This document shows, piece after piece, positions 1 to 64,000 of a stretch of DNA of 64,000 nt. The notes beneath the pieces are model-generated. The model did no database searches and was not told the DNA's origin. It saw only the letters and a program-made list of their open reading frames with translations. This DNA comes from Gammaproteobacteria bacterium 42_54_T18 (GTDB lineage: Bacteria > Pseudomonadota > Gammaproteobacteria > Pseudomonadales > Ketobacteraceae), in contig MAAL01000082.1 in assembly GCA_002163245.1 (NCBI GenBank), positions 1,630 to 65,629 on the forward strand. Direction: 5' to 3'. Each line of letters starts with the position of its first letter. Within the stretch, counting starts at the first letter, position 1. The translations under genes and the position numbers were made by a program.

Positions 1-44
1 CTTCGGGCGAGCTCTTGTCGTAATTACTGCTACGAACTGCCTAT

Positions 45-491
45 TTATGTTTGATCACTCTTACTATATTGATCATTCTCACTTTCTACACCTAGGTATT
101 TGGCCATTATAATAGACGTGACATAAATACCTATAAACATAGAAATTCCTGTTGGTATATTAAATACGATTTTACCTATCTCAAATTCATTGCCAAATAA
201 ATATATAAACAAAAATATCACTAAATATGTGCAAAGTAAGTTTATGGTCCCAACAAAAAACCAGGGGATTTTTTTTCTCAAAAGATATTTCATAAGCATC
301 CAAGAAAAAATGTAATTCCCCATAATCATCCTCGCGATTATCTGCATGCTATTAATAAAAATAAAGAACAGAAGGTTTTTCAAAACCGCCCCCTGGGCCA
401 CAACAAAGAATGTAATTACACCAGAGACTACCCCTGTAACCACAAACTCTACTGCAGCACTCAGTAGAACAAACCAGATGATTCGGCTCAT
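45..491 (-). CDS. Small four-helix membrane protein, candidate immunity protein for the adjacent CdiA-like toxin
   Basis: 148 aa, not assignable to a known family by eye. Four hydrophobic stretches are visible, near residues 5-35, 38-65, 76-100 and 108-132, with charged residues in the loops and a polar C-terminal tail, so it is an integral inner-membrane protein. Its ATG overlaps the TGA of the upstream CdiA-like gene (ATGA, 4 bp), so the two are translationally coupled. In contact-dependent inhibition loci the gene directly after cdiA encodes the immunity protein, and several of these are small polytopic membrane proteins. The immunity role is inferred from position, overlap and size only. 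Confidence 0.6.
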   Translation of the reverse strand: MSRIIWFVLLSAAVEFVVTGVVSGVITFFVVAQGAVLKNLLFFIFINSMQIIARMIMGNYIFSWMLMKYLLRKKIPWFFVGTINLLCTYLVIFLFIYLFGNEFEIGKIVFNIPTGISMFIGIYVTSIIMAKYLGVESENDQYSKSDQT

Positions 492-3400
492 TGCCCGTAT
501 CTATCTTCGTTTATCTGATTTACAAGGTGATTACCCAACTTGATTCGATGCTCTTCAATTCCCATATCCATCTTTATTCCATTAGCGGTAAACACTTCCT
601 CAATTGCCAACTTCACCTTACTATTATTCAATAAATATGAGGCGTTACTCCCCATAAAGTCTCCCTCAGGGTCAAATTGGTTACTCAGCAAATTTACTAA
701 TTCTCCTGAATCATAGCTAGGGTGTAACACAAAGAATTCATTCATATATTGGGTAACTTTCTTTTGTTCCTTTTCTACTAGGGCATAATCCAAATCATCC
801 CCAGTTAGCTCCTCGTAGCCAGGGATTTCATCCCCAGAAAGTAATGTTTCGAACGTTATTTGGTTGTCTTTTGCAAGATTAAAACTTATGTATCGCATTA
901 ATTGCCTTGCCTGGTCAGCAGATTCTAGAGATTCACAAATGCAAGATTCGCTTGGTGATGCCCCTGTCGCCATCACAGTAATAGACCCCTGCAAATCTAA
1001 AGCTCCTAATCCGAAAAACTCAGTGACAAGAGAGGCCGCTGCAAACCAGTCAGTCTGGATGTGATTTCCTTCCAAAAGGCTCAGTTTTTCGTCCATATTT
1101 CCATAAACCCAACTATTAATCCATATCCACTCTCCATTGGTTTTATCTAGCCCTAGGTATTGACGATAAAAGTCCAATTTCTTGATCATAAGGATGCCAC
1201 GGTCAATTTCTTCTCTTATTTCAGCCAAAGAGTTATTTGCCGCCGCATTTTGCCCTGCATTAGCTGCTATATAAATCTCTTCTGCTTTAGCGCCCGCAAC
1301 AAATGCCCCTAATGCAGCACCCAATCGAGCTAAATCGACCCCTTTCTGAGTGAGCGCAGCTATTTTCTCATCAAGCTCAGTCGTTGATAGTTCTAACGGC
1401 GAATCAACATCAAGGTTTTCTTTGACCCACTCGCTTGCAGCTTCTCCACCTTCATTAAGCTGGACCACATTCAAGTTATCTTTATATACATCTGCTATCG
1501 CTTCTCCAATCACTGCCCCACCAGCGCCTGCCACACAGCCAGCCTCAGTATCCGAAGAAATAGTACCAGTCAAACAACCAGTCGCGGCATGAGCAATGTA
1601 GCGCGTGAGATTATTTATATCTCTCAAGCCCGTTATTGGATCCGGCTTATAGGCATCTTTAATTTCATTAGCCAACGTTTTACCAATGGCATTGACAGCG
1701 TCTTGCGTCAACGACTGGACAAATGCCTCCTCAAAATCTCCACCCGTAATAACAGTATTAACACCAGCCTTCACGCTTGCATGTATTGTCGCTTGCGCAA
1801 TCTGGGAACCGAGAGACTGTGTCCCTGCAGCTTTAATCATTTCTGGAGTGGCAGGCCCGAATTCCAATAATTCGTTCACTGCTTCTGTATCAATTCCAAA
1901 ATACGCAGTATCCAGCGAGTTAATTGCGCCAGCGGTTACCATGCTAACCGCTAGTGACTTCAACGTATCTTCAGAGGCAAAATCTTTCATTGCACCCGAG
2001 ATATCACCATTTACAGCACCATTTGCCACTGCCACTGTTGCCTGACTAATTAATGCCACAGTACCTGCACTAATTGCAGCAGCTAAAGGCCCCGCAGTTC
2101 CAGCTATAATGGCACTTGTCGCAGCTCCTGTAACGGAACTCGCCATTGCTGCCCCTGCAGGTCCAGCAACAATCGCAATCGCAATCGCTATTACTGCCAT
2201 AAACGCTGGACTCAAGCTCGTATTCGACTCTTTCCAAGTTTCATGCTGAAGTAGTATTTCGTTCCACTGATAGGCCTCTGGATCAAGCTCAGCTTGCTCC
2301 AACACGTCACCCATCCACTCTAATCCTTCCATCTCAGAAAGAACTCCAATCTGTTCCTCTAATGAAAGGTCAGAATCGCCTTCATACTCAACTCTGACAC
2401 CGCTCAAAGCCTCTACAGAAAATCCACCAACAATTGTATTGGGCACTCCTGTTTCGATATTATGACCGTAGTTCTTCGTTGAAATCGTAAATGCGCCCGA
2501 CTTAACAGAACTATAACTATAGTGATCTGTTTCGGTAGTCATTAGCATATTTACGCCGCCGTTCGTAGCCTTAACGGTAGTGCCTTCGACACTCGTTATG
2601 TCCGTTGCCCGCAACGTAATATCACCAAATTGACTGTGCAGCCTTATACCTTTACCTGCGTCCAACAACGCTCGAATAGCAACAGTTTGATAAACAGACT
2701 CTGTGACATCTTTACTACCAAACTCACCTTCAGCATGTGACTCCGTTACCTGAAGGTCATCCTCGATGGTGATTCCTAATCCAGCTAACAGTTCAATGTG
2801 TCCCTTATCGCTGACAATTTTAGCTGCATCGATAACAATCTTCCCATTTGCGATTAGCTGAATCGTTTCTGTGGCGGTTAAACCAGATTGTAAGAAAGAC
2901 GTAATCGAAGTCTCTTTTGTACCATCGCCAAAACGAGTTATTGAATGTTCATATAACTCCACACTACCTAAAGAGATATTCCCACCTGCGGCCAGAGTGA
3001 GTTCACCTCCTGCGCTTGCCTGCGCACCGCCAAAAACAATATCATTGTAACTTCGAATAGTAAGGTTACCGTTTTCCGCATCAATACTTGAGATCTCACC
3101 ATAACGTGTCCCACTCCAGTATTGAGTATCGTAACGATGAACAACGGTTTTATTGATTACATTTGCTGCAAAGATATTTATATTGTTGCCCGAACGAATT
3201 ACTCCTGAAAGATTTTCTACTGAGCCATCAGCCTGAATGCTTAGGCTGTTTTCTGCCTGAATAACTCCTGAAAGATTCGTTAATGAACCTCCAACGACAA
3301 TATCCAAATCACCTTCGCTTATTATTTCCCCTCCGTCATTAAGCAAATCTTTCGCAACCTGAAGAAAACTATCACGACCAAATTTAATAGTGACACCATC

Positions 3401-4138
3401 AATATCAAGGTCACCTAACGAAGCATCGCCACCGACTTCTACCACATTTGTCGTAACTTGCTGGTATTCAACAGTAGCCGCCGTCAAATACACGATAGGT
3501 ACAACGACTTCTTCACCATTAATAATACGAGCTTCAGGCCAAACCATATCGTAATCTAAACCACTTGCATCCTGATCTAGCTCTAAATTCTGTCCAAAAA
3601 TCGCGCCAGCTGTATTCTTAACGTAAGTCAATGCGTTCGCATATAGAGCATTTAATTGCACAGTTTCTGTTTGATACGGCTGAATCAAATTCCGCCCTAA
3701 CAGGTTACTAATTTGCCCTCTTATATATTGATTTTGCACATAAGGAGTTCCTACATACTTATATTTTTTGTAAATAGGAAGAATAAGCGTGATATCTCCT
3801 ACGGCAATAGGCACATAAGTTGCCTCGCCGAGCCCTGTTGGATAATCTTGCCCTAGAATCTCGTAGAATCCCTCGGTAGTTGTCGCGGCTAAATCCAATT
3901 GCTCAGCATAAGCTGCGGCCTGATACTGATAACTAGATGACGTCGAGCGTTCGAATTGTGGATTCGATTCCAATTCGTCCTGTATCATCAAGCTTGGCAG
4001 CAAAGCAGCATATACCGGCCCTACTTGATAAAAGAACATCAGAAACACGGTCAAATAAGTAGTGAGTTTCTTCTTAAGAGTTGATGTATTCATTTTATTC
4101 CCATTGGCCATTTTTTTATATCCCTTCATCAAACTCAT
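488..4138 (-). CDS. CdiA/FHA-like exported protein with DUF637-like region, pretoxin region and variable C-terminus, lacking a TPS domain
   Basis: About 1216 aa. The N-terminus has a basic stretch and hydrophobic core ending near VGPVYA, a signal peptide of its own. Residues about 230-600 hold degenerate haemagglutinin-type beta repeats (SGV, ENLSG, GNINI patterns). Residues about 640-840 are an Ala/Gly-rich region resembling DUF637, followed by a pretoxin-like segment (GCLTGT, GAGGAVIGEAI). This ends at NAAANNSL near residue 965, which lines up with the VENN boundary motif of CdiA. The last ~247 aa are the variable C-terminal module and match no toxin I recognise. The TPS domain is on the preceding gene. 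Start: ATG at 4138 overlaps the upstream stop (ATGA) and has GGTGG just before it. A TTG at 4150 or ATGs at 4129 and 4111 are alternatives. Confidence 0.75.
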   Translation of the reverse strand: MSLMKGYKKMANGNKMNTSTLKKKLTTYLTVFLMFFYQVGPVYAALLPSLMIQDELESNPQFERSTSSSYQYQAAAYAEQLDLAATTTEGFYEILGQDYPTGLGEATYVPIAVGDITLILPIYKKYKYVGTPYVQNQYIRGQISNLLGRNLIQPYQTETVQLNALYANALTYVKNTAGAIFGQNLELDQDASGLDYDMVWPEARIINGEEVVVPIVYLTAATVEYQQVTTNVVEVGGDASLGDLDIDGVTIKFGRDSFLQVAKDLLNDGGEIISEGDLDIVVGGSLTNLSGVIQAENSLSIQADGSVENLSGVIRSGNNINIFAANVINKTVVHRYDTQYWSGTRYGEISSIDAENGNLTIRSYNDIVFGGAQASAGGELTLAAGGNISLGSVELYEHSITRFGDGTKETSITSFLQSGLTATETIQLIANGKIVIDAAKIVSDKGHIELLAGLGITIEDDLQVTESHAEGEFGSKDVTESVYQTVAIRALLDAGKGIRLHSQFGDITLRATDITSVEGTTVKATNGGVNMLMTTETDHYSYSSVKSGAFTISTKNYGHNIETGVPNTIVGGFSVEALSGVRVEYEGDSDLSLEEQIGVLSEMEGLEWMGDVLEQAELDPEAYQWNEILLQHETWKESNTSLSPAFMAVIAIAIAIVAGPAGAAMASSVTGAATSAIIAGTAGPLAAAISAGTVALISQATVAVANGAVNGDISGAMKDFASEDTLKSLAVSMVTAGAINSLDTAYFGIDTEAVNELLEFGPATPEMIKAAGTQSLGSQIAQATIHASVKAGVNTVITGGDFEEAFVQSLTQDAVNAIGKTLANEIKDAYKPDPITGLRDINNLTRYIAHAATGCLTGTISSDTEAGCVAGAGGAVIGEAIADVYKDNLNVVQLNEGGEAASEWVKENLDVDSPLELSTTELDEKIAALTQKGVDLARLGAALGAFVAGAKAEEIYIAANAGQNAAANNSLAEIREEIDRGILMIKKLDFYRQYLGLDKTNGEWIWINSWVYGNMDEKLSLLEGNHIQTDWFAAASLVTEFFGLGALDLQGSITVMATGASPSESCICESLESADQARQLMRYISFNLAKDNQITFETLLSGDEIPGYEELTGDDLDYALVEKEQKKVTQYMNEFFVLHPSYDSGELVNLLSNQFDPEGDFMGSNASYLLNNSKVKLAIEEVFTANGIKMDMGIEEHRIKLGNHLVNQINEDRYGQ

Positions 4139-6462
4139 GAATTCCACCAATTTATTTCACTATAAAACTCAGAAACAGTAGTCTTTAACTGTTCATACAA
4201 ATCCAATAAACCGTCAACGATAGAAGAGTTATTCGTAAATCCGTTAGTCGCAGGAATATCAGCATAAGGTGAATGGATTGATGGCAACTGTTCGGCCCAA
4301 TTTTTACCCGCTTGACCATTTGTCGCTAACTCAACGAAATAATCCAAAGGTTTATATGCACCGAACCATGTAGATGTATTATTGGCGATAAGGTTTCCAT
4401 GCACAGAAAATAGAGAATCAAGTTCCACCGATTCGTGTACTGTATCTTCTTCCCAATAAATCCAACCAATCAAAGAATTAGCTGTATTATATGTTCTTTG
4501 AACCCCTTGGTTTTCAAATCCATAATCAATAAGGTTCGGAGTATCAAATATTGCATCACCGAAAATTTCTATATACGCAGCCTTATTCGTAAACTCGTGG
4601 GATGCCTTCACCCCTAGATCACCAACAGATACAATAAACCCCGGTGGGGAATAACCTATAACGCGAGTACCAACTACATCAGCTCCAAAAGTATAAGGTG
4701 AAGATGGATCAACATAATTTTCTGGCAGATCATCTAATATCGTCAAAACACGATAACGTTCGTTAATCATAATTCCAGTATCAATTTCAATACTGCCGCT
4801 TGCACTCTCAACTCGCAGTTGAGCCGAAGAGTTTATAACGTAACCGTTATAAGTACTTGTTGCTATGCCGATATAAGAACCTGCGACTATGGATATCTGA
4901 TTAGCAAATTCGCCCTCCATGGTGACATCACCTTGATCACCCGCTTTAACATAATAGGGGTTAATATTTTCGAAGGAAACGGATGCAACTTCAATTCGAT
5001 CTGCAATAATATGGGCAGAACCATCTTGCGGAAAAATCACAGAATGGTCGCTAGTTTCCACGTCAAATCCCAACTTATAGAATATTCCCATTTTTGCGGG
5101 ATTGTGATAACGAGAAGATTCCAATGATGAATAATTTATCATGTCCTCTACTTCAAAGTCCCTAGAGATATACGGTGTCCTTGAGCCATTTCTAACAACA
5201 TCAGTTTCTGACTCTAACCTAATTGTATTGGCCTTCATCAACCCTCCATACTGGTTGGCCAATAGTTCTTCACTCCACACCTCTAAATTAAGCGAAGCGA
5301 TAAGTTCACCTTCATTAAACACCTTGCCACCAGCAACGCTCAGGTAATCACTGTTCACATTGGCATAATTCCGAATAGAACCCTCAGCAATAATTGTCAC
5401 CGCAGGAGCATCAACATTCACATCCTCATAACCCAAGACTACATCTTCTGTGGACTTCAGTTGCACACGGCCATCTGAAAGTAGGTCACCCAATACACTC
5501 AACGACTTATAACCAAAGGTTTGAATATCAATCTTCTCAATGGGCACATGCACCGTGTCTTTATAGTTAACCGACGACAATAGATCCGTGCGAGTATCAA
5601 CCTTAGTATTTACCTCTAAGTTTCCAGTTGAAGCAATTTTTAGCCCTGCCGCTTTAATCACGCCCCCCAAGACATAGGTGCCATTGTAAGCGCTTAACGA
5701 TATAATTTGATGGTTGTCATAATTCCAGGTGATGGGCCCCAACAAAAGGTCAACTCCACCAGTTCCCACAACAAGGTCTCCATTAAGATCATTTTTGTAA
5801 CCACCGTTGGCATCAACCACCACCCGTTGATTTAGTTCAACATCGCCATTCAACGATAAATTATTCGAGACGATATCAACACCGATACTGCCCGCTGCAG
5901 TTAGATTCGAAATGGAGATAGAGGATGCGAATGAAGGCGTTAGGTTACCAATGACAGCAACCTCTTCCGTCAATTCATTATCCGGGGTCGCTGTAACTAA
6001 ACTCAAACGATAAACATTCTTGAAGTTACAGTAATTACAACTAATACTACCCTCGCCACTTGTGGATAGAAATAGCACATCTCCAGCAGAACCCATTAAC
6101 TCGATAGTGTTATTAATCTCGATGGTATCGGCGATAATTACTATCAGTTTGGCGGGACGAATAGCTACACCGCCATCGTCTCCACCAGAATTTACTAAAC
6201 CTGCCACGTTAATTAGATTTAGCTGTCTATCATCGACGGCAAATTGCGAAAAATAGTTAATGGATATGCCTGCACTATTGGGAGGGCTGAGACTTAATAC
6301 ATCAACTCCACTGGTTGAGGCATTGAATAACTGTATATCAGTATCAATAGGCATGATTGTGGACGCAACGCCACCTGCGGGGTTCAGAATGAACAGAAAA
6401 GCCCCCATTAGGAGCGCCAAGAGGCGTTCTGTTTTTCTCGGAAAGGTGCGAGTAATACTCAT
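4135..6462 (-). CDS. TpsA-like exported protein with two-partner-secretion domain (filamentous haemagglutinin family)
   Basis: About 775 aa. The signal peptide has a basic N-region (RTFPRKTER), a hydrophobic core and a likely cleavage after GGVAS. Residues about 35-170 resemble the haemagglutination-activity/TPS domain: a GISxNxFSQFxVD stretch followed by a beta-rich segment and a Cys pair (SCNYC, C142/C145), which aligns with the ITCxGCGF motif of TpsA proteins. The classical NPNGI before that pair is not conserved here. The rest is irregular beta-helix-like sequence with no toxin module. It forms an operon with the following two genes, with 4-bp overlaps at both junctions. ATG at 6462 is chosen because AGGGA precedes it and the signal peptide starts there; the reading frame is open to 6522. 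No TpsB/CdiB transporter is in the window. Confidence 0.75.
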   Translation of the reverse strand: MSITRTFPRKTERLLALLMGAFLFILNPAGGVASTIMPIDTDIQLFNASTSGVDVLSLSPPNSAGISINYFSQFAVDDRQLNLINVAGLVNSGGDDGGVAIRPAKLIVIIADTIEINNTIELMGSAGDVLFLSTSGEGSISCNYCNFKNVYRLSLVTATPDNELTEEVAVIGNLTPSFASSISISNLTAAGSIGVDIVSNNLSLNGDVELNQRVVVDANGGYKNDLNGDLVVGTGGVDLLLGPITWNYDNHQIISLSAYNGTYVLGGVIKAAGLKIASTGNLEVNTKVDTRTDLLSSVNYKDTVHVPIEKIDIQTFGYKSLSVLGDLLSDGRVQLKSTEDVVLGYEDVNVDAPAVTIIAEGSIRNYANVNSDYLSVAGGKVFNEGELIASLNLEVWSEELLANQYGGLMKANTIRLESETDVVRNGSRTPYISRDFEVEDMINYSSLESSRYHNPAKMGIFYKLGFDVETSDHSVIFPQDGSAHIIADRIEVASVSFENINPYYVKAGDQGDVTMEGEFANQISIVAGSYIGIATSTYNGYVINSSAQLRVESASGSIEIDTGIMINERYRVLTILDDLPENYVDPSSPYTFGADVVGTRVIGYSPPGFIVSVGDLGVKASHEFTNKAAYIEIFGDAIFDTPNLIDYGFENQGVQRTYNTANSLIGWIYWEEDTVHESVELDSLFSVHGNLIANNTSTWFGAYKPLDYFVELATNGQAGKNWAEQLPSIHSPYADIPATNGFTNNSSIVDGLLDLYEQLKTTVSEFYSEINWWNS

Positions 6463-6923
6463 ACGTCTGTTATCCCTATTGGTTGTGACACAATCAAAAA
6501 TGCACACACGACAACAGATCACTCTATAAAAAGAGTAATAAACTCAAACAAACTACCAAGGGATGATTAGGCCCACTAGTCCTTGTGAGTAACTGATTCG
6601 CGTGCAGACAGCAACGAAACGAATACGTTCCAAATTTTCAACCGTGATTCTAACAAACAATATGCGATGACTACTAGGTTTAACGCCTAAATATCACTCA
6701 CTGTTACAGGTGTTATACACAAAGGTAAACACTGAATGCACTTTTGTATCTATTGGTCTATTTCTATCAGCCCTTTGTAGGAGATATCTTACAAAGGGCT
6801 GATAGATCGCTCGTACTTACAGCTCTACGCCAGTTGTTAATTTACTTTATTAAGACTGATTTCTAGCTTCCTCTCCCTGCTGTATGCCGTATGATCGCTT
6901 GCTTTTTAACAAGTGATTTAACA
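6463..6923. other. Divergent intergenic region between CdiA-like operon and transposase
   Basis: 461 bases without a credible gene between the minus-strand TPS operon and the plus-strand transposase. It should hold the promoters of both. The only strong structure is the perfect 16-bp inverted repeat at 6764-6805. I looked here for a left Tn3 terminal repeat matching the candidate right end at 10055 and found none. Confidence 0.6.
6764..6805. repeat. Perfect 16-bp inverted repeat
   Basis: Arms CTATCAGCCCTTTGTA (6764-6779) and TACAAAGGGCTGATAG (6790-6805) flank a 10-nt spacer that contains AGATATCT. It lies between divergently transcribed genes, so it is not an ordinary terminator for either, and no T-run follows. 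It could be an operator, a recombination site, or the terminator of a lost gene. Confidence 0.8.
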
Positions 6924-9900
6924 ATGGCAGTAACGAAACCTAAGCGTGCTCAAATACTAACAAATGATGAAATCAAGGAACTATATGATTGCCCAGCATT
7001 CAACGCCAACCAACGAGAAGAGTACTTTGCGCTAGACGATGATATTTTACGATTGGTGAATCGTATGGATAAGATTGAGACCAAGGTATATCTGATACTA
7101 CTGATAGGCTACTTTCGATCAAAAGCCGTTATCCCTAAGTTTACCCTCAGGCAGGTTAAAGACGACGTTAACTATCTGTGTGAAACCTACTTCCCAGGCA
7201 AGAAGCCGAAATACTCAAACATAGGCAAAAGTACCCGTTCCACATTAGTGAATAGAGCATTGTCTATTCTCGGGTTTCAAAAATTTCAAAAGAAGCACCA
7301 AACACAGCTGATTGCTAGACTGAGGGACGTAGCAACAATCTGCACCTATCCACACTATATGTTTGACGAGTGCTTGGCGTTTTTTGGTCAAAATAACATA
7401 AGCCTGGCGGGATATACGACTCTGCAGGATATCATTTCTGAAGTTCTTTCCGAAGAGCGTCAACGTACGGAGAATATCTTATCTGCACATATGTCAGATA
7501 CCACCCGTCAGCGACTAAAGAACATACTGGCCTCTAAGGGCGCTCTCAACAGTCTATCGGTATACAAAGGCTCTGCTAAAGACTTTTCACCAAAAGAACT
7601 GGATCAGGAGATAAGAACACATGACACCATTAAAGATGTTTATTATGAGCTCAAAAGTCTTATCGACAAATTGGGCCTATCCCAAGGGAATCTAAGCTAT
7701 TACGCATCGATCGTTCATCACCAATCCCTCTATAAGATCCGGCGTTTTCCGGAATGGCAAGGGTTGCTGTATGTCGCTTGCTACCTGTTCTTTAGGTATA
7801 GAGAAACCAATGACAAACTGGTAACGGCTTTTCAGTATTTAGTACGCAAACAAAACGAATCGGCTAAGGCCTCAGCAAAACAGTCGGTAGCAGACGAGCT
7901 TGAAGTCATTCGGGATAAATTGAAGTATGCCGGTAATATTCTCCGCTTTTTTGTGGACGATAAGGTAAGTGATTCAACGACCTTTGGTGATATTCGAAAG
8001 CAAGCGTTCTCTCTGATATCAAAAGACGAAATCAGTATGATTAGTCAGCACTTGGATGAAACGGATTTTGATATCACACACTACGAATGGCTCCATATTG
8101 ATAAGCAATCTAAGAAAATCAGCAATTCCATCAGGAAAGTATTTTTGGCGATAGATATCGAATGCGACCTAGATCAAACCGCACTTATAAAACAGCTAGA
8201 TATCACTCGCTCGGAGCTGCGGGATGAAAAGCAGTTATCAACAATGGATCAGCAAGTCATTGCCAAGAAGGATAAGGGTTATCTCATTGAGGATGGTGCC
8301 ATTAACGACAAACGATTCGAGTTCTACCTCTATCGGCGCGTATTTAAACTGATAGAGTCACATCGAATTTATGTTAGCGAAAGTGCTGAGAACAAGCGTT
8401 TGGAAGATGACTTAATCCCACAAACAGAGTGGAACGACAGAGAGGTTATTATCCAGAAAACAGGGCTTTCTAAACTGATCAACCCCATCACGGATACTTT
8501 GTCAGGATTAACGAACAAACTTGAATTCCAGATGAGACAAGTCACCCATAACATTAATGGCGGTGCCAATGAGTTTGTTAGACGACACCCCAATACGGAT
8601 AAACTCACTTGGACACTTGCTAACAAACGCTGGAAAGACGATGTAGATAACCCGATCTACACGCAGTTAAAACATATGAGTATTATTGAAATAATGGATT
8701 ATGTTAACCAAAAGACTGGATATCTAGACTCTTTTAATAACGCCTCTACTCGAAAGCATGGCTCCAAAGCCAATCAAGAGGACTTACTGGCGTGCATCTT
8801 TGGTAATGGATCTAACTACGGTCTTTATCATATGTCTTCTGTATCCGATCGCAGTATGGGAACGCTAAGAGCCGTGAATGATGGCTACATCCGACCAGAG
8901 ACAACCGGCGCCGCAAATAAGCGTATTAGCAGTGCTATTTCTAAATTATCAATATTCAAGTATTACACAATCAATGAAACTGCTCCTTTCGGCAGTATTG
9001 ATGGTCAAAAACATGCTTGCAGAATTAATACATTTAGAGCACGTTATTCTGCAAAGTACTTTCGTAAAGGGAAAGGCGTGTCGGCAATGACGCTGGTATC
9101 TAATCACGTACCACTTGATACTACGGTGATATCACCCAATGAATATGAGGGACACTTTGCATTTGACCTGTTGTATAACAATACCAGTGACATCCAGCCC
9201 TCTACCCTAGCAACCGATACTCATGGTGTAAACAATGTGAATTTTGCCATCCTGGATATCTTTGACTATGAGTTTGCTCCACGTTATGCCAAGTTCAAAA
9301 ACGCTTTCCATGATGAGTTCGATATTGAATACGGTGATGAGCTTAGTATCCAACTCAAAAACCCAATCAATACCCGGCTCATTCAAAAAGAGTGGGAGAA
9401 GATCCAATGGATCATGTGTTCTTTAAGCCGGAAAACAACAACCCAAAGCACCGTCATTAAGAAACTATCGAATAACAAAAAGAACGATCGAACCTTGGCA
9501 GCACTGCACGAGTATAACCGTCTAATAAAGTGCCAATACCTGCTGGAATACGTCGATAATAAAACGCTACGTCACTTTGTGCAAAAATCACTCAATCAAG
9601 GGGGAGGCATATCATCAACTCCGTCGAGCAATAGCGTCAATTAACGGCAATCAATTTAGAGGGGGTACTGACTATCAGATAATACAGTGGAATGACTGTG
9701 CTCGACTGATTGCAAATTGCATTATCTACTATAACTCAGCACTATTATCAGGTCTGGTGGATAAGTTTGAGAAACGGAGCAATCAGAAAGCTGTCGATAT
9801 GCTTGTAAACCTATCGCCAACAGCTTGGAGGCATATTCAACTCGCTGGCTACTACTCGTTCGGAGACCAGAAGTTTACGATCGACCTTGAAGGCTTGCTT

Positions 9901-9951
9901 GATAATGTTGATCCACTTGATACGACAGAGCAAGACCTAGTGGCTGCTTGA
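6924..9951 (+). pseudogene. tnpA: Tn3-family transposase, frameshifted
   Basis: The two reading frames together encode about 1000 aa, the usual length of Tn3-family TnpA. The N-terminal half resembles DUF4158. The C-terminal half is the Tn3 DDE domain: Asp in SIDGQKHA, Asp in TDTHG, then LNQGG. The sequence resumes in the +1 frame as GEAYHQLRRAIA and the conserved C-terminal tail, ending at 9951. The break lies in a run of five G (9600-9604); four G would restore a continuous frame through the expected catalytic Glu of GEAYH. Without it the protein ends at 9644 and lacks that Glu. ATG at 6924 is preferred over an upstream in-frame start at 6891 because MAVTKPKRAQILT matches the usual N-terminus. 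No resolvase gene is present. Confidence 0.85.
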
Positions 9952-9967
9952 TGGTCTAGGAAGTTAC

Positions 9968-10007
9968 GTTGAAAATAAGGGGTGCTCTACAGCCTCTTAT
10001 TTTCAAC
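9968..10007. repeat. 12-bp inverted repeat after transposase
   Basis: GTTGAAAATAAG (9968-9979) and CTTATTTTCAAC (9996-10007) are perfect arms around a 16-nt loop, 16 bases after the transposase stop. There is no following T-run, so it is either a weak terminator for the transposase or a transposon-end structure. Confidence 0.6.
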
Positions 10008-10084
10008 GGCTGCAGCGTGACTGTGAACTTTTCGAGGGAATGGGCGCATAACCCCTAATTCAGGGACCGAGCAAGGTGAGAAGT

Positions 10085-10882
10085 ATGCGAACAGTAGAAG
10101 ATTATTCATTATCCATGGCTTTTTTGAAGAAGGCCTGTGCGAAACGTGTTTCATTACATAGCAGCTCCGAGGATATTCAGCAGATTTTGTTGAAATATCC
10201 AAAGTTGGTGGTGGCAATGAATCACGGTCCAATGGCTGGGCCAGTTGCTGGTAGCATTGCGATGATGGATCAGTATTCCAAAAATGGTGGAAGCCAGCGT
10301 GTGCCAATGATTATTGCATGGCGTGGTTTTTACCATATCCCTGTTGTAAAACACCTAATCCGTTACATGAGCCAGGTGAAGATGCCGTTTAATTTGGATG
10401 GTTTTGTAAAACAGGTGGCGGAGAAAGGAGTGACTGATTTATTTGTAATGCCAGAGGGGGAGAATTGCACGTACGGTAATGGCCGTGATATCGAACCGTT
10501 CTTGAGTCCTCGGTTTATTGAAATGGCATTAAAGACCGGCACGCCAATTCTTATTGCAGTGCATACAGGTTCAGAGCAGTGGTCGAATATTGTGCCTGTA
10601 AGTCAAAAACTTAATCCGTTGTTAAAGTTTTTACCGAAAAAGAGCTACCAACGTATTAAGGAAACAGGAAAGATAAATGTTGCACCTTTGCGGTTAACGA
10701 GTATACCCGAACTCCAGGTGTCTTTTCGTTTATATCAACCTACGATGAAGCTCTCCGATTTAGAAAAAGAAAATAAGTGGCAGTTACTACAAGAAGAGTC
10801 TGACAATGTACGCGAGATTATGCAACAACAGGTAGACCAAATGGTCTTGGTAGAATTGCTTGATCTACCTGTCAGCGCATGA
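10085..10882 (+). CDS. PlsC-like acyltransferase family protein
   Basis: 265 aa. The order of motifs is that of glycerolipid/lysophospholipid acyltransferases. An NHGPMAGP segment near residue 45 stands where NHxxxxD is expected, with the Asp not conserved. A central hydrophobic/aromatic stretch (AWRGFYHIPVVKHLIRYM) follows, then MPEGENC near residue 120 in place of FPEG. There is no signal peptide and no clear membrane anchor. ATG at 10085 is chosen for AAGGTGAG just upstream; a GTG at 10076 is in frame. It sits directly beyond the transposon end and faces the deacetylase gene with a 20-bp gap. Substrate unknown; transfer of acyl groups to a lipid or to the neighbouring polysaccharide are both possible. 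Confidence 0.65.
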   Translation: MRTVEDYSLSMAFLKKACAKRVSLHSSSEDIQQILLKYPKLVVAMNHGPMAGPVAGSIAMMDQYSKNGGSQRVPMIIAWRGFYHIPVVKHLIRYMSQVKMPFNLDGFVKQVAEKGVTDLFVMPEGENCTYGNGRDIEPFLSPRFIEMALKTGTPILIAVHTGSEQWSNIVPVSQKLNPLLKFLPKKSYQRIKETGKINVAPLRLTSIPELQVSFRLYQPTMKLSDLEKENKWQLLQEESDNVREIMQQQVDQMVLVELLDLPVSA

Positions 10883-10902
10883 GTTGATCAGTTCAAAAAT
10901 AG

Positions 10903-11628
10903 TTAATGGGAACCTGTGTCAGCACATTCATCTAAGGTGACAAGAGAATAACCATGGCTTTTAATCGTCAGGATTATATCGTCCAGTTTTTCGATGCTTG
11001 TTGGGCTGGCATCGTGTAATAAAATAACAAAAGAATCTTCAGCGGGAGATGCACCGTCCAGTGCATCTTCAATTTCTTGAAATACCTGCTGCGGACCCCA
11101 AGACCAAGATGATTTATAATCTTGTGGGTCTAGATTCCATAATGCAACGCCGTATCCTAAATCCCAAATTGGCATTGCGGAGGGTACGTCGATACGTCCA
11201 TGAGGAGGTCTGAAGAATCGAGGGGTGACGCCTAGGGTTTCCCACAATATCAAGTTTGTGTTGTCTACTTGTGTGTGTATTTCTGCATCAGATAGTTTCA
11301 AAAAATCTTCATGATCCCAGCTATGATTCTCTATTTGATGACCATCTGAAATGGCTTTAAGTGCTCTATCAATATGATGTTGTTTCTCAAGTTTGTGACC
11401 TAATAAAAAGAAAGTTGCTTTGATATCGTGATTTTTAAGTGTACCTAGTACAGTTTCAAAGTTTTCAGAAGGGCCATCGTCAAAGGTAAGGGCTACCATT
11501 CCAGGAGAGCGGCAATCCAATACTAGTGGCACCATTCGTTGAGTCGGTTTTGGGTAATGATCTGCAAATAAATTTGCGGAAAATAATGTAAATATAATAA
11601 TTATTAGGTTAAATGTGTTTTTCATCAC
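10903..11628 (-). CDS. Secreted polysaccharide deacetylase (NodB domain, CE4)
   Basis: 241 aa with an N-terminal signal peptide (hydrophobic residues 5-20, cleavage likely after LFA). The full set of carbohydrate esterase 4 motifs is present in order: TFDDGP (motif 1, near residue 48), HSWDH (metal-binding His pair, motif 2), RPPHG (motif 3), a Trp/Asp segment (LWNLDPQDY) and LLHD (motif 5). It should remove N- or O-acetyl groups from a polysaccharide in the periplasm or outside the cell. Its location just upstream of the exopolysaccharide operon suggests that polymer as substrate; peptidoglycan is an alternative. Confidence 0.85.
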   Translation of the reverse strand: MMKNTFNLIIIIFTLFSANLFADHYPKPTQRMVPLVLDCRSPGMVALTFDDGPSENFETVLGTLKNHDIKATFFLLGHKLEKQHHIDRALKAISDGHQIENHSWDHEDFLKLSDAEIHTQVDNTNLILWETLGVTPRFFRPPHGRIDVPSAMPIWDLGYGVALWNLDPQDYKSSWSWGPQQVFQEIEDALDGASPAEDSFVILLHDASPTSIEKLDDIILTIKSHGYSLVTLDECADTGSH

Positions 11629-11791
11629 AACTGCATTCCTTGATAGTTATTGGTGATTTCGTAACGTTTCGATCTAATACATGTTAAAAATTTAATGAAT
11701 GTATTTATGTCATGATCACGTATTTCCTTGTGCTCGTATTCGAAAAAACTATGGCGTTCTGGCTAAATAATATTTACATGTACAGTAGATA

Positions 11792-12970
11792 TTATTTTTC
11801 TGCTTTTCCTTGAGTGATACCTCGAGAAGACTGCCATTCTCTATATCTATGACGTAAGGATTTCATGTTTGGTTTTATATGAACGACTAACGCTTTTAGC
11901 AGTTTACCCTTTGTGCTTTTTCCAAAAAAATAGAAGCGATAGTGAGGTGTCTTTTGATTGGTTCGTTCAATTAATAAATGTTGTGTGTCGGCCCCTACAC
12001 GAGATGCATCTACTGCACTGTAACCTTCTTCTGTTGCGGCATTGACGAGGTCGTCCAGTAATAGTCGGCCTAACCCAAGTTTAGAATATTTAGGGAGATA
12101 ACCAATGCTGTAATCAAGGAAGGTGTTGCGAAAATAGAAACCATATTTGTAGGAGGCTAGTTCATTGTCAATAGTGATAATGCTGAGATCAAGTTGATCG
12201 TTTTCCGCTAAACGTTTAGACACGTCATTAAAGAAGTCAGAAGTACCTGGATCGTTAAAGATACCTACGCCCTCATTTCCTTTCCAGCTCGCGGCTTCAG
12301 TTGCTCGCATTTTATCAACTAATTCTTGCGCCTCGTCTTTCGTGGGGCGAATATGCTTGGTTGAGCTGTTAACCTGACTTAGCCGATTTCTTATGCGGCG
12401 TATATTCGTTCGTTTCTTTTTAGAAAGGTAGCTTGCAGCCTTTTCTTCTTCTGTTTTGAAGTCTAGTGACAGTACTGGGCAATGGCTGGTAACGCGATGA
12501 AATACGGGGGCGTCATTTGTTTCTGCCCACTGAATGGATTTTTCCAATAAACCTTGGGTATCTGTCCATTCATTCCAGATCATGCAATCCCAGAAGGCGC
12601 CAGATAGCTGTTGTAGATAATTCAGAAGGGGAGTCCAAGCTTCTGTGTGCTGGGGGTGAAGCAGTACTCCAATTCGATCCCCTAAAGGGTATTGGATAAA
12701 ACGGGCGACCTGTGCAGGCACGCCGTGAAGTGTTTCAGGCGCGATGCGAAGTGGCAGCATACCAACAAGTTGCGATTCGCTGTCTTTAATCAATATTCCA
12801 ACAAATTGATGTTGTTTGGGTAGGTGATCAATCGCTGTGGTTAACCAAGGCCAATCATTAAATACAGTGGCATCAACGCAAGCTTCTACTAGGCCTTTAT
12901 ATTCGTGTTCGGATACAAACTTAGTCATAGATGTAGCGACAGAGATTTGATACATAGTCTTATCCATCAT
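11792..12970 (-). CDS. GNAT acetyltransferase of the FemAB/BioF2-like (CelD/BcsL) type
   Basis: 392 aa, soluble. It resembles the GNAT-fold proteins of the Acetyltransf_6 (PF13480) group often found in exopolysaccharide and cellulose loci. Visible support is the basic stretch KKKRTNIRRIRNRL, then conserved ATEAASWKG and YKYGFYFRNTFLDYSIGYLPKYSKLGLGRLLLDDLV, which matches the core acyl-CoA binding part of this family. It is divergent from the exopolysaccharide operon and shares its upstream region, so it probably acylates a sugar precursor or lipid-linked intermediate. Three close ATGs (12970, 12967, 12955) are possible; none has a strong ribosome site. Confidence 0.7.
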   Translation of the reverse strand: MMDKTMYQISVATSMTKFVSEHEYKGLVEACVDATVFNDWPWLTTAIDHLPKQHQFVGILIKDSESQLVGMLPLRIAPETLHGVPAQVARFIQYPLGDRIGVLLHPQHTEAWTPLLNYLQQLSGAFWDCMIWNEWTDTQGLLEKSIQWAETNDAPVFHRVTSHCPVLSLDFKTEEEKAASYLSKKKRTNIRRIRNRLSQVNSSTKHIRPTKDEAQELVDKMRATEAASWKGNEGVGIFNDPGTSDFFNDVSKRLAENDQLDLSIITIDNELASYKYGFYFRNTFLDYSIGYLPKYSKLGLGRLLLDDLVNAATEEGYSAVDASRVGADTQHLLIERTNQKTPHYRFYFFGKSTKGKLLKALVVHIKPNMKSLRHRYREWQSSRGITQGKAEK

Positions 12971-13288
12971 TCAAGTTCTTTATTAGGTACGATCGTGCAA
13001 ATTGACTGCTTGGTTTTACGAGTGTTTGATGATCTTAGTTTAAAAATTTCTGCTATCTTAGAGCAAGATTTAGAAAAAAACAGCCCATAGCCCAATAAAA
13101 CCGTAGTAATTTGTGGCAGTTTTTACAATTTGTCTTCGAAATGTAAAGGCTCTGTAAAATGTTGTTAAATACCTGCAAGGCTATTTGATTAATCACTCAG
13201 TAATCCTTATTGTGTGACCCACTTCACATTTGTGGAGTCTGGTGCAGACGGAATTGTATTTTAATTAATCAAATATTGAGGGTTATCC
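12971..13288. other. Divergent promoter region of the exopolysaccharide locus
   Basis: 318 bases without a gene, AT-rich, between the GNAT gene and the initiating glycosyltransferase. It contains the CRP-type site at 13213-13228. No terminator or RNA gene was seen. Confidence 0.6.
13213..13228 (+). promoter_or_regulatory. CRP/Vfr-type binding site
   Basis: TGTGACCCACTTCACA matches the CRP core TGTGA-N6-TCACA at all ten conserved positions, with A/T-rich flanks. It lies 60 bp before the GTG start of the exopolysaccharide operon and about 240 bp from the divergent GNAT gene. The position suits direct activation or repression of the operon by cAMP-CRP (Vfr). Confidence 0.75.
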
Positions 13289-14017
13289 GTGAGTCAGAGC
13301 CAAACTTCACATTCAGCGCTAGAGCGAAATGAACGTCTACGGAATGAAATTGAACGTCAAATTGACTTTGCCCCTCAAGATTGGATTACCGGTGAGCCCA
13401 ATCAGACGGGATGGAATCTTTCCAGAACGAAGCGTGGTATTGATGCTGTGCTTGCGCTAATGGTATTGGCAATATTATCGCCAGTCTTGGCGTGTATCAT
13501 TCTTGCGGTCAAGTTAACAAGTGAAGGCCCGATATTCTTTGCCCAAGATCGTACAGGGTATATGGGGCGTCGTTTTAAAATGTATAAATTTAGGACAATG
13601 GTCCAAGATGCTGAGAAACGAAAGGCTGAATTAGGTCATCTTAGTCATCATGCTAGCGACTCCCCTGATTTTAAAATCAAGTCAGATCCCCGAATTACTC
13701 CTGTTGGCGCATTTCTTAGAAAATTTAGTCTCGATGAGCTACCGCAAGTCTATAATGTACTTAGAGGTGATATGAGCCTGATTGGCCCTCGCCCGACGTC
13801 ATTTGGCGCAGAGAAATATGAGGATCACCATTTGTCTCGTTTAGCATCTCTTCCTGGACTAACAGGTATCTGGCAGGTGTCGGGCCGAAGCAATATTGAC
13901 TTTGATGGGCGGGTTATTCTTGATCGACGCTATATTGTTCAGCAAGGGCCCTTACAGGATTTTAAAATTCTTGTGATGACACCTTTTGCTGTATTAAAAG
14001 GTGATGGTGCCTACTAA
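13289..14017 (+). CDS. Initiating sugar phosphotransferase of exopolysaccharide synthesis (bacterial sugar transferase)
   Basis: 242 aa, short polyprenyl-phosphate hexose-1-phosphate transferase with one N-terminal membrane segment (residues about 52-76, after SRTKRGIDAVLAL). Family motifs are complete: GPIFFAQDRTG, KMYKFRTM, the Asp-Pro-Arg stretch SDPRITPVGAFLRKFSLDELPQ, NVLRGDMSLIGPRP, and LPGLTGIWQVSGRS. It transfers sugar-1-phosphate from a UDP-sugar to undecaprenyl phosphate at the inner membrane and starts each repeat unit. The GTG start has GAGGG 6 bases upstream. First gene of the operon that runs to 26389. Confidence 0.92.
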   Translation: MSQSQTSHSALERNERLRNEIERQIDFAPQDWITGEPNQTGWNLSRTKRGIDAVLALMVLAILSPVLACIILAVKLTSEGPIFFAQDRTGYMGRRFKMYKFRTMVQDAEKRKAELGHLSHHASDSPDFKIKSDPRITPVGAFLRKFSLDELPQVYNVLRGDMSLIGPRPTSFGAEKYEDHHLSRLASLPGLTGIWQVSGRSNIDFDGRVILDRRYIVQQGPLQDFKILVMTPFAVLKGDGAY

Positions 14018-14044
14018 TCTCACGTTAAGTATGGATCCAATGAA

Positions 14045-14668
14045 ATGAAAGTTCTTGACCCAAGTAAGCTTAACCTGACATCGGCAATACTAGATCACAA
14101 AATAAAATCGTTATATGTCGCCTCTCCCCACCATGGGGCTGGTACGACAACCTGTGCATATTCATTAGCTAAAGCGCTAAGTGCTTTGATTTCTGAAAAC
14201 GTGATTATTATTGATGGAAATCCAGGGAAGAACTCGCTCACTGAAAAAATGAATTTGGTGGGCAAGATGGGTTTTTCTGATTTAAATATTCCTGGTTATA
14301 GAGAGTCACCTCAAAAGGCGATTCATACCATTAAGGACGAACCGTTTCATATTATTCCCGCAGGTGTTACACCACCGAGTAATCCAATGGGTGGTGAACG
14401 CGGTGAGCTAATGCGGTTGATAGAGACATTGACGGAAAATTATAGCTACGTTGTTTATGATGGCCCACCGATACACCGATATAACGAACCGTTAGCATTA
14501 GCGGCAGCCTTTGACGGCGTCATACTTGTTTTAAAAAATAATGAAACACGTATTGAAGTAGCAAACTCGGCAAAAGCAAAATTAACACAAGCTGGAGCCA
14601 ATGTGATTGGTGCCATTTTTAATCGTCGTCGATATTACGTACCTCAATGGGTATACGATTTACTTTAA
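14045..14668 (+). CDS. BY-kinase-like P-loop ATPase of exopolysaccharide locus, degenerate Walker A
   Basis: 207 aa, resembling CpsD/CapB/ParA-type ATPases that partner with Wzz. The Walker A position reads SPHHGAGTTTCA near residue 30: the Gly-x-Gly is kept but the Lys expected before Ser/Thr is Thr. The A' strand is VIIIDGNPG, and the Walker B position is YVVYDGPPI rather than IIDTPP. The C-terminus RRRYYVPQWVYDLL has three Tyr but is not a classical Tyr cluster. It sits between the initiating transferase and wza, where a tyrosine autokinase normally is. Without the Lys it may bind nucleotide poorly and act as a non-catalytic co-polymerase partner (inference). Confidence 0.75.
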   Translation: MKVLDPSKLNLTSAILDHKIKSLYVASPHHGAGTTTCAYSLAKALSALISENVIIIDGNPGKNSLTEKMNLVGKMGFSDLNIPGYRESPQKAIHTIKDEPFHIIPAGVTPPSNPMGGERGELMRLIETLTENYSYVVYDGPPIHRYNEPLALAAAFDGVILVLKNNETRIEVANSAKAKLTQAGANVIGAIFNRRRYYVPQWVYDLL

Positions 14669-14682
14669 TTAGGAAACACTGA

Positions 14683-15747
14683 ATGAACCTTTTCATGAAA
14701 AAACTAATAACGACGAAAGTGATTGCTAAAGTGTTGATTGTGTTGATCGTGATAACGGGTTTATCAGGTTGTGGCACCTTGCCAAAAGCCGAGAATTATT
14801 CTATTCCATTGCAGCATTTTGGAAAACAAAAACAAAATCTTGAAGAAAATTTTGTAGATTATACGTTACAGGCTGATGATGTTTTGGATGTGTTATACCG
14901 ATTTAATACGATCTCTGACGAAATTTATACAGTTGCACCTCATGATAAGCTGAATGTTATGTTTTTGACGGCATCTGAGTACGATAATGTACACCAGGTG
15001 CGACCGGATGGATATGTGTCATTACCATTTGTTGGTGATGTCAAAGTAGCAGGTTTATCGGTAGAAGAAATTAAGATAAAAATAACAAAATTATACCGGC
15101 CAGTATTGAAAGACCCGTCATTTTTTGTCTCGTTAACTGAATATCAGGTTCACTTAAAAGAAATCAGAACATCTCTAGATCATCCAAATATGGGGCAGGC
15201 GCGTCTTATTACTGTTCGACAAGATCAAAAGGTGTCTCTTCCTTTGGTTGGAGATATTTCTGTTAAGGGGAAATCAATTGCAGACTTGAGAAAGGAAGCC
15301 AATGGGCTTTATGCAAATGTGACTAAAGGCTTGAGTGTTGATGTGTTATTACAAAAAAGTCACCCTCGTCGAATATATGTTTTTGGAGAAGTTAATAATC
15401 CTGGTGGGCATTTGATTACAGGACCAATATCTCTATTTCAGGCCGTAGCAATTGCCGGAGGCGCAAGTCATGATGCTGAACTCGAAACAGTGGTTGCTCT
15501 TAGGCAGGAAGGGAGCGAAATGGTCGCGAAAGTGTTCAATCTAGAGAATGCATTAAATGGTAATGGTCAGGTGTTATCAGCGATGTTGAATCCTGAGGAT
15601 GTCATCTATATACCAAGATCTCGTTTAAGTAGCACTGCTCAGGTGATGCGTCATGTTAGTGAAATTTTTATGTTTAGAGGTTTAGGAGCGACCCTATCTT
15701 ATCGGGTAGATGATCCGACTCGATTTGAAGATGATATTAGCGATTAG
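14683..15747 (+). CDS. Wza-type polysaccharide export lipoprotein
   Basis: 354 aa. The signal peptide ends in the lipobox LSGC (Cys near residue 30), so it is an outer-membrane-directed lipoprotein. A Poly_export/SLBB arrangement follows: YTLQADDVLDVLYRF, VRPDGYVSLPFVGDVKVAGLSVEEI, a second copy TVRQDQKVSLPLVGDISVKGKSI, then RIYVFGEVNNPGGHLI and a last SLBB-like region. Length and order match Wza/GumB-type outer-membrane channels that export polymer. The repeated beta-grasp block at residues about 105-150 and 165-215 is unusual and may be a duplication. Confidence 0.88.
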   Translation: MNLFMKKLITTKVIAKVLIVLIVITGLSGCGTLPKAENYSIPLQHFGKQKQNLEENFVDYTLQADDVLDVLYRFNTISDEIYTVAPHDKLNVMFLTASEYDNVHQVRPDGYVSLPFVGDVKVAGLSVEEIKIKITKLYRPVLKDPSFFVSLTEYQVHLKEIRTSLDHPNMGQARLITVRQDQKVSLPLVGDISVKGKSIADLRKEANGLYANVTKGLSVDVLLQKSHPRRIYVFGEVNNPGGHLITGPISLFQAVAIAGGASHDAELETVVALRQEGSEMVAKVFNLENALNGNGQVLSAMLNPEDVIYIPRSRLSSTAQVMRHVSEIFMFRGLGATLSYRVDDPTRFEDDISD

Positions 15748-15811
15748 TCGATCATACGGTGCTCAAGACACCAATTTTTAACAAAAAATATAGGCATAGC
15801 GAGATCAAAAC

Positions 15812-17392
15812 ATGGCTGAATCACGTGAAAGTAATTACTTTCGAGAAATCTTAGGTATTTTATTTGCCAATTTACCGTTTATACGACGACTTTTTTTGTT
15901 GTGTGTTGCTATATCCTTGTTAGTGCCATTTTTTATAACAACGAAATATACCCTTACCGGTGAAATTGTTGTGTTGTCAAAGAAAATTCAACAAGGTATT
16001 CGTGGCGATATTACTGGGGGGACGAGTGCTCGATATATACCGGTTAGCCTTACCGATATGGAAACAGAAAATAATATCATTCGATCAATACCTTTGATGC
16101 GACAAACGGTTGCTGACCTTTATGATGAAGGAGTTATGGCCATTGAATATGGTGCTATTGATGAATGGATAAAAATCCCTCTGAAAACGCATATTATCAA
16201 TCCTATTAAGGCCATTATCTCTGATGAGGTTGCTAACGAACGTAGAGAAATTATAGAAGGGTTAACTAAGGAGGCGCTGGACAGTCTTGAAGTGGCTACG
16301 ATTCCTGGGTCCAATATTATTACGGTTAATTATGAATCAGAAAATAAAGAGGTGGCGTTAGCATTTGTTAATAGGTTAATGACAAACTTTTTAATTAGAC
16401 GTAATGAACTTCTGCTTAATGAAGCTCCAGATGATTTTTTCTTCAGAAAGAAAGAAAGCTACAAAAAACGATTGGTATCACTAGAACTAGAAAAAGTCGA
16501 ACTTTTTGGACGTTATGCGGTAATGAATACTAAGGAGGAACTTTCTCTTATTTTACAAAGTATTAATCATGAAAATAATGAGCTTAATAAGATTTTGGAT
16601 AAAAGCTTGGAAGGTAATGCGTGGCTTTCATACCTCAAAGAACAATTGGTAAACCTCAGGTCGTCTGATGTAACCAAAATATCTTTTCCGTATTCCTTTG
16701 GAGGATCAGGTACCAGTAGCAATGAATTCTTTGTTGATACTGAAATGAAAGAACAAATACTCAAAATTGCTGCATTACAGTCTGAATATGCAACAGCAAG
16801 GCTTGCATTTCGTAAAGAAAGTACAAAAGTAACTAAACCCTTTAATCAGCTAAAACAGCAAAAGATACGTCTTATTATTCTAGTAGAGAATCGGATACTA
16901 GAGCGAACAGAAGGTATTAAGGTTCTTGATACTGTTATTGCGAGCAAAAATGAGAGAATAATTGGTTTTAAGAGCCGTGCAGAAGTGCTTAAAGAAGTGT
17001 CAGCCCAAGAAGCTGGGATTATTACTGAGCTAAGCGCTGTAAACGATGCGTATTTTAAGTACAGCCAGCAGTATGAAGAGCGGCGATCAGAGAAAATTGC
17101 TAATTTGGATGATCTTTCTAATGTACGTATCCTTAGTATGGCGTCAAAGCCCCTTGAACCAAGCTCCCCAAAGCCGATGTTAGTCTTGATTGTGAGTTTT
17201 GTAACAGGGGCATTTATAGCAGTGACATTAGGTCTAATTAGAGAAATGTTCGATAATCGATTTCGATATCCAGAGCAGGTTCCTGCTCAGCTGGATATGC
17301 CGGTGATTGCTGTTTTTGACGATAAGAATGTAGAGCCTGACAAGCCCTTTAGCCATAAGCCTGCTGAGTTTTGGAAATGGTTAATTCAGTAA
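15812..17392 (+). CDS. Wzz/GumC-type chain-length determinant and polysaccharide co-polymerase
   Basis: 526 aa with a membrane segment at each end (residues about 28-48 and about 450-472) and a long, charged, largely helical periplasmic domain containing coiled coil (residues about 200-430). This is the Wzz/GNVR topology. The Pro-rich motif before the second helix is present (SKPLEPSSPKPM). There is no cytoplasmic kinase domain after the second helix, only about 50 residues; the kinase-like protein is the separate gene upstream. It should set polymer length together with Wzy. Confidence 0.88.
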   Translation: MAESRESNYFREILGILFANLPFIRRLFLLCVAISLLVPFFITTKYTLTGEIVVLSKKIQQGIRGDITGGTSARYIPVSLTDMETENNIIRSIPLMRQTVADLYDEGVMAIEYGAIDEWIKIPLKTHIINPIKAIISDEVANERREIIEGLTKEALDSLEVATIPGSNIITVNYESENKEVALAFVNRLMTNFLIRRNELLLNEAPDDFFFRKKESYKKRLVSLELEKVELFGRYAVMNTKEELSLILQSINHENNELNKILDKSLEGNAWLSYLKEQLVNLRSSDVTKISFPYSFGGSGTSSNEFFVDTEMKEQILKIAALQSEYATARLAFRKESTKVTKPFNQLKQQKIRLIILVENRILERTEGIKVLDTVIASKNERIIGFKSRAEVLKEVSAQEAGIITELSAVNDAYFKYSQQYEERRSEKIANLDDLSNVRILSMASKPLEPSSPKPMLVLIVSFVTGAFIAVTLGLIREMFDNRFRYPEQVPAQLDMPVIAVFDDKNVEPDKPFSHKPAEFWKWLIQ

Positions 17393-18501
17393 ATCCATTG
17401 GTTGTGCACCTTATTTGTTCGTCAGGTTTTTATGGTGCTGAACGGGTAGTTGCAAATCTTTGTCAAGAAATGAAGGGTACGGATGTGTCCGTTCTTTGTT
17501 TGACCTCTAATAAGAGCGGCGTTGAGCAATTTCAGTCGAAAGTAGAAAAATCTGGAGCCAAGTGGACCACTGTTGATAACAGTATTGGTAAATCAATAAA
17601 CACTCTTCAGCGTATTAGGCTGGAACATAAAAATATCGTTATTCACGCTCACGGATACAAAGAAATTGTTGTAGCGTGTCTTTTTAAGAAGTTAAGTGAA
17701 TGTGGTGTGATTGTTACCCAGCATGGGTTTACAGAACGAAATTTCAAATCGCGTTGCTACAACTGGATTGATATGGCGTTGTGTCGATGGGCGGATATCA
17801 AGAACGTTCTTTGTGTTTCAGGTGATATCTATCGTCGTTATAGCGATTTTGGCGTGCCTCCATCTCGTTTGGTATCGTTACCCAACGGGGTGTTGATCCA
17901 AGATGAGCTTGCAGAAGACAGTATTCGAGCTGTAGTGGCTAAACAGTTAAATGTATCGGTTGATACTCGGATCATTTTGTATGCAGGGCGATTAAGTGAA
18001 GAAAAGGACCCACTTCTGTTTGTGGAAACCATCAAATGCATGATGGATACGTCGCTAGATTTTGTGGCAGTTATTGCCGGTGAAGGGCCTTTGTATGAGT
18101 TGGTTTGCCGAGAATTAGATCAGTTTTCCAATAGTGGTCGCGTGAAAATGCTAGGTTTTGTAGAAAATATAGATGAATTTCTTGTGGCTGCAGATATCTT
18201 GTTGCTTACATCAAAAACCGAAGGTACACCAATGATTGTACTGGAGGCTATGGTGCAGCATTGTGCGGTTGTGGCGACTAATGTTGGGGGTATGTCCGAT
18301 ATAATAACTCATGGGAAAAGTGGTTTTTTAGTAAATGATAGAACAGCGGATAAATTGTCAGCATGTTGTGAAAAATTATTGAAAGATCCTATTGTGCATC
18401 ATCGAATAACGGATGCTGCAAAACGTGAGGTGCTAGAAAAATTTAGTCTAGATAGTCAAATGGAAGGCTACCGTCAACGCTACAAGGAGTGCATTGAGTG
18501 A
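17377..18501 (+). CDS. Glycosyltransferase family 4 (GT-B)
   Basis: 374 aa. The GT4 C-terminal domain is clear: VLYAGRLSEEKDPLLFVE, the GEGPLYEL loop, LGFVENIDEFLVAADILLLTSKTEGTPMIVLEAM (EX7E motif) and VGGMSDII. The N-terminal domain has the Gly-rich acceptor loop near GFYGAERVVANL. A retaining, nucleotide-sugar-dependent cytoplasmic transferase that extends the lipid-linked unit. ATG at 17377 overlaps the end of the wzz-like gene by 16 bp; a TTG at 17371 is also in frame. Confidence 0.88.
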   Translation: MVNSVNPLVVHLICSSGFYGAERVVANLCQEMKGTDVSVLCLTSNKSGVEQFQSKVEKSGAKWTTVDNSIGKSINTLQRIRLEHKNIVIHAHGYKEIVVACLFKKLSECGVIVTQHGFTERNFKSRCYNWIDMALCRWADIKNVLCVSGDIYRRYSDFGVPPSRLVSLPNGVLIQDELAEDSIRAVVAKQLNVSVDTRIILYAGRLSEEKDPLLFVETIKCMMDTSLDFVAVIAGEGPLYELVCRELDQFSNSGRVKMLGFVENIDEFLVAADILLLTSKTEGTPMIVLEAMVQHCAVVATNVGGMSDIITHGKSGFLVNDRTADKLSACCEKLLKDPIVHHRITDAAKREVLEKFSLDSQMEGYRQRYKECIE

Positions 18502-19943
18502 AGAATAGGGGGCTATTTTTTGTTGTTTGTGCTGTTTTGCTGATGGGTTTGTGCAGCATTTTACTAACAACGAAGTATTTTATTATTGCCCCGGCAATTC
18601 CTGTTGCTTTGCTTGGTTTTCTGTTGCTTTATCGTTATCCAGAATATGGGGTGATATTGCTGGCTTTTTTGGTGCCATTAGAAGGGCTTTTTGCTGGCAA
18701 CAAATTATTTACGGGTTCAAAATTTGTTGGCGTAGCGTTAATAGCGATTATCCTAGTTAAATTATTGTTAAAGGAGATTTCTTTCAAACAGCTTAAAACA
18801 CCATTGTGGTGGCCTATATTTCTGTTGGTTTTTGCGTTTTCGATTAGTAGTGCATGGTCCCCCTACCCTGAATTGTCGACGCACAGTTTGCGACAGTTGA
18901 TAACAGCTATAAGTATATTTTTTATTACGCTAGGTCTAAAAGATAAGATAAATATCATACATTTTATGAAAGCTGTTGTGGTAAGTGTGGCGATTACTGC
19001 ATTGCTGGCTTTGGTTAGTGGTTCGCACTCGTTGGAGGATCGCGCTATTGGTCTGCTGACGGATCCAAATTATTTTGCTTTATTGCTAACAACAGCAATC
19101 CCTTTGGTGGTTTATCTGATATTGAAAGATTCGCATGTTGTTATGAAATTGGTTTGGTGTGCTCTATTAGTCATTATCCTTATTGCATTTCAAAAAACGT
19201 TGTCCCGTTCCGGCGTCGTGGTGCTGGTTATTGCTTTTGGTTTTTTGGGTTATCATTATAAAGAAAATTTAAAAAAACTGACGGGTGCACAAGTAGGGCT
19301 GATATTTATAGGGGGCATGCTGACGGCTATCCTCTCATTTCTAGCGATGCCTGAGGATTATCGCGATCGAATCTTGTCTTTAGCAAACATCACATCAGGT
19401 GTTCAATCGTTTGACGACCGTTCATTGGGTCGTAGGACATCATATATTGTTGTTGGTTTTAATGCCTTTAAAGACAATCCAATAATAGGGTCAGGGCCTG
19501 GAACATTTCCTGTTCATTACGCAAAAAGCGGCTACGCGACAGCTTTCTCTTTAAGCACAAACGAACCGGAACTGTTTCGTCGTGCTCATAATACATACTT
19601 GGAAACATTAACAGAAACTGGACTAACAGGTTTTTTTGCACTGTGTGGAATTATATTAATAGGCTTGTTTCAATTTAAGGATGCAAGAAAAAAATCCATT
19701 GCTAATAGACAATTTGATCAAGCAACATTGGTTACTCATGCGGGAGTAGCCTTTTTAGCAATATCTCTATTTTTTATGTTTTTAACGGGTATTAATAATA
19801 AATATTTTTGGATGTTTTTGGCAATATCTAGCCGGTTTATCCAGCAAGCGAATGACCTTTCTAGATTTAATTCAGGGTTGAATCCCGAGCTAAAGCTACC
19901 ATCAAAAAATGCCTCCATTTATAGAGACAGTGAAGAAAAATGA
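18498..19943 (+). CDS. O-antigen ligase/Wzy-type polymerase family membrane protein
   Basis: 481 aa with about ten to twelve transmembrane segments and one large periplasmic loop in the C-terminal half. That loop contains GSGPGTFPVHYA and RRAHNTYLETLTETGLTG, the signature of the Wzy_C/O-antigen ligase family; the His-Asn is characteristic. In a locus with wza, wzz and wzx it is most likely the repeat-unit polymerase. GTG start overlaps the previous stop (GTGA) with AAGGAG upstream. Confidence 0.85.
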   Translation: MKNRGLFFVVCAVLLMGLCSILLTTKYFIIAPAIPVALLGFLLLYRYPEYGVILLAFLVPLEGLFAGNKLFTGSKFVGVALIAIILVKLLLKEISFKQLKTPLWWPIFLLVFAFSISSAWSPYPELSTHSLRQLITAISIFFITLGLKDKINIIHFMKAVVVSVAITALLALVSGSHSLEDRAIGLLTDPNYFALLLTTAIPLVVYLILKDSHVVMKLVWCALLVIILIAFQKTLSRSGVVVLVIAFGFLGYHYKENLKKLTGAQVGLIFIGGMLTAILSFLAMPEDYRDRILSLANITSGVQSFDDRSLGRRTSYIVVGFNAFKDNPIIGSGPGTFPVHYAKSGYATAFSLSTNEPELFRRAHNTYLETLTETGLTGFFALCGIILIGLFQFKDARKKSIANRQFDQATLVTHAGVAFLAISLFFMFLTGINNKYFWMFLAISSRFIQQANDLSRFNSGLNPELKLPSKNASIYRDSEEK

Positions 19944-20911
19944 AATATTCCATTATCATCCCCTGCTTTAATGAAGAGCATGTGCTTTCTGATACATTAT
20001 CCAGTGTGCGAAAAGCCATGAGAGAGAGAGAGGATGTTGAAATCATATTAATGGATAATGGATCCAGTGATGCGTCTCAATCTATCGCTGTGTCATTTGG
20101 TGTGACGGTTTGTGAGGTTCCAGGGGTAAAAATTTCAGCACTTAGAAACGTTGGCGCAAGGAAGTCAATTGGAACGTACTTATTGTTTCTTGATGCAGAT
20201 ATTGTGGTTGCGAGTAATTGGTTTGATCAGCTCGATTGTTATACAGATATCAAAAATGACGATTATGTCGCGGATGTGGTTGGTTTTGTTGATGATGTCC
20301 CAGATTTTGCGCCATGGTTCGCGAAAATATGGGGCTTGCGAGCATCTGCACGACGTAATAAATTGATGAAAATTGATAGTTTGCCAGGTCGAAATTTATT
20401 TGTCTCCAAGCAGTGGTTTGACGTTGTTGGAGGGTTTAATGAAAACCTCACCACTGGCGAGGATAAAGATTTTGTGATGCGACTTAAAAAGTCTGGTGCT
20501 CTTGTGTTGTCTGACCCTCGGTTGGCAATGATACATATGGGGTACGAAAGAACGTTTAAGGAGTGGTCAAAAAAAGAGTACTGGCGACAACATTCACACA
20601 TAGGTCTTATACAGAATCAGGGTATGAGTATAAGGCTTCTTCGATTTCCATTGATATGTGTAGTGCACCTATTGCTTTCGCTTGCCTTTTTGATAACGCT
20701 ATTCACAGGTGATTTTGATTTATCACTGAGCATGTTGATATTGTCTTTGTTGCCAAGTTTATTATTGAGCCTAAAGAAACCGTTGAGTCGTTTTCCTTTA
20801 GATCGATTATCTCAGTTCACTTTTCTCTACTGGTTAAGATTTCATATCGCTGGTTGGTCTGTACTAAAAGAGTTAAGAGAAGTTATTCAATTGCGACTTT
20901 CGGAGGTTTAA
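19940..20911 (+). CDS. Glycosyltransferase family 2 with C-terminal membrane segments
   Basis: 323 aa. GT-A fold signature at the start (YSIIPCFNEEHVLSDTLSSV), metal-binding DAD in LLFLDADIVV near residue 95, and GEDKDFVMRLKKSG as the ED-type acceptor motif. Two hydrophobic helices near residues 235-275 anchor it to the inner membrane. An inverting transferase for the repeat unit. ATGA overlap with the preceding polymerase gene. Confidence 0.88.
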   Translation: MKYSIIIPCFNEEHVLSDTLSSVRKAMREREDVEIILMDNGSSDASQSIAVSFGVTVCEVPGVKISALRNVGARKSIGTYLLFLDADIVVASNWFDQLDCYTDIKNDDYVADVVGFVDDVPDFAPWFAKIWGLRASARRNKLMKIDSLPGRNLFVSKQWFDVVGGFNENLTTGEDKDFVMRLKKSGALVLSDPRLAMIHMGYERTFKEWSKKEYWRQHSHIGLIQNQGMSIRLLRFPLICVVHLLLSLAFLITLFTGDFDLSLSMLILSLLPSLLLSLKKPLSRFPLDRLSQFTFLYWLRFHIAGWSVLKELREVIQLRLSEV

Positions 20912-20914
20912 CGC

Positions 20915-22057
20915 ATGGAATGGTTTTTTGGATTATTAGTGTTTATATGTTTTTACGGTTATGTAGGGTACCCCATGTTATTGGCGGTAATAACACCGTT
21001 TTTTACTCGTTATAAAGATATACCGCAAACGACGAATGATGGCCCAACCGTTAGCATCCTTGTGGCTGCTTATAATGAAGAGGGTTATATAGCAACAAAA
21101 ATTGATTCATTGCTTAGTCAGACTTATGCAGATGAAAAATTTGATGTGTGGGTGCTTAATGATGGTTCAAGTGATGGGACCGCGGATATTGTTAATGGAT
21201 ATAATAACCCGAGGATTCACCTTCTTGACCTCCCGCGAGGAGGAAAGGCGACAGCACTAAATGCTGGTGTTAAAGCTTCAAGTAATGAAATTATTGTATT
21301 TAGCGATGCAGATAATGAATGGACAAATGATACTTTAGAGCGCCTTGTGTCGCCTTTCACCATATCCAGTGTCGGCGCTGTGTCAGGTCACTTAAGTATC
21401 CGAAAAAATTCAACGCATTTGGGGTTGGGTGACCGCCTCTATCGTCAATATGAGGCATTTATTCGAAAGTGCGAGACCAAACTGGGAAATGCGGTGTCAG
21501 CTGATGGTGGAATTTTTGCAATTCGACGGCCGTTGTTTGATGAAATCCCCCAAGATGTTACTGACGATTTCTATATTAGTACAGGGGCAATCGTTAAGGG
21601 GAAGTCTCTTATCTATCAGGGAAGTGCAATTGCTTATGATGACGGCGTAGACAAAGCAAAGAATCAGATGCGACGTCGTATCAGAGTTACAGTTAGGGGT
21701 ATGACTAGTTTATCGCGAAGAAAACAATTGTTTAACCCGCAAAACTTTGGAATATACTCACTGTGTTTGCTAAGCCATAAATTGATACGTCGGTTTGTAC
21801 CCTTTTTTGGTCTACTGCTGCTTCCCGTGAATATTGTATTGGTGAATTCGGGAGGGATATTTCAAATAATGTTGTTTTTACAGGTGGTTTTCTACAGTGT
21901 TGCGATATTGGGTTTGCTCGATGAAGGAAAACGATTGCCGAAATTATTCTCAATGGCCGGTTTCATATTATTGAGCAGTGTTGGTTTAGGTATGGGTATT
22001 GTGCAGTTTTTTCAGGGGAAACGTTTTTCTTTCTGGTCTCCGGAGGAAAATCGTTGA
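20915..22057 (+). CDS. Processive-type membrane glycosyltransferase family 2
   Basis: 380 aa. One N-terminal membrane segment, then the GT2 catalytic domain (VSILVAAYNEEGYIATKIDSLLSQTY, NDGSSDGT, FSDADNEW), a DDFYI motif and QMRRRIRVTVRG, which stands where the QxxRW motif of processive synthases such as hyaluronan or cellulose synthase lies. Three membrane helices end the protein. It may add one sugar or a short homopolymer. Separated from the previous gene by 3 bp. Confidence 0.85.
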   Translation: MEWFFGLLVFICFYGYVGYPMLLAVITPFFTRYKDIPQTTNDGPTVSILVAAYNEEGYIATKIDSLLSQTYADEKFDVWVLNDGSSDGTADIVNGYNNPRIHLLDLPRGGKATALNAGVKASSNEIIVFSDADNEWTNDTLERLVSPFTISSVGAVSGHLSIRKNSTHLGLGDRLYRQYEAFIRKCETKLGNAVSADGGIFAIRRPLFDEIPQDVTDDFYISTGAIVKGKSLIYQGSAIAYDDGVDKAKNQMRRRIRVTVRGMTSLSRRKQLFNPQNFGIYSLCLLSHKLIRRFVPFFGLLLLPVNIVLVNSGGIFQIMLFLQVVFYSVAILGLLDEGKRLPKLFSMAGFILLSSVGLGMGIVQFFQGKRFSFWSPEENR

Positions 22058-23085
22058 TCAGTTCGAAATCCGTGAAGGGTGTTCTGGGGTACATAAGTCA
22101 TTATGCACTTAAGACCCTTGTGCTCCCTGGAAATTGTACTGTATTTACGTTTCATCGAGTTCTGTCTGAAGATGAGTATAGACAAACGACATTTCAGAAA
22201 TCTATTGCTGTTAGTGATGTTGCATTACAACATTTTATTTTGCATATAAAATCTAGATTTGACGTTGTATCGTTGCAGGATATGATTGATTTCAAAAATG
22301 GAAAAAAGGAATGTTCGAGTAAGCAGGCCTACGCATGTATTACGTTTGATGATGGATGGTATGATAACTATACAAATGCATTTCCAATTCTTAAAGCCAT
22401 GAATGTGCCTGCAACTGTTTTTTTAAGCACTGATTTTATCGGTACTGACGCTGGATTTTGGTGGCAGAACCTTGGTGATGCGTTAAGTTGTAAAAATCTA
22501 AAAGGATCGCAACAAGACCAACTTGCAAAGCTATTGACTCCTTTTGTAGGGGAGGTCGCCGTTGATGTGTGGAATGTTGATGATATTATTGCAGTCATAA
22601 AACAAGACTTCTATGATCAAGCGCTAAATATTACTGAACAAGCACTTGAAATTGCAGGGCAAAGATTACTGTCACATGGGTTGGATTGGTCTCATTGTGA
22701 TGTGATGTCTGAGTACGGAATAACGTTTGGATCCCATACGTTGAGTCATCCACGTTTAAGTCTGCTTGAACCCTCAGTGCTCGATAAAGAACTAAGTCTT
22801 TCCAAGCGCTGCATTGAGAGTAAAGGCGTTAATTATGTTAATGCCATTTGTTATCCTTATGGTGATGTTAATGGTTCTGTGATCAATGCGGCGGAAAAAA
22901 TCTATGATATTGGGTTTACAACACAACTTGGTATTGCTGACCTTAATTCTACGTCGTTGGCAGAGGATTTGACGAATGCTGGATCCATGATGTCTGTACC
23001 TCGTATTAATATGCCGAATAATTTAGCATTAAATACAGGTAGATTTAACTATCGTTTGATACGTGCGGCTCTTAGGAGGCGATAA
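22054..23085 (+). CDS. Polysaccharide deacetylase of exopolysaccharide operon
   Basis: 343 aa. NodB motifs: ITFDDGWYDNY (motif 1, near residue 92), FGSHTLSHPRLS (metal His pair) and CYPYGDVN (motif 3). There is a longer insertion between motifs 1 and 2 than in the CE4 enzyme at 10903. No clear signal peptide; the first 35 residues are mildly hydrophobic, so it may act at the membrane on lipid-linked sugar. The TTG start overlaps the previous stop (TTGA) and has GGAGGAAAA upstream. Two deacetylases in one locus suggest a de-N-acetylated polymer. Confidence 0.85.
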   Translation: MISSKSVKGVLGYISHYALKTLVLPGNCTVFTFHRVLSEDEYRQTTFQKSIAVSDVALQHFILHIKSRFDVVSLQDMIDFKNGKKECSSKQAYACITFDDGWYDNYTNAFPILKAMNVPATVFLSTDFIGTDAGFWWQNLGDALSCKNLKGSQQDQLAKLLTPFVGEVAVDVWNVDDIIAVIKQDFYDQALNITEQALEIAGQRLLSHGLDWSHCDVMSEYGITFGSHTLSHPRLSLLEPSVLDKELSLSKRCIESKGVNYVNAICYPYGDVNGSVINAAEKIYDIGFTTQLGIADLNSTSLAEDLTNAGSMMSVPRINMPNNLALNTGRFNYRLIRAALRRR

Positions 23086-23088
23086 GAC

Positions 23089-24426
23089 ATGGAATCTAAT
23101 AATAAAAACGACGTGGATGGTACCGTTAGTAGTAACGAGAGTGCGTTTGCCCGTCAATTTGGCCAGAGCCTTGGCACAAAGGTCCTAATGATTTTTCTGC
23201 GTTTGATACGCAATGCTATTTTGGCTCGCGCTCTTGGTCCAGCCGATAGAGGGCTATTTTCTCTAATTACTAGTTTGCCAGAGTTGATCATGAGTTCTGG
23301 TAATGCAGGTATTAGTAATGCATCAGCTTATCACACGGCAAAAGATGAAAAGAATTTTAAGGTTACACTGGGAAATACTAACACGTTACTTATTGTTATG
23401 AGTGTTTTCCTAATCATCGCTAGTTTCTTTCTTGTAAGTCAAGAGTGGTTGGTAAACGAACATTCTGATTCAATACAGGCCTTTAGCTACTTTATTGCTT
23501 TTGCAATACCGCTGATGTTGTTCAAGGTTGTTAATGTGAATTTATTGAATGTATTGCACCGGATAACACAGGTAAATAGTATTAGTCTGTTGGAATCATT
23601 GTTACCGTTAATTTCTTTTTTAATATTGTGGCTTATTTTCGATTTTTCCCCGTTGATGGCAGCAACGTTAGCGTGGTTTTCATCGTTGTTTATTCTCGCT
23701 TTGCTATCAGTCATCCTGCTTAAGCAAGGTTTTCCTCTTAAATTTTCAACGTCTACTCAAAAAGACTTGTTGAGTTACGGTGCACGAGGGCATTTTGATA
23801 CGTTATTTCAAAAATTGTTGTTACGTATAGATTTTATCTTTGTTAGTAGTTTTCTTGGGAACGAGGCGTTGGGTTATTACGCAATGGCAACAGCGGCAGC
23901 CGAATTACTATTAACATTACCTAATTCACTAACGGTTCCTTTGTTTTCATTTTTTATGAAAAAAAGCAATGATGATAAAGATGCTGTTACCCCTATTGTT
24001 CTTAGAGTGCTTATGTTTTCAATGGTTATGCTGGCCATAATCTTCGCTATCTTTGGGAAGATACTGATACTAATACTATTTGGCGAGGCCTATTTGCCAG
24101 CATATGAGCCATTGACGTTGCTGTTACCTGGTATTGTATTTTTAAGTTATTGCAGTCTTGTGAGGCTAGATTTTTTAGGGAGAAATATGCCAGGAACAGT
24201 ATCTATTATTTCTGGTATAGCGGTAGTGCTTAATATTTTCCTGAATGTATTACTTGTTTCGGATTATGGAATTAATGGTGTGGCAATGGCTTCAACTGTC
24301 TCATATTTTATTGCGGCTATAGGACTTCATATTGTTCATAGAAAGATGACTGGGCTTACTATGCGGGAAACACTGATATTGCAGAGAAGTGATATTAAAA
24401 TGTTAACTAAGATGATAAAGCGTTGA
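23089..24426 (+). CDS. Wzx-type lipid-linked oligosaccharide flippase
   Basis: 445 aa, about twelve hydrophobic segments, MOP superfamily pattern. The N-terminal motif AFARQFGQSLGTKVLMIFLRLIRNAILARALGPADRGLF is typical of Wzx/RfbX proteins, and ARGHFDTLFQKLLLRIDFIFVSSFLGNEALGYYAMA lies at the start of the second half. It should flip undecaprenyl-linked repeat units to the periplasm for Wzy. The 4-bp spacing to the previous gene and an AGGAGG site indicate operon membership. Confidence 0.87.
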   Translation: MESNNKNDVDGTVSSNESAFARQFGQSLGTKVLMIFLRLIRNAILARALGPADRGLFSLITSLPELIMSSGNAGISNASAYHTAKDEKNFKVTLGNTNTLLIVMSVFLIIASFFLVSQEWLVNEHSDSIQAFSYFIAFAIPLMLFKVVNVNLLNVLHRITQVNSISLLESLLPLISFLILWLIFDFSPLMAATLAWFSSLFILALLSVILLKQGFPLKFSTSTQKDLLSYGARGHFDTLFQKLLLRIDFIFVSSFLGNEALGYYAMATAAAELLLTLPNSLTVPLFSFFMKKSNDDKDAVTPIVLRVLMFSMVMLAIIFAIFGKILILILFGEAYLPAYEPLTLLLPGIVFLSYCSLVRLDFLGRNMPGTVSIISGIAVVLNIFLNVLLVSDYGINGVAMASTVSYFIAAIGLHIVHRKMTGLTMRETLILQRSDIKMLTKMIKR

Positions 24427-24430
24427 TATT

Positions 24431-26389
24431 ATGAATCATTCTTTAACCATATTTAACGTTGTTGTATGTTTGTTATGTGCTTTTTCCTCTGCGGTATTTT
24501 CGCAAACGTGGCCGGATGTACGTGATGGTGTTATCTATATTCAAAATCAGTCAACGCAAGTTGATTCAAAAAACACAATAGCTATTAGTTGGTCTGATGC
24601 GTGGATTTCTGAAAGTCAGGAAGATCATGTTTATTTACAGGGGCCTGATGGAAGTTTGGTTGGGCGCCTTGATCTAAACGAAGAAAATACGCCAGGAAAA
24701 AGATTTTTTCAGACAGTAGAAAAAGGCGATTATAGGCTGGAAGTAGCGGGTGCTAATTATCGAAATGTTACCATTAGCATCCAAGATGATATACCAACCG
24801 TTTTTGAACCCGTTAAGATACATAAGAGTATTTCACTTCCTAAGTCGGGCAGGATCTACTTTAGTGTGCCGAAAGGAAAGTCATTCCGCTTTTCTGGGAA
24901 ACGTTATGGAGCGATATCAAAATTCTATGTGAAATCGGTGTCCTCACAAAAGCGTTATAAATTGGCACTCAATAAAAAAACGTATTATTGGCAATATGAT
25001 CATCTTGTTGTTCCTGCTGCGGATATGGATGATGTGTATGAAGTTACTTGGAACGGTAATGGCAAGGTATCCTTTTGGCTTGATGATATACCCAATTTAT
25101 TTGCGTTAAAGAAAAGACATCTTTTTGTTCCTGTATTAACTATGGGTTCTTCAAATATTGAGATATCAAATGATATTGTGGGGGATATGCCAGAAATTGG
25201 CGCTGCATTACCTTATGTTTACCCTCCGAAAGAAACGTGGTCAGCGATAGACTCTTGGAAACTACAGTCGGCTAACTACTATTTCTTTGCCGATGATTTA
25301 AAAACATCGCCGAAACGAGATATGTCTTTTCTTGATCTTTATGAAAATACATTTGATATAACAACGTCGAACTCAATATTGGCAAATACAGGAAGGGATA
25401 CTGTCCTAAAACCTACGGATAGTCTAAAGTCGCGAATATCAAACTATCTGAGAGATCGGCATTCATTGTCATTATTATCAAATAACTTTGTTGCATTGGC
25501 AGATGAGCCAAATTTAAACTACTTAAGTTATGAGCATTTTGACCAATACTTCTCTTCTTTGGCTTCGTTTATAAAAAATCATCCAGATCCAATGGTATCT
25601 AACACCAAATTAGCCGTACCACAGAGCTCTCGGTTTTTGAATGGTCCAACGCGAAAAGGTGCTGATAAAAGAATTGGTATTCACTGGGCTGAAAAGTTAA
25701 TGAGTAATTATGGGCAATGGATTGATGCCATTTCTTGGCATGAGTGGTTGGTGCGGGATTTGATTGATACGACACGTTATGCAGATGCCGTCACACGAGC
25801 AAGCGAGTTGGTGGAGAAATATAGTGAAACATTAAATGATTCTACAGCATTGATTATAGGCCAAACCAATATATCCAGCGGTTTGTCATTGAGCCCCTAT
25901 GAGCAAGAGACATTTTTTGCAGCATTATGGTGGACGTCGGTTGTTATTCAGAGCAGCTTGCCGGGGAAGCTTGATCAAATTATGTGGTTTAAGGCGGCTG
26001 ATGATCCTGTTTACAAAAAGGGACTGATCCATATAACAAAAAATGGTTATATCCATAAACCGGTTAGTGAGGCCATGACGTTTATCAATAGCCATGTTTA
26101 CCCCTTTGTTATGAATGTCACGAATAAACACCCTGATGTAGATGTACTCGTAACTCTTTCAGCAGATAAAACAATGGCATTTATTTTGGGGGTTAATAAA
26201 AGCAAGCGAGATATTCATGTTGATATGAGCCTGCCCGTAGCGGGAGAGATTATAGGAATGGCAGGGTTGAATGAGTATGGGGTTGTGAAAATTGATATTA
26301 GTAGTACATCAAATAAATCTTTAACTGGAGTGATACCAAAAGAAACTATTTTCTCAATTAAGTTGTTGGTGGATAAAATGGGTGGATAG
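24431..26389 (+). CDS. Exported glycosidase-like protein of exopolysaccharide operon
   Basis: 652 aa with an N-terminal signal peptide (hydrophobic 8-22, cleavage near VFS). Residues about 25-215 look like one or two beta-sandwich domains. From about 235 on the sequence resembles a TIM-barrel glycoside hydrolase: ALADEPNLNYLSYEHFDQYFSSL (a DEPN segment where clan-A enzymes have NEP) and AISWHEWLV, then IIGQTNISSG where a nucleophile Glu would be expected but is not seen. The C-terminal ~80 aa is a beta domain. It may be a PslG/PelA-like periplasmic trimming enzyme or a non-catalytic polymer-binding relative. Family not identified with certainty. Confidence 0.55.
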   Translation: MNHSLTIFNVVVCLLCAFSSAVFSQTWPDVRDGVIYIQNQSTQVDSKNTIAISWSDAWISESQEDHVYLQGPDGSLVGRLDLNEENTPGKRFFQTVEKGDYRLEVAGANYRNVTISIQDDIPTVFEPVKIHKSISLPKSGRIYFSVPKGKSFRFSGKRYGAISKFYVKSVSSQKRYKLALNKKTYYWQYDHLVVPAADMDDVYEVTWNGNGKVSFWLDDIPNLFALKKRHLFVPVLTMGSSNIEISNDIVGDMPEIGAALPYVYPPKETWSAIDSWKLQSANYYFFADDLKTSPKRDMSFLDLYENTFDITTSNSILANTGRDTVLKPTDSLKSRISNYLRDRHSLSLLSNNFVALADEPNLNYLSYEHFDQYFSSLASFIKNHPDPMVSNTKLAVPQSSRFLNGPTRKGADKRIGIHWAEKLMSNYGQWIDAISWHEWLVRDLIDTTRYADAVTRASELVEKYSETLNDSTALIIGQTNISSGLSLSPYEQETFFAALWWTSVVIQSSLPGKLDQIMWFKAADDPVYKKGLIHITKNGYIHKPVSEAMTFINSHVYPFVMNVTNKHPDVDVLVTLSADKTMAFILGVNKSKRDIHVDMSLPVAGEIIGMAGLNEYGVVKIDISSTSNKSLTGVIPKETIFSIKLLVDKMGG

Positions 26390-26423
26390 AAACGTGTGGG
26401 GTTTACAATTATTTATTGCATCA

Positions 26424-27101
26424 TTACTTCTTTCGCTTTTTAAATTGGGAAAAGTTATCCCCTTTGTAATGTTCCATACGTTGCCATCGATACTTGAATA
26501 ATTGGTGGAAATGCTGCTTTTTTCCCATTTCTTCCCAACCTAAGTGAAACATGTATCGGATCGACGGACTGTTTGTTGTATCAACAATGGCTACTAATTC
26601 ACGTTTACCTTTTGAATTCCAGTATTCCCATGCGAGTTTTACAACAGTAGCGCTAATTTGTGTATTACGGTAAGGCTCGGAAACTTCACCTGCAAATTGA
26701 AATACCTGATTCTCTGATACAGTGAAGGTTTCACGCAGATAATGTTGGTCATAAAAATCTTTATCGGAATACCAAACAATGGCAATAACGTTTTCTGTTT
26801 CTGTTTCGAAAGCGGCAAATGCTTTTAGATCAAGGTCAAATAGATCATTGTAGTCGGATTTAAATCGTTGGAAATATTCATTACATAGAGGGATATCATC
26901 ACGTGTGAACTCCCGCTCATGCCAGCGTTTGGACATTCTGTATTTTCGGATTGTTAGGCTAAGGTCACGTTTTAGAAAGACAATACTTTGACGTTTGTAA
27001 ATGAATTTTTTGGTAAGTTTTTTAATGATAAAAGTGATGAGCTCGACTAGCCCTTTTTCATGAAATAGTTCTTTTAACTTAGTGATTGGCGATATAGCCA
27101 T
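26424..27101 (-). CDS. GNAT-like acetyltransferase
   Basis: 225 aa. The basic N-terminus (residues 1-60) has a mildly hydrophobic helix. Residues about 60-205 follow the GNAT layout: an N-terminal helix pair, strands around FAAFETETENVIAIVW, the acetyl-CoA part FAGEVSEPYRNTQISATVVKLAWEYWNSKGKRELVAIVDTTNSPSIRYMFHLGWEE. The Q/RxxGxG/A loop is weak, here NTQISA. It is convergent with the end of the exopolysaccharide operon and probably modifies a sugar. The role is inferred from context. Confidence 0.6.
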   Translation of the reverse strand: MAISPITKLKELFHEKGLVELITFIIKKLTKKFIYKRQSIVFLKRDLSLTIRKYRMSKRWHEREFTRDDIPLCNEYFQRFKSDYNDLFDLDLKAFAAFETETENVIAIVWYSDKDFYDQHYLRETFTVSENQVFQFAGEVSEPYRNTQISATVVKLAWEYWNSKGKRELVAIVDTTNSPSIRYMFHLGWEEMGKKQHFHQLFKYRWQRMEHYKGDNFSQFKKRKK

Positions 27102-27461
27102 GAAATAACACCGATATATTTAGCTTTTAGAGCTATTGGTTTTTGAAATGTATGAGATGTGATTCTAATCCTCTCAGCTTAATAGGGCAATATTGCTTTT
27201 GTTGATAGTAGTAAAACGTCATCAATTTTAGTTTGTGTTTTCTCAGCTTTAAGGTTCTCTTGGTTTTTCGTTGTTAGCTTGTCATTGTGAGAAATAAATA
27301 TATTTTTTGGTTTTAAAGTTGTCACATAATATCGTTATGTAACAAGGTGATAAGTATAGGAGTAATGATACGATCGGTGTTGAAGTGATTTAGTGACATT
27401 ACGATAGAGGACATGCTTCTATTATTGGTAGAAGATGCCCTTGTGATATTGTCAGCTGCGT
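27102..27461. other. Intergenic region with inverted repeat
   Basis: 360 AT-rich bases between the GNAT gene and ylqF, both on the minus strand. An 11-bp inverted repeat with one mismatch, TTGTCACATAA and TTATGTAACAA (27319-27345, 5-nt spacer), lies about 220 bp upstream of the GNAT gene and could be an operator. A weak hairpin near 27412-27436 (CTTCTA/TAGAAG) may end ylqF transcription but has no T-run. No coding sequence seen. Confidence 0.45.
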
Positions 27462-28394
27462 TTATTTTGAACTACGTTTGCCTTTTTGAGAGCGCTTTTT
27501 TCGTTCTTCTTCCTTGCGTATTTTTGCGTCCTTGACTTTCTGTACTTCAATTTCTTCTATCTCCATCAGCGCGGGAGTCTCTAAGCTGATGGGGCCAAGT
27601 ATTCCTGATCGTAACTCGTTTAAAAACAGGACGGATACTTTATTTAGGTCCACTTGTCCGCCGCCACGTAAGCAGCCTCGTTGTTTGCCAATGGTTTCTA
27701 GAAACTCTAATTCAGTGTCTGGTAACGTATCGAGCTCATACCGTTCTTTTAAGCGCTCAGGGTAGGCAGACAGTAAATATTTTGCGGTATAAAAAGCAAC
27801 GTCATCGTATTCCATGGCGGTATTTTTAATGGCACCACTGGCAGCTAAGCGATAACCGCTGTTCGGGTTCTCCACTTTAGGCCATAACATACCGGGGGTG
27901 TCAAAAAGCACGATGCCGTTATCCAGCTTAATGCGTTGCTGACCTTTGGTGACTGCTGGCTCGTTTCCCGTTTTTGCGATGATTTTATTGGCGAGAATAT
28001 TGATTAATGTGGATTTACCGACATTAGGGATACCCATAATTAACGCTTTAATTGACTGTATGCCGCTATCCTTTGCTGGCAGCATGCTGCGACATAAATC
28101 CAATAGTTCACGCATTTGAGTGGGTTGATCCGTGGTGAGTGCAATACCTTTCAGCCCTTTTTTATCGTCAAAGTAGTTTACCCATTGGGTGGTAATGGCG
28201 GGGTCGGCTAGATCACTCTTCGTCAGCACTTTGATGCAGGGTTTGTCTCCCCGTATTGACGCAAGTAAAGGGTTCTCGCTGCTGTAAGGTATGCGTGCGT
28301 CCGTTACCTCAATGACCAAGTCTACTTGGGGTAATAATTCAATGATTTGTTTGCGGGCTTTGTTCATATGCCCTGGGTACCACTGGATGCTCAT
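27462..28394 (-). CDS. ylqF: Ribosome biogenesis GTPase YlqF/RbgA
   Basis: 310 aa. A circularly permuted GTPase: the G4 motif TKSD (near residue 58) precedes G1 GIPNVGKST (near 122) and G3 DTPG (near 167), as in the YlqF/YawG family. The N-terminus QWYPGHMNKARK is diagnostic. It acts in late assembly of the large ribosomal subunit. The C-terminus is a Lys/Arg-rich tail typical of rRNA binding. AAGG precedes the ATG by 7 bases. Confidence 0.93.
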   Translation of the reverse strand: MSIQWYPGHMNKARKQIIELLPQVDLVIEVTDARIPYSSENPLLASIRGDKPCIKVLTKSDLADPAITTQWVNYFDDKKGLKGIALTTDQPTQMRELLDLCRSMLPAKDSGIQSIKALIMGIPNVGKSTLINILANKIIAKTGNEPAVTKGQQRIKLDNGIVLFDTPGMLWPKVENPNSGYRLAASGAIKNTAMEYDDVAFYTAKYLLSAYPERLKERYELDTLPDTELEFLETIGKQRGCLRGGGQVDLNKVSVLFLNELRSGILGPISLETPALMEIEEIEVQKVKDAKIRKEEERKKRSQKGKRSSK

Positions 28395-28444
28395 AATTGG
28401 CCTTTACGTCTGAGGAGATGGGTAGTTTACCTGAAAAAAGACGC

Positions 28445-28471
28445 AAAAAAAGGCGCAGCATCATGCTGCGC
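28445..28471 (-). terminator. Intrinsic terminator, minus strand
   Basis: Perfect 8-bp stem (28453-28460 with 28464-28471) followed on the minus strand by C and seven T. It lies upstream of ylqF and downstream of no recognised gene, so it must end a short RNA or attenuate a leader. Confidence 0.7.
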
Positions 28472-28509
28472 AAACCACAAAGGGGGAACTGTTACTGCTC
28501 TATTGCAAT
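28445..28509 (-). ncRNA. Candidate ~65-nt small RNA or ylqF leader
   Basis: On the minus strand a promoter (28516-28544) should start transcription near 28509. A strong intrinsic terminator follows at 28445-28471, GCGCAGCA and TGCTGCGC with a 3-nt loop and seven T. No gene lies between. The transcript would hold a single-stranded C-rich patch (UUCCCCCUUU), a common anti-Shine-Dalgarno feature of regulatory RNAs. Either it is a tiny sRNA or an attenuated leader for ylqF, which starts 50 bp further on. Prediction from sequence only. Confidence 0.4.
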
Positions 28510-28515
28510 GAGCGC

Positions 28516-28544
28516 AATATAGGCTAAATGAATTAGGCTGTAAA
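28516..28544 (-). promoter_or_regulatory. Sigma-70-type promoter, minus strand
   Basis: On the minus strand, TTTACA (28544-28539), a 17-bp spacer and TATATT (28521-28516). Each box differs from consensus by one base. It would drive the short RNA at 28445-28509 and possibly ylqF by readthrough. Confidence 0.5.
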
Positions 28545-28570
28545 GCTCAATTTTAAAAATGTACTCACAA

Positions 28571-28599
28571 TTGGGCTTTGATGTTAATGGGGTTATACT
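28571..28599 (+). promoter_or_regulatory. Sigma-70-type promoter of the cytochrome gene
   Basis: TTGGGC (28571-28576), 17-bp spacer, TATACT (28594-28599). It lies 46 bp before the chosen ATG at 28646. The -35 box is weak. Confidence 0.4.
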
Positions 28600-28645
28600 G
28601 CGCCTTTGATTTTTCATAATTATGAGAGTAGGGGTTTTAGGGGAA

Positions 28646-29074
28646 ATGACAGTATTTAAAAAGTTAGGTTTAGCGGTAGTTATGCTCATCAGCATGAATG
28701 CAGTGGCAAGTAATCAGTTTACTGCGGAGAGAATTGCAGAACGAGTAGCCCCTGCTGCAACACCTTGTGTTGAAGGGCAAGAATGTAAAGGTGCTGCTCC
28801 AGTGGTTGCTGCTGCACCGGTCGCTGTAAAGGCGCCATCTGGCAAAGAAACTTACGATGTTAAGTGTTTCGCGTGTCATGGAACTGGCGCGGCCGGAGCA
28901 CCAAAACTAGGGGATAAAGATGCTTGGGCTCCTCGTGTAGCTCAGGGCATTGATGCGTTGTACGATCACGCAATAAACGGCTTCAACGCCATGCCGCCTA
29001 AAGGTACTTGTATGGATTGTTCTGATGACGCCATTAAAGGCGTGGTTGACTATATGGTTGAAAATTCCAAATAG
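28646..29074 (+). CDS. Periplasmic cytochrome c5-like monoheme protein
   Basis: 142 aa. N-terminal signal peptide (VFKKLGLAVVMLISMNAVAS), then an Ala/Pro-rich linker, then a class I cytochrome c domain: CFACH heme site (near residue 80), GAPKLGDKDAWAPRVAQG, and Met axial ligand in FNAMPPKG. The CMDCSDDAIKGVVDYMV end has the extra Cys pair known from cytochrome c5. A small soluble electron carrier to terminal oxidases. ATG at 28646 is preferred over 28622 because AGGGGAA lies just upstream and the signal peptide starts there. Confidence 0.9.
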   Translation: MTVFKKLGLAVVMLISMNAVASNQFTAERIAERVAPAATPCVEGQECKGAAPVVAAAPVAVKAPSGKETYDVKCFACHGTGAAGAPKLGDKDAWAPRVAQGIDALYDHAINGFNAMPPKGTCMDCSDDAIKGVVDYMVENSK

Positions 29075-29098
29075 GTTCTTAGGTATAAGTATCTAGGT

Positions 29099-29164
29099 AC
29101 AAAATTCAGACATAAAAAAACCCTACTCGTAAGTGAGTAGGGTTTTTTTATGTCTGAATTTTGT
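29099..29164. terminator. Bidirectional terminator with perfect 30-bp arms
   Basis: Left arm 29099-29128 and right arm 29135-29164 are perfectly complementary over 30 bp around the loop GTAAGT. The inner stem CCCTACTC/GAGTAGGG is flanked by A7 and T7, so it works as an intrinsic terminator in both directions. The additional ~14 bp outside the T-run is more than a terminator needs. Confidence 0.9.
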
Positions 29165-29270
29165 CGTCATCACTTGCAATTTATTGTTTTACGGTTACTT
29201 TTCAGTGATAGGTGATGAGTCCGTGTAAAAGCCTCCATGAAATTGTAGAGACATATAGTAGAGACAATAA

Positions 29271-30710
29271 ATGAACATTTTAAGCAAAGTATGCGCAATA
29301 CCCCTAACCTGCCTTATTGTTTTTCCAACATTAGCGATGGGAAATGAGATTGATTCATTAGTGATTGATGCCAACAGCACTTACACCGTAACAAAGGCAC
29401 AGAATGAGTTGTTTCTTAAGAAATTAACGGTAGGAGATAATGCCGTTATACAGTTTGACCCAGATGTTGTGCGTTGGCATCTACAGGCGTCCAGTGTAAG
29501 CATGGGTAACGGTGTTGTGATAAACGCTTCAGGTCTCCCAGGTGATAATGGAACTGTTGGGAAAAGTGCAACGGGTGTTGCTGACGATTGTGGGGATGGT
29601 AAAGCAGGAGATGATGGTGGCCATGGTAGTAATGGAACGGACGGTGTTGCCATTTCGATGCGTTTAGCAATAAGTGATATTGGTAGCTTAACGATTAACG
29701 CCGCTGGAGGAAAAGGTGGTGTTGGAGGTCGAGGAGGTGCTGGCCAGCAAGCAGGAAAGGTGATTCGTTGTACGGGGCCCGATGGTGGGGCTGGCGGACA
29801 GGGTGGTGAAGGCGGTGATGGTGGCAACGGGAGTTACGTTCGTATCGTGTATAGCTATGTAGAAGGTGCTACGGCATCGGGTGCGTTAGGTAAGTTTGTC
29901 ACCGTTGATAATGTTGGTGGTGTAGCGGGCAGCGGGGCAAGTGGTGGCCACGGTGGCGGTGGTGCAGAAGGTAAATACATCAATATGAGAACACTAACAG
30001 GTAGTAAAAAATGGATGCCTGCCGGTCAAAGTGGTGTTGAAGGAAGGATGGGTAAAACGGGGCGTATTGGCGTTACAGGCCAAGCCTTATTGGAACGAGA
30101 TCTCGAGGGGCGTATGACGACTTTTGTGCAATCGCAAGCTAAACAGCAGGATAGTGCAATAGCGCTCCAACAAAGTATGTTACTTGAGCAAAAAGCTGCA
30201 GCGCAGGCGGCACTAGAAGCGGCAGAACTGTCTGCGACAGAGTTGGCAAAAGTGAATGCAGAGTTGTTAGCGTTTAAGCAGCAATCACTCGATCTTAAGC
30301 GGCAGTTATCCAAAATTGCACTGAGTAGCCAAGCTGCTTCTGTGGATGCAAGTGCAAAAACGGCGTTGGCAGCAACAGAATCTGAGGGTTTGAGGCAGTT
30401 GGTGGGAGGGTTGCAGGCAAAAATAACAATATTAGAAACCTCACTCGCAAAATCTAATGAACAATTGATGTTATCTAACGAACAATTTTCAGCCTTGTCC
30501 GCCAGTGTTGTGGCTATTCAGGCGGAGCAGAAGGTGGTGCAAAACAATAATGCGAGCAAAGGGGCGGAAAGACAAAAAATGGTAGAACAGTTGATCCGCC
30601 GATTAGATGCATTGGAGGAGCGGCCTGCGCAAAAAGTGATTGAGAAAGTGATTGAAAAAGTTGCCGAAAAAGCAGTAGGTGTTAAAGCTGAGGCCGTTGT
30701 TGGAGAGTAA
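29271..30710 (+). CDS. Exported collagen-like/Gly-rich protein with coiled-coil C-terminus
   Basis: 479 aa. Signal peptide (residues 1-24, ending LAMG). Residues about 80-270 are Gly-rich with many GxxG and GGxGG repeats (GGKGGVGGRGGAG, GGAGGQGGEGGDGGNG), including two Cys. Residues about 275-455 are Ala/Gln/Leu-rich heptad-like coiled coil, then VIEKVIEKVAEK repeats. No known enzymatic domain. It looks like a secreted or surface fibrous protein: a Gly-rich beta or collagen-like domain on a coiled-coil stalk. It stands alone between two terminators. Function unknown. Confidence 0.6.
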   Translation: MNILSKVCAIPLTCLIVFPTLAMGNEIDSLVIDANSTYTVTKAQNELFLKKLTVGDNAVIQFDPDVVRWHLQASSVSMGNGVVINASGLPGDNGTVGKSATGVADDCGDGKAGDDGGHGSNGTDGVAISMRLAISDIGSLTINAAGGKGGVGGRGGAGQQAGKVIRCTGPDGGAGGQGGEGGDGGNGSYVRIVYSYVEGATASGALGKFVTVDNVGGVAGSGASGGHGGGGAEGKYINMRTLTGSKKWMPAGQSGVEGRMGKTGRIGVTGQALLERDLEGRMTTFVQSQAKQQDSAIALQQSMLLEQKAAAQAALEAAELSATELAKVNAELLAFKQQSLDLKRQLSKIALSSQAASVDASAKTALAATESEGLRQLVGGLQAKITILETSLAKSNEQLMLSNEQFSALSASVVAIQAEQKVVQNNNASKGAERQKMVEQLIRRLDALEERPAQKVIEKVIEKVAEKAVGVKAEAVVGE

Positions 30711-30757
30711 TAATAGTTCATTCTATTGACTTGATATTTAATTGACTTATAAGTCAA

Positions 30758-30787
30758 AAGCGCACCCAAAATGGTGCGCTTTTTTTT
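30758..30787 (+). terminator. Intrinsic terminator of the Gly-rich protein gene
   Basis: AAGCGCACC (30758-30766) and GGTGCGCTT (30773-30781) form a perfect 9-bp stem with loop CAAAAT, followed by a run of T to 30787. The stem sequence resembles an NtrC half-site pair (GCACC and GGTGC), but the spacing is one base too long. Confidence 0.85.
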
Positions 30788-30793
30788 GGTGCA

Positions 30794-30810
30794 CGCACCA
30801 TTTTGGTGTT
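30794..30810 (+). promoter_or_regulatory. NtrC-type enhancer site upstream of TorF-like porin
   Basis: CGCACCATTTTGGTGTT against the consensus TGCACCA-N3-TGGTGCA matches 11 of 14 fixed bases. Its centre is about 86 bp upstream of the sigma-54 -24 GG, which puts it near -110, the usual position for NtrC enhancer sites. Confidence 0.6.
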
Positions 30811-30885
30811 TTGTTGTTTTTTTGACCCCTGTTATAAATGGGTCAACCACCGCCCTAGCCCCCGCAAGTCTTGGAATCATCACAA

Positions 30886-30902
30886 TTGGCACAATGCCTG
30901 CT
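30886..30902 (+). promoter_or_regulatory. Sigma-54 promoter of TorF-like porin gene
   Basis: TTGGCAC at 30886-30892 gives the -24 box. GG (30888-30889), exactly ten bases, then GC (30900-30901) within CCTGCT gives the -12 box. This is the TGGCAC-N5-TTGC pattern with one -12 mismatch. Predicted start of transcription is near 30912, 75 bp before the ATG. Confidence 0.7.
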
Positions 30903-30985
30903 AATAGTTTGATTGTAATTACTATTTTATTTGGGCTGCGCCTTTGTGGCCCGCTTACCAATAGACGACCTTGGGGGTCATAATA

Positions 30986-31750
30986 ATGAAATCAACAATT
31001 TCTAAAGCAGTACGTCTAGCAACATTGGGATTAACAGCAGTCAGCGCGATGGTTGCTTCTCAAACTACAATGGCTGAAGTTGATGTTTCTGCATCTGCTG
31101 GTGTTGCAAGTGCTTACTTGTTCCGTGGTGTAGATCTTGGAAATGGTAATGGCGCAGTTTTTGGTGATATCACTGCAAGTTCTGGTGGTGCTTATGCTTC
31201 TGTTTGGGCTTCTAGTGGTGATGCGTCGTTGGGTTCTGAGTATGACCTGATCTTGGGTTATGGCATGGACGTAGGCGACTTTACAGTTGACGCCGGTGTG
31301 GTTAACTATTTGTACCCGTCAGATGACGCTTCAGACTCTATTGGTGATTTTTCTGAGGTGTACCTAAACATTGGTTTTGGTGCGGTAGGTTTCTCTTATT
31401 CTGATAACGTTGCCGGTGGTAACGGTTATGAGTATTACGCGCTGTCTGCAGAGCATGGCTCTTTTAGTGCAGTGTTAGGTTACTCTGATACACAAGATAA
31501 AGCAGAGTTTAATGGTGAAAAAGCTAATGCTGACTACACTCACTTAGATATTACTTATGCTTATAACGACAACCTGTCTTTTACTGTTAGTAAAGTTATT
31601 GATTTTGATAAAGACTTGGGTGCAAATGAAGCTTTGAGTTCTGATGACTACGATGCTTTATCTACTGCTCTACAAGCAGAATATGATGACCTTACTTTTA
31701 TCGATGACGACCTACTTTTTGTAGTGTCTTACTCTCTACCTATTAAGTAA
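30986..31750 (+). CDS. TorF family putative porin (Gcw_chp family), first paralogue
   Basis: 254 aa. Signal peptide ending TTMA, mature N-terminus EVDVSASAGVASAYLFRGVDLG, a hallmark of the Gcw_chp/TIGR02001 outer-membrane family. The rest is amphipathic beta strands rich in Tyr, Gly and Asp, and the C-terminus ends FVVSYSLPIK, a typical last beta strand. Probably an outer-membrane beta barrel. The upstream sigma-54/NtrC architecture suggests expression under nitrogen limitation, so uptake of a nitrogen source is a reasonable guess. ATG at 30986 (GGGGG upstream) is preferred over TTG at 30971. Confidence 0.82.
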   Translation: MKSTISKAVRLATLGLTAVSAMVASQTTMAEVDVSASAGVASAYLFRGVDLGNGNGAVFGDITASSGGAYASVWASSGDASLGSEYDLILGYGMDVGDFTVDAGVVNYLYPSDDASDSIGDFSEVYLNIGFGAVGFSYSDNVAGGNGYEYYALSAEHGSFSAVLGYSDTQDKAEFNGEKANADYTHLDITYAYNDNLSFTVSKVIDFDKDLGANEALSSDDYDALSTALQAEYDDLTFIDDDLLFVVSYSLPIK

Positions 31751-31776
31751 TCTCTCCTTTTTAATGGGTTCAGGTA

Positions 31777-31806
31777 AACAGGCGCTATGGATAGCGCCTG
31801 TTTTCT
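31777..31806 (+). terminator. Intrinsic terminator of first TorF-like gene
   Basis: AACAGGCGCTAT (31777-31788) and ATAGCGCCTGTT (31791-31802) form a perfect 12-bp stem with a 2-base centre, followed by TTCTTTT. Confidence 0.85.
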
Positions 31807-32103
31807 TTTAGTTTGTTATTTTCTTGTTTTCACTGTGATCTCCTTCTCCTATTTCAAACCCTTCTTGTATTCCTTGAAAGTGCTCATTTATTAATCTCCT
31901 GTCCCTAAGTGCTTGGTAGAAATTAAAAAAAGTTCATTTTTTTGATGAAAAATTTGGTAGAGCTGGAATTTTGGTGCTACTTTTTTAAAGACTATCATTT
32001 CCGATAAATAAGAACCCACAGACTACCGGGGGGAGCTTGTTAGGAAAATGGAATTTAACAGCGGGAGCATAACTCCCACATTCACGCTCTTTGGGGATAC
32101 CAA
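31807..32103. other. Leader region of second TorF-like gene
   Basis: About 300 AT-rich bases. A small hairpin (GGGAG-CATAA-CTCCC near 32061-32076) lies in the probable 5-prime UTR, 30 bp before the start. No NtrC site and no correct sigma-54 promoter were found, in contrast to the first paralogue; TGGAATTTTGGTGC has GG-N9-GC, one base short. Confidence 0.5.
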
Positions 32104-32877
32104 ATGTTGAAGAATAAAATGAAAGCGGTCCAATTATCTGCCCTCGCGTTAGCGGTTACGGGAGCGATGGGGACTACGCAAGCTGTAGCTGAAGTGGATG
32201 TGTCTGCATCTGTTGCTATATCTAATTTGTACTTGTTTCGTGGTATCGATTTAGGTGAAGGCCGCGCTATGGTGTCTGGTGATTTGATCGCCAGTTCTAA
32301 CGGGTTTTATGGTGGTGTTTGGGCAACGAGTGGTGATAAAGCTTCTGGCTCTGAATATGATTTGTTCGTAGGTTATGCAACAGAAATTGAAGGTGTTTCT
32401 GTTGATATTAACATCACCAACTATATGTATTCTGGCTGGGATGCGGGTGACAGCTTTGGTGATTATTCTGAGATATTCCTAAACGTTGGTTATGGTCCGT
32501 TTTCTATCGATTATCAAGTGAATGTTGCTGATGGGTCTTATAGCAGCGATGAGACGGAAGCAGCTAAAAGAGCAGGCTTGTCAGGTTTTCAATATATCGC
32601 TTTTAATGCGTCATTTAAAAAGTACACCGCAACGCTGGGTTTTGCTGATGTAAGTAACTATAGTGAGAGCAACCCGTTAACAACAGATAATGTGGGTAGT
32701 GTAGGTACGGACTATACTCACCTTGATATTAGCTACGCTTATAACGATAACCTAACGTTCACGGTGAGTCAGATTATTGATCAAGATGAGATTCAATTGA
32801 CTGGTAGTGAAACAAAGTATGAAAATCGTGATGATGATACGTTGTTTGTATTGTCATACTCTTTACCTATCGAATAA
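32104..32877 (+). CDS. TorF family putative porin (Gcw_chp family), second paralogue
   Basis: 257 aa. A clear paralogue of the gene upstream: signal peptide ending AVA, then EVDVSASVAISNLYLFRGIDLGEG, the shared ASSNGFYGGVWATSG and GSEYDLFVGY segments, HLDISYAYNDNLTFTVSQII and the final FVLSYSLPIE strand. The main difference is a ~15-residue insertion in the middle (DETEAAKRAGLSG). A predicted outer-membrane barrel. GGGGAT lies 6 bases before the ATG. Confidence 0.82.
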   Translation: MLKNKMKAVQLSALALAVTGAMGTTQAVAEVDVSASVAISNLYLFRGIDLGEGRAMVSGDLIASSNGFYGGVWATSGDKASGSEYDLFVGYATEIEGVSVDINITNYMYSGWDAGDSFGDYSEIFLNVGYGPFSIDYQVNVADGSYSSDETEAAKRAGLSGFQYIAFNASFKKYTATLGFADVSNYSESNPLTTDNVGSVGTDYTHLDISYAYNDNLTFTVSQIIDQDEIQLTGSETKYENRDDDTLFVLSYSLPIE

Positions 32878-32924
32878 GTGCCAATGTAATAAGGCAGATA
32901 GTGTAAAAGTAAATAGTATAAAAG

Positions 32925-32953
32925 AAAAAGCGCAGATTTATCTGCGCTTTTTT
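32925..32953. terminator. Bidirectional terminator between second porin and rep
   Basis: AAAAAGCGCAGA (32925-32936), loop TTTA, TCTGCGCTTTTT (32941-32952). A/T runs on both sides serve both converging genes. Confidence 0.9.
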
Positions 32954-32976
32954 ATGTCCGATAATCAAGCGCTAGA

Positions 32977-34986
32977 TTAATCTAGCAATGATCGAATGTT
33001 GGCGAAGTGTGCTTGTCCTAAGGCTTGGTTATCAGCTTTAGAAATTGTATCGCCTTTGCCTTCCCAAACCAAATCATCTGCTGAAATTTCATCCAAAAAA
33101 CGGCTGGGTGTGGTTTCAAAGTCTTCACCATACATGCGCCTTTTCGCTGCAAGGGTTAAGGTAAGTTCTTGCTTGGCGCGAGTAATGCCCACATACATTA
33201 AACGCCGCTCTTCTTCGATGGTGCCTTCTTCAATACTGGAGCGGTGAGGTAGAATTTCTTCCTCCATACCCATTAAAAATACGTAGGGGTATTCCAATCC
33301 TTTGGAGGCATGCAAGGTCATTAGCTGAACACGGTCGGAATCATCATCTTCTTCCTGTTGCTCTAGCATATCTAGCAAAACCAGTTTGCCAATGACCTCT
33401 TCGATATTGTCGTCTTCACTTTTTTCTAACATACGTTCGATGGAACTGATTAAATGCCAAACGTTTTCCATACGTTTTTCGGCCATCTTGCTACTGCTTG
33501 ATTGTTCCTGTAGCCATTGTTCGTAATCGATATCCCGCAACATTTGTTTAATGCCCGAAACCGCATCCTTTCGTAGGATGATGTTACGCATCTCATCAAT
33601 CCAACTGCCAAAACGCTGCAAGTTGGCATAAGAGCGTGCGCTTAATTGGGTTTCTAGGCCTAACTCGCTACAGGCGGTAAACATGCTGCAATCGCGACTA
33701 TGAGCATATTGGCCAAGCTTTTCTAATGTGCTGGGACCGATCTCGCGGCGTGGTGTGTTTACCACACGAAGAAATGCATTGTCGTCGTCAGGGTTGATCA
33801 TGACACGCAAATACCCCATTACATCTTTAATCTCAGATTTCCCAAAAAAGGAGCTACCGCCACTGACTTTGTAGGGGATCTGATACGCTTGAAGTTTGAT
33901 TTCCAGTAGACGAGACTGATGGTTGCCTCGATAAAGCACCGCAAAGTCTTTAAAGGCACGGGCTTTTTGAATTTTTTGATTAATTATGTCGTGAGCAATA
34001 CGTTCGGTTTCGTGCTCTTCGCTTTTGCAGCGTACCACTCGAATCATTTCCCCTAAGCCGTGTTCACTCCATAGCTTTTTTACAAATACGTGAGGATTGT
34101 TATCAATAACGGCGTTGGCGGCTTTAAGAATTCGGCTTGTGGAGCGATAGTTTTGTTCAAGTTTGACGACTTTTAATTTTGGAAAGTCATCTTGTAGCAG
34201 TGCTAGATTTTCAGGTTTTGCACCGCGCCATGAATAGATAGATTGATCGTCATCACCAACCACCGTAAAAGCTGCACGCTGCCCTACAAGCAAACGAACC
34301 AAGAGATATTGTGAGGTGTTGGTGTCTTGATACTCATCCACTAGCATGTAGTGAACCCTGCGTTGCCAGCGTTCACGGATCTCGTCATTATCTCTTAGCA
34401 TTAACGTGGGCAGTAAAATTAGATCATCAAAATCAACCGCATTGTAGGCGCGAAGGTAGCGGTCGTATAAAGCATAAGCTTGGGCCGCACGCATTTCTTC
34501 TTCATCGTTGGCTCTGGAAATGGCGATAGAGGGTGTTATGAGGTCGTTTTTCCAATTGGAAATGGTGTAACGAACATTCTTCACATCATCGTCATCATCA
34601 TCTCCAGAGCTTTCTCGCACCAAAATCTCCGTGAGCAGCATTTTGCTATCTTGATCATCAAAGATGGAAAAACCGGATTTTAATCCAAGGTATTTCAGCT
34701 CTTTCCGTACCATGTTCAAGCCAAGATTATGAAATGTGGATACGGTTAACCCTCGGCCTTGGCGACCAGTAAGCAGTTGTTTTACCCGCTCTTTCATTTC
34801 CCTAGCAGCCTTATTGGTAAAGGTTAGGGCGACAATTTTATTGGCGGGAATTTCACAGGTTTGAATTAGATAGGCTATCTTTCGAGTGATTACACTGGTT
34901 TTGCCTGAGCCCGCTCCAGCCAGCACTAGTAGTGGTGTGTCGATATAGTGCACGGCTTCAGATTGTCGGGGGTTTAGCTTGGACAC
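32977..34986 (-). CDS. rep: ATP-dependent DNA helicase Rep
   Basis: 669 aa, the usual length for Rep. Superfamily 1A motifs in order: LNPRQSEAVHYIDTPLLVLAGAGSGKTSVITRKIAYL (Q motif and Walker A), LTFTNKAAREMKERV (Ia), VDEYQDTNTSQY (II), VVGDDDQSIYSWRGA (III), LEQNYRST (IV), LMTLHASKGLEYPYVFLMG (V) and EERRLMYVGITRA (VI). A 3-to-5-prime helicase that helps replication forks past protein roadblocks. GTG start with a weak ribosome site. Confidence 0.95.
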   Translation of the reverse strand: MSKLNPRQSEAVHYIDTPLLVLAGAGSGKTSVITRKIAYLIQTCEIPANKIVALTFTNKAAREMKERVKQLLTGRQGRGLTVSTFHNLGLNMVRKELKYLGLKSGFSIFDDQDSKMLLTEILVRESSGDDDDDDVKNVRYTISNWKNDLITPSIAISRANDEEEMRAAQAYALYDRYLRAYNAVDFDDLILLPTLMLRDNDEIRERWQRRVHYMLVDEYQDTNTSQYLLVRLLVGQRAAFTVVGDDDQSIYSWRGAKPENLALLQDDFPKLKVVKLEQNYRSTSRILKAANAVIDNNPHVFVKKLWSEHGLGEMIRVVRCKSEEHETERIAHDIINQKIQKARAFKDFAVLYRGNHQSRLLEIKLQAYQIPYKVSGGSSFFGKSEIKDVMGYLRVMINPDDDNAFLRVVNTPRREIGPSTLEKLGQYAHSRDCSMFTACSELGLETQLSARSYANLQRFGSWIDEMRNIILRKDAVSGIKQMLRDIDYEQWLQEQSSSSKMAEKRMENVWHLISSIERMLEKSEDDNIEEVIGKLVLLDMLEQQEEDDDSDRVQLMTLHASKGLEYPYVFLMGMEEEILPHRSSIEEGTIEEERRLMYVGITRAKQELTLTLAAKRRMYGEDFETTPSRFLDEISADDLVWEGKGDTISKADNQALGQAHFANIRSLLD

Positions 34987-35092
34987 AAGAACAACTCAAC
35001 TGCTTTTGGGGGCGTGATCAATGGGGAAAATGGGGCTGCCTATCTTACTCCGAAGTGATCGATTCGTCATGACATCAATGAAACTTTGACTA

Positions 35093-35120
35093 TTGACTGA
35101 GATGCTCGCTAAGCTATGCT
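35093..35120 (+). promoter_or_regulatory. Possible sigma-70 promoter for SDR gene
   Basis: TTGACT (35093-35098), 16-bp spacer, TATGCT (35115-35120), 62 bp before the SDR start codon. The -10 box matches at only four positions. Confidence 0.3.
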
Positions 35121-35181
35121 GGAACTCGCTGGTTTTGTGTCCTGTGGTAAGTGCTGAAATCAAAAGAGAATTGAGGGTGTT

Positions 35182-35997
35182 ATGAGTCAAGACGAGTTGA
35201 ACCAAGATTTACTGAATATTCGCGATAAGGTGATTATGGTGACGGGGGCATCCAGTGGTTTGGGGATGTACTTTGCTGAGGCCCTAGCGAGCCGAGGTGC
35301 GACAGTGGTAATGGGGGCGAGGCGTTTGCAGCCCTTGGAAGCATTATCCGCTCGTATTAAGGATGAAGGCGGTCAGGCTTTGGCAATTGCTATGGATGTG
35401 ACGAGCCGTGATTCGGTGATTGCTGCATTTGATTTTGTAGAGGCAACCTACGGTGGTGCTGATGTGGTTGTGAATAATGCGGGTGTTGCACCGAATAAGC
35501 CGTTTTTGGAGCAAACAGAACAAGATTGGGATCAGGCATTAGATACCAATTTAAAGGGGGCTTTTCTTGTTAGTCAGGTCTTTGCTGAGCGTGTGATTCA
35601 AGCTCAGGAAGTGCGTAAGTCGAAAAATAAGCCGTTGGTGCAGGCTAGTATTATCAATATTGCGTCTATCTTAGCGTCAAGGGTCATTGGGAATATGGCT
35701 CCTTATAGCGCCTCAAAGGCGGGTTTGGAGCAGTTAACCAAGGCGATGGCGTTGGAGTTGGCGAGGTACCAGATTCGGGTGAATGCTATTGCGCCTGGGT
35801 ATGTTGAGACGGATATGAATCGTGACTTTTTTCAGTCGGACGCTGGTAAACAGCTGATTCGGCGGATTCCCCAGCGGCAGTTGGGGCAGCTTGAGGATTT
35901 GTTGGGGCCGTTGTGTTTGTTGGCGTCTGAGGCTTCTCGGTATATGACGGGCAGTGTGATTACGGTGGATGGCGGACATTTGGTTAGTTCGTTGTGA
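35182..35997 (+). CDS. SDR family NAD(P)-dependent oxidoreductase
   Basis: 271 aa, classical short-chain dehydrogenase. TGASSGLGMYFAE cofactor loop (near residue 22), NNAGVAP (near 98), catalytic Ser in INIASI and YxxxK in YSASKAGLEQL (near 178), then APGYVETDM and C-terminal YMTGSVITVDGGH. The ending resembles FabG-like oxidoreductases. Divergent from rep. It may work with the acyl-CoA dehydrogenase operon that follows, but the nested palindrome separates them. Substrate unknown. Confidence 0.88.
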   Translation: MSQDELNQDLLNIRDKVIMVTGASSGLGMYFAEALASRGATVVMGARRLQPLEALSARIKDEGGQALAIAMDVTSRDSVIAAFDFVEATYGGADVVVNNAGVAPNKPFLEQTEQDWDQALDTNLKGAFLVSQVFAERVIQAQEVRKSKNKPLVQASIINIASILASRVIGNMAPYSASKAGLEQLTKAMALELARYQIRVNAIAPGYVETDMNRDFFQSDAGKQLIRRIPQRQLGQLEDLLGPLCLLASEASRYMTGSVITVDGGHLVSSL

Positions 35998-36076
35998 TGT
36001 TAAGTGCAATAGAGTTGCGATGAGTCGTTTATAAATAAAATATCGGGGGCTAGTTACTGAGTGGTTTTCCAGAGCC

Positions 36077-36187
36077 GTGATGAATAAGCAATATCCTTTC
36101 AGAAATCGCAAAAGATCGCATCCATGCGTGCTCGACTGCGGCGTCCGTGCCGCAGACGTTTCTGAAAGGATATTGCTTATTCATCAC
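36077..36187. repeat. Nested palindrome: perfect 29-bp inverted repeat enclosing smaller hairpins
   Basis: The outer arms 36077-36105 and 36159-36187 are perfectly complementary over 29 bp. The 53-nt interior holds CTGCGGC/GCCGCAG (36136-36142 with 36149-36155) and CGCAT/ATGCG (36117-36128). The interior is more GC-rich than the surroundings. The structure is noncoding, with no T-run. It resembles a small MITE or a structured RNA element more than a terminator. Placed between the SDR and acyl-CoA dehydrogenase genes. Confidence 0.85.
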
Positions 36188-36255
36188 TCATAGCGAGATT
36201 CAAGGTTTTTGGTAATCTGCTAGTTATTTACCCTCCCAAAATGTAGGAATAGACA

Positions 36256-37455
36256 ATGGATTTTGCACTATCACCAGAAATAGAAGAAACACGGTTACTT
36301 GTACGGGCGTTTGTTGAGCAGCATGTGATGCCGTTAGAGGTGGATAAGAATAATTTTGATGAGCACGAAAACATCCTTGAATCTGTTATGGCTCCTATTC
36401 GTGAAAAAGCCAAGTCTGAAGGTTTGTGGGGGTTTCAGCTTCCAAAATCTCGTGGTGGTAGGGAATTAGGGGTGGTGGGTATGGCGGCTTGTTATGAAGA
36501 GGCTGCTCGTTCGCCTTTTGGTCCGTTGGCTTTTAACTGCGCTCCGCCAGATGATGGGAACATGATCGTCCTAAACAAAATCCTTAAAACCGATGCCTTA
36601 AAAGATAAATGGTTGCAGCCGATTATCGATGGCAAGGTGCGCTCGGCATTTGCGATGACTGAGCCTCAAGGGGGTTGTGGTTCTGACCCGAGTCTTACTT
36701 ATACCAAAGCAGAGAAGGTGGGTGATAAGTGGATTATTAATGGTCGTAAGTGGTTTATTACGGGGGCCGATGGGGCGCAAACTTTTATTTTAATTGCCAA
36801 AACTTCTGACGATGAGCGTAAAGGGCTTACGGCTTTTCTATTTGATGCGGATCAGCCTGGCTGGCGTATTGAGCGGCGTATTCCCATTATGGGGCCTGAG
36901 GAGCATGGTGGGCATTGTGAGCTGGTGTTTGATGGCTTAGAAATTCCTGATGAGAACCGTCTGCTGGAAGTGGGGGATGGTTTGAAAGTGACGCAGATTC
37001 GTTTGGGAACTGCCCGCCTGACTCATTGTATGCGTTGGTTGGGGATGTCGAAGCGGTGTATGGAAATTGCGGGTGAGTACGTTAAGCATCGCATGAGTTT
37101 TGGTATGACCCTTGCCGAGCATGAAGGTGTGCAGTGGATGATGGGTGAGGTTGCTAAAGAGATTCAAGTCGGACGTTTGTTAACGATGAATGCAGCGTGG
37201 AAGTTGGATCAAGGGGATTTTGCGAAAACCGAAATATCCATGGCGAAGATTCACGTGGCGGATACCTTGCATAAAGCAGCGGATACCGCGATTCAGCTAT
37301 GTGGTGCACGGGGTTATTCCAAAGATACGTTGTTGGAATGGATCTACCGCTATGCCCGGCAGGCTCGGTTAGTGGATGGTGCATCTGAGATTCACAAGAT
37401 GGTGCTATCAAAAGCGTATTTATCTGAAGGTCCGGACTTTTTCTCTTGGGGTTAA
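36256..37455 (+). CDS. Acyl-CoA dehydrogenase family protein
   Basis: 399 aa, complete ACAD layout: N-terminal helical domain, middle beta domain with FAMTEPQGGCGSDP and WIINGRKWFITGADG, and C-terminal helical domain with RxSFGMTLAEHEGVQWMMGE and QLCGARGYSKDTLLEWIYRYARQARLVDGASEIHKMVL. The closing stretch resembles the ACAD10/11-like group. A FAD enzyme, alpha,beta-oxidation of an acyl-CoA. The adjacent APH-like kinase and DUF6285 genes form a set found with this ACAD group. Substrate not determined. Confidence 0.9.
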   Translation: MDFALSPEIEETRLLVRAFVEQHVMPLEVDKNNFDEHENILESVMAPIREKAKSEGLWGFQLPKSRGGRELGVVGMAACYEEAARSPFGPLAFNCAPPDDGNMIVLNKILKTDALKDKWLQPIIDGKVRSAFAMTEPQGGCGSDPSLTYTKAEKVGDKWIINGRKWFITGADGAQTFILIAKTSDDERKGLTAFLFDADQPGWRIERRIPIMGPEEHGGHCELVFDGLEIPDENRLLEVGDGLKVTQIRLGTARLTHCMRWLGMSKRCMEIAGEYVKHRMSFGMTLAEHEGVQWMMGEVAKEIQVGRLLTMNAAWKLDQGDFAKTEISMAKIHVADTLHKAADTAIQLCGARGYSKDTLLEWIYRYARQARLVDGASEIHKMVLSKAYLSEGPDFFSWG

Positions 37456-37539
37456 TGATAAATAGAGCGCGAATGAGCCTAAGAAATGAGCTTTCTGGGT
37501 GATGTTCGAAGATAACTACTGCGAGGGGAATACGGCGCT

Positions 37540-38598
37540 ATGGATCAGTCCATTGTTACGAAAATTGAACGTTTTATCGGTGAACAGTTAGATTGTGTTG
37601 ATGTAAAACTGTCGGATATTCATAAATTGTCTGGTGGGGCGATTCAAGAAAATTGGGCAATGGTTTTGCGGGCGGGCGAACAACCGCCAAAAGATATCGT
37701 GTTACGTTGCGATGCGCCTTCAGGTTTAAGCACGAGCCATAGTCGTGAAGAAGAATATGCGCTACTAGAAGCGGCCTTTGATGCAGGTGTTACTGTCCCA
37801 GAGCCACTTTTTTTGGGGCAGCTTCCGGTGTTTGGTCGAAGCTTTTTTATCATGGGGCGTGCTAACGGAGTAGCGGTTGGGCATAAAGTGGTGAAAGATC
37901 TTTCGTTAGGGGGAGATCGAGAGTTGTTGGTGGCAGAAATTGGTCGTCAGATGGCAAAAATTCACTCTATAACACCAGATTTGGATTTAGGCTCAGCTTC
38001 AGGCTCTCAGTCGTTAGATTTTTTATCGTTTCCTAAGGTTAGTGCTGTTCAGGCATCCATTGAGGAGTTTCGACAGTTTTTAGATAACCATCATACGGCG
38101 TTCCCTGCATTAGAGTGGGGTATTCGTTGGTTGGAATTGAATGAGCCTGAGCCGTTACCCTTGTGTTTGGTGCATCGAGATTTTCGCACGGGTAATTACA
38201 TGGTTGATGAGTCTGGGCTTACGGCTGTGTTGGATTGGGAGTTTTGTACCTGGGCTGATCCAAGAGAAGACCTTGGTTGGTTTTGTGCGGGTTGTTGGCG
38301 ATTTGGTCGAGGCGATTTAGAAGCTGGGGGGATTGGCTCAAAGCAGGCATTGCTAGATGGCTACAATAGCGCTTCTGGGTTGGCGTTACAGAAGGCTGAC
38401 CTCGATTATTGGGAAGTATTTGCTCATATCCGTTGGGCGGTCATAGCGATTATTCAAGGTGAGCGACATGTGTCTGGTGCGGAGCCTTCGCTTGAGCTGG
38501 CTCTTACCGCGCATATTGTGCCGGAATTGGAGTGGGAAATATTACGTATGACAGGGTTACGTATGATAGGGCTTCAAGCCACAGGAGCAAGTTTATGA
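37540..38598 (+). CDS. APH-family phosphotransferase (ACAD10/11 kinase-like)
   Basis: 352 aa. A kinase-like fold: LSGGAIQENWAMVL near the N-terminus, LRCDAP with a Lys-equivalent strand, LVHRDFRTGNYMV (catalytic HxDxxxxN, near residue 212) and LDWEFCTWADPREDLGW (metal-binding Asp). It matches aminoglycoside phosphotransferase-like kinases that precede or are fused to ACAD10/11-type dehydrogenases. In that pathway the kinase phosphorylates 4-hydroxyacyl-CoA and the dehydrogenase then acts. I infer the same here. GAGGGG before ATG. Confidence 0.82.
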   Translation: MDQSIVTKIERFIGEQLDCVDVKLSDIHKLSGGAIQENWAMVLRAGEQPPKDIVLRCDAPSGLSTSHSREEEYALLEAAFDAGVTVPEPLFLGQLPVFGRSFFIMGRANGVAVGHKVVKDLSLGGDRELLVAEIGRQMAKIHSITPDLDLGSASGSQSLDFLSFPKVSAVQASIEEFRQFLDNHHTAFPALEWGIRWLELNEPEPLPLCLVHRDFRTGNYMVDESGLTAVLDWEFCTWADPREDLGWFCAGCWRFGRGDLEAGGIGSKQALLDGYNSASGLALQKADLDYWEVFAHIRWAVIAIIQGERHVSGAEPSLELALTAHIVPELEWEILRMTGLRMIGLQATGASL

Positions 38599-38948
38599 GA
38601 GAGCAACCTAATGCTGAGGCATTGTTGGAAATTGCCCGTGATGTATTAAAACAAGATATCTTACCGCTGCTTCCGAGTGATCAGCGATACAATCTGCTGA
38701 TGGTTGCCAATGCTATGGCGATAGCTTCTCGTCAATGCCAACAAGGTCATGAACCAGAGCAAGAAGAGCTGAAACGCTGGCAGCAAGGCTTGGATAGTGA
38801 TGCATTGATACAACCCTGTGCTGTTGAAATGTCGCAGAATATTCGTGCAGGTTTGTACGATAGTCCGGATGGCCGTGTTCAGTTGGCGAAAATGTTGGTA
38901 CCCTCTGTTCGGCAACGGGTGCTGGAGAGCAACCCTAAGGCTTTGTAA
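38595..38948 (+). CDS. DUF6285 family protein
   Basis: 117 aa, soluble, mostly helical. The pattern RPNAEALLEIARDVLKQDILPLL and YNLLMVANAMAIASRQ resembles DUF6285, a small family found beside APH-like kinase and acyl-CoA dehydrogenase genes. ATGA overlap with the kinase stop and AGGAG upstream show translational coupling. The reading frame is open upstream to 38532, but 38595 fits the coupling. Function unknown, possibly a kinase or ACAD partner. Confidence 0.75.
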   Translation: MREQPNAEALLEIARDVLKQDILPLLPSDQRYNLLMVANAMAIASRQCQQGHEPEQEELKRWQQGLDSDALIQPCAVEMSQNIRAGLYDSPDGRVQLAKMLVPSVRQRVLESNPKAL

Positions 38949-38983
38949 TTGAATGATAAGTAACGATAAAAAGGATAAGTAGA

Positions 38984-39676
38984 ATGACAACTCGGTATTT
39001 TTTGGCGTTCCCAGCCTCAGCAGAACTAATTGCCGCCGCAGATAAAGTGTTGGATCTTCATGCCACAGAAGCAACGGAAAGTTGGGTGCCTCACTTCGAT
39101 CACCTCATTGGTTTGTTTGTACCGGGCTTTCTGAATGCTTTTCTTGTGGATACCTGCGACGCAGTGGGCCTTAGCCCTAGATCTAGTAAAATCATACACT
39201 CCACAGCGAACACAATGTCAAAAACCATATCAGTAATGGTGGGTAAACTGCTGAAAAAACGCTCTAACGAAGAGTTGGTACCAATGGCAGAATTTATTGA
39301 TGAAGTGTATTTACGAGAGAGCCAGTGTTCTTCAGGCAAAAATTCCGTAGGTTGTGAAATTGATAAAGTGTTGTTTGATGAGATACATCGAGTCACTGCT
39401 GAAGTGAAAGATGGGCGCTTAGAAGAAGTGCGTGGTGAGCTAACTGAGGTGATGTTGAGAGTGGTTGATGCCACTATCGAAAGCATGATGGTGCGTACCA
39501 TAGGGCTGTTAAAGATCAATTTTGTGGTTAAAAAAATCTGTGATGCTGCAGTGGCGACTTGCCGAGGTGCTGGTCATATGGTGGTTAATAAGGTGTTTAA
39601 GAACTTGGACGAAGAGTCTATGCTGCGTTTGGGCGTTTTCTTTGAAGACATGCTTGTTTCTGATGTGCGAGATTAA
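38984..39676 (+). CDS. Hypothetical protein of acyl-CoA dehydrogenase operon
   Basis: 230 aa, not recognised. No signal peptide. Two hydrophobic stretches (residues about 40-60 and 168-195) suggest membrane association or a buried core. It contains three Cys: SQCSSGKNSVGC and ATCRGAG. Placed 35 bp after the DUF6285 gene with AAGGATAAG upstream, so probably in the same operon. The next gene, cmoA, begins a different unit. Confidence 0.55.
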   Translation: MTTRYFLAFPASAELIAAADKVLDLHATEATESWVPHFDHLIGLFVPGFLNAFLVDTCDAVGLSPRSSKIIHSTANTMSKTISVMVGKLLKKRSNEELVPMAEFIDEVYLRESQCSSGKNSVGCEIDKVLFDEIHRVTAEVKDGRLEEVRGELTEVMLRVVDATIESMMVRTIGLLKINFVVKKICDAAVATCRGAGHMVVNKVFKNLDEESMLRLGVFFEDMLVSDVRD

Positions 39677-39864
39677 TAGGTAGCACCGTCCCCTGTGGCT
39701 ATCGTCTAGACCTATAGTTTCAGGGGGGATTTGTACGTTAAGTGGCTTTGCTGCATACAGTGGCTACATCAATAGTTGATTCTGTGGTGCAATTGCATAC
39801 AATTCACCACAATTGTTTTCAATTACGCTACTTGCAGCCTGTATTCAGCCACCTAGAACCCATC

Positions 39865-40638
39865 ATGACAGACAAATCCAAAGAAAATCCTTCCTTGCCT
39901 ACCTCCGGTAAAGATCAACTCTTCCAGCAGCAACAGACTCATTTGGTGGATTTTGCCTTTGATGAGCTGGTGGTTAATGTTTTTCCTGACATGATTCGGC
40001 GCTCTGTGCCGGGCTACGAAACTGTTATTTCCATGTTAGGCGTGTTTGCAGGACGATACGTACAACCTCATTCGTCGGTATATGATCTCGGTTGTTCGTT
40101 GGGTGCTTCGACACTAGCAATGCGTCGGCATATAACGGCGGAAGGTTGTCGAGTGGTGGGGGTGGATAACTCTTCGGCAATGATTCAACGCTGCCAAGAA
40201 AACGTTAATCAAGCAGATAAACACGGCTGTGATGTTCCTGTGTCACTCGTTTGTGCAGATATTCAACAGGCTGATATTCAAAATGCCTCGTTGGTGGCAT
40301 TAAACTTCACCCTTCAATTTCTAAGCCCTGATGAGCGTTTAGCAATGTTGACCTCGATTTATCAAGGGTTGTTGCCAGGTGGAGCATTGGTGCTATCAGA
40401 AAAAATTTGTTTTGATGATACGAATAAGCAAGAAATGTTTACAGATCTTCATCATGATTTTAAACGAGCCAATGGTTATAGCGATTTGGAGATTAGCCAG
40501 AAGCGCCAAACCATCGAAAATGTGTTAATTCCAGACACGTTGGAGCAACATAAAGAGCGCTTAATGAATGCAGGTTTTAGTAGCGTTCATTGTTGGTTTC
40601 AATGTTTTAACTTTATTTCCCTTTACGCCATTAAGTAG
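39865..40638 (+). CDS. cmoA: Carboxy-S-adenosyl-L-methionine synthase CmoA
   Basis: 257 aa. Class I methyltransferase fold: VYDLGCSLGASTLAMRRH, VVGVDNSSAMIQRCQENV, DIQQADIQNASLVALNFTLQFL. The N-terminal FDELVVNVFPDMIRRSVPGYE is diagnostic of CmoA. It makes carboxy-SAM from SAM and prephenate for tRNA wobble uridine modification (cmo5U34). Start ATG 39865 gives the family length; the reading frame is open upstream to 39742. Followed by cmoB 6 bp later. Confidence 0.93.
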   Translation: MTDKSKENPSLPTSGKDQLFQQQQTHLVDFAFDELVVNVFPDMIRRSVPGYETVISMLGVFAGRYVQPHSSVYDLGCSLGASTLAMRRHITAEGCRVVGVDNSSAMIQRCQENVNQADKHGCDVPVSLVCADIQQADIQNASLVALNFTLQFLSPDERLAMLTSIYQGLLPGGALVLSEKICFDDTNKQEMFTDLHHDFKRANGYSDLEISQKRQTIENVLIPDTLEQHKERLMNAGFSSVHCWFQCFNFISLYAIK

Positions 40639-40644
40639 ATTTTG

Positions 40645-41622
40645 ATGATTAATCACGACGCATTTTTTGATCATATTGAACGATCCTATTTGAAAAAGTG
40701 GAGTTCTCACTTTCATCAGGTATTGAAAAACGAATTTGAACCTGAGCAACATGGTGATTTTGAGCGCTGGAATAATGCGTTAACAGGTCTACCAGACTTA
40801 GGTCCATTAACAACAACGTTTAATCAATCGGCAATTACTGCTACACCAGAAAATCTGTTATCTGAAGACGAACGGCAGGAATTAAAGGACGCGTTATTAG
40901 CGTTACACCCTTGGCGCAAAGGGCCGTTTTCCATTGCAGGCGTTGATATTGATACAGAATGGCGCTCTGACTGGAAATGGGATCGGGTATTACCGCATAT
41001 TAGCCCGTTAAAACATCGCAAAATCCTTGATGTTGGCTGTGGCAGTGGTTATCACATGTGGCGTATGTGTGCGGAAGAACCGTCAATGGTGGTGGGTATT
41101 GATCCATCGTTGTTATTTATGATGCAGTTTTATGCCATTCAGCATTTTGTTGGGCAGCAGGCTGCGTATTATTTGCCTATTGGCATTGAGCAAATGCCAA
41201 AAAAAATGCGTGCATTTGATAGCGTGTTCTCTATGGGAGTGTTATATCACCGTCGATCCCCTATGGATCATCTCATAGAGTTGCGGGAGTTATTACGCCA
41301 AGGTGGTGAATTGATATTGGAAACCTTGGTTATTGAGGGAGGCTTGGGTGAGGCTTTAGTGCCTTCTGGTCGTTACGCACGTATGGGTAATGTGTGGTTT
41401 TTGCCTTCGCCGGATACGATGATATTGTGGTTGGAAAAGTGCGGATTTAAAGATGTACGAATGGTGGATTGCGCACCCACAGCTCTTGATGAACAGCGTT
41501 CTACGGAATGGATGACGTTCCAATCTCTTCGGGATTATTTAGACCCTGAAGATACCAGTAAAACTATCGAGGGTTATCCTGCACCGATCCGGGCTGTATT
41601 TGTCGCTACGGCGGCGAAATAA
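40645..41622 (+). CDS. cmoB: tRNA U34 carboxymethyltransferase CmoB
   Basis: 325 aa, near the E. coli length. Strongly conserved core: PWRKGPFSIAGVDIDTEWRSDWKWDRVLPHI, LDVGCGSGYHMWRM, VFSMGVLYHRRSPMDHL and LETLVIEGG, LDPEDTSKTIEGYPAPIRAV. Uses carboxy-SAM made by CmoA to complete 5-oxyacetic-acid modification of U34. ATG at 40645 follows an in-frame TTG at 40642. Confidence 0.95.
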   Translation: MINHDAFFDHIERSYLKKWSSHFHQVLKNEFEPEQHGDFERWNNALTGLPDLGPLTTTFNQSAITATPENLLSEDERQELKDALLALHPWRKGPFSIAGVDIDTEWRSDWKWDRVLPHISPLKHRKILDVGCGSGYHMWRMCAEEPSMVVGIDPSLLFMMQFYAIQHFVGQQAAYYLPIGIEQMPKKMRAFDSVFSMGVLYHRRSPMDHLIELRELLRQGGELILETLVIEGGLGEALVPSGRYARMGNVWFLPSPDTMILWLEKCGFKDVRMVDCAPTALDEQRSTEWMTFQSLRDYLDPEDTSKTIEGYPAPIRAVFVATAAK

Positions 41623-41706
41623 ACACTTGTCTAGATCCAGCTCCAAGGTTGTATACTGGCTAGGTTTATATATGCGCAAAACAGCGTAATCAGAAGGAGC
41701 ATAATA

Positions 41707-42174
41707 ATGAATAAATCACTAACACATCCTGATGTACATTTTCCACCACCGGTGTTGTTTGCTGTATTCATCGTAATAGGCTGGGGATTGCAGAAGCTAA
41801 TAGCACTTCCCGATTTTACGGTGCCTTTTCATGGTTTTTTGGGTGGAGAGTTTATTGTTGGTGGTCTCGCGATTATTGTGTGGAGTGCAACAGAGTTTAA
41901 ACGCCATAAAACCACCATACTGCCCCATAAAGCATCTTCAGCAATTATCAGTAGCGGGCCCTTTAAATACAGTCGTAATCCCATTTATTTTGCCTTTAGC
42001 ATGATTCAGCTGGGAGCGGCGATATTGCTGGCCAATCTTTGGATTCTACTGTTGTTGATCCCCGCGTTGTTGATTATGAGTAAATTTGTTATTGAGCGTG
42101 AAGAGGCTTTTTTAACACAAGAATTTGGACAGCCTTATATCGATTATAAAAATCAAGTGCGACGTTGGATATAG
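41707..42174 (+). CDS. Isoprenylcysteine carboxylmethyltransferase family membrane protein
   Basis: 155 aa with four hydrophobic helices. The C-terminal motif of the ICMT/PEMT family is present: SGPFKYSRNPIYFAFSMIQLG (SAM-binding) and EREEAFLTQEFGQPYIDYKNQVRRWI. A SAM-dependent methyltransferase at the inner membrane; bacterial substrates are mostly unknown. AAGGAG 8 bases before the ATG. Confidence 0.85.
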   Translation: MNKSLTHPDVHFPPPVLFAVFIVIGWGLQKLIALPDFTVPFHGFLGGEFIVGGLAIIVWSATEFKRHKTTILPHKASSAIISSGPFKYSRNPIYFAFSMIQLGAAILLANLWILLLLIPALLIMSKFVIEREEAFLTQEFGQPYIDYKNQVRRWI

Positions 42175-42197
42175 AATTGGATGCAGGTTAAGCGCAG

Positions 42198-42671
42198 ATG
42201 AAAAAGATAGCCATTTTTGTTGATGTACAAAATATCTATTACACCACAAGGCAAGCATACGGTCGTCAGTTTAACTACCGAAAGCTGTGGGATATTGTGT
42301 CAGCACAAGGGGATGTTGTTTCTGCATTGGCTTATGCGATTCATCGTGGGGATGAATCGCAGCTAAAGTTCCAGCGAGCGTTAAAACATATTGGATTTAC
42401 CGTAAAACTCAAACCGTTTATTCAGCGTAGTGACGGCTCTGCTAAAGGAGATTGGGATGTTGGCATTGCTATTGATGTGATGGACATTGCAAAAGATGTG
42501 GATATGGTTATTTTATTGTCTGGTGACGGTGATTTTGATTTGTTATTGGAAAAGATAAAGAAAAGTTATGGTGTGCGAGCAGAAGTGTATGGTGTGCCGG
42601 CATTAACGGCTAGATCGTTAATTGATTCGGCGAGTGTGTATCATCCGATTGATGATGATCTATTGCTGTAA
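42198..42671 (+). CDS. NYN domain protein (LabA/DUF88-like, PIN-type ribonuclease fold)
   Basis: 157 aa, essentially a single NYN domain. IFVDVQNIYYTTRQAYG carries the first Asp/Asn, GDWDVGIAIDVMDI the second acidic site, and LLSGDGDFDLLLEKIK the third, the PIN-like metal cluster. The family includes ribonucleases and proteins of unknown role such as LabA. ORFs on both sides are unrelated, so the RNA substrate cannot be inferred. Confidence 0.85.
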   Translation: MKKIAIFVDVQNIYYTTRQAYGRQFNYRKLWDIVSAQGDVVSALAYAIHRGDESQLKFQRALKHIGFTVKLKPFIQRSDGSAKGDWDVGIAIDVMDIAKDVDMVILLSGDGDFDLLLEKIKKSYGVRAEVYGVPALTARSLIDSASVYHPIDDDLLL

Positions 42672-42709
42672 GTTTATTAATACTGAGAAAACGAAAAGAG
42701 AGATTTGTT

Positions 42710-43066
42710 ATGGAACAGCCTGACTGGGTGACGGATAAAGCATCTTGGAGAAAACATTGCAGAAGGGTTGTGGCTCGAGTCAGTGATCTTATCGATGGTA
42801 AGGCAAGTGTCATTGAGTGTGCGAGGGAAATTGTAAAACTAGAGTTTTGGCTTCGAGCTGAGGAAGATTCGAGTTTTATAATGTTTAGAAAGATCAGTGA
42901 TGCTGGTGAGGGGTTGCCTTCTGATAGCGAAAGACAGCGATGGCCTGGAGAGGAGCGTGATATTGAAGATAAAAAAATTGCTGACTTCGATGGGGAATGG
43001 AAAGATGTTGCCATGGCTGCAGCATTGTCTTTAAAAGAAAAATATGAAAATCAAACAAGCTCCTGA
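42710..43066 (+). CDS. Hypothetical protein
   Basis: 118 aa, soluble, helical and highly charged, rich in Arg and Glu (WRKHCRRVVARVSDLIDG, ECAREIVKLEFWLRAEED). No family recognised. A good ribosome site (AGAGAG) precedes the ATG and it sits 38 bp after the NYN gene in the same direction. It is convergent with the DTW gene. Confidence 0.5.
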   Translation: MEQPDWVTDKASWRKHCRRVVARVSDLIDGKASVIECAREIVKLEFWLRAEEDSSFIMFRKISDAGEGLPSDSERQRWPGEERDIEDKKIADFDGEWKDVAMAAALSLKEKYENQTSS

Positions 43067-43117
43067 ATTTAACAGATAACATCTAGTGGTATGCGATCTT
43101 CGAAATTTGGTGAATAG

Positions 43118-43606
43118 TTAATTCGTTTCTTTCGATAAAAATTTCACCAAATTAGATTGTAAATCATTGGCGGTTTGTTCATGGCCTCTGGCACGTAATG
43201 TTTCGATAACACATTCTGCTGTACAGAGGCCATTTTCTTTTTGATTTCGCCGTAATGTATATACGGATTTTTGACTGGCTTCAATTCTCACTGTTGGTAG
43301 ATTTTTTAGGTAAGGGCTTTTGTTATAGATATTTTGGGCTTCTTGCCAGGTGCCATCAAGAACGATGTAGTGATTGATGCTTGGAGCATCAGCGACGAGT
43401 ACACTGCTTTTGCTTGGGTAAAGCAGTGCTACATTATCCTCGCTTATGGTTTGTAGTAATTCTGCATTGGGTTGGGTTCTTTCCCAAACAATGATTTCTG
43501 CGTGATGCTCCAGGGTGTTGATAACTAAGCGACCTGTATTGGATTTTTTCTTGAGTTCCCGTTGATGGGTTAATAGAAAAATATGGGGTAGCTTACTGTT
43601 TTTCAT
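43118..43606 (-). CDS. DTW domain protein, tRNA-uridine aminocarboxypropyltransferase-like
   Basis: 162 aa. The DTW region reads LLYPSKSSVLVADAP...IVLDGTWQEAQNIYNKSPYLKNLPTVRIE, with DGTW as the motif, and ends LRRNQKENGLCTAECVIETLRARGH. It is shorter than TapT/YfiP, with no N-terminal Cys cluster visible. These enzymes make acp3U in tRNA using SAM. ATG at 43606 overlaps the upstream stop by 14 bp; a TTG at 43639 is in frame. Confidence 0.8.
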   Translation of the reverse strand: MKNSKLPHIFLLTHQRELKKKSNTGRLVINTLEHHAEIIVWERTQPNAELLQTISEDNVALLYPSKSSVLVADAPSINHYIVLDGTWQEAQNIYNKSPYLKNLPTVRIEASQKSVYTLRRNQKENGLCTAECVIETLRARGHEQTANDLQSNLVKFLSKETN

Positions 43607-44837
43607 GATAGGGCACGTAATCCGGTAATTTTCCACCAAGGATGCTTTCTACATGGCGGTGTACAACATAGCGACCAATTCTTTCTGCTATTATATTGCC
43701 ACCGGGGAGCAATATGCGAACCATTTCGCCAGTTAATACGAACGGCATGGTCAGTAGGGTAGTGAACTTTAGCGGGGTATTAGGTAGTCCAAGTTCATTT
43801 GCTGATGAGTCGCCCATAAAGAGTCGAGAAAGTCCTGATCGAAATTGCATTTCCATTTTACCTAACCATCTTTTTGATCCTCGTTTTTCCTTATAGGGTA
43901 TTTCCATCAAGGCTTCTGCCAGTTCACGCGAATCGTTGTCAGCATTCCCTTGAGACGCACCGATAAAGTAGGCTGTTCTCATACCTTCTTTTAATGTCTT
44001 AGGTAACAAGTCAGGATCAACCCCCATAAGATAGCCAACGTATCGCCAAAAGGTAATCGTTGCTTGAGATTCTTTTTTATTATAAATAAAACCTAGAGAA
44101 CGTAAGCCTAATAAACTTGCAACAGAAAATAGTAAATTGGTACCCAGCATATCTGCTTGGTTGATCGGTGTTCCCCAGGCGTCGTTTTTCCACTGTGGGT
44201 TGTTCGCTAATCGATGGCGAACTAATGCATGCATAAGTCGAACACGTACCGCACTTTTAAATCCAGCGGAGTTTCTAGAAAGTGTGGGTGAATTATAAAG
44301 ATCGACAACAAATCTACTGGTTTCAGCAAGTCGCCTTTTGGCCATGCTTGTAAGGGCTCCCGTCATCACGAGAGGTTTGACTGCTGCCCCAGAACGATAC
44401 CCTCCCATCAGTGCCATACAGCTTAAAACTAGTTGTCCACCCAGGCCTGCACGTAAGCCAGTTTTACAAGCAAGCGTTAGGGCTTCGTCGTCGACCCAGG
44501 TTGGGCGGTCATCAAGCTGTTTAAATAAATCGACCAATGGTTGTGGTGGGCTTTTAATAGACTGAATGCCTGATTCTAATGCTTGCTCAAATAGCTTTCG
44601 ACCTTCTCCTGTCGGTAAGGTGTGCATCCATAAAACAACGGTATCTGCTAAAGGGTCGCCTTCCATCAAGGCTTTTTTAAGACGAGTTTCGATCGCTTGC
44701 CCGCCATCTTTAGGTTTGCCTACCAGCTTTAGTAGTAGATTTAAGGAAGGGTCCTTAGATGTCTTTGGTTCTCGCCAGCGACTGGGGGTGATACTAAGGG
44801 TGCTTTTGGTTGGGTCTATGGTTTGAGGCTGATTCAT
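43593..44837 (-). CDS. MpaB/Lcp-like oxygenase (DUF2236 family)
   Basis: 414 aa, no signal peptide. It resembles the oxygenase-MpaB/latex-clearing-protein family (DUF2236): an N-terminal helical part, the core LAETSRFVVDLY, VRVRLMHALVRHRL with a conserved His likely to be a heme or metal ligand, TPINQADMLGTNLLFS and YVGYLMGVDPDLLPKTLKEG. Family members cleave or oxidise hydrophobic, often polyisoprenoid or fatty substrates. The divergent TetR gene and operator at 44894-44929 suggest substrate-dependent control. Overlaps the DTW gene by 14 bp. Confidence 0.78.
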   Translation of the reverse strand: MNQPQTIDPTKSTLSITPSRWREPKTSKDPSLNLLLKLVGKPKDGGQAIETRLKKALMEGDPLADTVVLWMHTLPTGEGRKLFEQALESGIQSIKSPPQPLVDLFKQLDDRPTWVDDEALTLACKTGLRAGLGGQLVLSCMALMGGYRSGAAVKPLVMTGALTSMAKRRLAETSRFVVDLYNSPTLSRNSAGFKSAVRVRLMHALVRHRLANNPQWKNDAWGTPINQADMLGTNLLFSVASLLGLRSLGFIYNKKESQATITFWRYVGYLMGVDPDLLPKTLKEGMRTAYFIGASQGNADNDSRELAEALMEIPYKEKRGSKRWLGKMEMQFRSGLSRLFMGDSSANELGLPNTPLKFTTLLTMPFVLTGEMVRILLPGGNIIAERIGRYVVHRHVESILGGKLPDYVPYHEKQ

Positions 44838-44893
44838 ATCGTTAACCTAGTTATAGGATGGAGGGTGGAGAGGGCGAAGATGATGAATAAATC

Positions 44894-44929
44894 ATAACCC
44901 GAGTAATTATTCGGATATACTCGGGTTAT
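44894..44929. promoter_or_regulatory. TetR-type operator, perfect 12-bp inverted repeat
   Basis: ATAACCCGAGTA (44894-44905) and TACTCGGGTTAT (44918-44929) with a 12-bp spacer. It lies in the 119 bases between the divergent oxygenase gene and the TetR gene, within the probable promoter of both. The ATG at 44930 directly touches the right arm. Confidence 0.8.
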
Positions 44930-44956
44930 ATGAGTTGGGATTACAGAGGGATAGAT

Positions 44957-45601
44957 GTGACTAAAAATACGCAAGTGATTGATTTTTCAATGAGAAAGCA
45001 GCCTGTGCAGCAGCGCTCAAAAGCTTTGGTAGCAGCGTTGCTCGATGCGACAGCTCGGCTTTTGGTGACAATCGGCTACATAGCTATCACTACCAATAAA
45101 GTTGCAGAAAAGGCCGGAGTGGGCATTGGTTCCTTGTACGAGTACTTCCCTAATAAAGAGTCGTTAGTTGCCGCACTCATTGAACGTAACTCAATGGAGA
45201 TAGTTAAAGAAATTCAATTAGGTATGGAGCAGGCATTACAGAAACCCCATGAAGAAGCATTACGGTTTTGGTTGGAAAAAATGGTAGATGCTCTCGATGA
45301 ACGTCGGGATGAAGTGAGAGTGGTGATTTTTGAGGTGCCGTTTTTACGCCAAATGCCGTTGCTGGAAACGATGCCAAAAACACTGATGAATGTAGCCTTT
45401 AGCGCCCATAAAAGGGCGAATGATCGTGTTCAATTTACCTATCCTAAAGCAGCGGTTTATCACCTCACAAGCATGGTATCAGCAGCCATTATTAATATGG
45501 TTGTACACCCCCCGCAACATATCCCTCGGGAAATATTATTGGATGAGCTTGCGGAATTGATTTTACGGGCGATGGAAGGGGAAGTAAAAACTACGGGGTA
45601 G
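44957..45601 (+). CDS. TetR family transcriptional regulator (oxygenase side)
   Basis: 214 aa. Helix-turn-helix at residues about 25-65: LVAALLDATARLLVTIGYIAITTNKVAEKAGVGIGSLYEYFPNKESLVAALIE, the classical TetR_N. The C-terminal helical domain is of the usual length. GTG at 44957 is preferred because GAGGGAT stands 6 bases upstream; an ATG at 44930 would give nine extra residues but has no ribosome site and abuts the operator. Likely represses itself and the divergent oxygenase gene. Confidence 0.85.
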   Translation: MTKNTQVIDFSMRKQPVQQRSKALVAALLDATARLLVTIGYIAITTNKVAEKAGVGIGSLYEYFPNKESLVAALIERNSMEIVKEIQLGMEQALQKPHEEALRFWLEKMVDALDERRDEVRVVIFEVPFLRQMPLLETMPKTLMNVAFSAHKRANDRVQFTYPKAAVYHLTSMVSAAIINMVVHPPQHIPREILLDELAELILRAMEGEVKTTG

Positions 45602-46295
45602 ATGATGGTGGAGAAGGTATCGTAGCTTGCTCCTTATCAATATGCTGTATTAGACCAAGAAATATCTTTGCTGTTGCTTTTACTAATGCTTTTTTGTCCA
45701 TTGCGTAATTGCTTAATAACCAATAGGTTGCAGCTTGGCGCATGGCTCCCACCAGAGAGATACCAAGTATTTTCCACTCATCATCGGCAATTTTCCATGT
45801 GGGGTAGAAAAGGCCTGCCATGGATGAAAACGTATCTGCAAAGTTATTAATATATGAGTGATATAAATCGCTTACATCAAGGCTCACACCTTCCAATTCC
45901 ACCATGCAAACCTGCGCGATTCTTGGGTCTTCTAGCCCCGTGAAAAAAGTGGTTAGTCCAACATCGGCAATATGCTGTATCTCTTGGCTAGGTAATACTT
46001 CGGTTATTGCCGTGATCACACGTTCTTGAATAATATCCATTTGGCATTTATAAACGGCTATCAAGAGCAGCTCTAAGCTGCCAAAAGCTTCGTAAAAATA
46101 ACGATCAGTAAGTTTTGCCTGGCGACATAGTTGCCTAACTGTCGCCGAGCGAAATCCGCTGGTGCCAAATACTTCTAGCCCAGCTTCCAAAAACTGCTTG
46201 TAGCGCGCGGCTTTACGTTGCTCTTGAGTTAATCCGCCGTACGTTCGTCCACTTTTTGTTTCATTTTGTCTACTCATTTGTGTATTTGACAACAT
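45591..46295 (-). CDS. TetR family transcriptional regulator (monooxygenase side)
   Basis: 234 aa. TetR_N domain AARYKQFLEAGLEVFGTSGFRSATVRQLCRQAKLTDRYFYEAFGSLELLLIAVY at residues about 30-85; TDRYFYEAFG is a typical recognition helix ending. The C-terminal ligand domain is helical. Divergent from the monooxygenase operon and convergent with the other TetR gene, overlapping it by 11 bp. No ribosome site at ATG 46295; ATG 46277 is an alternative that leaves both operators upstream. Confidence 0.85.
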   Translation of the reverse strand: MLSNTQMSRQNETKSGRTYGGLTQEQRKAARYKQFLEAGLEVFGTSGFRSATVRQLCRQAKLTDRYFYEAFGSLELLLIAVYKCQMDIIQERVITAITEVLPSQEIQHIADVGLTTFFTGLEDPRIAQVCMVELEGVSLDVSDLYHSYINNFADTFSSMAGLFYPTWKIADDEWKILGISLVGAMRQAATYWLLSNYAMDKKALVKATAKIFLGLIQHIDKEQATIPSPPSSTP

Positions 46296-46341
46296 GCGTC
46301 GTCAGAAGTAAAGTGACTTTAAGTGATGACGCGCGTCATCA
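46287..46341. promoter_or_regulatory. Two operator-like palindromes between TetR and monooxygenase operon
   Basis: The strong site TGATGACGCGCGTCATCA (46324-46341) is a perfect 18-bp palindrome. A weaker relative, TGACAACATGCGTCGTCA (46287-46304), lies 37 bp upstream centre to centre and overlaps the annotated TetR start codon. The pair fits cooperative binding by the TetR protein that controls both directions. Confidence 0.75.
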
Positions 46342-46386
46342 GATGCATTGGTAATCAACTCGTAGATTTACGAAGGGGTAGAAGGT

Positions 46387-47844
46387 ATGAAAATTTATCA
46401 GGTCATCATCATTGGTAGCGGTTTTGGTGGTCAATGTGCAGCGATCAATCTGAGGAAAAATGCCATTGAGGATTTTCTGATACTGGAGCGAAGGGGGTTC
46501 ATGGGAGGAACCTGGAGTCAGAATACGTACCCAGGTGCTGCCGTTGATGTGCAGTCTCCGCTGTATTCGATATCTTCTGAGCCTTATGACTGGTCACGCA
46601 TGTTTGCAGAGCAAAATGAGCTAAAAGCCTATACCTCTCATGTTATTGATAAACATAAGCTGCGAGACAAAACAAAACTTAATGCCAGTGTAAGTAAGAT
46701 CCAGTGGAATGATGCGGATAAGTTTTGGCAAATATCTATTGCAGGGCAGGATGATTTGCAAGCACGCTTTGTTGTCAACGCATCAGGACCGTTAAGTACG
46801 CCAGTTATTCCTAATTTTAAAGGTAAGGATTCTTTTAAAGGCAAGTCTTTCCATACCAATAATTGGGATCATAGTTACGATTATCGTGGAAAGCGTGTCG
46901 CTATTATTGGTAGTGGTGCGAGCGCCGCTCAGGTGATACCTGAGATTGCTAAAGAGGTAGGGCACCTTCATGTTTTTCAGAGAACCCCTCATTGGTTGTT
47001 GCCCCGAAAAGATTATATCTTTAGCCCATGGCAACGGAAATTGTTACGTAATAAAACAATGTATAAGGCGTTGCGAAGTGTCATTTACTGGTCGTTAGAA
47101 AGTCGGGTGGTGGGATTTAAATATTCTGATTTTTTGTTGAAAACAATTGCTCAGAAAAAAGCGATAAAACACATTAAGCAACAAATAAAAGATCCTGTAT
47201 TACGTAAAAAAGTGACGCCTGATTATACGATTGGTTGTAAGCGAATCATACTATCTAACACATTGTACCCCGCTTTCTGTCGGGATAACGTATCACTTCA
47301 TAGTAAAGAGCAAGGTATTAGAGAAATTACGGAAACGGGTATTGAGACAACGGACGGGCAAGTCATTGATGTTGATCTTATTGTGTATTCCACGGGCTAT
47401 GATGCAACTGATGGTGTGATTTCTTATCCTGTAATTGGAAAAGATAAGCGTTTGTTGGGTGATTTTTGGGGTGAGTTTCCAAGGGCATACTTGGGTACCT
47501 GTGCACCTGGGTTTCCTAATTTATTTGTTGCTACCGGGCCAAATACGGGAATTGGACATACATCGGCCATTTTTATTATTGAAGCGCAAATGAATTATAT
47601 TGTTAACAGTATTAACGCCGTAAATCAGCGCGGAAGCCAAGTGATTGAGGTGAAAGAAAATGCAGAGGAACGTTATACACAACATATTCATCAGGAAATG
47701 GATAAGACGGTATGGAAATCTGGTGGTTGTCAGAGTTGGTATCAAAGTAAAAGTGGACATGTAATAGCAATGTTTCCAGGGTTTAGTTTTACCTATGAGC
47801 GTTGGACAAAAAATTTCAGATCAGATGATCATATGTTTTCTTGA
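46387..47844 (+). CDS. Flavin-containing monooxygenase, Baeyer-Villiger type
   Basis: 485 aa. Two Rossmann motifs: VIIIGSGFGGQCAAINL (FAD, residue 7) and RVAIIGSGASAAQVI (NADPH, near 170). Between them is the fingerprint FKGKSFHTNNW, which matches the FxGxxxHxxxW motif of Baeyer-Villiger monooxygenases, here with FKG. It inserts oxygen into ketones or N/S atoms using NADPH and O2. First gene of a five-gene-like operon; the following dehydrogenases and esterase suit a ketone-to-ester-to-alcohol route. Confidence 0.88.
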   Translation: MKIYQVIIIGSGFGGQCAAINLRKNAIEDFLILERRGFMGGTWSQNTYPGAAVDVQSPLYSISSEPYDWSRMFAEQNELKAYTSHVIDKHKLRDKTKLNASVSKIQWNDADKFWQISIAGQDDLQARFVVNASGPLSTPVIPNFKGKDSFKGKSFHTNNWDHSYDYRGKRVAIIGSGASAAQVIPEIAKEVGHLHVFQRTPHWLLPRKDYIFSPWQRKLLRNKTMYKALRSVIYWSLESRVVGFKYSDFLLKTIAQKKAIKHIKQQIKDPVLRKKVTPDYTIGCKRIILSNTLYPAFCRDNVSLHSKEQGIREITETGIETTDGQVIDVDLIVYSTGYDATDGVISYPVIGKDKRLLGDFWGEFPRAYLGTCAPGFPNLFVATGPNTGIGHTSAIFIIEAQMNYIVNSINAVNQRGSQVIEVKENAEERYTQHIHQEMDKTVWKSGGCQSWYQSKSGHVIAMFPGFSFTYERWTKNFRSDDHMFS

Positions 47845-47871
47845 TCTTTTTCAATATTGCGGGGAGTGATG

Positions 47872-48717
47872 ATGAAAGAACTAAAAAATAAAATTGTTGT
47901 TATTACGGGTGCCGGATCAGGTATGGGGCGAGCGTATTCCCTAGCGTTTGCAAAACGTGGTTGTCGTCTTGCTTTGTGTGATTATGATGCCAAGGGATTA
48001 AATGAAACCGTTGGTATGGCGGGTAAACTATCTGGTAGCCCTGTTTGCCATTCTGCTTTTGATGTGTCGGATAAGCGTTCTGTGGAGGGATTTGCCAATA
48101 AAGTGAAAGAGGAGCTTGGGAGTGCGCACATTGTTATCAATAATGCAGGAATAGAAGGCAGTGGCCAACCAATTTGGGCAACCGAAGAAGACAGCTTTCG
48201 TCGAGTTATGGAAGTCAATTATTACGGGGTGGTTTATGGTACGCAGGCATTTTTACCGCAACTGTTGAGTCAAAAGGAGGCGGCGGTTGTGAATGTGTCT
48301 AGTATTTTTGGCTTAATTGGTACTCCAAATCATGCCGATTATTGTGCTAGTAAATTTGCTGTTCGCGGGTTTACCGAATCATTGATGACTGAATTGAATG
48401 ATAGCTCAGTTCAGGTTCATCTTGTTCATCCTGGTGGGATTGATACTAACATTGCGCGACAAGAGCACTCTCAGTCTTTTTCACAGCATTACTTGAAAAC
48501 ATCAGCAGACGATATGGTTGAAAGAGTGATTCACGGTATCACCAAGAACCAGTCAAGAATTGTTTATGGCAATGGATCAAAAAAGACAGAGCTAGGCGCT
48601 CGGTTATTGCCTTTAACGTGGATGAAAAAATTCACATGGCATGAAATGAAAAAAGTAATTGATTTAACACATTATGATTCTCGTACGTTGAATGAAAATA
48701 CTAGGCTACGAAAATGA
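47872..48717 (+). CDS. SDR family oxidoreductase
   Basis: 281 aa. TGAGSGMGRAYSLAF cofactor loop, NNAGIEG, catalytic Ser in VNVSSIFG and YCASKFAVRG (YxxxK). The long C-terminus (about 60 aa after the core) resembles the SDR group that includes members beside alpha/beta hydrolases. Start ATG 47872 has GGAG 5 bases upstream; ATG 47869 and TTG 47857 are also in frame. Part of the monooxygenase operon, likely NAD(P)-dependent oxidation of an alcohol. Confidence 0.86.
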   Translation: MKELKNKIVVITGAGSGMGRAYSLAFAKRGCRLALCDYDAKGLNETVGMAGKLSGSPVCHSAFDVSDKRSVEGFANKVKEELGSAHIVINNAGIEGSGQPIWATEEDSFRRVMEVNYYGVVYGTQAFLPQLLSQKEAAVVNVSSIFGLIGTPNHADYCASKFAVRGFTESLMTELNDSSVQVHLVHPGGIDTNIARQEHSQSFSQHYLKTSADDMVERVIHGITKNQSRIVYGNGSKKTELGARLLPLTWMKKFTWHEMKKVIDLTHYDSRTLNENTRLRK

Positions 48718-49670
48718 AAAAAGTGATTGCATTGATAGTGATTGTGTCTTGTGTAATGTTTTTTGCTATGGACATAGAAAAATACCCAGAAATTGGCCAA
48801 CTAGCTTATGAAAATATTACGGATGTTGAGGCAAATATTTACGGATTTACTCAGTCAAAAGTAGATATTGATGAACTTTCTATAAGCCTTTATGAAAGTG
48901 AGTATGACCCGGAAAAAGAAACACTGTTGATGCTTCATGGTTACAGTGCGGATAAAGATGTTTGGCCGCGTTTTGCTCGTCATTTTGTGGATGATTATAA
49001 CGTTATTATTCCTGATATGGCGGGACATGGCGATACAGGTTTTGATCATCAATGGGGCTACCGTATTCCAGAGCAGGCTAGTCGACTAATTGAATTGCTG
49101 GATGTGATGGATGTGGGGAAAGTACATGTTGTCGGAAATTCAATGGGCGGTTTTATTGCGGCACATTTAGCAAAAGATTATCCAGATCGTATTCTGTCAT
49201 CGTTGCTTATTGACCCAGCGGGCGTACAGGCACCAGAATTAAGTGATATGGACAACATGTTATCTCAGGGGCGAAATCCATTTGAAATACATAGTCGGTC
49301 TGAATTTGATGAGTTCTATGCTATGACAATGGCTCAGCCGCCTTGGTTGCCTGATTTTGTTTTAGGGGCGGTGAATGAAAAATATCAAAGTCGACGAGAG
49401 CAATTAAAACGGATATTTAGCGATTTTCATCATCAAGATATGTTGGATGATGAACTGAATAATATTGTGTCGCCAGTGTTGTTGTTATGGGGGAAAGAAG
49501 ATCGAATTCTTCATGTGAGTAGCACCGATGTATGGGAAGCAGGAGTCGACAATATTAAAATAACGATTTTTTCAGGTGTTGGGCATATGCCTATGGTAGA
49601 AGTGCCTGTTCGAACTGCCGATTTATATAAAGCATTCCTAGATAACTTGGGTTTTGGAGATGACGCGTGA
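48714..49670 (+). CDS. Alpha/beta hydrolase, N-terminal anchored
   Basis: 318 aa. N-terminal hydrophobic segment (residues 3-18) is a signal anchor or signal peptide. Alpha/beta-hydrolase core: LMLHGYSADKDVWPRFA, oxyanion loop, nucleophile elbow VVGNSMGGFIAAHLA (GNSMG, Ser), LLLWGKEDRIL (Asp) and GVGHMPMVE (His). It fits an esterase or lactonase for the Baeyer-Villiger product. ATGA overlap with the SDR upstream. Confidence 0.87.
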   Translation: MKKVIALIVIVSCVMFFAMDIEKYPEIGQLAYENITDVEANIYGFTQSKVDIDELSISLYESEYDPEKETLLMLHGYSADKDVWPRFARHFVDDYNVIIPDMAGHGDTGFDHQWGYRIPEQASRLIELLDVMDVGKVHVVGNSMGGFIAAHLAKDYPDRILSSLLIDPAGVQAPELSDMDNMLSQGRNPFEIHSRSEFDEFYAMTMAQPPWLPDFVLGAVNEKYQSRREQLKRIFSDFHHQDMLDDELNNIVSPVLLLWGKEDRILHVSSTDVWEAGVDNIKITIFSGVGHMPMVEVPVRTADLYKAFLDNLGFGDDA

Positions 49671-50509
49671 AAAACTTTAATAGTAAAGTTGCAGCAATTA
49701 CGGGGGCAGGATCAGGTATTGGTCAGCAGCTCGCACTGAATTTAGCAAAACAAGGGTGTCATTTAGCATTGAGTGATATTAATGATGATGGTTTAGATGA
49801 GACATTGGCGTTGCTTCAAAAGTACCCTGTAAAAGTGACACGTCAAATATTAGATGTTTCAGACAAAGAGGCTGTTTTTTCTTGGGCGGATACTGTTGTA
49901 AATGATCATGGGAAAGTAAATGTTGTTTTTAATAATGCGGGGGTTGCATTGTCAGGTACCGTTGCGGCATTAAGTGTTGAGGATTACCACTGGATAATGG
50001 GGATAAACTTCTGGGGGACACTTTATGGCGTGAAGGCATTTTTGCCTCACTTAGAAGCTTCAGGTGAGGGGCATATTGTTAATATATCCAGTGTATTTGG
50101 TCTAACTGCACAACCCTTGATGAGTGGTTATAACGCAAGTAAGTATGCGGTGCGAGGGCTCAGTGAATCTTTGCGACAGGATTTGGAATTGACAAATTCT
50201 AAGGTCAGTATGACCTGTGTTCACCCTGGTGGAATAAAAACGAATATTGCAAAATCAACTCGGATGTCTGATAGTGTTAATCAGGTGTTGGGTGTAAGTA
50301 ATGATGACTCGATAAAAGATTTTGAAATGTCGTTTATTAATACCGCAGAGAGTGCAGCGAAGGTTATTTTAAAGGCAGTCAATAAAAATAAACGTCGTAT
50401 TTTGATTGGTCCTGATGCGAGAGTGTACGATTGGATTTCTCGTTTGTTTCCTGCGGGTTATCAGCGATTATTTACCGCTGTTGTACGATGGCGTAGTAAG
50501 ACTGCATAG
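49667..50509 (+). CDS. SDR family oxidoreductase, second of the operon
   Basis: 280 aa. ITGAGSGIGQQLALNLAKQG, NNAGVAL, ISSVFG, YNASKYAVRGLSESL (YxxxK) and TCVHPGGIKTNIAK. Paralogous to the SDR two genes upstream: SSVFGL, HPGGI and the C-terminal extension match. GTG start overlaps the hydrolase stop (GTGA). Possibly the pair handles successive alcohol and ketone steps; which is which cannot be read from sequence. Confidence 0.86.
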   Translation: MKNFNSKVAAITGAGSGIGQQLALNLAKQGCHLALSDINDDGLDETLALLQKYPVKVTRQILDVSDKEAVFSWADTVVNDHGKVNVVFNNAGVALSGTVAALSVEDYHWIMGINFWGTLYGVKAFLPHLEASGEGHIVNISSVFGLTAQPLMSGYNASKYAVRGLSESLRQDLELTNSKVSMTCVHPGGIKTNIAKSTRMSDSVNQVLGVSNDDSIKDFEMSFINTAESAAKVILKAVNKNKRRILIGPDARVYDWISRLFPAGYQRLFTAVVRWRSKTA

Positions 50510-50601
50510 AAATGTAGATAGTAAAAGAAAAATTCAACAGTGACCAATAAAGGCGTACTTAGAAGTAATACGACCTTTCTTGGTCACTCAGGTTGATGTT
50601 G

Positions 50602-51654
50602 TTAAACTAATCCATCGGCAATAATCTGTTCTGCATGATCATGTACCGTTTCGGCAATTGGTCGAAATTCTACGGATAATTTTTTTCTGGCTCGTTGGTT
50701 ATCAAACTCGATAGCGTGACCGACATTATTGGCGACAAAATCTCGAGTGATTCCCATAAATGGCCCTACCAGCCAGACGATTGGTTTAGGTACTTGCCAG
50801 CGAGGAACACCATATTTTGAACCGTATTTTTTTCGAATAGTGTTGGCCATTTCTAACATAGACTGAGAGCCGGCAACAAGGACGTGACGGCCCTGTGCCT
50901 TTGCGGTGGTCGCTGCATTAATATGAGCAATGGCAACATCTCGGACGTCTACAAGGGGAAAGCGAAGCTCTGGGGCGCCGGTACGTAATGTGCCATCCAT
51001 TAATTCCAGCATGGTTGATAAGCTAGTCGAATCTGACGCTTTGGCTAATGATGGACCTAATACCAATCCTGGATTAACAGTGACCATGTCCCAGCGAGAT
51101 TGAGCGGCGTGTATCTTAATGGCCTCTTGCTCTGCAAGGGTTTTGGAGTAAGAGTAGGGTTGATGATTGATGGAGGATGTTGTGTTCCAGTGTGCTTCTG
51201 TGAAAATGCCTTTTTCGGTGCTTTGCATGTCGATGTAGTCCCCGTATATGGCAACAACACTGGAGGTAAGAATGACACGCTTAACACTGTGTGTTCTGTT
51301 AGCGGATTCCAGAACATTTCTGGTGCCTTTCAGTGCTGGGTCGATCAGTTCAGCTTGTGGGTCATTTAAGCCACGAATAATGAAAGGGGAGGCGGTATGG
51401 AATACAAATTCGCAACCTTCCATACTTGCATCGAAGTCACCGTTATTAAAAAGGTCGGCATTAAATAGCGTCAACTTTCCAGGGTGTTCGTCAATGAGCG
51501 TTTGTAAATGGCTTACCTTATTTTGATTGGTTTTATCTCTAACAGTAGCGTGAACGGTGAACCCTTGTTCCAATAAATATTTAACAAGCCATGAGGCGAT
51601 GTATCCGTTAGCACCCGTTACGAGGGCAGTTATGTTCTGGTGGTTGGCGGTCAT
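50602..51654 (-). CDS. NAD-dependent epimerase/dihydroflavonol reductase-like extended SDR
   Basis: 350 aa. ALVTGANGYIASWLVKYLLEQGFTVHATVRD (TGxxGxxA, NADP-type), VFHTASPF, LTSSVVAIYG and YSYSKTLAEQEA (YxxxK), then VTVNPGLVLGP. The N-terminal pattern and TVRD match dihydroflavonol-4-reductase-like carbonyl reductases. It reduces a ketone or aldehyde with NADPH. Convergent with the monooxygenase operon. Confidence 0.85.
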   Translation of the reverse strand: MTANHQNITALVTGANGYIASWLVKYLLEQGFTVHATVRDKTNQNKVSHLQTLIDEHPGKLTLFNADLFNNGDFDASMEGCEFVFHTASPFIIRGLNDPQAELIDPALKGTRNVLESANRTHSVKRVILTSSVVAIYGDYIDMQSTEKGIFTEAHWNTTSSINHQPYSYSKTLAEQEAIKIHAAQSRWDMVTVNPGLVLGPSLAKASDSTSLSTMLELMDGTLRTGAPELRFPLVDVRDVAIAHINAATTAKAQGRHVLVAGSQSMLEMANTIRKKYGSKYGVPRWQVPKPIVWLVGPFMGITRDFVANNVGHAIEFDNQRARKKLSVEFRPIAETVHDHAEQIIADGLV

Positions 51655-51827
51655 TGGATTGTCTCCGGGGTTTGCAATATTATCAGGTTACAAAATGGGA
51701 CTATCGTACTCAATTGGTGGTGGGTGATCAATGCTGTGGCCGGTTATATTAGGCCGCCACTATCTTGTTAGGATGATAAGTGCCTGATAAAGATATCAAT
51801 GCCATGTCAACGTATGACGAGGTCAGT

Positions 51828-51881
51828 CGTTATTAGCTAGATACCTGAAGAATAAATGGTTTAGTTCCCCAGCTAATAACG
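51828..51881. repeat. Perfect 11-bp inverted repeat upstream of peroxidase-nuclease gene
   Basis: CGTTATTAGCT (51828-51838) and AGCTAATAACG (51871-51881), 32 bases apart, ending 15 bases before the ATG at 51897. It could be an operator or a stem-loop near the ribosome site. Confidence 0.7.
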
Positions 51882-51896
51882 TTTGCGAGAGTTTTT

Positions 51897-54032
51897 ATGC
51901 GTCGAATCCTCACTGTTTGGTTTGTTGTTATGTTATTTCCTAGTGCAACAATCAGTTTTGCTGAAGTACCGGTATTAGAGGTGCCACCGGAAAACCCTAT
52001 ATCTGAGGAAAAACGGTTATTAGGTAAAGTGCTGTTCTGGGATGAGCAATTGTCCAGTGACAATACCGTTGCTTGCGGTACTTGCCACATCCCCTCAGCG
52101 GGTGGTGCAGATCCACGGATAGCGGTTCACCCTGGTGCAGATTTAATGTTGTTTAGCGATGATGATGTGCTGGGTTCATTTGGTGTTGTGAAGCGAGATG
52201 AATTTAATCAGCCAGTCATTGATTCAGTATTTGGTACTGAACAGCAGGTTACTGGGCGTTCCGCCCCCGCATTCTTTATGGGCATTTTTGCTGAGAGTAA
52301 TTTTTGGGATGGTCGTGCTGGCCCGCAGTTATTTGACCCGTTAACCCCCGAAACCTTGGTAATAAGTGATCACGGATCTTTGGAAAACCAAGCGCTAGGC
52401 CCAATTTTGAGTAGTGTTGAGATGGCACATCAAGCACGAACCTGGCAGCAGGTAACGGACAAATTATTGCAAGCGACGCCACTTGCTTTGGCTTCGAATG
52501 TTCCTAGTGATGTGATGTTGGGGTTGTTTGAAAGCCCTACCTATCAACTTCTGTTTGCGGCAGCTTTTGGTGATGAAAATATAACGCCAGTACGTATTGC
52601 GATGGCGATCGCCAGTTATGAGCGCACCCTAATTCCTGATCAGTCTCCTTGGGATCTGTATGTGGCCGGTGATGCTGCTATGACCGCACAACAAATTGAA
52701 GGTTGGGAGCTATGGGAGCAAGAGACGGTTTGTGATAACTGCCATAAACCACCACTGTTTACTGATAGCCAATTTTATAATATTGGACTACGACCTGGTG
52801 AAGAAGATAGTGGGCGTCAGCAAGTTACCGGTGTTCAAGATGCGGTGGACTTTTATAATGCAGAAACAAATGATACCGGACATCATCAGTTTACGGCGGA
52901 CCAGTCGTCTATACCGACTCAAAATGGTGACGGGGTAGACTATGATACATTGTCAATGTTTGGTGCATCTGCTGAAAAGCAGGCGGTCATTGTGGATTTT
53001 ATGGCTAACGCATTAACTGACCCTAGGGTTGCCGCCGAAACGTTCCCGTTTGATCGGCCAACGTTAAAAAGTGAGCGTATACAGAATACTGATCTTAGTA
53101 GTGAACTAAAAATGCTGACTTATAACGTCTCATCAGCGGACTGGACGAGTGTTCGAGCAGATCAAGTGGCGGAAGTGATTCGTAGCATTAATGCTGATGT
53201 AGTAGGTGTTCAAGAGGCGATGAATGATCAACAAGATGATTTGGAAAGTCGGCTTGCCGATGTTTATGATTTTTACCGTTTTGGCGTGGATAATAGCGAC
53301 CCGATTTTTGTTAAAAAAGGACTGTTTACGTTGATTAAAAGTGGTGAGGTGGCTACCACGGTGGATTGTGGTAGTACGCGATATTTGAATTACTTAATCC
53401 TGGAGCTGGTGCAAAGTGAGCATTGGTTGGCATTTTATAATCAGCATTTTTGCGCAACGGTAGGCGGTAGCAATATTGAAGAAAATCAGCAGCAAGCGAT
53501 TGAATTAATAAATTTAGTTGCCGACAATCTTTTATTGTATCCGGCGTCGAATATCATTGTTGGCGATTTTAATGCGGCTGTTAGTAGTGATACCGTTCAA
53601 TTTCTAATTGAGTCCCAGTCATTACCTAATGGTGCAATCAATCCGTTGTTCCTTGATGATAGTTGGCAAACCGCATTAAACGACAGTGCCGATAAACCGG
53701 TGCCCATTGATTGGATTTTTCATACGCCTTATAACGTCATCGTTAATGCAGCCGACGTTTTTGAAAATGAATTAACTGATGTCGCCTCAGATCATTTGCC
53801 CCTTACCGCAATGGTGCAGATTTCTTACACCTATGTTGTTGCCAACGTTGATGAAAGTGTAGAAGATGGTGCTGAAGAGGGAGCTGAAGAGGGCGAGGAG
53901 GATACAAATACCAGCGAGGAAGTACCAGATTCATCTGAAGGGTCAAGTGGTGGCAGTCTTTCTTTGCTCGTGTTATTTTTATTGGCGATTTTTGTACGAA
54001 GGGGGCACAGCCTTAGGCATAAAGATTGGTAG
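51897..54032 (+). CDS. Diheme cytochrome c peroxidase fused to EEP nuclease domain, GlyGly-CTERM-like tail
   Basis: 711 aa with four parts. (1) Signal peptide (residues 1-22). (2) MauG/CcpA-like diheme peroxidase, about 30-385: RLLGKVLFWDEQLSSDNTVACGTCHIPSAGGADPR, NFWDGRAG, second heme CDNCH and FYNIGLRPGEED. (3) Endonuclease/exonuclease/phosphatase-like domain, about 395-640: LKMLTYNVSSADW, VVGVQEAMN (Glu), VGDFNA and SDHLPL. (4) Acidic linker, then SSGGSLSLLVLFLLAIFVRRG, a GlyGly-CTERM pattern (Gly-rich, membrane helix, Arg). Such tails mark rhombosortase substrates sent through type II secretion. No frameshift is seen at the domain join. This pairing is unusual to me. Confidence 0.85.
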   Translation: MRRILTVWFVVMLFPSATISFAEVPVLEVPPENPISEEKRLLGKVLFWDEQLSSDNTVACGTCHIPSAGGADPRIAVHPGADLMLFSDDDVLGSFGVVKRDEFNQPVIDSVFGTEQQVTGRSAPAFFMGIFAESNFWDGRAGPQLFDPLTPETLVISDHGSLENQALGPILSSVEMAHQARTWQQVTDKLLQATPLALASNVPSDVMLGLFESPTYQLLFAAAFGDENITPVRIAMAIASYERTLIPDQSPWDLYVAGDAAMTAQQIEGWELWEQETVCDNCHKPPLFTDSQFYNIGLRPGEEDSGRQQVTGVQDAVDFYNAETNDTGHHQFTADQSSIPTQNGDGVDYDTLSMFGASAEKQAVIVDFMANALTDPRVAAETFPFDRPTLKSERIQNTDLSSELKMLTYNVSSADWTSVRADQVAEVIRSINADVVGVQEAMNDQQDDLESRLADVYDFYRFGVDNSDPIFVKKGLFTLIKSGEVATTVDCGSTRYLNYLILELVQSEHWLAFYNQHFCATVGGSNIEENQQQAIELINLVADNLLLYPASNIIVGDFNAAVSSDTVQFLIESQSLPNGAINPLFLDDSWQTALNDSADKPVPIDWIFHTPYNVIVNAADVFENELTDVASDHLPLTAMVQISYTYVVANVDESVEDGAEEGAEEGEEDTNTSEEVPDSSEGSSGGSLSLLVLFLLAIFVRRGHSLRHKDW

Positions 54033-54109
54033 GGGGAATACCACATTGAATCTGTCCCTATATGGAGTACAATTCCCAATTTTGATGGCTTGACTGGGAT
54101 TGGTAAGTA

Positions 54110-55072
54110 ATGGCAGTTAATAATTTTGTAGGTTCGCCGGTTGATCAGATTGTATTTGACGGCAATCCCGTATTTATTAAAAGAGATGACCTGCTAGCGC
54201 CTGAATTTTCAGGAAACAAGGCTCGTAAACTGTATTATCTTCTCGAAAACGATGATGCTCACCTTGCCAAGGTGATTAGTTACGGTTCGCCGCAGTCTAA
54301 CTTTCTCTACTCTTTGTCAGAGCTGGCCAAATTAAAGCAATGGCAATGTGATTTTTACGTGGATCATGTCCCCCGTTTTTTAATGGATAACCCAGCAGGA
54401 AATTACCTAAGAGCATTGAACAATGGCGTCAATATCATTTCAATTAATAAGGAAAGAGCGACCTTAACTATTGAAGAATATATTCACAGATTTGTGTTGC
54501 CAAATGAAGAGCGGGCATTGTTTATTCCCGAAGGTGGGAGCTGCCCACTTGCCGAACAGGGTATTAAGAAATTAGCAGAAGAAATTATTAATTGGGCAGA
54601 AGTAGAAAAAATTGATGATGTTAAAATAATGTTACCTTCTGGTACGGGGACTACGGCGTTATATTTACAAAAGCACTTAAGTTTTGAAGTGTTAACCTGT
54701 GCATGTGTGGGCGATGATGAATATTTGGAGGAGCAATTTCAAGCGTTATCGAAAGGGAATTACTCGCACCCAACAATTTTACCTATGCAAAAAAAATATC
54801 ATTTTGGAAAGATATATGTAGAGTTTTATGATATTTGGCTTTCCCTAAAAAAACAGACGGGTATTGAGTTTGAACTGTTATACGACCCATTGGGTTGGTT
54901 AATGTTGCAAGACTATGTGAAAAGCTATATGCAAAGCCTAAAAGACAATGTTAATTCGTTAAGTTCCCCCTCTATTCTTTATATACACCAAGGAGGGCTG
55001 TTGGGTAATGAGACGATGTTGTCGCGGTATCGGCGAATGAAACGATTGGATGATAAGAAACGTAAAGATTAG
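54110..55072 (+). CDS. PLP-dependent D-cysteine desulfhydrase/ACC-deaminase-like enzyme
   Basis: 320 aa, tryptophan-synthase-beta fold type II. FIKRDDLLAPEFSGNKARKLYYLL carries the PLP lysine (NKxRK), LPSGTGTTALYL is the phosphate loop and SPSILYIHQGGLLGN the C-terminal Ser/Gly stretch. D-cysteine desulfhydrase and ACC deaminase belong to the same family and cannot be separated here. Cytoplasmic. The next gene is in the same direction after 98 bp. Confidence 0.82.
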   Translation: MAVNNFVGSPVDQIVFDGNPVFIKRDDLLAPEFSGNKARKLYYLLENDDAHLAKVISYGSPQSNFLYSLSELAKLKQWQCDFYVDHVPRFLMDNPAGNYLRALNNGVNIISINKERATLTIEEYIHRFVLPNEERALFIPEGGSCPLAEQGIKKLAEEIINWAEVEKIDDVKIMLPSGTGTTALYLQKHLSFEVLTCACVGDDEYLEEQFQALSKGNYSHPTILPMQKKYHFGKIYVEFYDIWLSLKKQTGIEFELLYDPLGWLMLQDYVKSYMQSLKDNVNSLSSPSILYIHQGGLLGNETMLSRYRRMKRLDDKKRKD

Positions 55073-55170
55073 GTGGTTTTTTTGGTATGGTTACAATAGG
55101 GGAATAAAACGATACAATGGCTCGTATATTGAGCAGTTGTTGTGTTCTAGTCGTGTAAATGAGGGAATGA

Positions 55171-56064
55171 GTGGATAACGTAAATTTAGTGGTAGTGTTA
55201 GGGCCCACAGCGTCGGGGAAAACAGCGTTGGGTGTTGCGTTAGCCGAACAATTTAATGGAGAGATAATTTCTGCAGACTCACGCCAGGTTTATCGTGGCA
55301 TGGATATCGGTAGCGGTAAAGATCTCGATGAGTATGGTGATATACCTTATCACCTTATTGATATTGTTGATCCGGGGTATGAGTTTAACGTTTTCGAATT
55401 TCAACAACGATTTAACGATGCATTTTTATCAATTAAAAATAACAATAATTTGCCTTTATTGGTTGGCGGTACGGGATTGTACTTGGCGTCGGTACTCAAT
55501 GGTTACCAGTTTACAGAGGTTCCTACCAATCAGCCTTTACGAGATATGTTAGAATCTAAAAGTCATGATGAACTTATAGAGCATTTAAAAAATCTTACAC
55601 CCAGTCTACACAATACAACAGATCTATTAGCGCGTGACCGCCTTGTTCGGGCGATAGAGATAGCCGAAGCTGATAAAGTAGCAACTCAACCTTCTATAGA
55701 GTTACCAGAGATAACGCCGCGTATATTTGGAATTCAGTGGGAGCGGGAAAAATTAAAGGAACGTATTACTTTTCGTTTAAAGAAACGTCTACAAGAAGGG
55801 CTCATTGAAGAGGTAGAGAAGCTTCACAATGATGGCGTTAGCTGGGAGTCATTGCATTTTTATGGATTAGAATACCGTTTTATTGCAGCGTACTTGCAAG
55901 GAGAATTAAATAAAAATGATATGGTGCAGAAATTGAATTCTGCAATTCATACATTTTCAAAGCAGCAAACTAAATGGTTTCGACGAATGGCACGAAAAGG
56001 AACGGATATTATTTGGTTAGATGGCGAAGATGATGTTTACCAGCAAGCGCTTAAATATTGTTGA
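55171..56064 (+). CDS. miaA: tRNA dimethylallyltransferase, divergent MiaA family
   Basis: 297 aa. LGPTASGKTALGVALA (P-loop), ISADSRQVYRGMDIGSGKDL (DSxQ region, where MiaA usually has GTAKP), YHLIDIV, LLVGGTGLYL and C-terminal KQQTKWFRRM. It transfers a dimethylallyl group to A37 of tRNA. The MDIGSGKDLDEYGD variant and the short C-terminus differ from the common gammaproteobacterial enzyme, and there is no mutL or hfq nearby. It may be a second or transferred copy. GTG start with GAGGG upstream. Confidence 0.8.
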   Translation: MDNVNLVVVLGPTASGKTALGVALAEQFNGEIISADSRQVYRGMDIGSGKDLDEYGDIPYHLIDIVDPGYEFNVFEFQQRFNDAFLSIKNNNNLPLLVGGTGLYLASVLNGYQFTEVPTNQPLRDMLESKSHDELIEHLKNLTPSLHNTTDLLARDRLVRAIEIAEADKVATQPSIELPEITPRIFGIQWEREKLKERITFRLKKRLQEGLIEEVEKLHNDGVSWESLHFYGLEYRFIAAYLQGELNKNDMVQKLNSAIHTFSKQQTKWFRRMARKGTDIIWLDGEDDVYQQALKYC

Positions 56065-56116
56065 TCGACGGGTGTTGTTAAGCTATAACGCCAAAATATA
56101 GCAAAAAAATACGATA

Positions 56117-57610
56117 CTAAAAGACTCCCCGATAAGATAATGCTTCAGTGATATGATGTTTCTCAATGTTGGTTGTGTTTTCTAAGTCAGCCAGTGTTCT
56201 GCTGACTTTTAACACGCGATGATAAGCCCTTGCCGATAGCCCCATTTTATCCGCGGCACGCTCAATAAATCGTTGATTATCAGGCGACAATTGACAATAT
56301 TGCTCAACTTCCTTGCTGCTCATGTCGTGGTTAGCTTTTCCGGTTCGTTGGATTTGCTTTTGCCGAGCTTGCTCGACTCGTTGACGGATCGCTGCGCTGT
56401 CTTCTCCTTGGGCACTTGGTTTATTTAATTGAGAAAGCGGTACAGCATCAATCTTGAGATGGATATCAATACGATCCAGTAATGGGCCAGATAGTTTTGA
56501 TTGATAGCGGTTACAGCATGCGATAGGGTTTGTGCAACCATCACTGGGTTTTTCTGGGGTTCCACAAGGGCATGGATTCATTGCCGTTAGTAGCTGGAAA
56601 TTAGCGGGATACTTTACCTGCCTAGCTGCCCGTGATATTGCAATTTCGCCAGTTTCCAATGGCTCGCGTAAAACCTCTAAAGCCTTTCGGCCGTATTCTG
56701 GCAATTCATCCAAAAATAAAACACCATTATGTGCAAGGGAAATTTCGCCAGGTTTTGGGTTGCTGCCACCACCGGCAAGTGCAACCCCAGACGCGGTGTG
56801 ATGTGGCGTACGAATAGGTCGAATATTCCAATCGAGTGTTTCATTGGAAAGGGCGATAGATTGTATTGCTGCAACTTCTAACCGTTCTTTTTCTGTCATG
56901 GGTGGCAAAATTCCAGGCAGTCGTGCGGCTAACATGGATTTTCCTGCACCTGGAGGGCCGATCATCAATAAATTATGTTTTCCAGCCGCCGCCACTTCTA
57001 ATGCTCTCTTTGCCTGATGTTGCGCTTTGACATCAGACATGTCGGGAATGTTTTGTGCTTGAACTATTGTTGTTGAAGGCTCTGTTGGATCTAAAACAGT
57101 TTTCTTTTGTATGTGAGCACAGACTTGAAGTAAATGTGTGGCTGCAAATACGGTGACGTTGCTAGGTAATGTCGCTTCTTTTGCATTGGCGTATGGAACA
57201 AAGAGTGCCCGCGATTCCGATCGTGCGGCAATAGATGCCGTTAGACTGCCAGTGACGGGGCGTAAATCCCCAGAAAGCGCGAGTTCACCAATAAACTCAA
57301 GTGTGCTTAACGGACTGCTTTCAATTTGATCGGAAGCGGCGAGGATACCTATGGCGATGGGCAAATCAAATCGCCCTCCGTCTTTGGGTAAATCTGCAGG
57401 TGCTAAGTTGACGACGATACGTTTCGAGGGAAATTCGAACTCGGAATTAATAATGGCAGAACGAACTCTTTCTTTGCTTTCTTTAACGGAGGCGTCAGGT
57501 AACCCAACAATAGAAAAACCCGGTAGACCATTGGAAAGGTGAACTTCAACGGTAACGGCTGGAGCGTCCATTCCGACGCGGGCTCGAGAGTGAATGATGG
57601 CCAGGCTCAT
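56117..57610 (-). CDS. comM: YifB/ComM family Mg-chelatase-like AAA ATPase
   Basis: 497 aa. N-terminal ChlI-like domain (AIIHSRARVGMDAPAVTVEVHLSNGLPGFSIVGLP), Walker A GPPGAGKSMLAARLPGILP near residue 215, FRTPHHTAS-type motif (here IRTPHHTASGVALAGGG), Walker B LFLDELPEYGRKALEVLREPLE, and the C-terminal chelatase-like domain. ComM is a hexameric helicase that promotes branch migration in natural transformation. ATG at 57610 is preferred; the frame is open to 57652. Confidence 0.92.
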   Translation of the reverse strand: MSLAIIHSRARVGMDAPAVTVEVHLSNGLPGFSIVGLPDASVKESKERVRSAIINSEFEFPSKRIVVNLAPADLPKDGGRFDLPIAIGILAASDQIESSPLSTLEFIGELALSGDLRPVTGSLTASIAARSESRALFVPYANAKEATLPSNVTVFAATHLLQVCAHIQKKTVLDPTEPSTTIVQAQNIPDMSDVKAQHQAKRALEVAAAGKHNLLMIGPPGAGKSMLAARLPGILPPMTEKERLEVAAIQSIALSNETLDWNIRPIRTPHHTASGVALAGGGSNPKPGEISLAHNGVLFLDELPEYGRKALEVLREPLETGEIAISRAARQVKYPANFQLLTAMNPCPCGTPEKPSDGCTNPIACCNRYQSKLSGPLLDRIDIHLKIDAVPLSQLNKPSAQGEDSAAIRQRVEQARQKQIQRTGKANHDMSSKEVEQYCQLSPDNQRFIERAADKMGLSARAYHRVLKVSRTLADLENTTNIEKHHITEALSYRGVF

Positions 57611-57689
57611 AAAGTGTCTTCTATTGAGGTGAGTGTTTTTAATAGAAGACAATAATTACATAAGAATTTTCTGCTTTTTACTATTTTAT

Positions 57690-58748
57690 CTATGGACGTT
57701 TTGTATAGGTAATAGGGGTCATGCCAGACCAATTTTTGAACGCTCGGGTGAAAGCACTTTGTTCTGAATATCCTAAGATATGCGCCACTGCGCTAATGGA
57801 GAGCTCACCTTTATCCAGATATTGTTTGGCTAATTGGTATCTGACTTCTTGTAGCAGTGTGCTAAAGCGAATGTTTTTTTCTGCTAATTTTCGGTGCAAG
57901 GTTCGACTTGAAATACCAAGATGTATTGCAACGTTATCTTGAGTAAGCTCATAGGTTGGTGTTTGTGTGTGTTCTTGCGTGGTTTTAGAGGAGGGCGATG
58001 TATGAGATGACGGTGCAGGGAAAGATAAGGTGTCGATAATGTATTGTCTAATGTTTGTAATCATGTCGCTTGATGGTGACGGAATTACATCCAGCATCGA
58101 CTGGGCTTGTTGTTGAAGAATGGCTCCCAGTGTTGGGTTACTGGTTGTTGATAAAATATCCCCAAGCGCAATGGGTACTTCAATAAATAACGCAGAACAA
58201 TTAAAGGATACCTCGCAACAGAAGAATTCGTTGTATTGGGAAATGTCGAGAGGTTGGTGATGCATAAAGCCTATTTTTGAGGGTGATAGATTGTTATTCC
58301 CGGTAACAAGACGAGCGAAAGATACCAGAGCACTGATCAATGTCTCATCAGAATCTTTGTTGGCAGAACAATAGGCAGGTAGCCATTGGCAACAAATCAC
58401 ATCACCCTTACGTTCTATCTTTGCGCCTGTGCCTCCGGCGAGGAGTTGGTGGAAGTGCTCAAAGTAGGTCGCCGCTTCTTTAAGGTTAACTGCGGATAAG
58501 CTGAGGTAACCAACGATACCACTGAACTCAGGGGTAAAGCGTTTGCCTAACTCTAGGCCAATGTGTTCTATGTTGGATAATTCACGAAGCAATGCCAAGG
58601 CATCCCACCATTGTTGATAGGTGACGGCGGTTTTGCCTTTTTCAAATGTGAGTATTTGTAAGACTTCAGGGGCGTTAATGTTTCGATCTTGCATAAAGGC
58701 GGTTAGTAGCCCAGTGACATCGGCTGATATTGTTTGCTGCGCTAACAT
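57690..58748 (-). CDS. AraC family transcriptional regulator (OruR/ArgR-like)
   Basis: 352 aa. The C-terminal HTH is complete: VAIHLGISSRTLHRKLAEKNIRFSTLLQEVRYQLAKQYL and ISAVAHILGYSEQSAFTRAFKNWSGMTP. The N-terminal ~190 aa fits the Arabinose_bd (PF12625) type ligand domain. A Ser/Thr-rich linker lies between them. Divergent from a GH43 gene, so regulation of arabinan or other plant/algal sugar uptake is possible. GAGGA precedes the ATG. Confidence 0.87.
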   Translation of the reverse strand: MLAQQTISADVTGLLTAFMQDRNINAPEVLQILTFEKGKTAVTYQQWWDALALLRELSNIEHIGLELGKRFTPEFSGIVGYLSLSAVNLKEAATYFEHFHQLLAGGTGAKIERKGDVICCQWLPAYCSANKDSDETLISALVSFARLVTGNNNLSPSKIGFMHHQPLDISQYNEFFCCEVSFNCSALFIEVPIALGDILSTTSNPTLGAILQQQAQSMLDVIPSPSSDMITNIRQYIIDTLSFPAPSSHTSPSSKTTQEHTQTPTYELTQDNVAIHLGISSRTLHRKLAEKNIRFSTLLQEVRYQLAKQYLDKGELSISAVAHILGYSEQSAFTRAFKNWSGMTPITYTKRP

Positions 58749-58912
58749 CTACTGTCCTCTAATGCCTTTGGTCGTAAAAAGTCTGTAAATACAAACGTAC
58801 ACGAAATTGCCTTGGCTGAAAATGGTAAAAAAATGGCTAAGCCTGTCAATACAGCCAATGTGGAATGAAACAAAATGCAGGCGTAGTTATTTTCAATTGT
58901 GAGGAGGGTTTT

Positions 58913-60310
58913 ATGCGTATAGATAGGAAAGGTTTATTAACGACAGGGCTGAAAAATGTCGTAATGTTAGGTGTTGTGATGATAAGTGGTTGTGCTGATA
59001 GGGATTTTGTTGGTGGTGTGGTAGTTGGGAATGATAAGGCCATTACCATATTGGAAACCTATAGCCAGACTTTTATTGATATTGAACCTAACCCTCAAGG
59101 GGTAACGGAATTTCAAATTGATGACATCGTCGAGGGGGATGCATTTGATTTTACCGTTGTTGATAATGAGCACGGCTGTTCGGTTGTTGATAATGCAGGA
59201 GAATACGACGGTTTTCCTAACTTCGGGGTAAAGGTTCAATGTGAAGATGAAAATGGTCAGCGTTGGTCAGGTAATCCGATATTAAGGAATCAATATACAG
59301 CTGATCCAACGTTACTGGTGGTTGGGGACTATTTATACCTTTATGCAGGGCGTGATGAAACATCGTTTATACATATGCAAAAAAAACAGTGTAAAAATCA
59401 GTGTTTAACGGAAGCATTACAAACGGCGGCAAACTTCGAGATTACTGGTATTCACATTTATCGAACCCAAAATATGGTGGATTGGGAGTATGTTGGCCCA
59501 GCAGTCGAGGCAAAAGATGTGTCTTGGATGCGTCAAACATGGGCAAGCCATATTGTAGCTAAAAACGGTAAGTACTATTTATTTACCTGCTCCCCAGCAA
59601 AAGACATTATTACTGATGTTGGCGTGAAGTCCATTATTTCGTTGTTGTCTGGTGGTGGTATTGCAATAGGGCCTAGCGCATTAACTGGAGTGGCGGTGAG
59701 TGACTCTCCTACAGGGCCATTTATTGATAGTGGTGCCCCGCTAGTTTCCTATTTAACCCCCGGCGCAATTGATGAAGTGATGGATCCGGCAGCATTTACC
59801 GATGATGATGGTACTACCTATCTTTTTTATGGCGGAGGCGGTCATGCACAGTATGTTGCGCTAAGTGACGACTTATTATCGATTAATGGCCCGATTATGG
59901 AAATTAAGGGAATAAATGGTAGTGACCCGATGCCAGAGTTAACCGAAGCCACCTATATCCATAAGCGCAATGGGGTTTATTACTTAAGTTATTCAAAATC
60001 TAAGATAGGAGAGGCGCCATCTCCATTAGCTTATGCAACGGCGGATAATATTCACGGTCCCTGGACGTACCAAGAGGATATGCTTGGAGCGGTGGACATA
60101 TTGACGAACCATGGAGCAATTACGACCTATAAAGGTAAAGATTACCTGTTTTATCACACTGGGCAGCTACCAGGGATCCATAATGGGGCATTAAGTAGTA
60201 ATGCCACTCGCGCTGTATCAGTGCAGGTGTTGGAATATGATGATGACGGGCAGATAGTGTTTACAAAGCAGACGGCTTTGGGTGTACCGGAACTGAATAA
60301 TGTAGAGTAA
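58913..60310 (+). CDS. GH43 lipoprotein (arabinan/xylan-type hydrolase)
   Basis: 465 aa. The signal peptide ends in lipobox MISGC, so it is a lipoprotein. Five-bladed beta-propeller GH43 features: YTADPTLLVVGDYLYLYAGRDE (Asp, catalytic base), MDPAAFTDDDGTTYLFYGGG (second Asp) and LTEATYIHKRNGVYYLSYSKS (Glu, general acid). Ends with GH43 C-terminal HNGALSSNATRAVSV. ATG at 58913 is chosen for GAGGAGGG upstream. Only glycoside hydrolase of its type in the window and faces the AraC gene. Substrate not determined. Confidence 0.88.
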   Translation: MRIDRKGLLTTGLKNVVMLGVVMISGCADRDFVGGVVVGNDKAITILETYSQTFIDIEPNPQGVTEFQIDDIVEGDAFDFTVVDNEHGCSVVDNAGEYDGFPNFGVKVQCEDENGQRWSGNPILRNQYTADPTLLVVGDYLYLYAGRDETSFIHMQKKQCKNQCLTEALQTAANFEITGIHIYRTQNMVDWEYVGPAVEAKDVSWMRQTWASHIVAKNGKYYLFTCSPAKDIITDVGVKSIISLLSGGGIAIGPSALTGVAVSDSPTGPFIDSGAPLVSYLTPGAIDEVMDPAAFTDDDGTTYLFYGGGGHAQYVALSDDLLSINGPIMEIKGINGSDPMPELTEATYIHKRNGVYYLSYSKSKIGEAPSPLAYATADNIHGPWTYQEDMLGAVDILTNHGAITTYKGKDYLFYHTGQLPGIHNGALSSNATRAVSVQVLEYDDDGQIVFTKQTALGVPELNNVE

Positions 60311-60336
60311 TAAAATCGGTTACACCCTTGAAGGCG

Positions 60337-60612
60337 TTATTCTGCCTGAGTTCCTTCCTGCTGAGGGTGCTCAAGTTCAGCGACAACCTTCTCTAAAGCC
60401 TCGAGTTTGATTCTGGTGCGTGCCAGCACATTGCGCTGGATATCAAACTCTTCTCGGCTGACAAGATCCATATTGCTTAGGGATTCCGACATTAATGAGT
60501 GGAGGTTGTGTTTGAGATCTGCTCCAGCTTCTTCTAGTCCTGGTGGAATTCTTTCTTTAAATAACTCAACTATTTGATTTAGCAGGGTTTCAGGAGGCGT
60601 TAAGCGTGCCAT
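60337..60612 (-). CDS. ubiK: UbiK (YqiC/BMFP) ubiquinone biosynthesis accessory factor
   Basis: 91 aa. PPETLLNQIVELFKERIPPGLEEAGADLKHNLHSLMSESLSNMDLVSREEFDIQRNVLARTRIKLEALE is the BMFP pattern: an amphipathic helix followed by trimeric coiled coil, ending acidic. UbiK helps UbiJ and the Ubi complex in aerobic ubiquinone synthesis. Start 60612 (MARLTPPETL) fits the usual length; the frame is open to 60675. Divergent from glnK. Confidence 0.88.
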   Translation of the reverse strand: MARLTPPETLLNQIVELFKERIPPGLEEAGADLKHNLHSLMSESLSNMDLVSREEFDIQRNVLARTRIKLEALEKVVAELEHPQQEGTQAE

Positions 60613-60704
60613 AATCAGGGTTCCATCGTGATTTGTGGAGAAAAAACGCAGTTTATCACTTCTGTGTGTGGACAACTATCCTCACATGTAGGGCTGGTTC
60701 TATC

Positions 60705-60721
60705 CGCTAAATCATGGTGCA
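60705..60721 (+). promoter_or_regulatory. Weak NtrC-type site
   Basis: CGCTAAATCATGGTGCA has a perfect right half (TGGTGCA, 60715-60721) and a poor left half. It is 61 bp upstream of the better site, which fits a second, weaker enhancer element. Confidence 0.45.
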
Positions 60722-60765
60722 TCTCAATAGGTGGTTGCTCATTTTCAGGGCGTGCTTTATTGTGG

Positions 60766-60782
60766 TGCGCTATAATGGTGCT
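60766..60782 (+). promoter_or_regulatory. NtrC-type enhancer site upstream of glnK
   Basis: TGCGCTATAATGGTGCT differs from the known NtrC site form TGCACTATATTGGTGCA in three bases. Its centre is about 75 bp before the sigma-54 promoter's -24 GG. Confidence 0.7.
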
Positions 60783-60846
60783 GGAGTGAGGCGAAATTAG
60801 ATTTCTATTGAGTCTAACTCCTTGTTTTTACGCAATTTATCCTAAT

Positions 60847-60863
60847 AGGCATGGATTGTGCAA
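60847..60863 (+). promoter_or_regulatory. Sigma-54 promoter of glnK-amtB
   Basis: AGGCATGGATTGTGCAA: GG at 60848-60849, exactly ten bases, GC at 60860-60861. The -24 box has two mismatches to TGGCAC; the -12 box TGTGCA is close to TTGCA. Predicted start near 60873, 100 bp before glnK. Confidence 0.65.
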
Positions 60864-60943
60864 TTAGCTGCGCATGTTCCGTAAATGAGCATGCACACCC
60901 GGCGTTGCATTTATTTGCGATCAGAAGCAAAAACAAAAACTAA

Positions 60944-61312
<369 letters not shown>

Positions 61313-61403
61313 TCGTAACCTAGAAAACGAAAGAAGTAATGCAAAAGAAACAATAAAAAGATCCATGCCTATTAATTTTTGAGATACATTGCGGAGAGTT
61401 ACC

Positions 61404-62678
61404 GTGGAAGATTTAACGAATAATATTTATCAGTTGCAGTATGCAATGGACACCTTTTACTTTTTGGTGTGCGGTGCATTAGTTATGTGGATGGCAGCAG
61501 GGTTTGCCATGTTAGAAGCCGGTCTAGTTCGTTCTAAGAACACGACGGAAATCCTTACTAAAAACGTCGCGTTGTTTGCGATTTCTTGCATCATGTACAT
61601 GATTTGTGGTTATGCCATCATGTATGACGGTGGTATTTTCCTAGCAGGTATTGAGTCTGTTGATACAGCTCAAGTGCTAAAAGATTCAGCAGCGAATGGC
61701 TTTGAAGGTGATTCAAACTATTCAAGCGCTTCTGACTTCTTCTTCCAGGTTGTGTTTGTAGCTACTGCGATGTCTATCGTGTCAGGAGCTGTTGCAGAGC
61801 GTATGAAGCTATGGGCTTTCTTAGCGTTTGCTGTAGTGATGACATCAGTTATTTATCCTCTAGAAGGTAGCTGGACTTGGGGCGGTAAAGAAGTATTCGG
61901 TTTGTTCGCATTGGAAGTTGGCGGTGTTGGATTTTCTGACTTTGCTGGTTCTGGTATTGTTCATATGGCCGGTGCCTCAGCTGCGTTAGCGGGTGTGTTG
62001 TTACTAGGTGCTCGTAAAGGTAAGTACGGCGAAAACGGTCAAGTTAATGCAATTCCAGGTGCTAACTTACCAATGGCAACATTAGGTACATTCATTTTAT
62101 GGATGGGCTGGTTCGGATTTAATGGTGGTTCTGTTCTTAAGCTAGGTGATATTAGCAACGCACATTCTGTTGCAATGGTATTTCTAAACACTAACGCTGC
62201 GGCTGCAGGTGGTGCGATGGCTGCGCTAGTAGTTGCTCGGTTGTTGTTTGGTAAAGCAGATTTGACTATGCTTCTTAACGGTGCGCTAGCAGGTCTTGTT
62301 GCAATTACTGCAGAGCCTTCTACACCTACGGCATTGGCCGCGACACTAATCGGTGTTGTTGGTGGTGTAATTGTTGTGTTCTCTATCCTTGCATTAGACA
62401 AGTTGAAGATCGATGATCCAGTTGGAGCAATTTCTGTTCACGGTGTAGTTGGTTTATTTGGTGTAATGGTTGTACCAGTAACTAACGATGGCGCGTCTTT
62501 CGCTTCTCAAGCACTGGGTGCTGTGGTTATCTTCGGATGGGTATTCGGAGCAAGTATCGTAGTATGGGGTATCTTGAAAGTAGTTATGGGTATCCGAGTT
62601 ACAGAAGAAGAAGAATACGAAGGCATGGATATCAGTGATTGTGGTATGGAAGCCTACCCTGAGTTCACTAATAAGTAA
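61404..62678 (+). CDS. amtB: Ammonium transporter AmtB
   Basis: 424 aa, eleven transmembrane segments, no signal peptide. WMAAGFAMLEAGLVRSKN, the Phe gate region, first pore His in IVHMAGASAALAG and second pore His in SVHGVVGLFGVM, and the GFNGGS motif of the family. The trimeric channel for NH4+/NH3 in the inner membrane; GlnK blocks it when nitrogen is plentiful. GTG at 61404 with GGAGAG upstream is preferred over the in-frame TTG at 61389. Forms an operon with glnK. Confidence 0.96.
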   Translation: MEDLTNNIYQLQYAMDTFYFLVCGALVMWMAAGFAMLEAGLVRSKNTTEILTKNVALFAISCIMYMICGYAIMYDGGIFLAGIESVDTAQVLKDSAANGFEGDSNYSSASDFFFQVVFVATAMSIVSGAVAERMKLWAFLAFAVVMTSVIYPLEGSWTWGGKEVFGLFALEVGGVGFSDFAGSGIVHMAGASAALAGVLLLGARKGKYGENGQVNAIPGANLPMATLGTFILWMGWFGFNGGSVLKLGDISNAHSVAMVFLNTNAAAAGGAMAALVVARLLFGKADLTMLLNGALAGLVAITAEPSTPTALAATLIGVVGGVIVVFSILALDKLKIDDPVGAISVHGVVGLFGVMVVPVTNDGASFASQALGAVVIFGWVFGASIVVWGILKVVMGIRVTEEEEYEGMDISDCGMEAYPEFTNK

Positions 62679-62695
62679 TGTGATCTTAAGAGTAT

Positions 62696-62723
62696 AAAAA
62701 AAGCACCTTCGGGTGCTTTTTTT
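62696..62723 (+). terminator. Intrinsic terminator of glnK-amtB
   Basis: AAGCACC (62701-62707), UUCG tetraloop, GGTGCTT (62712-62718), with A and T runs on both sides. A very stable hairpin. Confidence 0.9.
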
Positions 62724-62741
62724 ATAGCTGCAATTCAGTGC

Positions 62742-62871
62742 TATGGTTAAGTATTATGGTTAAGTATTATGGTTAAGTATTATGGTTAAGTATTATGGTT
62801 AAGTATTATGGTTAAGTATTATGGTTAAGTATTATGGTTAAGTATTATGGTTAAGTATTATGGTTAAGTAC
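62742..62871. repeat. Ten tandem copies of a 13-bp repeat
   Basis: The unit TATGGTTAAGTAT is repeated ten times without gaps; the first nine are identical and the tenth ends in C. The array is noncoding, immediately after the amtB terminator and just before the DUF4124 gene. 13 bp is not a multiple of three. Perfect identity suggests recent slippage, with a possible effect on expression of the downstream gene. Confidence 0.97.
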
Positions 62872-62918
62872 TTTAGTTATAAGAATGGCTTTTGATGACA
62901 TATAAGGGGAAGTGGAAA

Positions 62919-63401
62919 GTGAAGCAAGTTGCTACGATGTGCATTCTCTGTGCCTTTGTATTGTTGTTGGCGCCTGTTTGGGCGCAGGCTGATGTGTATC
63001 GATGGGTTGATGAGAAAGGGCAAGTACATTATGGAGATAGGTCACCTGCTGGAGCGGTTACTGAAAAAATTGATATGCCCGTTGCAAAAGTAAGAAGCAC
63101 AGAAGCTATGCCTTCTGAGTTAAATGATGCAGAGCGCCGACAAAGGCAGAAGCGTATTGTAGAAACACTAGCGGCTGAGAGAAAAATAAGAGAAGGGGCG
63201 CGACAAAAGATACGGGATGATAAGGCGGCGCAACAAGCGAAGTGTGAGACGATGCGGATTGAATTGGAGGAATCTAAAGGCGTAAATTTTTATTATCGAC
63301 GTAATGAAAAAGGTGAACGTGTTTTTATCTCTGATAAAGAGCGTAAATTGATGGATATTGCAGAAGAAAAAAAATATAGGAAAGATTGTTCTGGGAAATA
63401 A
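62919..63401 (+). CDS. DUF4124 domain protein, periplasmic
   Basis: About 160 aa. The signal peptide (MCILCAFVLLLAPVWAQA) is followed by the DUF4124 signature DVYRWVDEKGQVHYGDRSPAG, then a charged, Arg/Lys-rich helical tail. Function of the family is unknown. GTG at 62919 is chosen because AAGGGGAAGTGG lies upstream and the signal peptide begins there; ATG at 62895 lacks a ribosome site. Confidence 0.8.
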   Translation: MKQVATMCILCAFVLLLAPVWAQADVYRWVDEKGQVHYGDRSPAGAVTEKIDMPVAKVRSTEAMPSELNDAERRQRQKRIVETLAAERKIREGARQKIRDDKAAQQAKCETMRIELEESKGVNFYYRRNEKGERVFISDKERKLMDIAEEKKYRKDCSGK

Positions 63402-63423
63402 CGTGATAATTTCTCGTTATTTC
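63395..63423 (+). terminator. Weak hairpin at the end of the DUF4124 gene
   Basis: GAAATAACG (63395-63403) and CGTTATTTC (63415-63423), perfect 9-bp arms with an 11-nt loop, overlapping the stop codon. No T-run beyond TTTC, so it is a weak candidate only. Confidence 0.35.
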
Positions 63424-63568
63424 AATCGATGCATATTCGTAAGCTGCATGCATCACTAGTAGGAAATGCCATCATTCAAGATAATGTAGCTATTCAACGG
63501 ATCTCTAATTCAATGCTGTTAACAAGATTTATAGAACCGCTGAATAATTAGAAATAACAAAAAATATT

Positions 63569-64000
63569 TAAGATTGCTCACCGTATTTTTCATCAACCCA
63601 ACCAGGGTGTTTGATCAAAATGCGAAGGTCTTTGTAGACCCAAACATCTTTTATCATGGAGAATAGCTCGTCTAAATTTAATCGCAATGGGTTAAGCGTT
63701 TCTGGTTGTCGAGAGGTTAATCCATATTTGATTTTTCCTGCTTCTTCGCTAGATTTGAAAGTGCCAAATATTCTATCCCAAATAATTAATGTACCACCAA
63801 AGTTGGTGTCAATCTGATCGGGATTGCTGCCGTGGTGTGTGCGGTGGTGTAATGGAGTGTTAAAGAAAAAATCAAAACCTTTAATACGTTGAGTTAACTC
63901 TGTATGTAAAAAGAATTGATACGCTAAGTTTGTTTCAATGGCAATAATTGCCCATGTCTTATCAAAACCAACGATTGCTAATGGAACCCACCATAATACC
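63569..64000 (-). CDS. Sterol desaturase/fatty acid hydroxylase family protein, partial
   Basis: The final 143 codons of a gene whose start lies beyond the window. Read from the end: a hydrophobic start (VPLAIVGFDKTWAIIAIETNLAYQFFLHTEL), then FNTPLHHRTHHGSNPDQIDTNFGGTLIIWDRIFGTF. HTEL and HHRTHH are His-box motifs of the membrane-bound diiron fatty acid hydroxylase/sterol desaturase superfamily. The C-terminus is soluble, ending DEKYGEQS before TAA at 63571-63569. The frame is open to the window edge. Confidence 0.85.

Follow-up and report, generated by a model that had tools for sequence, protein, structure and literature searches.

A gammaproteobacterial gene that joins a MauG-like diheme domain to an EEP domain, with a conserved segment missing from its heme half

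We analyzed an ORF in a 64,000-nucleotide stretch of contig MAAL01000082.1 from Gammaproteobacteria bacterium 42_54_T18 (positions 1,630 to 65,629, hereafter the window), the source genome being a single draft of 199 contigs. The ORF starts with ATG, contains no internal stop and encodes a protein of 711 amino acids (Table 1), in agreement with its preliminary description as one uninterrupted frame. A Pfam scan detected the CCP_MauG domain (PF03150) with 119.3 bits (gathering score 25.6) and the endonuclease/exonuclease/phosphatase (EEP) domain Exo_endo_phos (PF03372) with 54.3 bits (gathering score 24.5), indicating that a peroxidase-type and an EEP domain are present in one protein, as had been proposed.

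Table 1. Features of the fusion gene and their positions in the window
Feature	Position	Strand	Basis
Fusion gene, 711 aa: signal-peptide-like start, MauG-like diheme domain, EEP domain, acidic linker, GlyGly-CTERM-like tail	51897..54032	+	Pfam/NCBIfam; L079 alignment, residues 1-668
Hydrophobic signal-peptide-like N-terminus, residues 1-22	51897..51962	+	Sequence reading alone
CCP_MauG (Pfam), residues 38-260; heme 1 motif CGTCH, residues 60-64; Trp137 within FWDGRA	52008..52676	+	Pfam, motifs
Heme 2 motif CDNCH, residues 279-283	52731..52745	+	Motif reading
Location of the 30-residue gap (VTGV, residues 310-313); single ACCGGTGT copy	52824..52835	+	Alignments
Tyr320, at the MauG Tyr294 axial-ligand position	52854..52856	+	Alignment via L079
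Exo_endo_phos (Pfam), residues 407-633; N410, E440, H517, D557, N559, D605, D632, H633	53115..53795	+	Pfam, motifs, L079
Acidic Ser/Thr/Glu-rich linker, about residues 651-681	53847..53939	+	Sequence reading
Gly-Gly tail: SSGG, hydrophobic stretch, basic end; GlyGly-CTERM-like	53940..54029	+	TIGR03501 scans, reading

Searching genomes of the phylum with the EEP half as query identified a second copy of the fusion, L079. This 900-amino acid ORF lies in the single-contig genome G719, which belongs to the class of the window but to another family, and it matches residues 1-668 of the window protein with 41.7% identity (E 4e-171) and an identical domain order. L079 contains a 30-residue segment that is missing in the window protein and, in addition, TSP_3 repeats ahead of its tail. 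The joining of two genes by an assembly error, which the preliminary description had named as one possible refutation, is ruled out by this recurrence of the fusion in a single-contig genome.

To determine how widespread the fusion is, genomes were searched with the EEP half and with an alignment of the junction (A1), the junction searches covering genomes of the Pseudomonadota-level groups of the window. The EEP half matched 4 of the 390 genomes of the order and 6 of the 398 genomes of the phylum (source genome included in both counts); neither the genus (4 other genomes searched) nor the family (10 others) gave a further match. The junction alignment matched 3 of 152 genomes of the family of G719, 7 of 295 of its order, and 7 of 369 of the class. 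Only the source genome and G719 were matched over the whole junction and the EEP domain in these 1,604 genome-searches, a number that includes some genomes more than once and is based on an initial filter that may miss distant cases. Domain search and distribution, two of the checks named in the preliminary description, confirm the architecture and give it two carriers. The remaining matches are located in frames of 261 to 521 amino acids, and that of L094 is confined to the peroxidase end of the junction alignment. The longest of these frames, L099 in G1154, was considered as a third fusion and rejected: it matches columns 31-103 of the junction alignment (E 7e-4), and its 521-amino acid frame has no CxxCH motif and only EEP-type domains according to Pfam. 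Among the matches listed for 97 genomes of the genus of G719, searched with residues 1-688 of L079, the best after G719 itself is a partial heme-domain match (E 2e-22). Two long frames with a diheme match, L113 and L015, were also rejected as fusions, having two CxxCH motifs in the parts seen and no EEP domain by eye. L113 (in G891) is another architecture with such a diheme domain, in which a 500-residue N-terminal part precedes the diheme domain (CxxCH motifs at positions 526 and 758 within the 986-residue part seen). The EEP half matched no plasmid record, none of the 180 plasmid records matched by the full protein covered 80% of it, and a scan of viral contigs with the junction alignment gave no match. 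We found no description of such a fusion in the open-licence PMC literature. Altogether, the fusion is an uncommon, new architecture built of known parts.

The N-terminal half shares with the bCCP/MauG diheme family (CcP, MauG, MbnH, BthA) the CCP_MauG domain, two CxxCH motifs, and the Trp of FWDGRA (Trp137), which we take to have an inter-heme role. It differs from this family in the C-terminal EEP domain and tail, and in the absence from the window copy of a segment that we refer to as PSLRN...HxG. The NCBIfam models for the TTQ maturase MauG (TIGR03791) and for MbnH (TIGR04039) scored 92.1 and 95.7 bits on the window protein, far under their cut-offs of 443.85 and 362.85, respectively. In alignments, the L079 equivalent of Tyr320 falls on position 294 of MauG chain 3rn1, and CcP chain 4aal has a Met at the corresponding place. 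Tyr294 is described as the axial ligand of MauG, with Met or His at this position in CcPs (Leptospira paper, PMC7567364), and BthA, which also has a Tyr, is reported to turn H2O2 into water (PMC6405878). Because a Tyr ligand occurs in both MauG and BthA, the diheme chemistry could be either a MauG-like oxidation or the reduction of peroxide. The term peroxidase used in the preliminary description is too narrow in the classical CcP sense, a label that we dropped because Tyr320 occupies the distal-ligand position. By sequence, the diheme half is placed in a branch that has a Tyr where MauG has Tyr294 and that is found mostly in Planctomycetota and Acidobacteriota. A protein of the same branch from Catenovulum adriaticum (WP_268077238.1, annotated as cytochrome c peroxidase) is 45.0% identical over residues 33-393 and has the PSLRN segment; unlike the window protein it has 560 amino acids, no EEP domain seen, and a C-terminal part with a hydrophobic stretch and a basic end. 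The gene for this C. adriaticum protein (locus L105) is located on a 647-kb plasmid and adjoins a gene for a family 16 glycosylhydrolase (GH16).

Eight catalytic-type residues of the EEP domain (listed in Table 1) are invariant between the window protein and L079. These residues (N, E, H, D-x-N, D, D-H) presumably have metal-binding or catalytic roles. Five similar residues are named for the nuclease ExeM (PMC6085458). A degenerate EEP domain without its His and Asp, the other weakness that had been foreseen, is ruled out by the presence of the eight residues in both copies. The EEP halves of the two proteins are 31% identical and match with 110 bits, compared with 63 bits for the next EEP domain found. 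Like the ExeM/Xds nucleases, the window protein has these EEP residues, and in both a linker and then a Gly-Gly tail come after the EEP domain. However, the N-terminus of ExeM consists of a lamin-tail domain and a nucleotide-binding-like stretch where the window protein has a diheme domain, and Pfam detected no lamin-tail domain in the window protein at E values up to 1. Membership of the ExeM/Xds group is ruled out by this differing N-terminus. ExeM itself is described as a sugar-unspecific endonuclease that needs Ca and Mg or Mn (PMC6085458).

Alignment with relatives showed that the window diheme domain lacks 30 residues around position 308-313, a location that is ambiguous owing to a repeat and that two alignments put a few residues apart. 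The missing PSLRN...HxG segment is located between heme 2 and the distal-ligand Tyr, and it is present in the rows of all 40 relatives that reach it: 38 of 38 aligned rows (36 loci of the contig scan described below, L079, and L094) and 2 loci outside this alignment, L056 and L057, in which it reads PTLRN. L055 and L059 stop short of it. Within the segment, L, N, L, and G are invariant in the 38 rows, 37 rows have the P and 36 a further G, and a similar segment is found in MauG chains and in 5 CcP-type chains (1iqc, 9qdt, 4aal, 4aao, 3o5c). The window protein retains 81 of 89 near-invariant positions, and 6 of the 8 losses fall inside the gap, so that 81 of 83 are kept beyond it; by comparison, 5 intact relatives differ at 3 to 6 of 89-91 such positions. 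This conservation outside the gap suggests that the loss is recent or that the remainder of the domain is still constrained. In L094, which is a relative of the window gene and not its ancestor, the 8-bp direct repeat ACCGGTGT is present at both ends of the segment, at a distance of exactly 90 bp; the window gene contains it once. Repeats of 8 bp at a spacing of 60-150 bp occur in the L094 gene in 2 of 122,486 position pairs. The repeat flanking the segment makes a 90-bp in-frame loss in the window copy by slippage between short direct repeats likely. Because a conserved segment is missing, the peroxidase half of the window protein is probably impaired; the EEP half looks intact. AlphaFold models were of low confidence (mean pLDDT 53.6 for L021 and 51.3 for the window protein) and were discarded, an effect of the segment not being visible in them.

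A contig scan identified 39 loci with relatives of the peroxidase half, mostly from Planctomycetota and Acidobacteriota and some from Verrucomicrobiota, Eisenbacteria, and Pseudomonadota. The match extends to window residue 386-412 in 37 of these loci, to 253 in L055 and to 220 in L059, and a search of their frames with the EEP half gave no match at E 1e-8. When the C-terminal ends of 37 loci were compared, L055 was cut by the contig, L023 had three residues, and all the others had different sequences; beyond the heme region of L022, L024, L036, L037, and L042, Pfam detected FlgD_ig, FG-GAP, fn3, or nothing over the cut-off. By these comparisons the peroxidase branch is modular, with a C-terminal part that varies by lineage and for which the EEP domain is one option. 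Two further arrangements were seen among the relatives: L033, on a Planctomycetota contig, consists of two tandem copies of the peroxidase branch (frames at 4641 and 6634), and the L055 contig carries, besides the peroxidase relative, two frames with 13 CxxCH motifs each. L094 (in G1126, which belongs to the class of the window) has 54% identity to window residues 1-436 and then continues with a different sequence until the contig end, before which no EEP domain was found. In a tree of 39 rows, the window protein groups first with L094 (99/95) and then with L079 (94/90, under the tree tool's star). The window peroxidase half is thus nearer to that of L094, which shows no EEP domain ahead of its contig end, so that a single origin of the fusion requires an exchange in L094. 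The EEP label needs two changes on this tree, and two separate fusions are a possible alternative. The EEP halves of the window protein and L079 are nevertheless by far each other's best match, and for this reason we favour a single fusion followed by an exchange in L094.

The preliminary description had also recognized a GlyGly-CTERM-like tail. The model TIGR03501 (cut-off 15.5 bits) matched the window tail, starting 28 residues ahead of the stop, with 15.9 bits (E 0.27) in a whole-genome scan and with 11.5 bits in a scan of the whole protein, so that the assignment is borderline by this model. Ten tails in the source genome are above the cut-off, including that of the window protein, and 1 of 14 control genomes has any above it. 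Nine of the ten reach within 30 residues of a stop; for the tenth (L077), no frame in the matching orientation was obtained. The source genome also encodes a rhombosortase (144.8 bits, cut-off 84, contig C30; a score exceeded by 0 of 14 control genomes at that cut-off), and a type II secretion system, as judged from the secretin GspD as its one marker (575 bits, cut-off 351.35, contig C141; 2 of 14 controls over). TIGR03501 was absent from the model matches listed for the L079 protein; by eye its tail consists of Gly-Gly, a hydrophobic stretch, and RRR. In V. cholerae, the protein VesB has been shown to reach the surface by way of rhombosortase and type II secretion (PMC6219818). For ExeM, which is an EEP nuclease and has a GlyGly-CTERM-type tail, a location almost exclusively in the cytoplasmic membrane fraction is reported, and deprivation of rhombosortase had no major effect (PMC6085458); in view of these findings on ExeM, surface display of the fusion protein is not assured. 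Extracellular nucleases are mentioned as proteins with the tail in the paper that defined GlyGly-CTERM, and the words peroxidase, heme, and cytochrome do not occur in its main text (PMC3237569).

We consider it somewhat better than an even chance, judging from sequence, that the gene encodes an exported, likely surface-located two-domain enzyme in which the EEP half works and the peroxide chemistry of the window copy was lost or altered after the 90-bp loss, with a single fusion as the probable origin. From homology and motifs, the pre-protein would be exported by Sec, hemes would be attached to both CxxCH motifs in the periplasm, the Gly-Gly tail would be cut by rhombosortase, and type II secretion would place the protein on the cell surface by a VesB-like route. 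The EEP domain would be a phosphodiesterase that depends on metal ions, with extracellular nucleic acid or some other phosphate ester as its most likely substrate. In L079, which is intact, a Tyr-ligated, peroxide-using diheme domain of the MauG/BthA kind would be tethered to this activity, and the window copy would have kept the EEP activity with its peroxide chemistry gone or changed. The fusion would probably have occurred once in Gammaproteobacteria-type relatives of the class, between an EEP domain and a peroxidase branch whose C-terminus is often exchanged, and would have been followed by patchy spread or loss.

Three other explanations are less probable. Retention of both CxxCH motifs, Trp137, Tyr320, and 81 of the 83 near-invariant positions outside the gap, together with a frame that stays open for about 400 codons past it, would fit a window protein that tolerates the loss and has two active halves, its diheme domain performing an altered chemistry or simple electron transfer beside the EEP domain. 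We regard this as unlikely, since the lost segment contains four positions that are invariant in 38 of 38 rows and a similar segment exists in MauG chains and in the five CcP-type chains. The same conservation, a gap located at a direct repeat, and the reliance on one draft genome of 199 contigs would fit a sequencing or assembly error, the real gene being intact like L079. This is still less probable: as a matter of general knowledge, a repeat of 8-12 bp is short for an assembly collapse, and only one third of errors would keep the frame by chance. A decaying remnant without function in the source genome is very improbable, given an ORF that is otherwise open and in which the EEP catalytic-type residues and the tail are intact, although the core deletion and the absence of EEP-half matches from the 4 genus and 10 family genomes searched point in that direction.

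Beyond the preferred reading of an exported enzyme with a working EEP half, the diheme centre, Tyr-ligated and possibly bis-Fe(IV)-forming, and the EEP nuclease might act on one target as a surface enzyme that is intact in L079 and whose heme half is being lost in the window copy. We hold this to be doubtful; if true, extracellular nucleic acid, for example, would be oxidised and then cut, or the nuclease would be switched by peroxide. The coupling of H2O2 chemistry to the cleavage of DNA or phosphate esters suggested in the preliminary description is weakened for the window copy, whose diheme domain is missing a segment that the rows of all 40 relatives reaching it contain, and appears less likely there than in L079. 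The intact L079 and the window copy without this one segment provide a natural comparison pair for the function of PSLRN...HxG in the MauG-like family, and the same pair bears on whether heme and phosphodiesterase chemistry are coupled.

A Mg-chelatase ATPase gene, which we take to be of the comM/yifB type, lies near both fusions. It is located about 2.1 kb downstream of the fusion gene in the window (56117-57652, reverse strand) and directly upstream of the fusion gene in G719 (L101:3483-5009, forward strand), possibly reflecting an insertion hotspot or common synteny.
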